DNA of 64,000 nucleotides from contig NC_090942.1 of NCBI RefSeq assembly GCF_040807025.1, positions 205,428,640-205,492,639 on the forward strand, written 5' to 3'. Below the pieces are notes generated by a model. It was not told where the DNA came from. It did no database searches and saw nothing but the letters and a program-made list of their open reading frames with translations. This document shows, piece after piece, positions 1 through 64,000 of this stretch (its first letter is position 1; every line of letters begins with the position of its first letter). The translations under genes were made by a program, and so were the position numbers. Source of the stretch: Struthio camelus. Lineage: Eukaryota > Chordata > Aves > Struthioniformes > Struthionidae.

Positions 1-589
1 TAGCATTTCGGTTCCTTTTGCACCTGCTCCCGCAGGTTGATTCTAACACAATCAAATCCACACCCTCACCCTTCCCTTGCTAGGAGTCAGTCCCGCGTTT
101 GACCATACACTAAAGCGAAGTTGAAGCCTCCTGCAGCTAGGTTAATAGTACTAGGTTAATAGTAAAAACCAATGACCTATTCAAAACCTTTAACCTGCCA
201 GGTTAAAGTTATTCCAAATGAGCTGCTGGGTCAACTATGCACCAGCACTTTGTCAGATTAAACATCGTTTATCCATGTAAGTGATCTGTTAGCCTCTCCA
301 GAGCTGTCCCACTACCCTTTCCACCAGTTTCTCCTTGTCTCCTTGCTAGTCACTGACACTAGAAATTGTGGAGTTTGGAAGCTGCAGGTTCAATTTGGCA
401 TTTTTTCTTTCTCTTTGGACTCTTGCCCCAATCAGACTTTCCATGATCATTCACTGAATCCCTGCACTGAACTTGTGCCTCTCTTAGAGCCTGTGCTGGT
501 CCGCCCTCAGCCTTTCCAGTTGCCTCCACCATCTAGTGCACCAGAAAGGTATACCACGGGGTAAGAAGGTCTTTCGGCAGGCCATTTGC

Positions 590-850
590 TCTTTTCCTCT
601 TGATCGTTTTCCGGGCTGCAGCAGCCCCCGGGCATGCAGCCAGCGCACAGGCTGCTCTCACCCCACCCTGCACCTCATGTCTGGGTGCCTGCCTCACCTC
701 TGGAGCGGTGCCGGGGGCCGCACCCCACACTCGGCCCCACCGTCGAGCCTGCCCTGGGCCTGGCCCCTGGCCCAGCACTGCTGCGCCCGGGCAGCTCTCT
801 TCCCACTACCCCTACGCTTCCCTGCTCTCCCTCCACACATCTGCCCAGCT
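590..850. other. GC-rich patch in AT-rich flank
   Basis: About 260 bases are sharply richer in C and G than the sequence on either side, with runs such as CCCGGGC, CCGGGGGCCGC and repeated CCTGGGCCTGGCCC-like words. All frames give proline/alanine/glycine-rich translations without a recognisable domain. It could be a small CpG island, a regulatory element or an old repeat fragment. I cannot decide between these from sequence alone. Confidence 0.35.
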
Positions 851-3800
851 TAGCTTCCACTGCCTTATGCCACCGTGGCTGCTCAATGGCAGTTTTTAAA
901 TTTTGAATGCAGATACAACATGCACGTCGGTGCAATTATAGTTTACTCTGCTTAAGAAAAGTAAAGACTGGAAGTGAAGAGCTAGAAAGATCGGCTGTAA
1001 CAGTATGCTTCTCTCCTAGCTAAGCATCAGTCACACATCTAACATAGCACAGATTTTGAACTAATCTGTAAGTCAAAGTAGTGCTATATCATCGCCCAGG
1101 CACTTCCCCAGAGATGACAGGCTCCTCTATAGGCAGCTCTTCTCACACAGATGTCCTCCTTCTCCTGTGATGACTTTTGCTTCAGCAGCACCAGACCATG
1201 AGCACTCAAACTACCCTAGGCTTGGCTCACAAAGAGTTTTCATTTCCTGCACTAATGCAGACCCATGCTGTGTCACCAGGGCAGCTTGCAAATGGGCGGA
1301 AGTGTCACCATCAGAGCATGGAGGAAGAGTTGTTTTGCTCCTGACCTTGAATGAAGGTGTTTAGATGAAAAAGTGTTTTTGATACTCAGAGCTAATATAT
1401 GTCTGCCATGCAATTAACTATGGCGTTAATTGCAAAGGGACAGAAGTATTTCTGCCTCCTCTTTGAGCATCTCCTGCCAGGCATCACAGTGCCAAAGTCT
1501 AGGGGGAAAGAGAGAAACCTTGCTGTTCTGGGTAGCAGGATTCAGCTGCTCCTTCGAAACATATCACTTTATTTTTTTCTTACTGTTCTCTCATCTCCAT
1601 CCCCAGGAAAGCGTGTCCAGCTGCTAACCGCATCATGCTTTCTAGGATCACGCAAAACGCAGCTGCCATCACCAGTGCTGCCGGCCCATACAAGGGAGAA
1701 GGTGGTAGGCAGCTATTAACTGCCTCTAGAATAACTTTTTGGCTGAATGGGAAGAAACAATTGCCACTTTTGTATTCCTACTTAAAGAATACTATCACCA
1801 AAACCAGGCAGCCAAGGATATGGACAGGCACCTTAGCTAAAGGGGTGGCTAATCCATGGTGTTGAAAGCACAGAAGCGGGGGAAGTCTGCAACAGCACTG
1901 AGAGAAAGCTCAAGGGAGTAAACAATAAGTTGTCCTGATACAGTTTTCAACCCATAGCTACCACTGAGCAGAGCTAGGCAGCAATTGCATCCAGTTTTCA
2001 ATCAGTATTATTTCTAGCACCAGCCACAAATTTCCAGCTGTGCAAGGAGCCCTACTACTGCTCTGCTGCTGCTGGTACACTGCGGCAGCTGCTGAGCAAT
2101 AGGGGGTCACCCAGGCCAGGCAATGCAGCATGTTGCTTTGCAAAGTGCTAAGACACAAATGGTAGTCAGTCCTAGCAGTGCAATTTCCTGTTTCCTAGGG
2201 CAGCAGCTGATTTCAAAACAGGACATCAGACATACCAGCAAAGCTGGTTATAAGAATCTCTTTAATGCAATAGGACGGGCATCAAAGGACCTGCTCGGTA
2301 GGCAAGTGGTTGGATCCCTGCAAAGCAGTCTGTAATAACAGGCAGAATACCCGTGCTACACATGGCACAAAATCATTATATTGTGCAATTTTACTAATTT
2401 GGTTATGACTGTTCCCATTCTGATCATGTGGCAACTTTTCCATCATCAAATCCAGCAGAGCAGACTGAATACAATTGTTTCTTGAATATACAAATCATAT
2501 AAATTGCTTTGCCTGTAAAGCTCAGCTCAGCTTTGCCTTCTTGGTCATATCTTCAGTGGTAGGTTTTTTTTAATGGCTGGTATTACAAGAAAATGAGATC
2601 ATACATAAATTCTTCAGCATGTCACTGCATTAAAAGTTACCAGAACATGCAGCAATTGTATCAATATATGTACATGCAGCCTCTAACATCCTCCCTGCAG
2701 ATTATAGATCTTATTTCTCTGTTTTTCTTTATTCCTTGTAAGAAACTAGAGTAACGTATTACACATTACTGTGTATGATACCTCATGTTTCCTCAGTATG
2801 AAATACAATGTCTATAGGGTTAATTAACAAAGTGGTAATTTGCAGGAAAACTACTAATGTAATTAATACAACTGGAACAGGAAGGACTTCTTAATTCTGC
2901 ATCCCTTCAGGACCCAGAGTTTCAGCAAGACTGTATCAATTTTTCTTAAATACAGGTTGACACAATTAGAACAATTCAAGCACAGATTTACCAAGGAGGA
3001 GAGCACCAAAGGTGCTGAAGTTACCCCAGCAGCATTGCATGTAATTATCTTCAGCGGTCATCGTTGAAGGACTCCACAGAGCGCACAGTTCGCACTTACA
3101 CACTCACAGAGACTGACGCCCACAAGTAGTTGGATTTCGTTCCTGCAATAAGAAGTAGCCAGGATGATGAGTGGATGAAAGCTAGAAATGCCACGGTAAA
3201 CAGAGCTAGTCCACAGGATAACTTTTGCTTGTTAAGCAAAAATCTCATTCCACAAGAACAGAGCAGGTAGAGTAAAGGTAAAAGCATTTTACTTTGCATC
3301 ACTGTTTGTTTCTGACATGCAGTAGTTGCTCACTTCAGATTCCCCCGTCTGGTTAGGTCCTCTTCTTGTACTACCAGGTGCACTGGGATGAGTCCTTCAC
3401 TTGCCACTCCCATGGCAATCCAATTCTTTTAATTTAATCCAATTATTAATATGTGGAGCTGCTACTTCCGTTTGCAATGTATTTAGAACTTGACTTCTTT
3501 TGTCCTTACATCAGGAGAGTCAAATAGGGGTTGGCTGGGGAACTTGCTACTCACAGCCGAGGAAATTTGGCCTTCTCTTCTGTTGTTGTTCACACGGCTC
3601 TTAGCCTTTGCTCTGGCCTCAGAAGGTCACCACTCTTTCTTCTGCCTGTTCTACTCTGGAGCAGCTTTACAGATGGAAACAGGAAGCCTTCACATCTCAC
3701 TCAGATCCTAACTCCTTCCTTCAGCTGAATTCCCTCTCTCCTCTTCTTCAAGACCTTTACACTAGTTGCACATACAAATTAACTGTGAAGTCAGTTAGAT

Positions 3801-6020
3801 GTTTACCATGAATTTAGCAAGGAGGAAAGTGAGGACAAATCACCTGGCTTCATCTCTGCCATTAGTGTCCGCAAATGCTCCTGCGCAGTGCCAGCAAACG
3901 CTCCTGCGTCATACATCCTGGACTGTGGTCCCAGTCACACAGCTGTATGCCCACCGCTCCTCCAGGTCCCCACACTGACACCAGGACTGTATTATATCCT
4001 GGCTACACGGTAAACCTTCACCTAGGTTCGTTTAGGTAACCATTCATTTTCACCAGCTATAGCAGGCCCCCAAAGTTTTTTTTGAGACTTTCCTTTTCTA
4101 ATTGAAACTCCATTGTACTCAGTGCTACAAACAGTACTGCACACCTATTATCAGCCAGGGTCCGTCACCGAGGCGCTCTGCAAAACTGACACAGTGCAAA
4201 GGAAGTTGCAGGGCTGTCACTTAAAGGGAAACACCATCATGTTGGATTCTGTTTATTATTTTACACATATTAATTAAAGGGCTAATCATCCTGCAGAAGG
4301 AACCAACATTTGTAGTTTCTGGTGTTGCTTTCATTGCAATTGTTAAATATATATAAAACTAAGGATTTATCTAGACTACTCACACATATTTTACTTAAAA
4401 GGGGGAAGGGAAAAAAACTAATTTACAAAAAAATCCTATTTAATATAACCTGCATATACAGAATATCCATGTGTTTCTCCTTAAGTATTAGGTATCCATT
4501 TCTCATTAAATTTAATTAAGTATACTTGATGACAGAGTAAACACAAATAAGTGACAAACCTCATTACATTCTTCTTAAAACATGCAGCTATTGACTTCAA
4601 TGGGAGTTGAATCAAACCCTAAATTAAGAGTTGCATTGCTCAAGATTAAAACAACTTGTTTTAAAGCCTGGGGACGGTTTGTTCATTTTTCTTTTTAATA
4701 TTATATTAGAATTATTCTGTTTTAATACTTGTGCAAACAGGTGGGATAGGATTCCTCTTACCTAACTTTAGATATTTATTGTGTACACTTATGCATCTGA
4801 GCTAGTCATGCCAGACTCTCTTTATATTCAAAGGAGAGAAACAACCTCTTCTATGGCATGATTCACCTGGCCTATTTTAGATGTCTGCTTTAGAATGAGA
4901 TAAATCATGTACTAGCAGCATGTTTTTCTTCATTGAAAATATAGGTAATTACGCAACTCAGAGGTAGCTGTGTACACTACAGGTCTTTACATTGGATAAA
5001 ATAAATACTTTACCTGGCAATTGCAAATATTTAGATTTGCTGTCACTGAAAGTTGGAGATGATTAGCCAGTTTGTTGATTTGAAGCACAAATGTGCCTTT
5101 TATCTGATCTTCCAGTTGGAACTTGCCTGCTACAAGTAAAAGAAAGCTAAAAAATATTTTTAATCAATAATACTCTCTATGCTATTCTTTTGACATTCTG
5201 CATTCATAGCTGACCAACATCAATAGCTACTGATATTTAAAAGAAGGTGAATATGCTGCTCTTTCAATTTCCAGTGGTAGGGGGTTTTATACAAATCCAA
5301 GCTGAGTAAAAACTGGATTCTGATACTACTGCCCTACGCAATGAATTTTGCCTTATCCTAGAGATCCCACTGTAACCAACAAAAGCGCTCTTGGAGTTCA
5401 GAGCTAATCACAGAATTATCTGTGATATCATTAAATTCTAGTCAATCTGCTTCTTAGCTGCAACGGAAGGCATTTTCACTCCACAGTTCATATTCATCTT
5501 CATTGGTATATTCTCAGGTATTATAATTTTGCTATATCACAGTTACTGTATCTTGTTTTCCACAATAGAATATGTAAATAAAAACAGAATTTTATCTGGT
5601 ACATTAATAAGTATACTAGCTTCAGGGCTGTGCTTTCAGTTCAAATAATTCATCTGAAGATATCATTAAGTTTTTTTGCTTTGCTCCTTTATCTTAGATT
5701 ATGCGACTTTCATTATATGTTTCACTTATTTTAACTTAATTAAATGAAAATTAAAGTGATAATGTCTCTAAGATTTATTACCTTTCCTCTCCCCATGCAG
5801 TCCTGGAAAATATGAGAATATAAGTAAACCAATCAAGTTGCTGAGAGTTAATATCTCTGCTGATCTGGTTATTATTTTCTTCTAAAAGATGAGCTGAGGT
5901 ATACCATGAAACAAACTTTCTCACAGTGAGTTAAATTTATCTCTTGCAGTCAGTACACAGAAGCCTTACGTACCACTGCATATTTTGGAGATTTAACTAT
6001 AACACATGTGCTATAAAGAC

Positions 6021-7270
6021 CTTAGAATCATAGAATACTCTATGCTGAAATGACTTTGGGAGGTCATTAGGTTGAATCCCCTGCTCAAAACTGCTAATTT
6101 CAGAGTTAGATCAGGACGCTCAGGGCTTTCTCCAGCCAAGTTTTGCATCCCTCCAGCCTCCCTGGACAACCTGCTCCAATGTTCAACCCGCCATGAATTT
6201 TTTTTTTTCACAGCAGCTAATACAACTTTTTTAATGCAATTTACATCCATTGCCCCTTTTCCTTTTGTCATGGATCTCCAAGAAGATCTTGGCTCCGTTC
6301 TCTCTATAACTCCCCGCTAGAAAGTTGTACACAGCAGTTAGGTCCCCCTTAACCTTCTCTTCTTCAGACTGAACAAATCTGGTCCTCCCAGCCCCTCCTC
6401 ATATTGTCACATGCTGCAGCTTCCAAGTCATCTCAGCGCTCCTCCCCTGGACTTGCTCCAGGGCATTAGTCATTAATATTTCCTGCATTTGGGAATATCA
6501 AACTGGACACAGTATTAAAGACGCAGCCTCATGAGTGCCATAGAGAGGTAATAACCACTTCCTTCGGCCTGCTGGCTACCCTCCTACTAACGCAGCCTAC
6601 TATGCAACTATGCCTTGTGGCTGCGAGGGTGAACTGCTGGCTCATGTTCAACTTGTCCACCATGACCCCCAGGTCCTTTTCCTGCAAAGCCACTTTCTAG
6701 CCTGCTAGTCCCCAACCTGTATTGTTGCATGGGATTTTTCATTCCCAGATGAAGGGCTTTACTCTTGCCTTTTTGCACTTCAAGGGGTTTTTGTCAGCCT
6801 CTTTCTCTAGCCTATTCAGACCCTTCTAAATAGCAGCCCTAGCCTCCAGGACACCGTCTTCTTCCCCCGATTTAGTGTCGTCTGCTAATGTAGTGAGGAT
6901 ACACTCTAACTCATCATCCAGGTTGTCACTGAAGACATTAAATAGTACCAGGCCCAGTATCTAACCTGAGGAACGCCATTCATAACTGGCTGCCAGTTGG
7001 ACTTTGAACTAATCACAACTCTCTGAGCCTACTGGTTTTTCCACCTACTTTGTAGTCCACCCACCCACTCCATATCTCTCAAGTTTGTCTACAAGTACAC
7101 TACCAGAGATGATGCTGATAGTCTTGCTAAAGTCAAAATAAGCAATTTCCATTGCTCATCCCTCATCCCTCATCCCTCATCCCCAAAGCAGTGATCTCAT
7201 CATAGAAGGCAGACAGGTGTCTGTGCTAAAGCCATTCTGGCTGTTCTCAACTTGTATTAGTTCCCAGTGA
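6021..7270 (-). repeat. CR1 LINE, antisense, old and 5'-truncated
   Basis: Read on the minus strand, the element ends near 6024 with the degenerate CR1 tail (AGTATTCTATGATTCTAAG), a variant of the ATTCTGTG octamer repeat. On the + strand it starts with the usual reverse-complement words: the 'bad news' stretch after the tail, then CTGGACAACCTGCTCCAATG, and later the regions matching the C-terminal half of the CR1 reverse transcriptase (lack of allowance for 'GGGGAACGCC' type text near 6965 and 'AAGTCAAAATAAG' near 7130). All frames are broken by stops and indels, so it is a dead copy. A small CATCCCT tandem (four copies, about 7158-7187) lies inside it. Boundaries are approximate. Confidence 0.8.
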
Positions 7271-8207
7271 GGAAACAATATATATTTCATCCTACACAGC
7301 AATAACGCTTCCAGGAATTAGGTATACTGATGGCTTTATGATGCAGCAGTCAGATTTGGGCTAGCTTTTAGATGACAGTACACGCAGAAGGAAGCATAGA
7401 GACTCTCAAGCTATGTCCATACTATCCCCCAAGTTAGTTTGGACCGGAATTTGCACTCTTTGTACATATTCCTCATGTGCTGGTTCACATAAGCCTGAGA
7501 CTTGCGTAAGCTGCCATGATAGGGAATTAAGGTATGACTTGTAGAGCATCTTGTGCTTGAACCTCATTCCTGTAAGCAGTTTGGAATGAGCAACACACAG
7601 GTCACTTGAACTGGCCTACTGCCAAACCTATAAAGTTGTCCCATCGTACCTAGCAGCCTCATCCAGCTCTCTGTATGCCCCCACACCTTGACATCTTTCT
7701 GCTTCAGTGCTGACACCCCATCATTAGCTGTAGCTGGTGAGCTGCCAAATACCCACTCCGTCTATGAGATTTAAACAGCGGAGAATGTCTGGTATCAGCA
7801 GGGGATCTATTTGGCTCCCAAGGATATAATGCTTAATAAATTTTGTAAATATATGGAAATTATTTGGGGAATGCCACTCCAACAGGAGCTCATGGCAACT
7901 GGTCAATATCACTTTAGCAGAAGAGCTGAAGAGAACACAGAGAAGAAAATAAAACCTCAGGGTTGTCTTTTCCAAGATGAGGGCCCCTCTACAGCCACAT
8001 AAACCACATATTCATGACTGCAGTTAAGGATCTGTATGGCAGGTGAGATCCCAGAGACAGATTTTTAACACTGAGGCTTCTTTGTAATCTAAGAATGCCT
8101 AAGTAAGGCTCCACACTTAGTCCTATTCATAGCCTGTCTAGAGCTGATGGTACACTGCCATGAGCCCATTTCCTCAGGTTTCACAAATATGCTTTCCAGG
8201 TATGATT

Positions 8208-9960
8208 ATCAGAACATACAAATAGCCATGCTGGTTCAGATTGCAAGTCCATTTATCCCAGTATCCTGTCACCACCAGTGGCCATAAGCATACATAAGGA
8301 AGAACAAGAACAGAGCAAGTGTATAGGAAGCTCTCTCAAAATTTGACTATTTTCAGCTCAGGGTTTTTTATGAGTGGCTTGTCTATTAATCCTGAATGAA
8401 TCTCTCTTTTAAATATTTCTACACTCTCCCCTTGAAGCCGTGTAAACTGTTGCATCCATAATGCAAAAATCCTTTGGCAAGGAGTCGTAAAAGTTCATCT
8501 GTTGTGCAAAGCACCATCTCCTCTCACTAGCATTGAACCCAGGGCCTATGAGTTCCTTTTGATGGCCACTTGTTCTTGTACTGGAAGAAATGCCAAGGTC
8601 AATCCTTTCCCACCCTTTCTGTGTCAATTATGCTTATCATAAAGACTTTGCTCCTGAATGGTAATATTAAGCTCAGAGCCCATCGCTTACATGTGAAGGC
8701 TATCTTACATGTGAAGTTAGGATTGTTTTTTTCCATGAGTATCATTTAACATTTACAGGAGCCAGATTTTATCTACCTTTTAATTTCTTAGTCACTCGGT
8801 CTTACAAGGGCCTATTGTGGTCCTTCGCAGTCTGCCTTTGAACTTAACTGCCCTGAATATCTTCATAACACTAGCAAACTGTCTCACCTCACTGCTCGCT
8901 TCTTTTCCAAGTCACTTAAGAGTGTAATGAACAACAGATATCCCAGAACAGAGCCCTGGGGAACGACAGTGGTGACCTTCCTCTACTGTAATAACCAACC
9001 ACTTCTCTTCCCCTCTGCTTCCGAACTTGTAGCTAATTATTTACCCATAAAATGACCTCCTCTTTAATCCCATGACCACTTAATTTCCTCAAAAACTTTG
9101 ATCAGGGTGCTGTCAAATGTCTTTGTAAGTCCAAGGAGATTGTATCAGCTTGCCTTTATCCCAATACTTGCTGACACCCTTCAAAAAGCTCCAAGAGGAC
9201 TGCAAAGAAGGACTTCCCTTTTCTCGAAGCCACATTTGCTCTCCTGAGGTAACTTGTATTAGCCCAGGTAACTGCTCATTCTATCCTTTATTATAGTTTC
9301 CACAAATCTGCCCAGAGGTCTGATTTACAGTCCTGTAGTTCCCTTGATTCTCTCTGAAAACTACTTTACAACTGGTATCTACTTGCCACGCTCCAGCCCT
9401 CGGGTACCAAGGACTACAGTAAGGACTAATGTAAGTCTTCTTAGAACTGGTTGGATGAAATAACATTTGGTATTGGTGATTTGTTAACATCCATGCTGCC
9501 AATTCGTCACAAAATCTCCTTTAAAGTCACAGTTTCAGTCAGGTCCCCTGCTGGAAAAAGGATTCCGGCACGTGGGTTTTCCCAGTTCCTTCCACAGTGA
9601 ATGCCAATGTCTTTTCAGAAAAGGTCACCTGCTCTCTGTAGTGGTCCTTTTATACTACGATCGTTGATTGGCCCTACACACTCTCTACTGAGCTTCTTGA
9701 TGTGTTTAAAGAAGGTTTAGTGCTAGTTTAGAGTCCTTTAGCAAGTTGCTCCTTCCAACTCTTTCTTTGGGCCTGCTTAATTATATTTTTACATGCTATC
9801 AGCCAGGGTTTATGACATATTTCTATTTTCTTCATTTGCATATGACTTCAGCTTTTCGAAGGTCACTTTTTTGCTTCCAATAACCTCTTGTATCTTGTTG
9901 CATAGTCATAGCTGATTCCTTTTACCTTTACTCAAGCCTGCCTTAATATGCACGCTTATA
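8208..9960 (-). repeat. Ancient LINE (CR1/L3-like), antisense
   Basis: The left end carries the phrase ATAGCCATGCTGGTTCAGA followed by a 'GTCCATTTATCCCAGTATCCTGTC' type stretch, which I recognise as the 3' part of a widespread amniote CR1-type LINE in reverse orientation. Further right, around 8950-9600, come degraded matches to the reverse-transcriptase region (GAGCCCTGGGGAACGACAG; then a stretch on ageing 'CAAATGTCTTTGTAAGTCC'; then CTGATTTACAGTCCTGTAGT). No frame is open over more than about 70 codons, so it is a molecular fossil. The right boundary near 9960 is a guess. It may be two fragments rather than one. Confidence 0.55.
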
Positions 9961-12900
9961 TGCATGCGCTGGCATATAACCTTAAGATGTTAAAAGCACA
10001 ATTCTGCCATATCCCAGGAATTGGCTTCTAGTGATTATGATTATGTGAGTATTAGTTAAGAGGAAGAGAAGGCTACGCGGTTTCTGATAAGAGAGCAGAT
10101 GGCACTCCCCAGCCTCTGGCTCTCTCGGGACACCGGACATAGAAGTACCTCCTGATAAAGCAGAGTCACAGCACCTTTTCAACAAAAAACATGTTCCCCC
10201 TCCAATTTCTTATACTCCACTGATGTACTGCACAGAGGGTCACTACCTTCTTCCTTCATCATATGCCTCTCCAGGCCATAGCACTCTACAGCAACCCTCC
10301 AAGACCCCAATCCATATTGCCCTGTGAGAAATCCTCCTCACAGTCTATTTTCTCCAGTCCAGGACAGTGCAGTCCCAATGAGTATTCAAATGCAGCTAAT
10401 GATTAATGAATCCTAGAAGTAAGGGAAGGAGAAGAATAAACCTCCAGTAGTATTCTTGGACATCAAGAAAAAGCAAAAGGAAAGGGAGCCATGGAATCAT
10501 TGTCCAAAGCAGCACCAAATACCAGGACAGTAGCATCATGAAGTGCAAGGGTCAGCTGCAGCTGCTTTCACGTGATCGCTCTCATGCACACTTTTCCCTG
10601 CTGTTATACACAGCTAGCCTGCTTTCAGGCTATCACTCTTGCTTTTTTTCTTGTTTTAGGCAAAAAACATATCCTATTTGGCCATGTTGCCCTCTTTTCC
10701 CACCCTAAGGGATCTATTTTAGCAGCAACAACCCCGAAATCATATAGACAGCATATGAGGCTGGAAGACGCAAAGAAAAGAGGCAGTAGCACCAAGTAAT
10801 ACTTGCAAGATGAAGAAGTCTGACATGCTGGTAAGCCAAAGTCTAGAAGAGGGGGAAGGGAGCAGCCACTGCTCAAGCAATTGGGAGGAGAAGAAGAGAC
10901 CGTGAACAAGAAGAGACTCACAGAGGAAGTGCTTGAGGAAACCTGCTCCGTGAAAGGAGCAGTCTGCAGCCATATAGGCTGCAAGATGCAACCTGTGAAC
11001 GTGGTGTATCTTGAAGATTAGCTTTCTTCACAGGAGTAGGCCTACAGCCTGTGGCAGTTTCAGGGTAGACACAATGGGCCTGAGCTCCACAACCTGCTCA
11101 GCCCAGTCCTGGCTCCCTGTTTGCCTCACAGGGGTTGTGCAGCACACAGAAAGCTATAATAATATGAGCATCACTTGGATGTTGACATCGAGGCAACCAT
11201 CAAAGTCTACCACTTCACACTTAAAATGCCTAAATGAAAATGCAAAGCCCTGTTGAAGTGGGAGCTGAGGGCCTCGTTAAAGATCCTGCAGGATACCGTT
11301 CAGTGGAAATGTCTGTGTTTGGCAGGGGGAAACAGCGCAACCCACAATGTCCTAACTTAGCTGGACCTCTAGTTTTTAACACAATACAAATAAATCAATA
11401 ACAATTACTACAGTAAACTGAGATTTGAATTATGGACTTTTTAATCAGGGAAGCATTGCTTTATTTTTTAAAAGTAGTATGATCAAATATTATTGACCTA
11501 GGTTAGTGCTGGAAATATTTATTTCAAACACAGTAAGCCGATTCAATACATTTTAAATGAAAGATGCTTCACATTTATTCTTTGCATTGCCATGAAGTCT
11601 TTTTCACTTAATGCAAGGAGTTAATGAAACTAGCCTTCACTAATCTGCGTGACAATTTTCACAGTAATTAGTTCAACAGGAACAGACAAGACCTTACAGC
11701 TCTTCCAAGCCTGGAGGCCAATGGCTGCAACATTCAACCAATCCTGCTGCACATTCGCCTACATTCTCTAGCTACAGCTCAGCTTTCAGAAACAACCCCT
11801 CTGGCTTTCTGGAGTCCTGCGCTTTGAAGCCTCCACTGACAGTAAATGGAGTTAACGCCACCCATTAGTACAACAGTATTTGTAAAATGCAGTTTTTGAA
11901 GAATTTGCCCTATAATTAAGGTGTGCGTGTCAGCATCCTCTTTAGTGGCATTGGCAATTAACATTACTAATAGACATGTCTCATGTCTGCAGCCTTTCAC
12001 ATGCTATTTTGGCCCTCTGTTTCTGTTGCTAAATAGAAGAAATACTACTTATTTATAAGAAAACACTTTTGTAGCTTCCTGGAACAGTTTTTAGCTAAAA
12101 ATCACAGAAAAAGTCCCTCTCCTGTCCTGGATTTATGCAACAAAAAATAAAACACCTAAGGTGGTAGACATTCTAAATGCTGGAACACGGTCTTGAAAGC
12201 AAGGTGGAGTAATGAAGAGATGTATGGGAAAATGGTTATTTTTCACAAATAAAATTCTAGTAGAAGACTCCATAGGTAGCATCTGGTTTTAGTCAGGATC
12301 CGTTTTGGAAGGATGATCTACCATGAAAGATAAGCTGTGTAAATGAAGCTCTTTTTACCATATGAGATGGCTGTACCCAAATGCCTAAAAACTCTAGATG
12401 AAACTAGCTGAAATAATAACCATTGTGAGGAATGACAGCATCTTTCTAGAGCTACTGGTGTACCAACTCAGCACTCCTCTAAATATTCCCATTAGTCAGC
12501 AGAGATTGAAAAACCTATTTCTTTCTTGTTATTGCCTAGAAGCTCATTGTAATGGATCTGCAGAAAAGAATGTCATTGTGCTCTTTCTCAGCCCTGGGAG
12601 TAGATCTGGGGTGATCCAGGAGCACTGTGACCGACGCTTCCCATAGCCTGCAGGTGCTAGGTAGAAAGAGAGAGTAGAGAGAGTCGTTATATTCAAAACA
12701 CCGCCTGGGAGAGTCCCAGGAAAAACTCAACTTCTACTGGAACGAAGCCACGAAGGATATACAAAACAGGAACAAATCTTTGTCTTGACATTCCTTTTCC
12801 GTAGTTTCCTTCTAGCCCATAGGAGAGCTTTTTTTCTGATAAAAGAAAAAAAAATGGAAATAACAGGTTTGGACTTCAGTCAGAGACGGATTCTGTACTC

Positions 12901-13698
12901 TATTAAAAATCCAGTGGGTCTGCTTGCTGTTTTCTCTGTGGGAGACACCTCCTCTCAGCATCTGCTAAACAACATAATACTTTCCTTGTATTTTCAAGAG
13001 TTGTTTCGTAGCTTGTTTTTGCTGCTTTGCCATCGGGAATCAGGTAAGTTCCTCTCTGGGCCAGCCTAGAGATGCCAGAAGCTACACCAAAACAAGGAGC
13101 CTCCTGGAACCTATTGTTCCCACTGAGCTCTGAGGTCCTTAGTTTTGCACAGCTCTAGCGGGGAGGCACCCTTCCAGCAGCCCCGCTCCGGCACCCGGCT
13201 GTGCGGGACCGCCGCTGTGCAACGCTCACCCCGCTCCTGCCGCATCCCGCCACGCGACACTCCTGCTTTCCCAGGACAACACCGGCATCTACCTTTCCTT
13301 CACCATGCAGCTGTGACCACATCTGCAGTTCAGCCCTGAATAAAGCCTCTCTTCTTTGACCGAAATATTTCAGAGGATTTTTTACAAGCTGTTCAGCTAG
13401 CGCCTGTTAGACAGCCACAGACATCGGCAACTTCCTTCAGAGAGACAGAGCTGCTCAAACCCACGTGGGTCTTCCCGATCCACGTCCGAATGAAACGCAG
13501 GATGAAACTGCTGCTGAGACGCAGCAGTAACAGGGAGGCTGAGAACATCTCGCTTCCATTTCTTCGTGAAAACTTCCCACACACTGCCCCTTACCTTCCC
13601 TGCAGAAAAAACAAAAACAAAAACATTTTGGACCCACTTTTCATGAGCGTAAAAACATCCATCCACTGAGGCAGAACAGAGAAGCACAGGGGTGCAAG

Positions 13699-13701
<3 letters not shown>

Positions 13702-13735
<34 letters not shown>

Positions 13736-13984
13736 TGTCTGTCTGTCTGTCAGTGTCTCTGTGTCTGACAGTGTCAGTGTGTGTGCGTCTGTCAGTGTCT
13801 CCGTGCATGTCTCTTGTGTGTCTGTGACTGTGTCAGCGTGCCTCTGTGTTTGTGTGTGTGTGTGTGTGTGTGTCTGTGGGTGCACATGTGTGTTTGTCAG
13901 TGCAGTGTGTGTGCGTGTGGGTGGGTGGGTGGGTGGGTGCACGTGTGTCTGTCTGTCTGTCAGTGCTGTGTGTGTGTGTGTGTG

Positions 13985-14032
<48 letters not shown>
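13702..14032. repeat. Compound TG / TGTC / GGGT microsatellite
   Basis: This is a 330-base simple-sequence block. It opens with (TG)16 or so, passes through mixed TGTC/TCTG and TG runs with interruptions, contains a perfect (GGGT)5 at 13919-13938, and closes with twelve perfect TGTC units at 13985-14032. It ends only about 350 bases before the EXPH5 start codon and directly abuts the CpG island. Long open frames across it on both strands (Cys-Val and Thr-Asp-Arg-Gln repeats) are artefacts of the repeat. TG runs can adopt Z-DNA and (GGGT)n a G-quadruplex, which is known chemistry. Any role in EXPH5 expression is inference. Confidence 0.95.
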
Positions 14033-14035
<3 letters not shown>

Positions 14036-14378
14036 TCCCGCCGGTCCCTCTGGGCGGGCTGGCTCCTCGCTCGGGCAGAGCCAAACCAAACAGAGGCCAA
14101 GCGCCCGGCGCAAACACCTGACTCAAGGGCGGTCCCGCCTGCGCAGGGCGCCGGCACCGCCCGAGCTGCTGCTCCGGCAGCGGGGCGGCCCCCGCGCCCC
14201 GCCCGGCCCGCACCGCTCCGCTCCGCTCCGCTCCGTTCCGGGGCGGTGCCCCACGCGCGGCGGGGCGGCGGCGCGTGCTCCGCTCGCGGGCCTCGGCCAT
14301 GCTGAGGCCGCGCGCGGCTCCGAGGGGGCGCGCGCCGCCCCGCTCCCGCCGGCCGCCTGCGCGAGCCTCCACCACGCC
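14036..14378 (+). promoter_or_regulatory. EXPH5: CpG-island promoter and 5' leader of EXPH5
   Basis: The block between the microsatellite and the EXPH5 start codon is very GC-rich with dense CpG, and the island continues into intron 1 to about 14650. There is no TATA box at a sensible place. Seen elements include several GGGCGG/CCGCCC-type GC boxes, a ten-base palindrome CCTGCGCAGG at 14138-14147 resembling an NRF1 half-site pair, and a short CTCCG/CTCCGCTCCG run at 14215-14235. This pattern fits a TATA-less promoter with dispersed start sites. The transcription start cannot be placed from sequence, so the split between promoter and 5' UTR is unknown. Confidence 0.7.
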
Positions 14379-14382
14379 ATGA
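14299..14382 (+). CDS. Upstream ORF of EXPH5, 27 codons, overlapping main start
   Basis: This is the only ATG between the microsatellite and the EXPH5 start. It has a G at -3 (GCCATGC), so it could be used. It encodes 27 Arg/Pro/Ala-rich residues and stops at the TGA of 14380-14382, which overlaps the EXPH5 initiation codon as ATGA. If the mRNA starts upstream of 14299, ribosomes would have to skip it or reinitiate to make EXPH5. There is no domain, and the peptide is probably not functional itself. Whether it is transcribed is unknown. Confidence 0.4.
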   Translation: MLRPRAAPRGRAPPRSRRPPARASTTP

Positions 14383-14497
14383 GCGCCGCGCCTCGGGGGC
14401 CGGACCTCGGCTTCCTAAACGAGGAGGAAGCCAGGACGATTTTCCAGGTGCTGCAGAGGGACTCGGAGCTCCGGCGGGCGGAGGAGGACAGAGTCAG
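14379..14497 (+). CDS. EXPH5: EXPH5 coding exon 1 (residues 1-39 and part of 40)
   Basis: This exon encodes the start of exophilin-5 (Slac2-b), a Rab27 effector. The peptide contains FLNEEEARTIFQVLQRDSEL followed by RRAEEDRV, the amphipathic helix of the Slp-homology (Rab-binding) region; human EXPH5 has a closely similar opening. The ATG has G at -3, lies in the CpG island and is the only one giving this frame; the frame has no ATG further upstream. The exon ends CAG|GTACC at 14497 with two bases of codon 40 left over, which the next exon completes as Arg. The overlap with the upstream ORF at the start codon is the one odd feature. Confidence 0.93.
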
Positions 14498-14640
14498 GTA
14501 CCGGGCTGGATCCGCGCGGGGGTCCCGCGGCCGGGACGGTGCCCCCACGCGGGGCGGCGGCGGGAATCGCGGCCCGCGGAGGGCGGCGCGCGCGCCTGTG
14601 GGCGCCGGGGGGCGCGTGTCCCTGCCGGCGGCGCGGAGCT

Positions 14641-14810
14641 CCGGTGCCCTCCGGGGAGCCTCCGGGGGGCCCAAAAGTGCCCCGGGGGGCCCGAGGGCCG
14701 CTGGAGATCCCGAGAGCCTCCAGGGAGCCTGAGTGCCTCTGGTGGGCCGCAGAGCCTCGGGGGATCCCAGGTGCCTCGGGCAGCCCAAGAGCCGTATCCC
14801 AGGCCGGAGG
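14641..14810. repeat. Degenerate GC-rich minisatellite in start of intron 1
   Basis: Words of the form (G)AGCCTCCGGGG, GTGCC(C/T)C(G/T)GG and GGGGGGCCC recur at irregular spacing of roughly 25-35 bases, with the copies diverged. The block lies just inside EXPH5 intron 1 and is an extension of the CpG island. It encodes nothing recognisable. Confidence 0.45.
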
Positions 14811-17800
14811 TGCAGCCCCTTCTGCTTTGCAGCAGTTGGACGTTTGAGAAATGCACGTTGTCAGAGAGGTGGCCCAGACTCACGACTGCTTCTCCGTGTG
14901 TCTCCTTTCTCAGGGAAAAAGGTCTTTTCTGCCTTTTGTCGCTGTCTCTGAAGGGTACTGGCTGAAGGTTTGTGCCTGGGGAGGCAACGGTGGTGGGGAG
15001 GTTTTGCAGGACCTTGCAAGGAAGTGGTCAGCCCAGGCCGTAACGGCAGTTACGGTCCCAGGCTGATTCCCAAGTAGATCCTGGCAGCTTCCTGAAACCA
15101 AGCCAGACGCTCAACTGACTGAGAAATTGTTCACAAGACCCTTTCAAGTCATTTAATTGAATTCACTACGCATTCGTGATGTACGCAAGTCACAACACCT
15201 TATGTGAACCATACAAAGAGGCAGAACAGCCTCAGCCTTGTTTCTAACATATCACCCGCATACCACCACCAGAGCTGTATGTATGTTGACAGTCAAAGCA
15301 AATGTCAAAAAAATAATAAAATTATATTTAAAAAATGAACTGTGTAGCCTAAAAGGTTATTATTTATTCCTCCAGATGAGATTTGGAGTACCTTGTGGAC
15401 AGCTTGCCGGTGGAAGGCAGCGTCCTCTCAGATTCGTGCCTGGGGATTTGTCACAAGTAGTAGATTCTTGGTAGCTACAAAGGGCTGTTAATGAGTAACG
15501 TTTCTATCAGGTGGATTTTTGTACTGTGTAATTTTTGTTTCTGTCAAGTGGATTTTATGATGGGCATGATTAAACATTGCATGTCAACACTGACTTGCCT
15601 TCAGGAAAATGTCAAGGTTTCCACAGAGCGTGAAGCTAGACAAAGTTAAGTTTGTCAGTTTCTGTGCTCCACAATTTGGTATTACCTTTTTATCCTTCAT
15701 TAATTTCTGTTCCAGTTATCTCATTATGACAAAACAGGAGGAAGGTTTGCTAGATTTGATGGAGTACATGGCTGGATAGTTGTAAGATGGCCTTGACTCT
15801 GGCCTTGACTTTAAAGATCGAGCAAATGCAGTGAGGCTACCAACTCTCTATGTAGACTTGTGAAGCAGTAGCCTCCTCTTGAATTCAAGAGTTTCACCTA
15901 CCACCAAATTTGTATTTGTTTCTTCATCTGTGATCTATGCCTTTGTTGACAGAAGTTGCCTTCTCTTTACGCAAAGGCTGCCAAAATAAACTCACTGTAT
16001 AACAGGACACAGCTGATGATGCATTACTGAGATGGAGTCTACTATAAATCTCAGTTGAAGAGATATTCAGAAATAATTTGAGCAGAAGATAGGTAAAGTG
16101 TTTATGATTAAGGTGCCATACTGAAATCTAGGTTAAACTCCTGGATCTGTCAGAAGTTTTGTATGTGTCCTCGGGCAAGTTTCTTAATCTCTCTTGAGCC
16201 TGATAGAAGTACTTTCTTCCTCACTCTGTCTACATGGTCTACTCTAAGCTTTTAGGCCAGAGGACTCCCGTCATGAGTATAGATGGGTTCCTGTCTCTGT
16301 GGTGTTGCTACTATAATCTAAGTAATAACAGTGATCGCCCTGGAGGGCCAAATCCTGCAGTTCTTACATGACCGCAGTGAGCTTCAGAGGTCCTTAAACA
16401 AAGTAGTATTTGCTCCTCTAGGTCCCGTGTGCTGCGCCTTTGGCTCTAAGTCATTATTATTATTATTTCGATTATTATTTGGTACATGTTTTTTCTATTC
16501 AAAGGTTTTGAAATAATGTCAGAGCACTGTTGCAGCCTACTCTTGTGATGCTTTTGTAGTGTGGTGTTGAAGGTGTTTGGTTTGTGCCATGGTTCAGATG
16601 GAGGCATACAGGAGATGATGTGGGATGGAAGGAGCGGTTTCATCAGTGCTACTTTTTTGGATGAAGTCACTGAAGTGAACTGTCCCCCAAACTGCTCTGG
16701 GGCATAGTTTTGAAAAGAGCTAGGTGGAGCTGGCAAGGGCTAGGGAGCAAGTTAATGGTAAACCAGTGGGCCCGCTGCTCAAGTTTGCTCCCTGACCATC
16801 TTTGGTTACAATATAGCACATCTGTGTATAGACCAGTGTGGACTGAGTTGACAGAGGAAATGAACGCTTTGCTGGCAGACCACACCTCGGGTTCTAATGA
16901 CGGCCCTGATCTTATGCATGCTGCCTCATACCATATGAGGAGCATACAGCTATTTGTAAATCTTTTAAAAGCACAGCGAAAAATTGAAAGCCGTTCCTAG
17001 ATACTTGGGAATCTCAAAAAAGCAGGAATGGGCTTTTCTTTTGACAAGCTGCATCTGATGGTATACAAGCAAATGTGAACACCAATTAACTCTGAAAGAC
17101 AAACATTAAAAATAAGATCTACTTTCAAAAGATGAATTGTGATGTCCTGCATGGCTTACTTGTCCAACAAATGCCAGCGATGGTTCGGGGAAGTTGATTT
17201 TCACACAAACATATTGCAATGCAGCATGAAATACCACTTCCTCAAGTGTATTGAGCTCTCAGCGAAGTAACCATGAGGTTCCCAGTGGGACAGTGTGTTT
17301 TTTCTGCTCATTGCTTGTCTGCACTAAAAGCGTGGTAGAAGCTGGTAGATCTCTCTTCACCTGGAGAGCCCCATCTCTTCATGAAATTAAATGCATATTG
17401 GGGGCGTTCTTTGGAAAAAGGCTGGTTGTTTTATACCACCCCTCTCTACCTCCCTTTCTTTTTCTCTTTCCCTTTGTGGCGCTCTGTGAGGAACAGGAGA
17501 GTGTGACCTTTGCAGTGAGCACATCTGTGCAGCTGCAGGCCCAACCTGAGCTGCAGACCCCCGCTTTGGGCTTTCCCTCCTTGCTGCCACAGCACATGCC
17601 GCAGCACATCCTCTGCTTACGCTCGACCCCTTTTATGCTTCCTTGGTGCCAGCCCTTGATAGCTTCCAGGCATGGGTTGGGTTAGAAGACTTTCGATTTT
17701 GCTGTCCCATTTGCGCAGAAATAAACAGTGACCTGTTGGACTTTCACGTGTTCTTATTACTGACCTATTAGTTTCCAGGATGGCGTTTTTTGCCTCTTTT

Positions 17801-20800
17801 CTCCTTTGTATAGTGCCCTCTCGTGGTCACTCTGAATAATACCTTTATCTAGCCACAGCAAACAAAACCTGCCGGCTCCATCGGTCACGGGGTCCTTCTC
17901 CCATGAAAAAAGGACACAGAAGTCCGAACTGCCAGCCTCGGTATAACTCACATGACTGTGCACTGCCATATACACTGAAAATACTACAGAAACGTAGTAA
18001 TCGTGTATTTCATAACGTATTTTAAAAATATACATCAGTTTTGGTCTTATGTAACGCTCAACGTCCGTATTCTTTGTTGGTCATCGAATCCAGTCTCATT
18101 CCTAATATTCACTCGCAAAAATAATCTATCATTAGCATTAGTGTGGGAGAAGAAATGAAATATATGGTCTGTATATCAATATATATGTGCTGCTGTGTGA
18201 AAATAACTACAGTATAAAGGACAGACGTCTGATTCTGCCACAAAATACTCTTTTAGTAAGCCTGATTAATAAAAGCGATGCTTTTGCAGATGCATAAAGA
18301 AGAAGATTCCTTGTCCCAAATATTTCAGTCTAAGTTAGATGCCTAGGAGGAGATAGGCAGATGACTTGTCCGGAGGACGGTATCATGTTAAGATAACTCC
18401 CTAACAATTCAGTTTCCATAAGGACGCAACGAATATTTGCTCTAGGTGCAGGTAATAATACCACAAGTCAGCTTTCCACACTTAACAAAATAGGCCTGAA
18501 AATCATGAGATAAAAACATTCCAGATCTTATTTGGTTTCTGGTTTGTAGGCTTCAGGGTGCACCCAGATCGTGTTCTCAGGCTTTGCTCTGCAGCTGCTG
18601 GGGACAGAAATTAAAGAAGTGACAGCTGATATTTGCATGCAAAGCCCCAGGTCCCAAAGGCTTAACAAACCTGTAGGTGCTTTTCTTTTCTCTCCTTTCT
18701 CCAAGAGCCCAATGGGCAAGATACTAAGGGCAAGCTGGCTGCTTCTAGTCTCTCCTGGACAGCATGTCAGATTGCTGGCAGGTCTGAAAGGGACTGGCAG
18801 TGCCTGTTTGAAGACTCAGCAGCAACAAGGCATGAAGCTAGGGGAGACAGAGGTGGAGCTGCTGCCCTTTATCTTCGAGGCAACTCCTCCCTCTGCAGAG
18901 AGCAGAGGCAGACAGTCCCCAAGCAGGTGTCTTTGCTGTCAGCCTTGGGGCTGTCAAGCGCAGGCTCCGGCTCAGTGCGGAGGTGCATCTCTACCGCTGA
19001 AGCAGCACAGGGGCCCAGGTGAAACAGCTGAGACAAGAGGAGCAAGGAAACATGGAGCCAACTACGTAAAAGAAACAGCAGGTAGGGGGTTGTGGCATGA
19101 GTAGCTGATACATTTCCAGGTCCAAAAAATGAATAGTTGGGAGTTGTAGCACAACAGCTATGGATAAATAGAAAATTTATGTTAAAGGGCAGAAGAGCTC
19201 TGAATTTTTTAATTACTTGATTTTATTTAGGATATTCTTCTATTGCATATGATTCTCCTTGTTATCACTACATTCAGTAGTCTTGTGTGGTTTTAATTTA
19301 TTAATCCCTGAGAAAAAGAAGAATACTATTGTCTTCCTTTCCAAATGATGCATAGAAAATAGCAGAGAAACTGAGCAACTGAATAGGGAATTCAACCTAG
19401 ATCACTGCTTAGCAGCCTACCAGCTAGGTCATCTTTCTAGAAGTAACTTTAGCAGTGTTGTATGAGGATTTTTTTTTAGTAGGAAGAATGGAAAAAATTT
19501 AATTACCAGTTCCAAAACATATCTTGGACATCAGCCACCATTTATGAATGGGAACTGAAAAAAAAGGGGGGGGGGAAATGCCATGCAGATTTGGGGAGAG
19601 AAGGAGAGTATAGCACTTATTCCCTCTATTTTAATTTGTTGTGTTTATTTCCAGGTAGAATTCTGTTTTTGATTGTGTATTTAGATTTATTCTTATAGAT
19701 CAATGGCAGTGAGAAGAGATGGCAGCAAAGCAAGGGTTTGTTGATGGAAAGCAAAATAAATTAACTGGGAGACGTGCTTAGCACCACTCTGCTTCTCTCT
19801 TTGGTGACCCATTAACAACAAATAATTCTTGTGGGAAAGGTGAATCCTCTCCTTACTTGGTTCTACTCCGTCTCTACAGTAAATCATTTGGAGGTAGTTA
19901 CTTGTTACAGGAATGCAACTGTTCTTACTGCCTTACGGCAGATCATTTACTGAGTTCATCATTTGTTGTAGCTAATCCTTTGCTGTGTTTTGTTGGCTGA
20001 CATTTGCTCTCAAGGGTTTGACAGTAGAAGCTGAGAATGAAATGCTGTGTAGGAAATGCATATATTTCCCCTTTTTTCCATACTTATCACCTTATAACTT
20101 TATTGCCAAGGTGCAGCCATAGACAGCCTCCTCTTAGTGCTTTAGTTATTCTGACTTGCTTACAGTTGGAGGGATCTGATGTTGCAGCCTTTATTCCTGA
20201 GAGCAGCTTTGGCATATTCACAGAAGTAGTTTGACTAACCCTCTTGCGGCCTCTTGGATGACTAAGAATAACTTCTTGAGTGTTAGAGATTTGGATTAGG
20301 GCCCCAATTCCTTATAATCAGAAAGGATTTTCAGAAACAACACCAGAGTGTCCATAAACTCCGTGGTTGAAGAGAGAATACCAGGGCACCACCGCATGGG
20401 TATATCGTGGTTTCATTGGAGTTCCCTCCCTGAACAAAGCATTAATAAAGAAATTCTTTCATGAGAGATACTCCACCCAGGATGTTTCAGGGTATGATTG
20501 CCCTGTTGTGTTTTGTTTGTGAAGGAGATACTGTTATTATTTACTACTGATACTGTGCCACTGGCATGTTTAGTGGTTTGTAAACACTTACGAAAACAGG
20601 TCCTTGAAGCCCTGAAGTGCTAATATGCTAAATAACTCTGAATAAAAACAAAACTGACAGGAAAGCCTGTGATTTAAAAACCTTTCCTCGGTTTGGTGAA
20701 CAATTGCTATTATAACTAATCCCACTGCGGGATTCCCGTTGTTTGAGTGGGATTGCTTTCTGTAACCAAAGGCAGTTGGTTTAGTTGTGTATCAAGTTAC

Positions 20801-22685
20801 TGCCACGTTTTTTCCTCGTTGCTACTTTCAAATAACAACATATTGTGATGGGGCCTGAAGTAAAGGATTGTGACTTTAAATGAGTTGAGAAAGGTTGGGA
20901 GGTTTACAATCTGCTGTGCAGTTGCAGGAGAAGCCCCAGAGAAGCATGCCATTTTTTATTTCAGTTTTAGCAGTGTAGACCTGGACTAACTAAACTTAAG
21001 CCCATTGTGTAACTCCAGTTTTACCTTATAGAGAGTGAGAGCAGAATGGGGACCAGCACCGCTGCCAATTCTTTGATTCTGTCTTTTCAGAATAATCTTC
21101 TTTAAGTGTTATAAAAGGTCAGTCTTTTGCTTGAAAGCTTTGTCTTTATTTGTGCTTGATAGTAGTGGAGTTCCTATAGCATATATGAAGCCAGGGTTCA
21201 GCCCAGGAAGGTCCTTGCTGAGGCCACTGGCTTTCTTCTCAACTACTTTCTTCACAGCCACCAGCTGTGCTCTGCCCAAGTTGGCCCTGAGCCCTGGCAG
21301 CCAAACCCCCAGGAGGAGGAAGGATGTGCTCAGGGCACTTTCACTCATGCTGATTCAAACGCAGGCGTTGTGCCAGTCTTCATACTGAAGTTTGTATTTA
21401 TAAGTGACAAAATGTTTTAAAAATGAAATTCATAATGATTATTATTTTTATTGCCTAGCCCACTTGCTGATTTCACTAGGGACCCACAAAGGAAGATATT
21501 TATTGAAACGGATGACGCTTAAGCCAAGGCTTATCTTGAAGCCTGTGGGTAGGTATTGTCTTAGTCCAAGCTAACAGAGAAAGAGGTATTAATTGGGCTT
21601 TGTCTTCATAGATAATTTGTCAAAGCTCCAAGAATAAGTTGCTGAGGTCAGTTATAACAGTACAAGCCAGCATTAACGGGTATTCTGTGTGCCCTTAATC
21701 TCGAATAAAAGAGATACTGTGTAGACAGTCCATAGGGAGAGTTTTTCTGGAACAGTTAATGCAGAATGCCTTATTTTGTTATTTTTTTCCGTGGAGCTGT
21801 GACCCCTTTAAGGGTTCGTGTACCTTGCAGGAAGTCTGTGTACTTCCCAGGTTTGAACTTAGTAGTTGTAATGTTTCTATGTCTCCAATACCTTCTGTCT
21901 CCTTCTCAGTTCAAATGCAGGAGTTAAAATAATAATTGACATTAGTGGGAATTGGAAACGCCCATCAGGTGGAGGACAGCAGCTACCTACTAAGCAGGCA
22001 AAGAGTCAGGACACGAAGGTAGGGCAGGGCCGTGAAGATAGCTATCTGAAATGCTGAAAACAACAGCAAAGCCTGGTCACTCTTGCTTTAGCTCAGCTTT
22101 CTTACATATGTCTTTTAAAGCTGCTTGAAGCTCCAGTGGCATTATGCAGTGGAGTCACTGGTACTCCAGAAGGCACTACTAGTGAAGGGCAGTGTGCTTT
22201 GCCTGTCACTACTTTGAAGAAGGATCTGTGTCAGTCTGCAATGAGCAGCCTTGGCAGGTCCTCCAAAATGTTTTCACGTACTGACAGCTTCTACAGACTC
22301 TGTCATGACCACTTCGGATCCTTGCACATATCTCACAAATATTAATTTGGGTACGTCAGGAACTCAAAAAAGCGTAGCACGGAAACACGTCCGATTCATA
22401 GTGGCTGGACATCACTCCTAGAATTGGCCCAGCTCCATTCAGGTTATACGTGCCTTGTAGTCCTGTCCGTGTCTGCAGCACATACTGAAATACACGCCTA
22501 AGCAAGGGTCATGGCGAGATTTCGCCTTCCCATTGTGAAGCCTGAGGTGCTGTAGTTTTGGTGCTTTTCATTCCTGAGGTACTTTAGATTAAATCTGTCT
22601 TAGGTCTATCTAGGTGTGCTGCACTTGCACCTCCTGTGAATGTGGCTCTTAGAGAAACCTGTCTGACGGCTGGGAACTGTTAGAC

Positions 22686-23108
22686 AGGGGGACTGGAGCA
22701 TCTCTCAGATGAGGAAAGGCTGAGAGAGCTGGGCCTGTTCAGCCTGGAGAAGAGAGGACTGAGGGGGGATCTGATCGATGTGTACAAGTATCTGAAGGGA
22801 GGGTGTCAAGAGGATGGGGCCAGACTCTTCTCTGTGGTGCCCAGCGACAGGGCAAGAGGCAACAGGCACCAACTGAAACACAGGCAGTTCCACCTGAACA
22901 GGAGGAGAAACTTCTGTGCTGTGAGGGTGACAGAGCAGTGGAACACATTGCCCAGAGAGGTAGTGGAGTCTCCTTCGCTGGAGATATTCAAAACCCACCT
23001 AGATGTGATCCTGGGCAATGTGCTCTAGAGGACCCTGCTTGAGCAGGGAGGTTGGACTAGATGATCTCCAGAGGTCCCTTCCAACCTCAACCATTCTGTG
23101 ATTCTGTG
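22686..23108 (+). repeat. CR1 LINE 3' fragment, sense orientation
   Basis: This is a clear avian CR1 3' end of about 420 bases. It starts in the terminal codons of ORF2 (AGGAAAGGCTGAGAGAGCTG, then GCCTGGAGAAGAGAGG), includes the conserved 3' UTR phrase GGTTGGACTAGATGATCTCC, and ends in two perfect copies of the octamer ATTCTGTG at 23093-23108. It is severely 5'-truncated, as is typical. It lies in the same orientation as EXPH5 within intron 1. Similarity to the expected consensus looks high, so it is among the younger copies here. Confidence 0.95.
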
Positions 23109-26100
23109 AACAAAGCTTAGTGGACTGTATGTCAAAACTTCAGCTGACGTTAATTGATTTGTGTCAGATGCATATGGATTTTGACAGTATTTGAAAAACC
23201 TCGCATGTATCCATCTTCTTTTCTCCTTTAAAATTTAGTTTTTGCCAATAGTTTATGTGTACAGGATTTAATCATCCTTTAAAATCTCTTTACTCTCTAA
23301 ATCTCATTTTCTAATTGAGTGGAGTTTGGCCAAATGGAGTTTTGAGCTTTGGGCACACAGACTGTATTTTTTCCTGTGTTCCGTAACTCTTATACAGGGT
23401 TATATAGTCTAGGGACAGACCTTAGTTCTACCTTTCCTGTACTTGTCTTAAATTTAAAAATGAGTTAATTTCCTAGTGCTGACAGTCTGAAACTTTCCAT
23501 GACTTACAGAATTCATGTGAGAAATGCATTAAATAAAGTAGGAAAAAAATTAGTAACTTTTCCTGAAGGTTTCTGCATCTAAATGTTCACATGACATTTA
23601 TTTCCAATCATTCTTTGCTGCTAGATTATCATGTTAACACCATTAAATATAATAAGCTCTATTTAAATGTCTGCATCAGGAACTACACTTTTTGGATCAG
23701 TTCTTATCTCAAAAATAAATAGTATGTGTATTAGTACCATACTAGCTGTGAGCAAACACATCAATACATAACTAAAGCTAAGAGTAAGTGATGAAAAGAA
23801 AAGTGCACTCTATTTGTACTTTATTGTATGTAAATTGCAGTTTCATTTGTGGTCAGAATAATAAAGAAATCCCAATACTTCTGCTTGCTGCAGCTTTGTA
23901 TGTCCAGATGTAGAGGCCCAAGTGCAGAGAGCTGCTGCCTAGGAAGGCTGCAGCAGCCTGACTGGGGACTCTGCGTTCTGCTCCCTTCTGCATGGGGATT
24001 TCCATGATCTCAAACCGTTCATTTGGTCCTGGGGCGTCTCTGTTTCCACGTCTTCGTCTTGGATGGAGGTGGCACTTCCATCTCTTTGGAAGAATTGTGA
24101 TAAATTATGAGATGCTGAACTGCTATGGCCGAAGATCCACCTAAGCATATAAGCATTATGTTTCCAGAGGAAAAACATCTAGTGTCTACTTTCAGATTTT
24201 ACATCGATGCTAATAACTGCTTTCCCTAATATGAAGTAATGTAAGCACAGCTTTTGCACTATTACAGTAACACATAAACTGTATGTACATACATTGTGAC
24301 GTTATGTTACTTCTGTTGAGCAGAATCTTGCTTCAGCTTCAGCCATGTGTGTGTGTGACTGCACGGTTACATGAGATTGCAAAGGTGTATTTTGAGAGCC
24401 TTAGGATTCAAGCTTAGCTCTGTGCAAAGAAATACCTAAGTGCATTTACAGCCTGCACGTTTTAGAGCTCCGTCCAGGTCCATGGGCCATCCCACACAAA
24501 CCTGCTTGTAGAGACCTTGGTCTTTACGTGAAACCTATTCCCATCGTTCAGAGGTTGCCCCTGGCCTGTTTCTGTTTCCTTGTTTTTTTCTCTTATACTG
24601 TTAACTAGGAAAGGTTTTGTATAAAGCAAGCCGTGCAGTAGTATGAGGAATGCCATCAGTGTGGTATGTCTTTGAAAGGCAGTTCAATTTGTAATATATG
24701 GCTGAGCTGTATATTGCTTGCACAGAGGGCTGTCTCTAAGCGTGCTATCAGTATTTATAAAAGAAATGACAATCAACTGGCAGGTCTACTTTGGAAGAGT
24801 AAATAGGTCTGCTGTTAATCATTAGCTTCAGACTTACTGGGAAACCTAAGAAGGCCTGAAGCTCAGCCTTCCAACCCATCAGCACCAGGTACTCGAGCAG
24901 AGTTGCCTTGGATTTCCAGACATCTAGTAGGCGGGCCTACTGGGCTGGTTGCACGTGCTCAAGTACATTGATTTATGTAGTTGCAAAAGTTCAGAAATCT
25001 GAGGTTCACATATATGTGTGGCACACAGGATATATCTCCCTATTTCTGAATAGGATTTCCCAGACAGAAATTTAGGAGCCCAGAACTTACTCCTGACATG
25101 TGATGTTTTTGGACTGAGACTACATCCACCCCTGCAAAACAAATCAGAATCTTTCCATGCAGAATTATACCCCTTCCACGTATTAGTATCTACTAATGCT
25201 AATAGAAATTCCTATTAATGAAGTCATCTCAGTAGAGATATTAATTGCTACTAGTCAGAAGTTATGTGGCACACTTTAATGATGAAAGATAGTCTTCCTC
25301 TCCATTGCATCATTCATTTGTTTTGCTGTTACTGGATAGTATTGGTAGGTAGCTTGTGAGTATTGACAGCGTAATAAAGTGCAGTACATGCTTTACGCTG
25401 CACATGGGATTTTGACCTATCATTTATAGCCTGTGCAGAGAGATTGTAAATCTGTAAAACATTCTCACATTTAGAGCTTTCCCCTATGTTGCACTCCCAG
25501 TAGAGGACAAGGCAGGGAATCCAGCCCACTAGCTGGAGAGTCCCTGGCCGTTGGGACGTTACTAGTGGTATTTTAACTTCGTTCGCTCTTGTTGATCAGC
25601 TGCCTAAAGGACTAAAAGCTTTCATATTCTAACTGTTTATAAGCACAGTAAGAAAATGTATACTTATAACCTTGTTTATTTGTTCCAGTGGGGCTGAAAT
25701 AATATTTTAATTGTTAAAGCCAGGGTGGCTGCTAAGGGAAAGGTTTATTGTAACAGCAATGTTTTGTGACTTTTTTACAGCTTGAGGTGGGTGCTTAATA
25801 CATTCTTAGCTCCTGTGAGCTCAGTTTGCTGTGCTTCGTGCTTTAAAAATCGTAACTTTGCGGAAACAGTCATTGAGCTCTTGATTTCTGAGCTTTCACT
25901 GAGAACTCTGGATTCCTGAGCTGCCGGAGCAGACCGAATGTATGCGGTTGCCACGAGAAGGAGCTTTGTCCTTGCCCTGGCAGCTCCTTACAAGATTTCA
26001 TAGTTGCCTAGGTCAGAAGCAAGTGTCATCCTGTGCTCTCGCCTGGGGGAACAGCCAAGGGTTCAAAGGGGAAATGGAGTGTTGGACTCGGTGAAGGAAA

Positions 26101-29100
26101 ACAGCAGCTAGAATAAGAAGTCTGTAGTAGGGAAATTCATTGTATATAGTTTAATATAAGGAGTTAATGCTTTGGGGAAAGCCAGAGGTGATTTTAGCCA
26201 CAGCACAGAGGGAGCTTAAGCTAAAAAACTGTTAGACACCGAAGACGGTATGAGTTACAGAGTGGAAAGGTGTTCATCACACAGTGGGAGTCTAGTGATA
26301 ATGTTTCACGTATGTTGATAAAATCTCATTGCCTTTGTGGATTGAGTGTAATGAAAGTACACATCGCTGCTGTTAGGCTTTCTCGGAGCAAGTGGTCAGT
26401 TTTAAGTTAAGTGGGTAAAACCCTTGAGCGGAGGTAATGCAGCACTGCGCTTTGTTTGCGGTCAGTGTCTATGTGCGATGAGAGGCTGCTGCTCGTCCTC
26501 TGTGAGGTTCCACAAGAACTGTATAAATATAAATGTAATAGTGAATTAAACAAAATGACTGAGTCAGATTTTGTGATTTTTCTACTTTTTAATTAAAAAG
26601 AAGAGAGGGGAGAAGGGACGAATTTATCCCGTGAGCAGATAGGGTGGAGCTTCGGGAGGGGGAGAGCCCGCATATTCCCTGCTGTATCCCTGACGCACGC
26701 ACGTGGCAGGGCTTAACCTTGCTCCCTGACGTCTAGTGTCAGTAGAGTGCTCTGGGGACGAAATGACATGAACTGTTTGTAGCTATCTGCTTAAGTAACG
26801 CTACTTGCTGCTTGAAAGTGTACTGGAAGGTGGGTATCAAGATTATGTGCAGGAGTGGGATCTTTCCATGTACAGTACCTCTGTCTCGAAAAATGTACAG
26901 TGTGGGAGAAAAACCGAAGGGAAGATTAATTCTCTTTTCACTTTCTCCCCACGTCTTTCACCCGGTTTTTTATAGCTTCAGAATCCAAATATGTGGGAAT
27001 AATTGTGAACTGACAACTTGATGCATTCCTCAAACTGGGATGGAAAACATATCCCGTAGAGTTCGGTGTTGGACTGTGAAATTTTTGCTGTTTACGTGAA
27101 GGTGAACCTTCCTTGGCATGTTCAGTTGTCCCTTTCCACCCAGAGGGGTCTACCGGGTGACTCCAGCGGCCTGATCGGAAGCCTGTTGAAGACAGTGAAA
27201 GTCATTTTATTAATTTCTTTGGTATTTGGGTCACAGTCAGAAGGGATCGCTGAACCAGGACACTCCTCAGGCTTTCTCGTTGGGGCATGTACGCTTTTGC
27301 CCTTACACATCTGCAGTTTTATTGCTTAGATACTGAAGCAAATATGTCTTCGGTAGGCAGCTAAGTGTGTTAATTATAAAATCAATACATAATAAAAAAA
27401 TGACAGCAGTAGCGATACTAATAAAACGTATAAAGACTTAGAAAACAAATATATGTGGGGGGAGGGTAAATGAAATCTGACTGGTTGATAAGCAACTATC
27501 TAGCAGGTTAGAGTCGAGCATTATTACCAACACAACATTTTGTTAATCAAAAATAAAATAACCTCTAAGCATTTTGGCATGGGGAGGCCTTAATTTTCCA
27601 GAGAAGTATTGCATGAAATGCTTAATTTTATAAATGTGAAGGCCAAAGAAAAATAAGTGGGTTAAGGCAGTTAGATCTGTATACGCTGTCGTGGCGCATA
27701 CAGCCAAAACACTAGAGTCAGTCTTCCTTCCTCTCTGATTCATATACGTATGCATAATGTTTTAAATATAATAATGAGGCTGACCTGGTTTATTGACATT
27801 ATCCAAACAGAAAACAGTGAGAAAGAAAAATAAATAAAAGATTGCTTTAATGTAAGTAAAAAAATTCCAGCTACAAAGAATGAAGACTGCCTTGGAAAAT
27901 TGGCCTATTGTGTGTCTGACATACTAGGAAAGAGTATCTTGGCTCTGTGAATGCTCGTTTCTCTTCCTGCTAGGATTAACCTGCCATGGAAGCTTCCTGG
28001 GCCCCGTGGAAACCAGGACGTTGTTGTTAACTGCTGTTGCATGTTTATGTGAAAGGGTGGATAGTAATTTTTTAAAAATTACTTCAGCTGTAGTAGTCTG
28101 TGCTATTGTCACTACTGTTTTCCCCCTTTTATAAAAAAGATGGCAGCTTAAAAGTGTGTCTTTAAATAATTTTTATAAAATTACAAGGAACATGTAAGCA
28201 AGACAATGTTCTTGCATATGCGTTTTAGAGCTACCTGTGGCTACGATAACAGCCACAGCGTTCTAGACAATTAAGTAGTCATGTAAAGTGGGGTATAATG
28301 TCTAAAGCAGCAGGAAGGTGGTAAGGTGAAGAAGCACAAAGTTAGGAAATAAACGGTTCTTGGGTACTATTTTTTAGTATCTCAGCCTTTCCTCACTGGC
28401 AGAGTGAGGAATATAAACAGAATAAAGACCTAAGTTTGTTTTAGGTCGCTGCCTTTGCAGATCAACTTCCCTGCTGTAGCCGGTGTCGAATGCTTTTTGG
28501 CACTGCTTTATATGCAGCGCCTTCAGACAGGGAGTGCTTTGATCTGGTGAGCTGCGTCTGCTTGTCCTTCCCCAGCGGGACTCCGCACGCTTGGTGATGG
28601 CCGCGTATCTGTTCCCTTGTCTTGCACGTGGTAAGAATCATTTTGGGCCAAACGCTGCTTCTCCAGAAATCAGTGGGAGTCATAATTTTTACTTTGGCAA
28701 TATGGGATTGAGTCCTCTGTCCCCTGCAAACAGCAGAAACTTCCCAAAAACTTGCTTGGCAACCCATTTTCTACTGCCTTACACGCTTGACTTCTGCTCT
28801 TCACTCAGCATGAGAATGGTAGAGAAAATAATTTTCTTCTTACAGTAGCAATAGAAGCTCCTTATTATCATAACAGGAAGTGGCAGGTAGAGACTACAGC
28901 TCTTTTGGCAAGATTTATGATAACCCACATGAAAGTCTTAACACATGCAAACGTTTAGGTTGGCTTTTCCCTAGAGATCTCTATGTAAGAAATGTTGGGA
29001 CGCACTGATGCCAATAAGGAAGAGATGTTTTTAAAAACATTGCAAAAGACTCGCTCCCAAATGATTCATGCGCTGAGATGTTGTGTGGGATGATAGATGG

Positions 29101-31948
29101 GAAAAGCAAAGGAGGAATGTTGAGTGAGGTCACTCTGGATTGCTGCCTGCTCTCGAGTCGTCGGTATGTCAGCCTGGGAGCGGAGCTGCCTTAATCCTGC
29201 AGGATTAAGTGATGCCTGGCTCAGGGGCGCTTTCGCCAGCCGCAATCATGTTGTCTCCTCCCAAGACGAAGTGGCTCACAGTGTCTAACGTGACTCTAGA
29301 GAAACAAGTAGGAAAGAGGGATGGAGCAGGCAGGGAGGTAGGATTAGTATGTTTGGTGTAGAGGGCATGTAGGTGTTTTGACACTCCTTCAGAGCAGTGT
29401 CTCAATATGTAATTTGCCATTCGAGTAACGATAGCGCTGCCTCAAAGGCAAGGTCATGGCAATTCTGACTGCAGAGCCCACCTGCTGCTGCAGTTGTTCC
29501 TGGAGATGGGCTTTCCTTGCCGATCACAACTGTCGTTCATTGGTATCGTGAGGGGGCGCGTGGACCTGACAGGGCCGGTCTGTAGTGAGATGATGCGGTT
29601 TGGCTGGGAGTCATTGCAAATCGGAGATATTTGATAGTTGTATGATATTATACACTTATTTTGTATCGTATTCGTATGAGTCTGTACTCACATAACTGTA
29701 TATATATGTAGGGTTTCTATATGTGTGTGGGTGGGTGTGTATAAATGGGCACAAGCACTGTGAAGGGTTTGTTTCGTGAGCTGGAGATGATAGCACAATT
29801 CATAAGCAGCAAATTCCCAGATAACGAGTACAGAGAGTGCCAGGCATGTGCCAGTAAAGACCTTACATGTTTGGTTACATGTCTGGGCAGGGTTTTTAAT
29901 ACATCTTTGCAGTGGCTGGAATGCTCGCGCCATGTCCGATATGGTAGATGCTAGAGTAAGGGGATTTTTGGTATTTTTTTCTTCTATATGGAATGCATAA
30001 ATTTAAAGCAGAGAGATATTAATGTAGAAATAATGTAAGAATCACCACAGTGAGAAAATGCCTTGAAGAACTATCCTAGGAAAAATTATGCTGGAAGTTT
30101 AGTAAGATAGGGAACTCAAGTGTATTTTTGTTTTCTACCAATAGATGGCACTATACTAAACATGATTTTCACCGGTTCTGGTTGAACTGATGGCTTCCTC
30201 TTAAAAAAAAAAGATTCCAAAGCTGTCCTGAGATGTAAAATGTATCTACTTTATTTAAATTATCTGTTTACATCTATGTTGATGAGACATAAAAAGATTG
30301 CAGGGATGGGTTATAAGAGATCTTTCAAGACTTCAGCAAAACGGCTATGTGCTTGTTTTCCAGGCCATCGCTGCGGCTGCAGCCACTCCCGAATACTTCA
30401 TGCCTGGCTCGGCGTGCTTTCACTCCTCCTGATAGCTTGGATCCCCTGTGCTAAGGCCACATCAGTGAGGTCACGAATTTGGCACTGGAGAGCACGTTGT
30501 TCATCTCCTTCTCCTGTTTTTTATTACTGGGAAACTGTTTTCCATGCTGCAGATGGCATTTACTGTGTTTCATCACTCCCACAGTGCAGAAGTATCTGTG
30601 ATGATTAACATTTTTGCTTTTGTAATGCGTAAGATTATTCCAAGTGTCTAGTACTTGGGCATGTGTTCGTCTCCTAGGGAAAGGTTCACTAACGTACCAA
30701 AAATGTCTCTGTCCTACCCTGCTATTCTTCAGATGCCATCAGATGCACAGTGGGTGCACCTGTGAACAATATACTCCATATCAATTCCAGATAGAAGTAC
30801 GTACGTTTCCAGACCAGACATTTAATTTTAAGTTTGTTCTGTGAAGTAATGTTATCTCAAAGAGAGAATGAGAGATTTTTGTTTAAATTGATAAGTGAAA
30901 TAATACATGGTCTCTAAGACCGTCTTTATTGCTGCGCGTGGGTTTTACCGCAGATTAAGATGAAGGATTTACGTGAAAGCCTTGTTAAAATGTTGATATT
31001 ACATCTGCAGGCTGTGCACAAAGTCTTACTCTGTTGCCATCAGAATAGGCTGGGGTGTGGATTCGCCACCTCTGCATCTGAACTTCAGGCATTTGTATAT
31101 TGTAATTTGAAAACAAGTAACTTTGCATGCAGCTGCGCTATTCAGACTTCTTTGCCACTACACGTTATTCTTTTATGTCCAGATAAACAGTTCATTCCTG
31201 TGACCACTTGGTGCAAGAACAGAATCTGGTCCTGGACAACTTCTTCACTTCTAGCCACATCCATATTGCTTGCTCAGTCTTTGCATCTGCTTGGCAAAAC
31301 ATTCATATTCATTATAAGTTGGTTATATACATATTAAACACAGGCAAAATCACTATGCAGCAAGGAAAGAGGAAAATGTGATAAACTTGTTGAACATGTC
31401 ACGTGAATACCTGTGAGCTGACTTCCACATTTATTTTTCTGCTTTACACTGGGAATGTGGGGTAGGCGTCCCACTGTCAGCACCTCAGCGAGTTTCTTGT
31501 TGAAAATCAGAACAATCTTACTACTTCTGCTTAAATGAATGGATAAATCTTTCAAGAAATGCTTTGTCACAGAATTGTTTATTTTAATTGGGTTATTGAC
31601 TCAACTTAATCTTACTTTCAATTAGTTTTAAGATGCGTATGAATTATTACCTCAATTTTGCAAGGAAGAAGGATACACTTATTTGAGGCAGGGAATAATG
31701 TAAGCATATGACTAGTCCAGTTAAGCTAGTCACACGATCTCTTTGATGAGCTGGATAATTCTGCTGTCAGTGAAATCTTTCGTGTGATAGCTGTGAATTG
31801 ATCATGTCCCCCTGTATTCTATTTTAAAGTCATATTATTTGCAGAAATTTATTGTAAATATTTGCATGGAAAACTGGAAGAGTTCCTAATAATAAGTCCA
31901 TACTATCTAAAATGAGTTAAAACTAATTTTTTTTTTTTGCCTTTATAG

Positions 31949-32106
31949 AAAACTTCAGAAGAGGAAGAAGTCTGAAACAGGGCTGCCGGGAGTGACTGGA
32001 GAATGGTTTGAAGAAATACAAAGAAAAAAATTTCAGAATAACACTGATGTCAATAGAATGCTGAGACAACCACTAGAGCATCAGCTACAGAAGAGCAAAA
32101 AGACCA
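31949..32106 (+). CDS. EXPH5: EXPH5 coding exon 2 (residues 40-92)
   Basis: This exon continues the Rab-binding domain. It encodes KLQKRKK followed by GVTGEWFEEIQRKKF at residues 54-68, the SHD2 motif; the Trp59-Phe60 pair corresponds to the aromatic pair that Slp/Slac2 proteins use to contact Rab27. No zinc finger separates the two helices, as expected for Slac2-b and unlike rabphilin or granuphilin. The acceptor is TTTATAG|A and the donor CCA|GTGAGT. The exon enters with two bases of codon 40 and leaves one base of codon 93. Recognition rests on the motif and on phase continuity with exons 1 and 3. Confidence 0.96.
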
Positions 32107-34307
32107 GTGAGTTGCATTTTTCCAGTTTCTTTCCTGTATGATAATGGTCACCAAAGCAATGTCTTAGAGTATTTTAGAGTTGAATAGCTAAGGAGTTTCT
32201 TTAATTGCATTGAGTTCTTTCTCATGTAAAAGTTTTGCCAAAAATATGTTTTCAAAATGAGTATGTTTCTTTAAGCAAATTCTGCTAAAAGCATAGCTAT
32301 GAGTCACAATACACAATTCTTGATACTCTTATCCTATAATTTCCGTAAGTATAGTAAATATAGTGATTGGTTCCCAATTAAAGCAATAATACTTGCTTCA
32401 TACAAAAACTCTTTTTGTCTACCTAATTTTCTTAAAGGAAACAGAAGTACCTGAATGACATTTGGAATAAGCAGGTAACATGGGTTTGGGTGAAAGAGGT
32501 TTGACTGTACTGGCAGAAAACTCGCTGATAACGCTGGGCTAAAGCTGTGCCAGTGTTGATTGTGAGAGTGGCTGACACAGAGCCTGGAAAGTTCGTGTGA
32601 CTGAGAAGCAGCTATTGGAGATCTCATTTCACGGATGCTGTTGCTCATCCAAAATGAATACATGCAAAAGCATGGTATCGTTGCCAAAAATGGCATACAT
32701 ACTTTCTTTTTCATCTTCATCCATATTTCATGCATAATATATGCTGTTATTGCATTCACATTTCTGCATGCTTTTCATTTAGCTCTTCCTGTTTGTGCAT
32801 CACAGCAATGCAAAATCACGTAAAAAGAACAGTACTTCCAAAAAAAAGCGAAAGATAATTTTCTTAAAACTACAGACCTACATAAAATAGAGATCTGTTT
32901 CCTGCCCTTTTTTCTGCCGCATTCCCTCTAGTCTGCAGCTATCTACTATTTTCCTCTTTCAGAGTTGGTCTAGCTAATGCATTATCTAACTCTGTAATTG
33001 CTCTCATCTTGTATTTGACTTTTAAAGCTGCTATTTCTATTCCAGATCTGAAGAAGGGGTTGAGTGCCTCAAAGGCTTGTCTGGTATTTCCAACTGTATG
33101 AGTTGGTTTAATAAAAGGTACTGCTTCTACCCGCAAGCCCTGTCTTACCTACGTCCTTAGACCATCGTGGCTTCGGCAGAGGGTTGTTAGAACGCTCCTG
33201 CTGTCACCTCCACTACTGCCGAGTCCAACAGTACCACCAAGAGGTTAGGTTCTGCAGGGGGTAAAGGATGCAGCATCTTGTAATGCACCATGATTATCAC
33301 TGACGTGAAAGCAATATATTACACATGAGTTTCAAATCACGTGACATGAATTATTCATTTTATTGAGGACGAGATCCAAAATGCTGCCTCTTGCTGTTTA
33401 TATCAGTGACACTTTGCGTTCATTTCTGTTTTGTGTTCTCCTGTGGTCATTGGATAAGGCATTCTCAGGCGGTTGTATTCTTTCAGACATGTGGTTTTTA
33501 AATGAAAAAAGAAAAGATGCAGTGTCTTATTCCTGAGTGAAGTCTTATTTCCTGATATCCTCCAGTTCCTTGTGTTTTAATAGCAGAACCCACAGATCAT
33601 TTCCCTAATCTGTGAGCAGTACTCATTCGCTCATTCACGCTGTTTGTTAACTGCTTTTACAGGCGGGCGAGGTTTATGTTCCATTTGAAGAAATCGAATC
33701 ATAATCTTCCCAAAGAAATCATTCATTTTGCCTTTAAAATAGTGTTCTAATATGTAGTTTATAGCAGAAAAAAAGGCACTCCATTGCACCGAAGTGGCTC
33801 AGGGAATCCTATTGTAAAGAGTTCTATGATATTCAAGACACCTTAGTCTGAATTAGTTATGTACTTTTATTACAGGCCATTAAACCATTGCATATTCAGG
33901 GCTGTAGTATTTATATTTCTTACAAAAGTGAAAAGGAAGTGACTCAACAGTGTGAGTGCCTCAATTTTCAAATGTCTACTTTGCATATATTTTTAAATGG
34001 TTCTGGTTTTCAAATGATTGAGAGCTAAATGCTTTCTGAAAATCAGCCTCGTTTATCTCACACACATCACCCAAACACAAGTACTTTTTCAGACTTTAGA
34101 CCTGCTTATTTTCCTCTTAGTCTTCTAGTTAGCCACTAGAAACCAGCATATCACTTAATCTGTCCAAAAATGTCAGTAAAATCGGATTTTTCTGGCATCC
34201 AAGGTAAGTGAAAGAAAATGACCTGTGAAGATTTAACTTCTCCTGTACCTGTTAATACTGTATTTAATAAGACCTTGAAACAAATCAAATTTTTGTACTA
34301 TTTTTAG
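32107..34307 (+). other. EXPH5: EXPH5 intron 2
   Basis: About 2.2 kb of AT-rich intron between donor GTGAGT and acceptor TTTTTAG. I see no repeat, RNA gene or alternative exon in it. Confidence 0.85.
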
Positions 34308-34452
34308 ATCACAAAGAATTTAAAATGTCATCCTGCACAAATCCTCAAGCACAGAAGAACACTTCAGCTTCGTTTTTGGGCTTCAGATCACCTTTTGCTT
34401 GGCTTTTCTCCTTTAGAAAATCAAGGAAACATCAGACTCAGAAGCAACCACG
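34308..34452 (+). CDS. EXPH5: EXPH5 coding exon 3 (residues 93-140)
   Basis: The peptide holds a Ser/Thr-rich linker and then the strongly hydrophobic, basic-flanked patch FLGFRSPFAWLFSFRKSRK (residues 115-133). That patch could bind membrane or a partner, but this is inference. The donor is CCACG|GTGAGC and the acceptor ATTTTTAG|A. The phase runs from one base of codon 93 to two bases of codon 141, fitting both neighbours exactly. It is identified by position, phase and continuity of the reading frame rather than by a named domain. Confidence 0.88.
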
Positions 34453-37400
34453 GTGAGCTTTAATCAAAACATATGTTATTTCTAGTTTAAAAAAAAGTAT
34501 ATGAGTTGTTCTGTTTATTGCTTAGAAAGTCTCTTAACTTTCACCTCACCAGGAAGATGCAGAATTTATTTGGTCATGAAATGAGAGATTATCTGTTATA
34601 TATCAGAAGAACAAAGACTAACTGGAAGTGGCAAGTAGTAGTTAAGAGTCTTGTGGCTAAATCTCATTTGTTCAGGTTCTGCATAAAGGCTTAAAGTGTA
34701 TTAAAGTCCCTAAACTTCACAGGGGCTGCATTTTATTTATTTATTTTTTTCACAAGAGGACGGGAGTAAGGCACATGGGGATCTGGTGCCCTATGGCTGT
34801 GATACAATGGGAAAGCAGAGTTTTCCCAGGCTGTGGCAGAGAGTATAAGCCCCAGGCAGGTCTACTGCCTCAGTTCCCACCGTTTCTAGCCCAGAGGCAG
34901 GCCTGGACCTTTAGCTCTAGCCAGGCAAACACGGTGGTTTTCCAGTGCTTTTGTCTTTAGTGCTTCATCTAGGCTTTGATTTCAACTGGATCTGTACCAA
35001 AGATGGTCTCATGAGCAGGGCTGAGCTGCTGTGTTTGAAGCGAGTGTACTTCTCCCTCCCCATCCGCAGGTTAAAGCCACTCTTCACAGGGAACTTGGGG
35101 CTACATGCAGGCTGATCAGGGTGGCTGCGTTTGCCTGACTTTTGTCCTATGTGGGTCTCTTTCCTAGGTTTTCCTTATTCTAGGAAACCTCTAGGTTTTC
35201 TAGGTTTTTCTAGGTATGTCAGCAACACCTCAATGAAATACTATTTTTTTTGTGTACGTCTTAGGGTAATGCTTGAGACTGGCATTCATTGGTAAAGGCT
35301 GCATTGTGCAGTGTTTTGAAAGCTAAGTATGAATCTGCAAGATCTATGGCACAGAGGAATTATTTTTTTTCCTTCTGTTTGTGAGTCTCATGCTGGTGTT
35401 CTGGTCCACGCCTGGGGCTCCTTGCGGTAGACACTAAGACAAGCTATTAATAAACAAAGAAGAGGAGTGCAAGCCTCTGAAGAGATGGTGATTAGTCTGG
35501 TAGGTAGGTTTTGTAGCGCAGCAGCTTGCCGGTTGTGGAGTGTTTATATCAAAGCAGAAAGAGATTTAAGGAGAGGTCTGAAGGGAAACAGGTGAACTTT
35601 GTGGATGTTTACTGGTAACAATTCTCAGACACAGAAACACAGCATAGATAAAAACCTACTTGCCAAGTTTTAACGCTGGGAAGCAGAACGTGCTCCATAC
35701 ACGTCATCCACTTCCTCCTTTCTCCCAGTACTCGGTATGCCTCTTGGGCTGGGACACAGAGTAGGGATGAAGGTGCATACCAGCATAGGGTTAGGAGGTC
35801 CCTCCTGCCAGGGAACCGTAGGCTGTCAGTGCAGAATAAAGGGGTACTAATGTAGCTGAGAAACAGATCTCAAGGGTGCAGTATGTTGACGTGAGATAAG
35901 GTAGCTCATACCAAAGTGAAGGTCAGGGCTTTGCTCTAGAATCTGAGCATTAACATTATTTCAGATTTTGAAAACGTAAAAAGGTAAATTTTGCATACTC
36001 ATTGCATCAGCTTTTCTGAAACTTACTGATCTTGCTTTTCTACAAAAAATTTATCATATCTTAGATTTAGATGCCTTTGATTTCTTACAGAGCACAGCTT
36101 GAAAAATAAACAAATCAATCCTGACGTGTAATTGAGCTGATTGCTACATTTGCCAGTCACGCCTCTCCCTGGAAAACTTCCCCACCCTGTTTTAGGTGTT
36201 GCCGTGGCATGTGGTTTGCTTTATGCATAGACAAAGCATTGAAATGTTGTGCTTCTCATCAGGTAGAGTTATTCTGGAGAGTTAGTGAAATACAATAGGA
36301 GGCAGCACTATAAGTCATGTAAGTAAGCCTAACTGGCAGAAGCTTTAAAATAGGTAAATATTAATGGCTGTTTAGAGGGTCCTTTTTGGTACTGAAAAGA
36401 CAGTTTCATCAGCTGTGGTGGTGTCCTGCTGTGAGAATAAATTATGGATGCTGCAAAAGAGAATATACTTATGTGGAGATACAGAAGATGCTAATAAGAG
36501 GTTTGTAACACTGTAGTTTGAACACTGTAGTTTGAACTTAGTGAAATGTTTGATCATTTTTGGTTCAACGTTGTTTGGTGTTCTTGAATTCGTTCTTACT
36601 CTTTTTTAATATGTAACTATGATTCATACTAGGAAAAATGCTGTCTAACTATGTTTTCAGCATACTTGAGTTATGTGTTTGTTGCTTAGCTGGCTTCTTA
36701 AGTAATACTGATAAGAACAGTATAAAAGAGAACGGATTACAATCTGACATTAGACAACTTGGCCGTGGCCTGGGGAAGACAAGTGCCGCAGCGAGAATAA
36801 CCATTTGCAGCAGATTTTAACCCATAGGTTTATATTAGTAGCAGTAGTGATAGTAGTGGAGTTGTACTTTTAATCTTACATTCTGTTGCTGTCAAATAGT
36901 ACATACGTATATAAATATAAATATTTAACATGTAACTTCTTGCTTTTCTAAAGGAAGTGGTATTTTTTCTGCTGGAAAATATTTTTGAACTCCAGAAATA
37001 ACTTGACACCTTCTCTGTTTATGGATGATAGAGAGAGTGTGTGTGTGTGTGTGTAAACATTGCGTAATAGCCTGAAGTAAAAAAGAAACTAAATTACCTT
37101 TTCCTCAAGTTAAGAAATATTTCTCTGTAAGTGAAAGAAACCTAAATTTCGAAATGATGAAAAACTTGAAAGACTTCAGAAAAAAGAAGGAGGCGGATTA
37201 GGAGGTGGAGAGATTGGCATGGGGAGAAGATTAAAACAGCCTTGTAAAGAATAGCAGGGAGGAAGATAAAGGAGGATGCAATGACCAATTATTTTTGAAA
37301 GAACAGTGACAACAAAGACGTGGAGGAATTTAGAATAATGGCAGAGGTGAAATGAAAACTTCATTTTTGCCTAGATTGTCAGAAAACATTTCTCACTAAG

Positions 37401-39068
37401 ATGTCGACTTCATGTAGCTTCCTTGCACAGAGCAATTAACTCTACACCAAGCACAGCATCAGGTGGGGAGAACTGCAGAGAGTAGCTTTGAACAGTAAAG
37501 CTGAGGTAGAGAGCATCTAACAGAGCTTTTGCTTTTTTGTTCAGTTTGTAAGTAAAATTGAGATAACTTTCTAAAATGCAGGATTTCACTGAACTTGGTT
37601 TGAAAGAAATCACTGCAAAAAAATCTGATATATGCATTTAATTCTAAATTTATGATGCAAGCATTAGAACATATTCAGCATTTTAAGGCAAGAGTTGCAT
37701 ACTTCTCTGGTTTCTGATTCCGTAAACCTCATTCACAGGGAGCAGTAACCCACTGAATTAATGGCTATTCATACTGAATGTTACAAAGAAAATTTAAGAA
37801 GTATGGATTCAGATTCTCTGGCCTGGTTCAAAGCCCACTGAGCTCAACAGGTTTTTTTTTTTCCATCGGTTTCAGTTGGACCCCATGTCGGAGAGGAATT
37901 TTGGTTTTAAAGTTCACAATTACAGAAGCAAAAACAAATTGCACCTTTCAACTGTTCTTCCCTGCCTGCAAGCACATTGCAAACAAATGACAAAGCACTT
38001 TAGGAGGAAAGGCTTGGCCGCAAAGAGCCTGCCAACAAGCCAGTTTATACTTGTTGCTGAGGCACAATAAAGTAGTCTACCTGAGCAGAAGAAGGTTTTA
38101 AGAGCTTAAGAACAAGGTCATTCAAAAAGACTTTGAGACAGGAATGAGTAGAACCTTCTTGCTCTACCTTGCTTTCCTTCGAGAATTAGCTTCCTGGGAA
38201 AAAAGGTTTCTGAGACAGGGCAGAAACGACAAGCACAAGTTAAGCAAGATTTCCTCCAGAGGTTTTCAGGCGACTGGGTTTATTTCTAAACTAAGGGTTT
38301 ACAGGCTAGAATAAACTCAGTGACGTCAGACGATGTTTTTTTTTTCTTTAGTTTATTCTTTATATGTTGGAAAGTCACCATGTAAAACAGAATACCTCTT
38401 ATATTCTGTGTTGTTTCTCAACTCATTCTAAAAGCTACATTACTCAGAAACACTCTCTAGCCAATTCTCTGCCAAACTCTTGCAGTCCTGTACAGCTTAG
38501 GAAAAAGTATAAGCCTTCTATTAGGTGCTAAAAATTGATAAATTAAGGCTGTTTTGGATGAGTAGAAGCAAGTTCCAAAGTTCATATAAAATAAATCTAC
38601 CAACTGTCCCTCCTCCTCCGTAGGGGCAGAGCACAGCTCTGAATGTTAGTAGGGTAATGAAGGAAAGGAAAAGCAGTAGTATTTCAAATGCAGATCATTT
38701 ATAGATTTATAAGTTATTAATTTCAGTTATTCATAGTACTTTGTAAGTTACTGTTGTTGCAAAAAGGAAATATTATTCTAATGCTGGATTTAAGCAATTA
38801 CTCTATGGGTATTTCAGACATTGAGATATCAGTAAGTTAAGTTCATTCTTGACTGTGCAGCTAGAATATTTGCTAGTTGGCAAGGCCAAACAGACTGGTA
38901 AATTCCCCCAGCATTTGTTAGCAGGATTTTTTTGCAAGAGGGGTGTGGATTCTTCATTAAATAATCTTTTCAGATGCCTCTCAGTAGTTATTAAAGAGAA
39001 AATGCTAATTATTTACTACCTGAGAAAATCATATCATAAATTGATGTTTTAAATCCTTTTGCCTGCAG
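34453..39068 (+). other. EXPH5: EXPH5 intron 3
   Basis: About 4.6 kb, with donor GTGAGC and acceptor TTGCCTGCAG. It contains a (GT)9 run at 37037-37054, a local cluster of TCTAGGTTTT words at 35165-35215 and a 16-base tandem duplication around ACTGTAGTTTGAAC at 36511-36539. I see no other repeat and no gene. Confidence 0.8.
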
Positions 39069-39117
39069 ATATGACAGTTCTGCTGGCACATCTTCAAAAG
39101 TGGAAGAAATGGCAACA
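39069..39117 (+). CDS. EXPH5: EXPH5 coding exon 4 (residues 141-157)
   Basis: A 49-base micro-exon encoding RYDSSAGTSSKVEEMAT. The acceptor is CCTGCAG|AT and the donor ACA|GTAAGT, a near-perfect consensus. It brings the frame to phase 0, which the next exon requires. It is too small for homology to be persuasive alone; the support is the splice signals on both sides and the exact phase fit. Skipping it would shift the frame, so it is probably constitutive. Confidence 0.82.
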
Positions 39118-42100
39118 GTAAGTAGCTTACAAACTTTATTGTCATCTATGTTTAAAGCACAGAATTTTTGAAAACTGGACCCCTTTTTTAGGCTGTTGAT
39201 ATAATGTCTATTTAAATTGTATTCTTGTAGTTCTTATTTTAAATGCTGAATAAAACATCTGTGTTGTGAACCTGTGGGACTGAGTAGGGGGAACTTGCCC
39301 TATTAACTATATGCGTCTACGGGTAGCTCTGATCAGATTTCAATTCTCTCTTAATGATGAAATTACTGAATGGATAATTTCATAGGCCAAAATCATAACA
39401 TTTTGGCAATTGCAACCAACGTACAAACAGGTCAAAACTCACTTTGAAAAAATAATGTATTTACTTTTTTTTCTTCATTTATAAAAGGGTGAAAAAGAGC
39501 AGCAGACTTGGGCAGGTAGTAATCTAGAGCCTGCTCCTGCAGCAGTTCCATGCTCAAATTCCCCTGCAATGTAAAATTTAACAGTATCACACAATGGTTG
39601 AGGTTGAAAGGGACCTCTGGAGATCATCTAGTCCAACCGCTCTGCGCATGTACGGTCACCTAGAACATGTTGCACAGAATTTTATCCAGACAGCTTTTGA
39701 ATATCTCCAGGGAAGGAGACTCCACTACCTCTCTGGGCAACCTGTGCCGGTGCTCAGTCGCCCTCACAGCACAGAATTTTCTCCTCATGGTCAGGTGGAA
39801 CTGCCTGTGTTTCAGTTGGTGCCCGTTGCCTCTCGTCCTGTCACTGGGCACCACGGACAAGAGTCTGGCCCCATCCCCTTGACACCCTCCCTTCAGATAC
39901 TTACATGCATTGATGGAATCCCCCCTTGAGCCTTCTCTTCTCCAGGCTGAACAGCCCCAGCTCCCTCAGCCTTTCTTCAGAGGAGAGGGGCTCCAGTCCC
40001 CTCATCATCTTTGTAGCCCTCCGCTGGACTCTCTGCAGTAGTGCCATGTCTCTCTTGTACTGGGGAGCCCAGCACTGGACACAGTAGTCCAGGGGAGGCC
40101 TCCCCAGGGCTGAGGAGAGGGGCAGGATCCCCTCCCTCCACCTGCTGGCAACACTCTGCCTAATGCAGCCCAGGATCCCATTGGCCTTCTTGGCCACCAG
40201 GGCACACTGCTGGCTCATGTTTAACTTGTTGTCCACCAGCACTCCCAGGTCCTTCTCTGCAGAGCTGCTTGCCAGCAGGTCAACCCCCAGCCTGTCCTGG
40301 TGCCTGGGGTTATTCCTCCCGAGGGGCAGGACCCTGCCCTTGCCTTTGTTGAACTTCAGGAGGTTCCTCTCTGCCCACCTCTCCAGCCTCTCCAGCTCCC
40401 TCTGAAGGGCAGCACAGCCTTCTGGTGTGTCAGCCACTCCCCCCAGTTTAGTATCCTCAGCACACTTGCTGAGGGTGCACTCTGTGCCTTCCTCCAGGTC
40501 ACTGATGAATAAGGTTGAACAAGACTGGACCCCGGACTGCCCCCTGGGGGACACCGCTAGCTCCAGGCCTCCAAGTGGACTCTGTGCCACTGACCACAAC
40601 CCTCGGAGCTGTGCCCTCCAGCCAGTTCTGAATGCACCTCCCTGTCCGCTCGTCCAACCCTCACTTCCTGAGCTTGCCTAGGAGGATGTGATGGGAGAGA
40701 GTGTGAAAAGGCTTGCTGAAGTCCAGGGAGACAACATCCACTGCTCTGCCCTCATCTCCGCAGCCTGTCCTTCCAGCAGAGAAGGCTCTCAATCAGATTG
40801 GTCAAGGATGATTTCCGTTTGGTGAATCCATGCTGACTACTGCGGATCACCTTCTTGTCCTCCAGATGCGTAGTGAGGAGCTGCAGGAGGAGCTGTTCCA
40901 TGACCTTTGCAGGGGTGGAGGTGAGGCTGACAGGCCTGTAGTTCCCTGGCTCCTCCTTCTTGCCCTTTTGGAAGGCTGGGGTGACATTGGCTTTCTTCCA
41001 GTCCTCCGGCACCTCTCATGATCTCCGTGAATCTCCGTGACCTTTCAAAGATGATGGAGAGTGGCCCTTCCCCCTTCAGTAGCAGGCCCACGTTTTCCCT
41101 AGTGTTCCTTTTGTTGCTGGTGTATTTAAAGAAGCCCTTCTTGTTGTCCTTGACATCCCTTGCCAGATTAAACTCCAAATGGGCCTTGGGCAGTAGGAAA
41201 TTATTTTTTTGGCTGAATGTTCTGTATTATAAGTACCCACTTAATTCAAGCATAAAACAACACGTTTCTGATGTAATTCAAAGGTAGTCTCTTGAAAAAA
41301 CAAATTTCCTCCAAGGGTGATATATGTTATTTTCTTAATTACTTTATTGCCCTATATGGCTAGCAACGTCTTTTGTCCTCTTCTATTGTATGGTCTAAGC
41401 ACAGAGGGGACTAAGAAGGTGTACAGTATATAATCAGAGGTATAGAGAAGGTAAATTGGCCACCTTCCTTCTCTCATACTTCAAAAACAAAGGAATAATC
41501 TATATTAATGTATGACTGAGACAGGATCTGATCAGGATTCAGAGTCAGTTGGACTATTATATAAGTATTAAGAAAAACGAGAGCTAAAGTAGTCAGGGTT
41601 TGTTCTTAAAAAAGAGGGGAAAAGGTTCTGAGCTATCATAAATCAGCAGAGTTCAGCAGTTACCTGCATATCTACCATGTGAGAATGTGACCTAAGGGAA
41701 ATATGGATGGGATATGAACCTCTATATCTTAGCACATAAGCTAAACTCAGACTGATGGAGAATAGGAAGACATTTTCTCCACTGATAAGGTAATTTATTT
41801 CAGTCCTTCAAGGTGCTATCTTACTTCCCATCATGAAGCTGTCTTTTCAGTGTTTTTCAGGAGTCCCTAGGTTAGGACTTGGAGAAAATGGCCCAAATGG
41901 TCATTTGTGATACCAATCAGAAATTAGTAACCTTTTAAAATCAGTGGATACATGCAAACATAATTTTAATTTTTAATTTTTTGCTGCTTTACAAAAAAAA
42001 TTTATGTAATCAAACCAACGCTAATGAGCCTTAGCTGTAATACTTAAACAGTCTAATTGATTAGCTGTGAAAAGATAAAATGTTACAATCTGAAAATCAG

Positions 42101-42485
42101 CTGTGCTATTTGATTATTAATCTCTGTTGCAAGGTCAGTGTGAATTTTAAAATGTGCTGATGAAGGAAGAAGTGATTAGGAAAAATTAAGAGCTACTATG
42201 TGATAAGGATGCATATGGAGGAAAAAGGGTAACTACGCCCATTATTATAAGCTCATTATAATTAATGCATCTAAAACATGCTAGAATATGAGTACAAGAT
42301 GAGCGTATCTCCTTATACATCAGTAAGAGCCTCTAAAATGCATGCAGTTTTACAAATCCTTAGTTACAGATCTTAATAATACATTACTTAATTTTAAAAA
42401 GAATTTTGGACCCGCAAAATGTGTACTGACCTCCGTGATTTTTATTGTGTGAAACTAAAATATGTTATCTTCAACTTTTTAACAG
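39118..42485 (+). other. EXPH5: EXPH5 intron 4
   Basis: About 3.4 kb, nearly half of it a single antisense CR1 (39581-41193). The donor is GTAAGTA and the acceptor CTTTTTAACAG. Outside the LINE it is AT-rich, and I see nothing else in it. Confidence 0.85.
39581..41193 (-). repeat. CR1 LINE, antisense, 1.6 kb, RT largely readable but dead
   Basis: Read on the minus strand this is a 5'-truncated CR1. A fragment of the reverse-transcriptase fingers (40752-41012, with PGNYRPVSLTS) is followed by the palm and thumb region (39901-40599, with GVLVDNKLNMSQQCALVAKK and [20 protein letters not shown]). The two are separated by a frame break. The catalytic box, expected as F-A-D-D before TKLGG, reads C-A-E-D (minus strand, about 40453-40464), so the enzyme would be inactive even if expressed. 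The 3' tail at 39581-39600 is a diverged octamer pair. It lies antisense to EXPH5 inside intron 4. Confidence 0.95.
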
Positions 42486-42612
42486 GCTGAAATATGTAAT
42501 TCCCCAATATCAACTGAACCAAGTGGTCATTCTTCTGATGCGAACCAAGATGAATTGATGGAAAAAAGTACACAAGAGTGGAACGAACAGCTAGAGAAAG
42601 AGTTCTTCCGTG
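42486..42612 (+). CDS. EXPH5: EXPH5 coding exon 5 (residues 158-199)
   Basis: The exon encodes a Ser/Glu-rich linker ending in STQEWNEQLEKEFFRG, a short charged helix just before the giant last exon. The acceptor is TTTTTAACAG|GCT and the donor CGTG|GTAAGT. It enters at phase 0 and leaves one base, which joins TT of the last exon to make Val200. No named domain lies here. The assignment rests on splice signals, phase and the open frame. Confidence 0.9.
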
Positions 42613-44277
42613 GTAAGTCTGTGTACTTACTCTGTTCTGATAGTATCGTTACCAGCAGTGACTGTGGCATCTGGTGTCAGAGAGAATTTTCTGCAAAAGC
42701 ACAGACTGTAAAGATGTGGCTCATTACTTTCTAGTGCAGCGGCTACTTTTTTCTGACTTTGTCTGTCTACTGTGACCTTGAGTTTAAAAGGCTTTATGGC
42801 CTTTAGTTACCTTTGTGGGAGCCCCCATAGAGTCTAGTAGTACGTTGCTGGTTCATTTTTTCTTACTACTTGGAAGCAAGACAAGATCAGACTCAGATCA
42901 TGGGTGTACAGAGATGTTCTTCCATAACCTTTTACAGCTCTATGCAAAAGCCTGACCATGAACATTGCTTCCTACCACCCAAAATTACAACAAGAGATCA
43001 CAATTGGGATTGAAAGCTTGATCAGGAAGCAGTGGGAGAGTCAGCCGTGCTATAAGAGGAGAGCACTGCATGGTGAATTGTGGTTCCTCTGGAACGCATG
43101 TGCCCCTCGCTTTTGGGTGTCAGTCATAACTGTGCACACGCTTTCCTACTGACTTCATAGCTTGGCTGATGTTCTCAAAATGGAAGGCTCAGAAACAGCT
43201 GCTTTTTATCCTTACGCTAAACTGGCCCTCTCAGGAGTCCTCTCTCTTCTGTGCTGAAGAGAAACTCAGAAAAACAGAAACATCTAGTTTCTTTGAACCA
43301 CTTTTTATTCCAACTATATATGCCTAACAATGTTTTCTTAATGAACCTGTACAATTTACACATATCTGTACTGACTGATTAGTGAATCTTTTTTATTTGA
43401 GCTAGGAAGTGCTGTAACAAAATAGCCATATCCATTTGTGGTTTAATCTTACGTGTGCTTTCTTCAAAATACAGAAAGAATGCAATTAGTGAATGCATAA
43501 TTTTTTTTGCCAATAAAACACTTTAAACACATTACTGTTACGTAATCTTATGACTGAATATCTTGGTTAGCTGAGCTGTGAATGCTTAATTCTAGTTAAT
43601 CAGACTGGTCTATAAATACAGCCTTGTTGCAGGCATGAATCACAGGTTGCTAACTATTTCATTACCCTTTTTTTTTAATCAAGAAAATGCCCTTTTCGGT
43701 AGTTTAGAGTAAGTAAGAAGTTACAACTCAGGGAATAACTTATTTTCTGAATGAGGCAAGCAGTGGACATGCCAGACTACTGAATATGATTATTTGATGG
43801 TATGCAGAATTCTGTGCGGGCCCTACAGTTACATCATAACTGTGCTCTGTCTGTACTCTGGGAACATGCAGAAAAGTCCGTGTTTGCTTACGAGCATACT
43901 GAATTCTTTTCAGTGAATTTTTTGCTTACAAACTGGAATTTTGGAAAGTTTTTCCTCTACATTTAGTTGGTGAGTATAAATTCAGACTTCAATTGTTAGG
44001 TTCTTCTTTTAAATAGCAGGAGGCTAGCATTTACATAAAGAACAGTTTTAAGATCAGTCATGGAGCAGTGCATTTTTTCCCTTGTAGTCAAGACGGATGA
44101 CCGCTGAAAAGCCCTATGGATGAAGAATGTGGTTTGGGAAGGGTTATGAATGTTGAGAAGCTGACTCCTTTCACAACCAGTTGTAATTATTAATGTAGTA
44201 CATGAAACTTTTTAATATAAATAGGCAGAAGGTTATTAAAGAAAACCAAACTAAGTTTGTCTTCTTTTTCTGTGCAG
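42613..44277 (+). other. EXPH5: EXPH5 intron 5
   Basis: About 1.7 kb between donor GTAAGT and acceptor TTCTGTGCAG. The frame of the last exon happens to stay open for 25 codons into this intron, to an ATG at 44202, but the strong acceptor and the phase fit show these codons are intronic. I see no repeat of note. Confidence 0.85.
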
Positions 44278-47200
44278 TTCTAGATGATTTGGATGACCAG
44301 CTGGCCCAGGAACAAGCCCAAAATCCTTTGGACAAAACAATTTCTATTAACAGTGCAACAAATGTGCAATACAATAATGCATTTCCTACTTCAAAGAGGC
44401 AGACTACTCTTAGACGGCAACACAGAAAAGACTGGAGTGACATGCCTGGCACATCTTTCCCAGATGGACTGAGAACAGTAAGAGCCAAAGATGAACACAA
44501 GATTTTCATCAGACCAAGGAAATTACACAATGCTTATATAAACTGGCACCCGACAGCTTTTAAAGAAGATTACAAATACAGTGATCCAGTTGATGGAAAT
44601 CCTCATCTGCTAAGCAGCAGGCTGTCTTCTATTTCTTTCGGACAGTCTTCAGAAGGTAGCTTGTATCCTCCTTCCATAGCACAGAACAGTGGATTTAAGC
44701 ACAGGCGTTACCTGAACAGGGATACAGCTGGCAGAAGTTACTCTGTATGTTCCCTTCGGAGATGTCCATCCTCGGTATCTTCAGACCAGCTATCAGCATC
44801 TAGTTTACAGCATCCATTGGCAAGAGAGAGCAACAGCGGTTTTATACCAAGGTTTGGTCGCCAAAATCCAAAGAGAATTCCTCTATCTTCTATTGTATGG
44901 AACAATACACTAGACTCTCCCGCACAAACATCCACTCAAGAAAAAATGTTGAAAACGCAGTCACTAATGGAGTTTCATGCCACAGACCATGGTAGATACC
45001 CTAGCCCTTTGCAAGAAAATAGGAAATATGCTTGTTACCATTCAAAACACCATTACAGAAGATCTTTTTCAAGTAGTAATTGTTTCAGCAGAGTGAGTGG
45101 TTCTGACAAACCTGCATCTCCATTGTCCTTTGATAACTGGGAAAATTATCCGTTACATAAATCAGAAAATAATCTCTCTAGGTCCTGCTATAGAGATACT
45201 TCTTCTCATGGCAAGTTGTATACAAATCAAAAAAATTCTCCCTATGGGAAAAAAGATAGCTATCCTTCTTGGGCTGATATACCTCAGTACCATAGTGATA
45301 AAGTGTTTACTTCCCCTGATGCGAGCTTTGAAGGAGTTACGGCTAACTTAAATGACTGGCAATGGACACATACAATGAACGTCAAGTATGCTTCACAGCG
45401 CCTGCAGAATGATTTTCACATGTATTCTCCAGAACATACGAGCATCGAAAAGGTAGCAAGAAGTGTAAGTAATAGAACTTTTGCAGAATTCACCGAAGGC
45501 TATCAGCCTTGGCTAAGTCATAACTCTCCCGTTTCTTCATATGGCACCAGAAGTGATGAGCCAGTCTTTCCTGATTCAAAGGACCAAACAAAAGCTATAG
45601 GACTGAACAGCAATTCAGTCGTTGTTACTCAAAGAAGTACTAAGATGGACTTGGAGCAACTAGAAGATGTCGAAGATAAGAAACTGCCAGATGAAGTAGA
45701 TATTAAAGACATGACATTATTGTCAGTTTCTCAACAAGCAGATGCAAACTACACCAGCACACAGAGTTTACCTTCCAATAACCCTGCTTCTGCCATCCTG
45801 CCAAACAGTGTATCTCTCTTGAACTCACTGAGATCAAAAAGACAAACCCAAGGCACTGCCAGAAGAGAGACTGCAAAAATATATGCCTCACACAGTAATA
45901 AAAGAAACATGCAAATGAAGGAAAATGGTTGCCCACCCAAGAGTGTGTTCAGTCAGCCTCCCTGTATTTTGCCAGCTGATGAGAGCAGAAAGGAACGTTG
46001 TCTTGCAAGTCAGAAACCATGGGAACATAATCTACATTATGCAACAAAAAGAAAAAGCATCAAAGTGGATAATCAGAGTACAGGAACAGTTAACCAAGCT
46101 ACTCCAAAGAGACGGTCTTCACTGGTGGATGTTGGTTCTGCTCCATCGACTGAAAAATTAGTGAAGCATCAAGGCATGTTGCCCAGTCCTCCTGAACGTC
46201 CATCTAGTTCCTCACAAAGCTCTCCACAAGCACTTTCTCATAAAGACAATTTAAAGTGTTTAGAAACACTAGCTAACTCTTCAGTAAATTGCACAGTTAC
46301 TGAATCTCAAGCAGAAGGTGAAAAAACAGCTCAAAAGAGCAGAACAGATGTTACCAAAAAGATGTCACAGAAAACATCACAAAATCCTAGCACTTTAGTG
46401 AATAAGGACTGCAATAGACAGTTCACTACTAGTTCTCTAGAAAATGGAAGTTCTGGAAATATTTTTATATATAGCTTTGATGGGGACCTCCAGACCTCCA
46501 AGCATAGTTTAAATTATTTTTGCCTTGAAAAAGAAAGTGGAAAAATAAGGAATAATTCACCTTGTATTGAAAGGCTTAACAAGCAAGACAGCTTGATGCG
46601 ATATACCAGCAGCTGCAGCGTTACTGGCTCCCCTAGCAGAAACAACCCCAAATCTCCTGATCCGCTTGTTATCTATTATACCTTACCTAGAAAATCAGCT
46701 AGCATTGCTGGTAGTATCATGTCAGATACGCCTATCTCTCTCCCTAGAGAAAGCAGAACAAGCACATTTGATCGTTTAAGGACTGAAACTCCAAACAGAA
46801 CTGATGTATTTTGTTCTAATGAAAGCACGTCCTGTTTAGACTCAAAACGTTCCTTGTTAACATCAGCACCATTAAATGCTGCTACAAGTATCGAAGAAAA
46901 AGATTACCCCGTTCCTTTCACCAAAAGTCCTAATGACTCAGTAAGCAGTAGTACATCAGTCGAACTGGCGGAGAGTTCTAAACATCTGACCAGAAGAGGA
47001 TGGTCTGGTTTTTCAGAATGTAAGGAAAGGGGAAATTGTTTGCAGAAATATAAAACTACAAGCACATTTACAGTTTGTGTTGATGAAGATCATGTCAAAT
47101 ACCATGAACTAGTTTCAATCTATTACACATTGCCACGGAGGCATTCTAGAACGTTTTGTCACCTCTTTAGGGATAAGCCAGAGGATGCAGAATTACCTCT

Positions 47201-49646
47201 TCCCGAAGAAAATTCTCAGTCACCAAGAATATTTAACAAGAATAATGAAGGTCACATGAGTTTAGCAAATGTATTTTACCCTAATACTTTGGAAAAAGAG
47301 GTGCCTTCGTATTCTTCTGACCACGTACCTTCAGCTCTGGTCACACCTCGGAACTTAGAAACTGCTGTTGACCATAAAGAAGAGAATTCCCACTTACTTC
47401 CTAGCTCTGAGAAGGTATGTGCTTCAAAGGCAGTAAGTACAGTACATATTAGGAAAGATATTGCACCAGATCTTCCATTAGCAGAAAGTACACTTCCTGA
47501 CATGATGACAACAGGCATTTCTTTTGGTGGTCCACAATCCATTGCAATAGTGGGTGACACAGGTAAGGCCATTTCTGCTGCTTCAGGCAATCAAAATACA
47601 GAAACAGAAACACGTCTAAAAGAAAAGAAGGAAATTTTGCAAACAGCCACATCACTAACCTCCACTTTATCAAAGCCTCCCAAACCAGGCAGGCCTCTAG
47701 AGGATCTTTGTTATTGCACTTCAACAAATAAGAATAGTGTACAAAAGGGAAACTCTGAAAACTGCTATCAGCCTACTAAAGTAAAAACAAATGAAAATCA
47801 GAACAGTTTAGTGCTCCACCCAAGGGAGAAAAGTTATTTTGGTGGGAACAGTAATACAGAGCATTCTAATGCTCCAGTTCCTCCTGCTGAAGATAGATAT
47901 AGGGATAATATGAAAGTCAAGCAGAGAGAAAATCTCCTACACCAAATCACTCCTCTATATAATAATAAAAGTAGTGGACTGCAATTACGAACCGACAATT
48001 CAAGAAATAGCACAAATGATTTAATCTCTTGTAACAAAATGCTTTCAGAAGCCCAGAACAAAGCATTTGAGATAGGTACAGCTTCCAGTGCTGACCCGTT
48101 CCTTCAGCTAGACGAAATGGGTAGCACAGATACAAATGAGTTAAAGATTTCAAAAATTGAAAAAGTACAAAACTTGCAGAGTGCTGAGATTGGTAAAGAT
48201 TACACTGGTTTGCAGGAATTGGAGAGGCACAGTGAAGACAGCCTGAACGTTAACTGCAAAGTCCTTGGGGTTGCACAAGATCAAAAGTTAACACAGAATG
48301 CAGAAAGTGAGAGCAAGCTTCTCTCTGGCTGCACAAGAGACAAAGTAAAAGATATAGAAAAAAGGAAAAATAGACCTTCGATTAAAAATAAACTGGCAGC
48401 TGTTTACAAAACAAGTCGAAAATTTTCAAGTAAAAATTTACCCCCAAAGCCACACATCAGTAATATTTTTTCACAGAATGATGGAAGTGCCACTTCTCCA
48501 GAGGTTACGATGCCTCTTGACTCCTTGCTTTCAGCAGATTCCAATCCGTTGTTTCTGCAGTCTGCAAATGAAAACCAGAATCGTAGTCCGGACCCTGAAG
48601 GGAATACCCCGATACAAGGAACAGCTGAGAGAAATAAGAGTGAAAATGAAAATGATCTTTCTTTGCTTGTTAATAACACAAATTGGAGGTCTTTTACAAG
48701 TTCATACACACAGAAAGAAGCCATCAGTCCCCCAAAAAAGACAATAGAAGTGGAAAACAGGCCAAGTCTTACAACCCTATTTCCAGATAAAACAGTAGCC
48801 ACAAGAAATAAGAATTCTCAAACCCTTGGTCTTGGGTTAGAAAACAGAAGCCAGTCTCTCCCTCTTCGTGCTACTACATCAGCCCCACTGGATGACGAGA
48901 GAGGAAGAGCTAGGAGTAGTGCATGCAGTCCTCCCTTGCCACTTCTAACTGACAAAAACTCGAACCCCTTTATAAATAATTACTTGCAGGCAAACATATG
49001 TCCAGAGCAAAGGTTGACTTATCAGATGGCTTTTGGTCAGCATCAAAATACCTATCAGTCTAATAGCTTAAAAAATGCTAACTTGTATAGTAATCAGTTG
49101 CGCAAGAGTCATGCAAAAAATCAACGTGAGCGTCACCTTTCTGAGAGTACTTGTGCTCGAGATTCTCAGGACAGCTTTGCCTCTGGAAGCAATATTCTAC
49201 CTAAAGATAGTAGACATGGGAAGAGATTTAAATCTTACTCAGAGCTGTTGTCTTGTGACGAAAATGAAAACTGGGCATCTGACAGTGTAAAAAGTTACAG
49301 CACTAGGAATTTGATGTATCCTTCTGTTGAATTTGGTATATTCGGCAAAGAGCAACAATTGGCTTTCCTGGAAAACATCAAGAGGTCGCTCACGGAAGGG
49401 CGATTATGGAGGCCTTGCCTTCTTAGTAACCCTGGCGCTCTCAGAGATGGAGAGAGCCCTTTAAGCAGATCTGAGCTTTTGAGCTCTAGTTCTGCTGGGA
49501 GCAAAATATCATCGGCTGCTTCATCGCCCAGAGAGCTGACTGAAATGTATCAGGGAGAGCCAGCAACTTATTCAGACTCGGACACTGATACTACCACAGA
49601 TGATGAATATTACCTAGATGAGATAGATAAAGAATCAGAACTATGA
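44278..49646 (+). CDS. EXPH5: EXPH5 coding exon 6, giant last exon (residues 200-1988)
   Basis: This 5369-base exon encodes 90% of exophilin-5. The protein binds Rab27 through its N-terminal domain and promotes docking or release of vesicles at the plasma membrane; in humans, loss of EXPH5 causes a skin-fragility disorder. The total length worked out here, 1988 residues, matches the roughly 1990 of human EXPH5. The region looks mostly disordered, rich in Ser, Asn, Lys and Thr, with no catalytic fold. Visible landmarks are VLDDLDDQLAQEQ at the exon start and two copies of IYYTLPR(K/R) at residues 998-1005 and 1147-1154. Near the end are a block around FLENIKRSLTEGRLWRPCLL (from residue 1896) and a very acidic tail (SDSDTDTTTDDEYYLDEIDK). 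The frame has no interruption. The stop TGA is at 49644-49646. Long antisense frames here are shadows. Confidence 0.97.
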
Positions 49647-52140
49647 CAACTTGTGGTACTAAGATTGCAAGATAGCTCAGTAGTTTCTGGTCAGGCAAAA
49701 ACATAAAATGTTTTAAGCCCCTTCTTATGCTGCTATAAATCAGTACAATTTGATTAGTTTTAAAGAAGTTAGTATCTTATGTTACATGAGCCTTTGACTT
49801 TTTATGTTAAATATGTGGCTTCGCCATTGTTCTTCTTAGGAGAAAGAAAACCTTCCAAAAATTATAACAGATAAATGACTGTAGAGCTTTGGGCAGTATA
49901 ATGTTAGAGATGGCTTTCCACTGACATGAGCAAGCACTGGGTTAGGCTCCTGCCAACCAAGTACAACAATGCTGAAATGGATGAATTCTAGCTCTAGCTA
50001 TGTTTGCTTAGAAGATTTAACAGGAAACCAACATATTACATTGCTGATGTGGACTGTTTCTCCAATCATCTTCTTCATTTAGTAAATCATAACGATGGCA
50101 GTCCATCCCACCTAATACACACACACCCAGAATGAAAACATTTCAATGTTTGTAGCATATTCAGTAGGAATGCTCCTGCTTTCTTTATTCTTGGGAAGCA
50201 GGTTGCAGCAATGTCACTGATGGAGTTTGTTTGGCGATACAATTTCTGGATTCCACGAGGTGGATTGTGCACTAGGATTCATAGGGGGATTCATGATTAA
50301 AATAGTTCTGATTACAGCCAGATAGCTGCCTTTGTTGTAGGAACAGGTTAACTTGGATTAATAATCTGGCACTTGAAATGGTGCAAAATTTTGTAAGAAG
50401 ATTTACCCTACTTATATCCTATATAAACCTCATAGGTTGAATCCTAAGTTGCCCTAACAGTGGGAAGGCAAATGTGACCCTGCTATAACTTGTTGCTTCA
50501 CAAAGTTCTTTGACTGCCTCTATACTTAGATGGTCCCCATTAGAGTTCAGTGCAACCATTGGGCTACTTGAGTGTTACGCCACCCAAAGCAGCCTGAGAA
50601 AGCACTTTGCTGGTTCAAGCCTGTGCTGTACGGAAATGGTAATTTGTTTTCGTATGAAATAAATAAAACTGGTGGAAAATACTGCTTGCCCTTTGCTAAA
50701 TTGCCATCTCTTTTTGGTATTTTTCAAACGTTCTCTCTGCCACCACGGAACTTTTTATCCTTTGAGCTTAAAGGCTGCAGACGTTTTCCTGCAGCTATTC
50801 CTCAGCCACACTAGTAAAGGTGTTATTACTTTACAGTAGCCAAAACCCATCCCTGGCCATTAAATTTCTAACTAAGCTGTGATCTCTTGTCATGCAAAAT
50901 CACAAGTGGCTCATTGAGCCAGAAGGTAGTATTTTTAAACAATTACACAACATTTATTTCTACGTCCGTAATTCCACATAGAGTCTAAAATGTTCATCCA
51001 TATTTTTGATATGTTTTTTAGTTCAATAAAATTTCTGGAAAACAGAATTATATTTTTGTAACTGGAAGGACAGTATACTGATATTTTAAAATAATATATT
51101 CTAAACAAAACGAGCAATGCTTGTATCACTGAATACTCCACAAGAATCTAAAAGAGATGAAAAATACTGTAGTAGGTAACTGGTATCCTTATTTTTTTAT
51201 ATTGTAAACTTCGTTAAAGAAGTGGAGCTATAATTCAAATATGTATTGAAATGTAAGTATTATTATTACTTTATACTATGATAATTTGTCCTTCTTGTAC
51301 ATAAAAGGACTGATATAAACTGTGTATTTATAGTCAGAACTGTTCTTTACACATACCTGTTTTGGAAGGATATAAGCGTACGCTGACATATGTAATATTG
51401 GAAGGAAATAATTACCATATAGTTGTACTCTTGTAAGATAGGCTGTTCTAAGGAGAAATTACATTTTTCTGTAAATTCCTCTACTCCGTATGTACAGGTT
51501 TCTGTAGAGCAAGACAATAAAACCAACTTAGTATTAGTGAGGAATTTCTGCTGCTGTACATTTCTGCAAAATATGTTAGTCCAAAAATTAGGAATACCAG
51601 CCTACATAAGTTAGTAATAAAATAAATGTTTACAAGGGAGGTAAATGGTCATACAGTTTTGCTTGACTAGAAATAGATTGTTTAGAATTATTATATAGAA
51701 TATTTTTATTTGTAAATTTTTTCTGCCTGCTCAGTAGAATTTGGATTAAGTTCTCACCTTATTGGCATAAAAAGGTTTTCATTTGCTATGTTATGTATGT
51801 ACAGTAAATTGGGAGGTTTGATTTAATGTAAACAATTTTAAAAAAACAGCTTTTGGGCATAAATTAGGTACGCGAGACTGCAGTCTGTTGAGGATCTGTA
51901 AACTAATATTTATGTAGAATGATGCTATTCTGTAAAATAGTTGATTATGTGAAAGCTCAGAAAAATCCTTTGAATAAAAAGATCTTTTCCATTCCGCTTA
52001 GCAGAGCCGGAATTGGACATCATCACTCTTCCAGGCTTTTTTCTGTGCGCACAGTGTAGTCCATAAATGGTCATAATTTATAGAATTTTCATATTTAAAA
52101 CTCCTTGTTTGAAATAAACTGTGCATTCAAATGAACAAAT
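49647..52140 (+). other. EXPH5: EXPH5 3' UTR (extent inferred)
   Basis: AT-rich sequence follows the stop without coding potential or a clear repeat. AATAAA signals occur at 51516, 51616, 51621, 51973 and 52113. The cluster before 52140, together with the T/GT-rich stretch after it, suggests that transcription ends about 2.5 kb beyond the stop, with possible shorter forms ending near 51540 or 51640. The extent is inference from signals only. Confidence 0.6.
52113..52118 (+). terminator. EXPH5: Likely distal poly(A) signal of EXPH5
   Basis: A canonical AATAAA followed about 25-45 bases later by a TATGGGCACTGTGTTTATTT stretch of the GT/T-rich kind needed for cleavage. Earlier AATAAA copies could serve as proximal sites. 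I prefer this one because it is last and has the best downstream element. Confidence 0.5.
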
Positions 52141-53007
52141 GTATGGGCACTGTGTTTATTTTTCACTTACTGTGAATGCCATAGACAATTTATCCAAAGG
52201 AAAAAAAATCCAGCATCTTCATTTTGCTTCCAGGATACTAATGGCAAACAATGCTAAGAGATCACATTCCCATGGTTTAAAATGGAGCAGCTAGCCTTGA
52301 TCCATCACGCAGCTCTAGGCAAACACATGAAAATGAAGCACGTTATGTGGGTCACTGAATCTGTGTAGCTCCAGCATGTCTCTCACACAGAGAAAGGACA
52401 TGTGCAGCTGACTGATAGGAATCCTTCACCTGCTAAGATGCTAGCTGGCGGTGCGCTTAGGCAGCTAATGATCAAAGCAGCTACCAGCTGCATTTATTCT
52501 GCTACCTTTTTTTTCCTGCTAATTGATGAATCTCTAGCATACAAATAATTTTCCATCAGCAGCAATGTCTTCACAGTAATAAAGGCATGTTAACCCCATA
52601 GAGAGCCATATGCCTATAAATTGCCTTGAAGAGATTATACTTTGTGTAGGGGCCAAGAGTAATACGTAATAAGTCGTTTTTACAACACAGTGAGATCCAT
52701 GTGGAAATCACTTCAGCTAGAATTAGGCATCAGTGGAGGCGGAATGCCACGTGCAGTGTGATTGTGCGTGGGACTCACCATTGTCTTTGAACCTTAATTA
52801 CTACAGCCAGCATCTGTGGTACCTGAACTGAGTGACACAGTCCCTCAGCCTGATTTCCTAAGAAAATACGGTTTATGCACTAAGGTTGTGTTTCTGCCAA
52901 TCTCTGTTCATCCGTCAGTTCACTCATATCCCCAGATGACCTTCAAACTTAAAAGTCTCAATGACATTTGAAAGAAAGGGCAGGATTCTTATGGTTTCAT
53001 GCAAACA
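52141..53007. other. Intergenic spacer after EXPH5
   Basis: Moderately AT-rich sequence between the inferred EXPH5 end and the next CR1. I see no gene, RNA or repeat in it. Confidence 0.5.
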
Positions 53008-54700
53008 GGATCACAGGATAATTCAGGCGGGGAGAGACCTCAAGGGGTCTCTGGTCCATCCTCCTGCTCACAGCAGTGTCAGCTCTGGGGTCAGACCTAG
53101 ATGGTCAGGGGCTTCATCGAGTTGGGTCTTGAGAACCTCTGAGGACAGAGACTGCACAACCCCTTGGGCAAATCGTGCCACTGCCTGACTGTCCTCATGG
53201 AGAAAAGTTGCTGAAAGCTGGAGAAAGTCTGAACTTCCTTTGTTCCAGTTTATGCCTGTTGTCCCTTGTCCTCCCACCATGCACCACTGTGAAGAGCCTG
53301 TGAAAGTACTGGCAGGCTGGTGTCAGGTGTCCCCAAAACCATCTCTGCTCCAGGCTGGACAAGCCCAGTTCCCCAGCCTCTCCTCACAGGTCAAGTACTC
53401 CAGCCGTGACCATCTCAGTGCTGAACTTCTGCTGAACTCACTGGTTCACCAATGTCTTTCTTCCTTTGGGGGGTTGGGGGGGGGGGGGACCAAAATTGGA
53501 CACAGTATCTAGATGTGGTCTTCTTCAATCTCTGGCTCTGCCCATGTTCATACAGTCCAGGGTGCTGTTGGCCTTTGCTGCCAGGGCACACTACTGGCTC
53601 ACATCCAGCTTACTGCCCAGTGGGACACCTCGTGTCTTTTCTGCAGACCTTTTCCCAGGTGCGTTGTTGAAGGGGTGCACCACCAGCACCACCAGCCCTT
53701 CCTGTCCCTGCCCACCTTCCCAGGGCTTCCCCTACTCTGCCCAGGCCCAGGCCCACATTTCAGCCCAGCCTAGGGCTGTCAGTCCCTGCCCTGCGATGCT
53801 GTAGCAGTTCCTGCCCCACCATGGGCTGGATCCTGACCCTCAAGCCATGGGCAACTGCCTGGATCCATGGTCTTGCCCAGCCATCAGCAGGCTGTGTCTG
53901 CCCCTGGTCACCCTCACCAGGCCTGACCCCCAGCCAGGGGAATCAACTGCCTGGCCCTGCCTTGTTGCCACAGGCTTAGCTGATGATCCAGGCCGGGTGG
54001 CCTGTGGCCAGCCCTGCTCGCCTTGTTGGGCTCCGGCAAGGCTGGGCCAGGACAGCAAGGGCCCTGCCCTGCGGCATCCTCCAGGAAGCCACCAGCCTCG
54101 CTGCTCACCAGCGCTAGATGCCAGGCTTCGTGTTTCTCCTATTGAATTTCAGGGCCCATTTCTCCAGCCTGCCCAGGTGCTCATGGCGGGCAGCCCAGCC
54201 TTTGAGAGTATCCACTGGTCCCTCCCACTGGTTTGGCATCACCTGTGAGCAGGATGCCCAAACACACCATCACCTCCTTCCTGCTGCTGACAAGGTCAGG
54301 CAGGGCAGGTCCCAGGCCAGACCCCTGCGGTGCTGCCCTCCTTACCGACCTCCAGGCAGAGATGGCCCGTTAACGCTGCCCTCGGAGCCCAACCAGCCAG
54401 CCAGTTTTTCACCCAGCTGGCTGTCTGCTCATTCACACCTAACCCGGATACAGGAAAATTGTGGGAGACAGCGAAGCCTTTGCTAAATTCAAGGTAAATG
54501 CCACCCACTGCTTTCTCATCACAGACCCAGTGACTTTACACCAGAGGCAACCAGGTTGGCCAGGCGTGCTCAACCCATGGTGAATCTAGGCTGGCTGTTC
54601 CCAGCCACCTCCTTCGCCTGCTCGTGCCCAGGAGCACGCTCCAAGCTGGTGCACAGGGAGAGGAAAACGGCCCTTGCTGATCCTTTCGCTGAAAGTAGCA
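53008..54700 (-). repeat. CR1 LINE, antisense, diverged, with GC-rich interruption
   Basis: The left end is a diverged CR1 tail (ACAGGATCACAGGATAATTC on the + strand). Then come reverse-complement CR1 words: the 'TGTTGTCCCTTGTCCTCCCA' block near 53257, the 'GGGCACACTACTGGCTCAC' block near 53583, 'CCCATTTCTCCAGCCTGCCC' near 54153 and 'ATGGTGAATCTAGGCTGGCT' near 54578. The order matches the 39.6 kb copy. Between about 53667 and 54115 the CR1 match is lost and replaced by GC-rich sequence. A G13 run sits at 53476-53488. All frames are broken. Ends are approximate. Confidence 0.8.
53667..54115. other. GC-rich block interrupting the CR1
   Basis: About 450 bases, rich in CCTGCCC, CCAGGCC and CAGCC words, sit where the CR1 should have only about 60-100 bases between its 'CTTTTCTGCAGA' and 'GAACTTCAGG' equivalents. 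It is not CR1-like as far as I can tell. No open frame resembles a protein. It could be an insertion into the LINE, a local expansion or gene-conversion debris. Confidence 0.4.
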
Positions 54701-56029
54701 GCCAGGGATGAACTGGCTGGCCAATAAGCAAATGTGTAGCTACAAATTAAGAGCATACGTGTTTTCTCTTGCCCACTGGGAGCAGCGTATATGGTATGTC
54801 GGTGATTATATGAGATGAGGGAGTTTAGGAAACTAAAGACAAAAGCAAAGAGGAAACCGGACTTGATAGTTCTGCTTTCGAGGAACCTGTTTTTCATGGT
54901 CTGTATGCTTGGAGACTTGAAGTTCATGTTGATCATAAACATGCAGCATTCATTCATGCTCTCACTTGTTTTTGTTTTTCATATGCGAAAAATCGAGGCT
55001 TGCATGGAAGCTTAGATTTAAATCTCTTACAGTCTTGCAAGCTCCCGCCTCTACTGGCACCCTGAATATTTCATAGTAGACAAGCAGCAAAGATGCTCCT
55101 GATAAAAACGATGTAACAACCTTAGGAGACAAATCTCTTGATTCTGGGTATGTGCCCGAGCCACATCTGGACTTCGCACTGGGGAAAGACTTGTGAGCAC
55201 GCTGCCTCGTCACACCATCCGCGGCCGGGAAGGTGAGCTCAGGGGCAGGCACCAACTTGCCAGTACGTCCCAACAGCTTCCCCAGTGTGTCCCTCAGTTT
55301 AAATGCAGCCAGTATGGCAAATCCTAGCAATGGCAAGGAGGACTTTTCAATTATATTTTTATTTATTCTGTAGCAATCTTTGCCTGTACGTCAACTGATA
55401 CAGGCCATAACAATTAACCAGCTTTAGAGAAATAAGATTTATTGCTCTTTGAATTCAGTGATACCAGCTGCTCAGCTGAAGATTGAATCGTGTCATAAAA
55501 TACAGGCAACGTTGTATGGGGGAGACAGAGAGATCATTGTCTCGTCAGCTTGGCCTGCAGGGTACCCGTGGACAAAGAGAAGGAAAAACCTCTTGAGACA
55601 TTAAAACACTAGATTCAGAACAGCTTGTGTGTAGACAAACGGGTCTGAAGCGCATCGTTCACTCTGACACCAGCGTCTTCCCTGACTCTGAAAATGCACA
55701 GATACAGAAACGTGAACTGCACTTGGTGCCAAGAGGCTGCTGCATCTTCCTCTCGCCCAGTAACGAACACCTGCCAGTTCGGGCAGGCTGAAAACTAAGA
55801 AATGGGGTTGTTTTTTTTTTTTTTTTGGCAGCACCGGCAAAGCGCTGCCGTGCGGGTAGAGGGCAGCGGGCTCGCGTGTGCCTGCCTTGGGGACGGGGAA
55901 ACCGTGAGCCACTCGCTTACGCCTGGCAAAGCGGCTGACCTGACCGTGGCAGAGCGGGCGATTTAACACCTCTGGCCGCTCTCCGCTGGGATGTGACGTG
56001 CGCAGCTTTTGCAAGGGAAAGCGCTGCCT
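54701..56029. other. Intergenic spacer upstream of POGLUT3
   Basis: Unique-looking sequence rising in GC content toward the island. It contains a T18-20 run near 55808-55827. A TGACGTG word at 55994-56000, of the CRE/ATF6 half-site type, could matter for an ER-protein gene, but a single 7-mer is weak evidence. No gene is seen. Confidence 0.5.
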
Positions 56030-56377
56030 CCCTGCACGCTTTCGGTTTCAACACGGCCACAAAACTTTCAGGCCAGAAGAGCGCGGCCCTCCGCGGCCCT
56101 CCCAGCGGCCGGGCCGAGGCGCGTAGCGGGCGGGGGCAGCGCCGCACCCGCCGGGGCCGGGGCCGGGGCCGGGGCCGGGGCCGGGGCCGGGGCCGGGGCC
56201 GGGGCCGGGGCCGGGGCGGGCAGCGGGGCGGCCGGATGCGGGGCGGGGAGAGGGGGCGGCCGCCCCGCGGGGAGCGGGCGCGGGGCCCGCCCGGCCGCGC
56301 AGGCCCGGAGCAGGCCCCGGCCCCGGCCCGCTGCCCTGCGCTGCGCTGCGCTGCACCGCGCCGCTGCCGCCCGGGCC
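56030..56377 (+). promoter_or_regulatory. POGLUT3: CpG-island promoter and 5' leader of POGLUT3
   Basis: Extremely GC-rich, CpG-dense sequence running from about 56030 through exon 1 to about 56720. There is no TATA box. GC boxes (GGGGCGGG, GGGGCGGGG) lie at 56213-56250, directly after the hexanucleotide tract. A CTGCG run (about 56335-56355) precedes the start codon. The pattern fits a TATA-less housekeeping-type promoter. The transcription start cannot be placed, so it is not known whether the GGGGCC tract is transcribed. Confidence 0.7.
56153..56212. repeat. Perfect (GGGGCC)10 hexanucleotide tract
   Basis: Ten uninterrupted GGGGCC units cover exactly 60 bases, ending 165 bases before the POGLUT3 ATG and flanked by GC boxes. 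The same unit expands in human C9orf72 disease and is known to form G-quadruplexes. The frame matching POGLUT3 reads it as Gly-Ala repeats; the other frames give Gly-Arg and Gly-Pro types. Assemblies often misjudge the length of such tracts. Confidence 0.98.
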
Positions 56378-56597
56378 ATGCGGGGCGGCCTCCGCGGGCG
56401 GCTGCGGCTGGGGGCCGCTTTGCCGCCGCTGCTGCTGCTGCCGCTGCTGCTGCGGGCGGCGGCGGGGGCGGCCGTGAGCGCCGAGCGGAGCCTGGCGTGG
56501 GGCCCCGGGCTGGAAGCCGAGGTCGCCCTGCCCGTGCGCTACTTCTACATCCAGGCGGTCAGCGCGGCCGGCCTCAACTTCTCCCGCTCCCCGCCAG
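56236..56597 (+). other. Out-of-frame upstream ORF overlapping the POGLUT3 start (exon 1 part)
   Basis: An ATG at 56236-56238 lies 142 bases before the POGLUT3 ATG in a different frame. Its context is weak (C at -3, C at +4). The frame stays open through all of exon 1 and would, after splicing, stop at TAA 62586-62588, for about 125 codons. It reads the signal-peptide Leu codons as a run of 11 alanines. It may be noncoding in practice, or may lower POGLUT3 translation if the mRNA starts upstream of it. Confidence 0.35.
56378..56597 (+). CDS. POGLUT3: POGLUT3 coding exon 1 (residues 1-73 and part of 74)
   Basis: This is the start of protein O-glucosyltransferase 3 (KDELC2), an ER-lumen enzyme that transfers glucose from UDP-glucose to serines of EGF repeats, for example in Notch and fibrillins. 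The exon encodes a signal peptide with a long Leu core (LPPLLLLPLLL, residues 15-25), cleaved probably after the Ala-rich stretch near residues 29-34. It then opens the filamin-type (immunoglobulin-like) domain with SLAWGPGLEAEVALPVRYFY (residues 38-57) and an NFS glycosylation sequon at 67-69. Human KDELC2 has a closely similar WGPGL...LPVRYFY stretch. The ATG has G at -3 and is the only in-frame ATG. The donor is CCAG|GTACC. Confidence 0.93.
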
Positions 56598-59500
56598 GTA
56601 CCGTGCGCTGCGCGGCGCTGCCGCCCCCGCCCGCCCGCCCCGCCGGCAGCCCTCGGGGGCCCGGCCGAGCCCCTGGACGGTCTGCGCCCGGCAGACTCTC
56701 CCCTCCTGCCAGCGAGCTGCTTAAAATCCCTGCACTGTACCCTTGCAGCCTCTCAGCCCTGCTCCGATCCAGCAGACTGAGTCTCACCTCTTGCTTACTC
56801 AGCACGAACGTCTTATGACACTTGCCTTGAGGGTGGGAATTTGCTTCTGCTCTTGCGGTCCGGCAGCATGTAGCCGGTCCGTTGTTTTGTCCTTGCAAGT
56901 CAATTCCTCGCCTTTGTTGCATGCTGATAGTTACACTTCAGCAAAGATACTTTTGAATACTGTCTTCATAATGAGGATAACTAGGAGGTAACGGCCCAAC
57001 AAAAATTCGGTATTGCCGATTTATATAGGGGAAACCTAGTTACTTTGCTCTGTATCACTTATTTACCATTCATATTCATGGGACTGAGTGGATATCTACC
57101 ATGTATACCTGGCCTTTTTGTCTACTGTAGCAATTCCTGCTCTTGGAAATAATTTCAGAAGGTTGCTGCGTGTGAAACTAAAGAATAGACCAAATGTCTG
57201 AAAATGCCCAGTGTTTACTCTAAGTTTTCTCATATACTGTGTTTGGCCTAACATATATTAGAAGGGTTATGCCTTTGCTCTGACAACATCTGAGATGCTT
57301 CTGCCTGGACTTTCTCCATCAGCTGTTGCAACTTTGTGCTGGATTGCAGAGTTTTCCTGTAACTGTGTTAAAGAACGCAACTGCACTGAGCCGGTGAATC
57401 TGAGCCTAATTCCAGCCACACCAAGGGAGATCCTTGGGTTCAAACAACAGGCTGCTGAGCTAAAAAGGTGTGAAGCTCAATTAGGTTCTCATGCTAGTTT
57501 AAATCCTCCTAGATAAACTGATAGAAAATGTATATTAAGAATCCGGTTTTGATCTCAAAGCGTATTAGTCAATTTGGGAATGTTTTCTGGTCCTGATGCC
57601 ATGTGGTATGGAACGGCCTGCATTCATACTGTGAAATTCTGTTTGCCTCCAAAGCAAGGTGGTGCGTGCGTATCACCTCTTGGGAATAGTTGTTGGGCCG
57701 CGCTAACTCTTGAGCCATGCCAAGAATTCTTTAGGAGACTGCCAAGGATCGTTCAACAATTTAGCAGAACAGTTGATCATGTTCCAGGGCACAGTGCACT
57801 AGCACTGTATAATTTATTGGTGTAGACATAGGCTATAAATTTCAGTTCTTGAATGATTTTACATTTTCAAATTCTATTTGTAAAACGTCAGTAAGAATTA
57901 TAATTAATAATATTCACCAGCGCACTGCTTTCCAATGTGAACTAAATATATCTCAAAATATCCCCATTGAGATAGGCAGCTAAATAAATCCACATTATCA
58001 TTTCCATTTCACAAATAAGAAAACTGCAATCAGAATGAGTGAGAGCTGTAGTTAAGGCTTCCCATTTGTAAAATTTGTGTTTATCTATTAAACAGTTTTT
58101 TTTTCCTGTGGATTAGAATTTTAATGAAGTAGGCCAGCACTAACTGGTATCCAGTATGATACTTGTGTACGCTATGTAGCAGATTTTAAATTCAGAAAAT
58201 CTTCTGATTATCAGGTCTAATCCCTAGAATTAATGTGCCCCGTTGCCTGCCACAAAATAATTTCATCCTACAGCCTGTAGGTCTTTAGCACATCTTTTTA
58301 GGAAGATATCAAAAGATGCAGAATTCACTTGTTTGCTGGATAAATTATTCCAATGATTAAAAAACTACTATTGAAAATAGAGGGCTTACTGTAGTATAAA
58401 AAGTACACATTCTTCATTGGATCCCTGGATCCCCTTGTCCTTCTTCTCTGCTAGGTTTTCCACTAGGCTTACAGTAAATGTTGAATCTCACTTTTTTTTT
58501 TTTCCTTTCTTCCTGCTATCAGTGGACTTCGCTTTTTTCCTAGTGGGCTTTGTTACCATGCCACTGACCCCTTATCAAATGCTTACTGTATCTAAGCTGC
58601 CACCAACTAAAAACAACAAATCCTTTTGGAGCAGATCTGTGCCCTTTCATGTCTCTTGGCCAGTACAGCAGGGAACAAAGACCCCTATAGTTGGTTCCTG
58701 TTCTTGAGGACCATGAGGTGGAATCCAGTAGTTTTTGACTTGTGATTTCTCAGTCTTCACTCACTTTTATCCTTGTTCATCTGATAACTGGAAACTTTGT
58801 TTTCTCTGGTAGGAAATCTTCATACCCAGTTAAAATGTTTCATAAAAGGGAGAAGAAAGGAGACAAAGACATAATAGCAACAGAAAACTATTTTCTCTAT
58901 GATGCTGCTTCATGGTATGCTCCGGATTTCAAGGTTTCTTCCGAATAATGCTATCCAACGCTTCATCCAAATCTGCTACAGAGAGGCTACTTGGTTGAAG
59001 TCAGCTCCTTTTAAGCAAGCTAAAAAAAGGTGGTTGTGACTGATAGTAATGTCTGGAGGCACAGATGACAATTCTTCCATTAAAGTCATGTGTGGCGTCA
59101 GCAGCTGAATTCAAAGGGAGGGGACTCTTGCATTAAGACCTCTGGCAGAGTTTAGTTGAATGAGGAATGGAAATTGTCATTTACCTGAGGAGAAATGTGT
59201 CTTCCCACCTGTTTGGACTACAGCTCCTCACTGTCACCTCGAGCAGAAGACCGTTCATGAGGAAAACCAGGTACTGTTCTCCCAACTCCCTGGGGTTTTC
59301 CTCTCAAGTCATTCTAAAAACGGACCACCACCTCACCAAAGGGAGTGTTTGTGCTGACACGAGATTCAGAGACGTCAGAGTCTTCCAAAGGAGGTAGAGT
59401 GAAGAGCAGATACTTTGACCATAAAAATAGGGATCACACAAGAGGAAGTGAATAAATTGATCTTGACTGTCTCAGACCTGCTGTACATTGTCGTTCTCTT

Positions 59501-62500
59501 TTAATAAAACTGTTCCTAGGTCTCACATCGGGGCTCAAGTGTTTGCAGTGTCATCCTCATCTGCATCTGTTCATTTTTCTCTGACATCCAAGAAACGTCT
59601 AAACTCATCAGAATCATTGTGAAGAATGAAAATTAAAATAGGTAGTCCTCTTTTTTTTCTGAAGAAGTCCCCTATTGCCTTCCTTGTTATTCTACAATTC
59701 TCTGTGATGTTTCTAATATCAGGTGTTGAATGGTGCAACATGACCTTGCGCAGAGCAAAGAAGAGCTGAAGGATACCTTTAGAAAGAGCCTGACGGCTCT
59801 CCAAATGGTTCTGGATATCTGAGTCATGGACAGTTTTGAAACTGGTCACAGGCTGATTTAACAAGGAGCAAATCACAGTAACATTATTAAACAAGCAAAC
59901 AAATAAAGCTCTATTATTTCCTGAAATATGCAAGGGGTGTCCTGTCATCACAGAGAATCTACACCCAGTACTGCAAATCTCACCATTGCAACCATAGAGA
60001 AGCACTGGAGTAACCCAAGCATACTGACTATTTCCCAAAGAAAAAAAAAAAGATAACAAATGTGAATCTTAATTACCAAAACCAGTATATTAAGAAGAAA
60101 AAAGATAAAGAGCTTAATGGTTACAGATCTAGAATGGTTTTAATAGGAAGACAGATAGAATAGATTAGGTTTGGAAGAAGAAAACCATATGGTGATATAA
60201 CAGGTCCTTCAAGCTTATCTATGGTATAAAGAAAACATATAGGAAGCAATAATTGGTTATTTCCCATAGCTTCATTTGATGCCTTATAGTTCTTGTGTTA
60301 CCAAATAGAAGTTGTGAAGCAAAATATCGTCTCTATAACATGTAGTGACATTTTGGAAGTGACTGCCATAGGATATTTTCGACGCAAGAAATACCAGAGT
60401 TTTCAAATGGAGGATTAAGCTATCAGGAAAAACATCCACTGAAGGCTATTACTCTTACGCTGATACAGCTTTTGATTTTAAAGTACCTAAGTTGCAGATT
60501 TCCAGACGCGGGGAGACAATACCTTCAGAAGCGTTCTTCTCCATTTGCTTCTTACAGTCCTGCTACTAACAGTAAAGTACAAGATACTGAACAGACCTTT
60601 GGTATAAAGGTCATTGAACTTATGGCCTATGATTATATAGCCATTCTTATGTTAGAGATATAGTTCTATTTTATGTCATCTTGGAATATAATCAGTGGCA
60701 AACTGATTATGTAAAGGAGGCAAAACTATACTTTTCTGCCTCTTCTCTGATGATAACTCTGCTTGCAGCTACACCACAAGTTGAGGAGCTCCCAAACTGA
60801 GATCCAGTTTGAATCAACACTAGTCACAGAGATCCAGCTTGTAGAGATCCAAAGCTGTTACCATCTTGGATCTAAACCAATATAGCATTCATAGAAAATG
60901 TCCTGGAACTTAAGTCTGTTAGTATTCCTTTAGCTATACTGCGTAACCTTACTGCTGCTATACCATCAGCCTACCACCTAAGCAAGCAGGGAGGTGTCCT
61001 ACTCATCATTTTTCTGAAAAGGAAGTGTCATGTATGCAGAACAACATTAGTGCTTCTTTACTTCTCAGAAGTAAAGTTCTTCCTGAAGTGACTTGTCGAA
61101 GTCAGTATGGACTGATACTCAGTATCAAGCAGACAGGTCTTCTATCATCCCAAGACATCCCTTAGTCTGTGGAAGTGCCGCCTGCCACACTGACGCTAAG
61201 AAGGAATGAATGCTTACTTTGTAATGGTTTGATGTCTTTAGCTGACGTGGGCTTTGAATAATAAAATTTATATTCATACGTGGCAAGAGAAAGCAGCAGC
61301 GGGTCTGTCCGGCTTTGAGAGATTCTTTTGCTCACTGACGTTCATCATAGCCTCGTTTGAAAAAGGATGCACTCTGACAACAGCATCTGGAAGAATCTGT
61401 GTTACGCGAAGCAACTGTTCTCTCTGTGGCGAGGCATGAAATCTGCTGCCAGGAAATACACTTTTGAAATCATAAGGATTCTGACTAATTTGGTCTGGAG
61501 GCTCTTGCCCAGTATTTTAAGATACAGTGTTCTAGGAGCGAAGACTTGACTGATCATGAGAAGACTCTGGAACTTATGTGCTTACATCAGAGCGTGATCA
61601 GTGTCCTGTTTGTGGATCTACATTGAGATATGAAGTGTGTAGAAATAACTGTAAAATCTCATTCTTCTAGTTCTCTTGGTACGCATACAAACTTCAGTCA
61701 CATCTTGATCTTATCTGAAATTGTTGAGTTTCATTTCCTTCTGTGTGCTGCTTTGTGACAGCATTCATTACATTCGTTTGGTTTGCAATGCTTAGGCTAT
61801 AAAATGTTGTGAATAATCTGTACTTTTGAAGAGTACAGATGCCTGTCTGCCCTATATGACCATATATGACAGACATAAGGGAATATAACAGATTTATATT
61901 TATGCGTACTCGTGTCCACAAAATATTCCATGCCCAGTTAAAAAGTCCCAGTGCGTTAATGATGAAGCCGATGGTGATCTTTAAGCACAGGTGAGACAGA
62001 TGTCCAGGAAACATCTCTACTATCATTCTCTTATCCCTGCTTAAAGCTGGGACTTTAAATTTGCAAGACAATTAGCTGCAGCCCAAAGGTGAATAATTTG
62101 TATCTGACTCCTGTCCTGCATGCTGCAGCTGCCTTTCCACAAGCTGGCGGGTATTCTTTTCTCCTGTTTTATTGTGGCTTGTTTTCTTGCCTCTCTTATT
62201 CTAGAGGAAATGGTTGCTCCTCAGGGCACTAGCTTGAAATCTTCGTATTCAGTCTAATCTTTGCTTCAAAATACTATTAGCCATTCTTCCTCTGCTGTAA
62301 AACCATTATTTGAGTAGATAATTTTTTATCTTCAGCTACGGGTTTTCCATTTATTAGGTATGTGATCATCCAGATAATTTAGTGGGATGATATTCCATCA
62401 CTGGAAATTAATATTTATCAACTTGGTATAATCAAAATAATTCCACTAAAAAAATTAAATTCCATGGACTTAATCCACTAGAGTTTGCTCTGTCTTTTAT

Positions 62501-62572
62501 TTCATTCTAATAACATTCTAATATTCTAACAGCATGAAGTGCTTTTATCTGTTTTTATTTTTCTCTTTTCAG
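56598..62572 (+). other. POGLUT3: POGLUT3 intron 1
   Basis: About 6 kb from GTACCG to CTCTTTTCAG. The first 120 bases belong to the CpG island. The rest is AT-rich, with a T12-T14 run near 58490. A 163-codon antisense open frame (59571-60059) starts at a non-ATG codon and is treated as a weak finding. I see no CR1 copy here. Confidence 0.8.
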
Positions 62573-62770
62573 GAAGAACACAGTTTAAAGTGGTAATTAA
62601 AGCACTTTCTCCAAAAGAAATCAGCAGAATTTATGCCCCTAACCCTTTGGATAGGAACGATGGCACATTTCTTATGCGCTATCGGATGTATGGGAGTGTC
62701 CGAAAAGGGTTAAAAATTGAGATACTTTATGGTGATAAGCATGTAGCTCGGTCTCCTTATATTTTGAAAG
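62573..62770 (+). CDS. POGLUT3: POGLUT3 coding exon 2 (residues 74-139), gene continues
   Basis: This exon encodes the rest of the filamin-type repeat: FKVVIKALSPKEISRIYAP, the highly conserved PLDRNDGTFLMRYRMY (residues 98-113), and GLKIEILYGDKHVARSPYIL (residues 119-138). The domain precedes the CAP10/GT90 glucosyltransferase domain, which must lie beyond the right edge of the window with the C-terminal KDEL-like retention signal. The acceptor is CTCTTTTCAG|GA and the donor GAAAG|GTAAGG. The exon is 198 bases and keeps phase 1. Only 139 of roughly 500 residues are in the window. POGLUT2 shares the architecture; the neighbouring EXPH5 favours POGLUT3. Confidence 0.95.
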
Positions 62771-64000
62771 GTAAGGGTGTTTTTTGATTTAATGTAATAT
62801 ATGCTGGTAGCTGCAGAAATGCTATAGACTACTTTGCTGCTAGAGGCAGAGGTGGGAAATTAGAGGTTCCTGTTGGTTTGTCCTTTTTCATGGAGTGTCA
62901 TCATAGATGTTCTTGCTGAGAAGTAAGCAGTGATAATTGCGATACATTGCCAAGTTACAAGCCACAGATGCATAAGCATGTAGACTGCGGCCCCTGACCT
63001 TGAGGTTCTGCACCTGAACACCTCCTCTGCCCTCCTGCACAAGGAAGTGGGTCTCTTCAGATTTTGTAGGGAATAAGGAGAGAGAGGAATGCTTGCATTT
63101 TTACCGTAACTGATTTTTTCAAGCAGGAATTCACATAAAGGTTGTGTTACTTTTATTTAAACTAGAAAATCTTCCTGCAAAAGTAAGAAAATCTGTGTTG
63201 GTCCCAGGACTTCACTATTTAAATGTCTGCCTGTGTGATTTCTAAAAAGCATAATCCTTTATAATAACAAAGATATATTTCTCTGACCAGATAATATTTA
63301 ACATTTTTCCTTCTGCTAGCCCAGTTTAATTCAATGCAGGTCATTGCTGCATAAGAACTATTTAAAAGTAGGAAAAATTAAAGCAAATTATTCTCTCATT
63401 CCCAATCTGCTTCTTTAAGTTCCCTGTCTTGCTCTAAAAACAGAGAGCTGTTTAGCAAGGAAAAAGGTCTAATATAAAGTTACTTCTCTGGAAAGTCTTG
63501 TTTCAGTTTAACACAATATTCTAATCAGAATGGTCATGTTTAATTTTTGTAAAATGTCCCAACTACAAACTGTTAGAAATGTCTTCAAAGCGAAATAAAA
63601 TTGTCCCGAGTCCTCAAGGTAGCCGTTTCCTTTCCTTTTGCTGGAACACATTTACTTGCAGCTATGATGATATGACAGAGGACAGAACTTGTTTTGATTA
63701 GAAGTCCATGAAAAAAGGGTTTTTTTACACTTTATACAGCTCTTGCTTATACTTAAGCTCTCTGATCCAAAAGGACAGAAAGAATAGTTGATGGAAGAAA
63801 GCACCCTACACCAGAGGTAAAGACTACTGTACCAAACTTCTGCATTAGGTTAAAATTAAAAGTGTAATACGAGAGCCTTAATATTTATGGATAGTTAGGA
63901 CAATTCTAAATATTCCATGCGGTTGGCAGGTGGCATAATTATGGAGCTCTGTTTTGTAGACTAATTTTTTTCTGAAAACCAAAAGGCAAATATTGATTTT
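62771..64000 (+). other. POGLUT3: POGLUT3 intron 2, truncated by window end
   Basis: AT-rich intron sequence after the GTAAGG donor. No third exon is recognisable before the window ends. Confidence 0.75.

Follow-up and report, generated by a model that had tools for sequence, protein, structure and literature searches.

What a run of GGGGCC units, the hexanucleotide known from human C9orf72, is doing in front of a different gene in the ostrich is the question raised by this locus. Within the window (the whole 64-kb stretch of DNA that was analysed), such a run lies in a CpG island just upstream of a POGLUT2/3-type gene, and it has to be asked whether the resemblance to C9orf72 extends beyond the repeated unit.

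A perfect hexanucleotide tract

Ten units, (GGGGCC)10, were reported at 56153-56212 in a preliminary description, and direct reading of the sequence agrees with this letter for letter. The perfect run extends slightly further on both sides:

56150-56217, + strand: perfect period-6 run, 68 nt, 11.3 units

With a TRF score of 136, 100% matches and well over six perfect head-to-tail units, this run is a hexanucleotide microsatellite. It contains 11 CpGs, every one of them inside a CCGG site, and no other perfect tandem run of any unit of 1-12 nt in the 64-kb window is as long, the runner-up being a TGTC run of 49 nt. None of 100 shuffled windows contained the 12-mer GGGGCCGGGGCC, which matches the real window 10 times: nine times within the tract, in overlapping matches, and once at 56313 on the opposite strand. 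Markov models of order 1-4, trained on the CpG island minus the tract, put the log10 probability of 11.3 units at about -25.6 to -30.3. Because this length is far beyond what composition yields in either the shuffles or the Markov models, a duplication process such as slippage is required to explain the run.

The assembly length of the run is 11.3 units only. GC-rich avian sequence is hard to assemble, and an artefact of assembly or sequencing, giving a wrong unit count or a spurious tract, therefore has to be considered. However, common read lengths exceed 68 nt and the flank 3' of the tract runs on into a sensible gene, so that such an artefact is very unlikely.

The downstream gene and its neighbourhood

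The bases 56213-56377 separate the ten units from an ATG at 56378, which is the distance of 165 bases that had been described. This ATG opens the first of two exons, whose splice sites were placed by eye:

56378-56597, + strand: coding exon 1 of the POGLUT2/3-type gene, with a GT donor at 56598
62573-62770, + strand: exon 2 of this gene, flanked by AG and GT

The exon 1 product has a hydrophobic, signal-peptide-like start followed by the beginning of a filamin-like domain. Its 73 residues from 56378 match POGLUT2 (PDB chain 9w47_A, E 2.2e-10), while Pfam Filamin reaches only E 0.14, below the cut-off, with exon 1 alone. When exons 1 and 2 are joined, the match to 9w47_A improves to E 4.2e-28 and Filamin to E 5.3e-10, giving a POGLUT2/3-type N-terminus with a filamin-like domain that spans the two exons. 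The PDB matches of the joined exons are POGLUT2 and a chain named BK158_1. From its predicted protein, the gene 3' of the tract is thus of POGLUT2/3 type. The preliminary description had called it POGLUT3; the family is supported by these matches, and the choice of POGLUT3 over POGLUT2, which we take to be the likely one, draws on sequence likeness and synteny. The upstream neighbour is presumably EXPH5, to which we assign the following frame as its large exon:

44199-49646, + strand: single open frame, 1815 aa

Neither this EXPH5-like frame nor the probable first exon of the EXPH5-like gene had a Pfam match up to E 1, and no Rfam family at gathering score and no tRNA was found within the window.

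CpG island, GC boxes and the start of transcription

The tract was also said to lie in a CpG island and to be followed by GC boxes, and both statements hold. With 200-nt windows, GC of at least 0.55 and an observed/expected CpG ratio of at least 0.65, two islands of at least 400 nt are found in the window, at 55701-56800 and 14001-14750. Seven GC boxes (GGGCGG/CCGCCC) start between tract and ATG, the first at 56214:

55701-56800, unstranded: CpG island around the tract and exon 1, GC 0.74, CpG observed/expected 0.88
56214-56292: cluster of six GC boxes directly 3' of the tract, at 56214, 56226, 56241 and 56254 on the + strand and at 56260 and 56287 on the - strand
56367 (start): seventh GC box between tract and ATG
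56236-56238, + strand: upstream ATG, out of frame with the ATG of the gene and in weak context (C at -3, C at +4)

Of the 29 GC boxes of the window, 16 start within 56128-56635 and another 11 lie at the 14-kb island. A TATA-type site and a YYANWYY initiator were not found at 56000-56378, nor was CCAAT at 55700-56378.

The usual place of Sp1-type sites is some tens of bases 5' of the transcription start. This usual spacing, taken with the cluster at 56214-56292, suggests a start 3' of the tract. The upstream ATG gives mild support to such a downstream start, because its frame, if unspliced, reaches 56724, beyond the end of coding exon 1, and a main transcript beginning 5' of 56236 would carry this overlapping upstream open reading frame. 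The GC boxes fix the start only loosely, since others lie upstream of the tract and beyond the ATG, and the tract may be transcribed in part or in full. The preliminary wording, promoter or leader, can be kept for the promoter, given the CpG island and its GC boxes, whereas the GC boxes and the out-of-frame ATG suggest from their positions that a leader role is less apt.

G-quadruplex motifs and RNA folding

A search for runs of at least three G with loops of 1-7 nt, which reports the pattern only, returned motifs on both strands of the island, and a short complement of the tract lies between the tract and the ATG:

56153-56228, + (coding) strand: G-quadruplex-type motif comprising the tract and the first GC boxes
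56315-56336, - strand: quadruplex-type motif
56624-56641, - strand: quadruplex-type motif
56313-56329, + strand: 17-nt complement of the tract, with 2.8 GGCCCC-type units

In ViennaRNA, the tract alone is predicted to fold at -91.6 kcal/mol with quadruplexes and at -47.5 kcal/mol without them. For the 231-nt RNA from tract to ATG, the fold without quadruplexes (-177.8 kcal/mol) contains 17 consecutive pairs between 56196-56212 and 56313-56329. These pairs, the position of the tract only 165 nt 5' of the ATG and the out-of-frame, overlapping upstream reading frame from 56236 would fit a transcribed tract that forms a structured 5' leader lowering POGLUT3 translation. Eye-catching as the 17-nt complement is, the fold is no better than that of dinucleotide shuffles: in folds that contain no quadruplexes, 160 of 200 shuffles were at least as good for the whole RNA (z 0.91), as were 162 of 200 for the part 3' of the tract (z 0.87). 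Composition therefore accounts for the stability of the hairpin. Moreover, when quadruplexes are allowed, the model favours those of the tract over the long hairpin (-220.2 versus -177.8 kcal/mol). A structured leader is thus a rather improbable explanation of the tract.

Origin and age of the tract

Seeds from which such a run could grow are expected by chance. In simulated 700-nt islands, at least two tandem GGGGCC units on either strand occurred in 152 of 5000 and at least three in 2 of 5000, under a model whose training sequence includes the 56313-56329 element. By this model, a chance seed of two or more units would not be rare in such an island. An identical (GGGGCC)10 was also found in a prokaryote collection, with 27 matches in 24 DNA stretches, 18 of which we take to be actinobacterial from the names in their titles. 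These GC-rich genomes belong to other domains of life and offer another context, so that they serve as a control for independent origin only; given the 24 stretches, an independent origin of (GGGGCC)10 is unremarkable.

The purity of the tract had been read as a sign of recent expansion or active length change. Avian neutral rates are 1.2-3e-9 per site per year, from which the half-life of a pure 68-nt tract is 3.4-8.5 Myr, with CpG hypermutability and slippage ignored. This reading is not sustained, because with such a half-life purity alone does not show current length change; it is compatible with an age of millions of years and with present-day length change alike.

Reading frames through the tract and the comparison with C9orf72

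Human C9orf72 is the obvious reference. Its wild-type alleles carry three to 30 units; for one transcript variant the repeat falls within the core promoter, for the others within intron 1 (PMC5822839). The ostrich tract shares with it the GGGGCC unit, a G-rich strand that is the coding strand, a quadruplex motif, a promoter-adjacent position and a nearby CpG island, and its ten units fall inside the normal human range (PMC5822839). Unlike the human repeat in intron 1, it lies 5' of the start codon, in a promoter or possible leader, and the gene downstream is of POGLUT2/3 type on the evidence of the 9w47_A and Filamin matches.

Poly-Gly-Ala translation from C9orf72 needs a CUG in good context 24 nt 5' of the repeat (PMC5764992). 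In the ostrich, the Gly-Ala, Gly-Pro and Gly-Arg frames are all stop-free through the tract. The Gly-Ala frame, in which the gene itself is read, is open from 55997 (after a stop at 55994) through exon 1, but a near-cognate CUG 24 nt 5' of the repeat is absent from it: the nearest CTG is at 56024, 129 nt 5' of the tract, with G at -3 and C at +4. Other near-cognate codons listed in this frame are AGG at 56117, ACG at 56036 and TTG at 56009. A stop at 56124 closes the Gly-Pro frame 29 nt 5' of the tract, and no listed near-cognate codon lies between the two. In the Gly-Arg frame the first stop met on going upstream is at 55936, and this frame does contain CTG codons, at 56032 and 55972.

It could be proposed on the grounds of the shared unit and orientation, the unit number and the three stop-free frames that the tract behaves as in C9orf72, being translated without an ATG into dipeptide repeats, or expanding in some individuals so that methylation silences the gene. 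The lack of a nearby CUG in the Gly-Ala frame and the stop in the Gly-Pro frame, with no listed near-cognate codon after it, speak against this, as do a length in the normal range and the chance that the tract is not transcribed, and behaviour of this kind is highly improbable. The preliminary label of a C9orf72-type tract is apt for unit, strand and quadruplex motif and does not extend to the translation set-up. The likeness most likely stops short of disease-like behaviour.

A coding explanation of the tract was considered and rejected. Open stretches of more than 110 codons cross the tract in every one of the six frames, and of 5000 simulated frames 60% stayed open over the 318 non-tract bases 5' of the ATG. 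Open frames being expected at this locus, the openness of the Gly-Ala frame is no evidence of coding. Since the unit is six bases long, stop-free and in frame with the ATG, each GGGGCC would add one Gly-Ala pair with the frame kept. A near-cognate start further 5' could then give POGLUT3 a length-variable poly-Gly-Ala N-terminal extension, which is extremely unlikely. If true, the extended POGLUT3 would be a natural, tolerated dipeptide-repeat protein, with the signal peptide masked in a fraction of the product.

A probable promoter microsatellite among avian promoter repeats

Promoter repeats of other birds provide a closer comparison. About 10% of the genes of chicken, duck and zebra finch have a repeat of 2-6 nt with at least six perfect units at most 2 kb 5' of the transcription start site; tetra- to hexanucleotide repeats in avian promoters have more units than dinucleotide repeats, and potential G-quadruplexes accumulate in chicken core promoters (PMC4203960). 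The ostrich tract resembles these repeats in being perfect, with at least six units of 2-6 nt, 5' of a gene, G-rich and in a CpG island. It differs from them in its unit, for GGGGCC/CCCCGG is missing from the 20 motifs of Table 1 of that source, and within the scope of that table it is therefore not a common unit in avian promoters. In the literature collection searched, no paper combines GGGGCC with POGLUT3. Among the matches listed, none for KDELC2 with GGGGCC or G4C2 concerned KDELC2, and none for GGGGCC with bird, chicken or avian dealt with the ostrich locus, as judged by title and start of abstract. Passages of PMC6206671 and PMC12935551 added nothing on the GGGGCC unit.

The position of the tract at the GC-box cluster, the coding-strand quadruplex motif at 56153-56228, the 11 CpGs and the unit-rich repeats and quadruplexes of avian promoters (PMC4203960) would also suit a selected cis-regulatory element, one whose tandem G-rich sites and quadruplexes would hold the promoter of POGLUT3 in an open, unmethylated state and whose length would tune expression. 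However, a CpG-island promoter needs no such tract, as illustrated by the island at 14001-14750 with its 11 GC boxes and no tandem GGGGCC, and a selected element is unlikely.

Altogether, the tract is probably a GGGGCC microsatellite that arose by slippage in the proximal POGLUT3 promoter, just 5' of the GC-box cluster, with transcription starting mostly 3' of it. Its unit catches the eye, but elements of this kind are known, and the tract is most likely an ordinary short repeat of a GC-rich promoter. Chance seeds of two to three GGGGCC units in the GC-rich island would have grown by replication slippage. Most POGLUT3 transcripts would start 3' of the tract, in or after the GC-box cluster, so that the tract would be mainly promoter DNA. 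In the open promoter, the G-rich coding strand could form G-quadruplexes, and tract length could alter the spacing to upstream elements; through quadruplexes and spacing, length changes are proposed to affect POGLUT3 transcription modestly at most. At a length of 11.3 units, no dipeptide-repeat product would be expected. If the tract proves length-variable in birds, it would provide a natural GGGGCC tract outside C9orf72 in which island methylation and the stability of the repeat can be compared. For now it is a single promoter microsatellite whose value depends on population data.

Other elements in the window

Two open frames, at 39901-40677 (- strand) and 22684-23028 (+ strand), look retroelement-like and presumably resemble part of CR1-type retroelements; neither had a Pfam match up to E 1. 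The 14-kb CpG island, which we assume to hold the probable first exon of EXPH5, contains a (CCGCT)6.6 repeat at 14208-14240, so that a short GC-rich repeat is present in each of the window's two islands. At its upstream edge, 13702-14033 consists of about 330 nt of imperfect TG/TGTC/TGTG repeats, the best perfect run within which is (TGTC)12 at 13985-14033.
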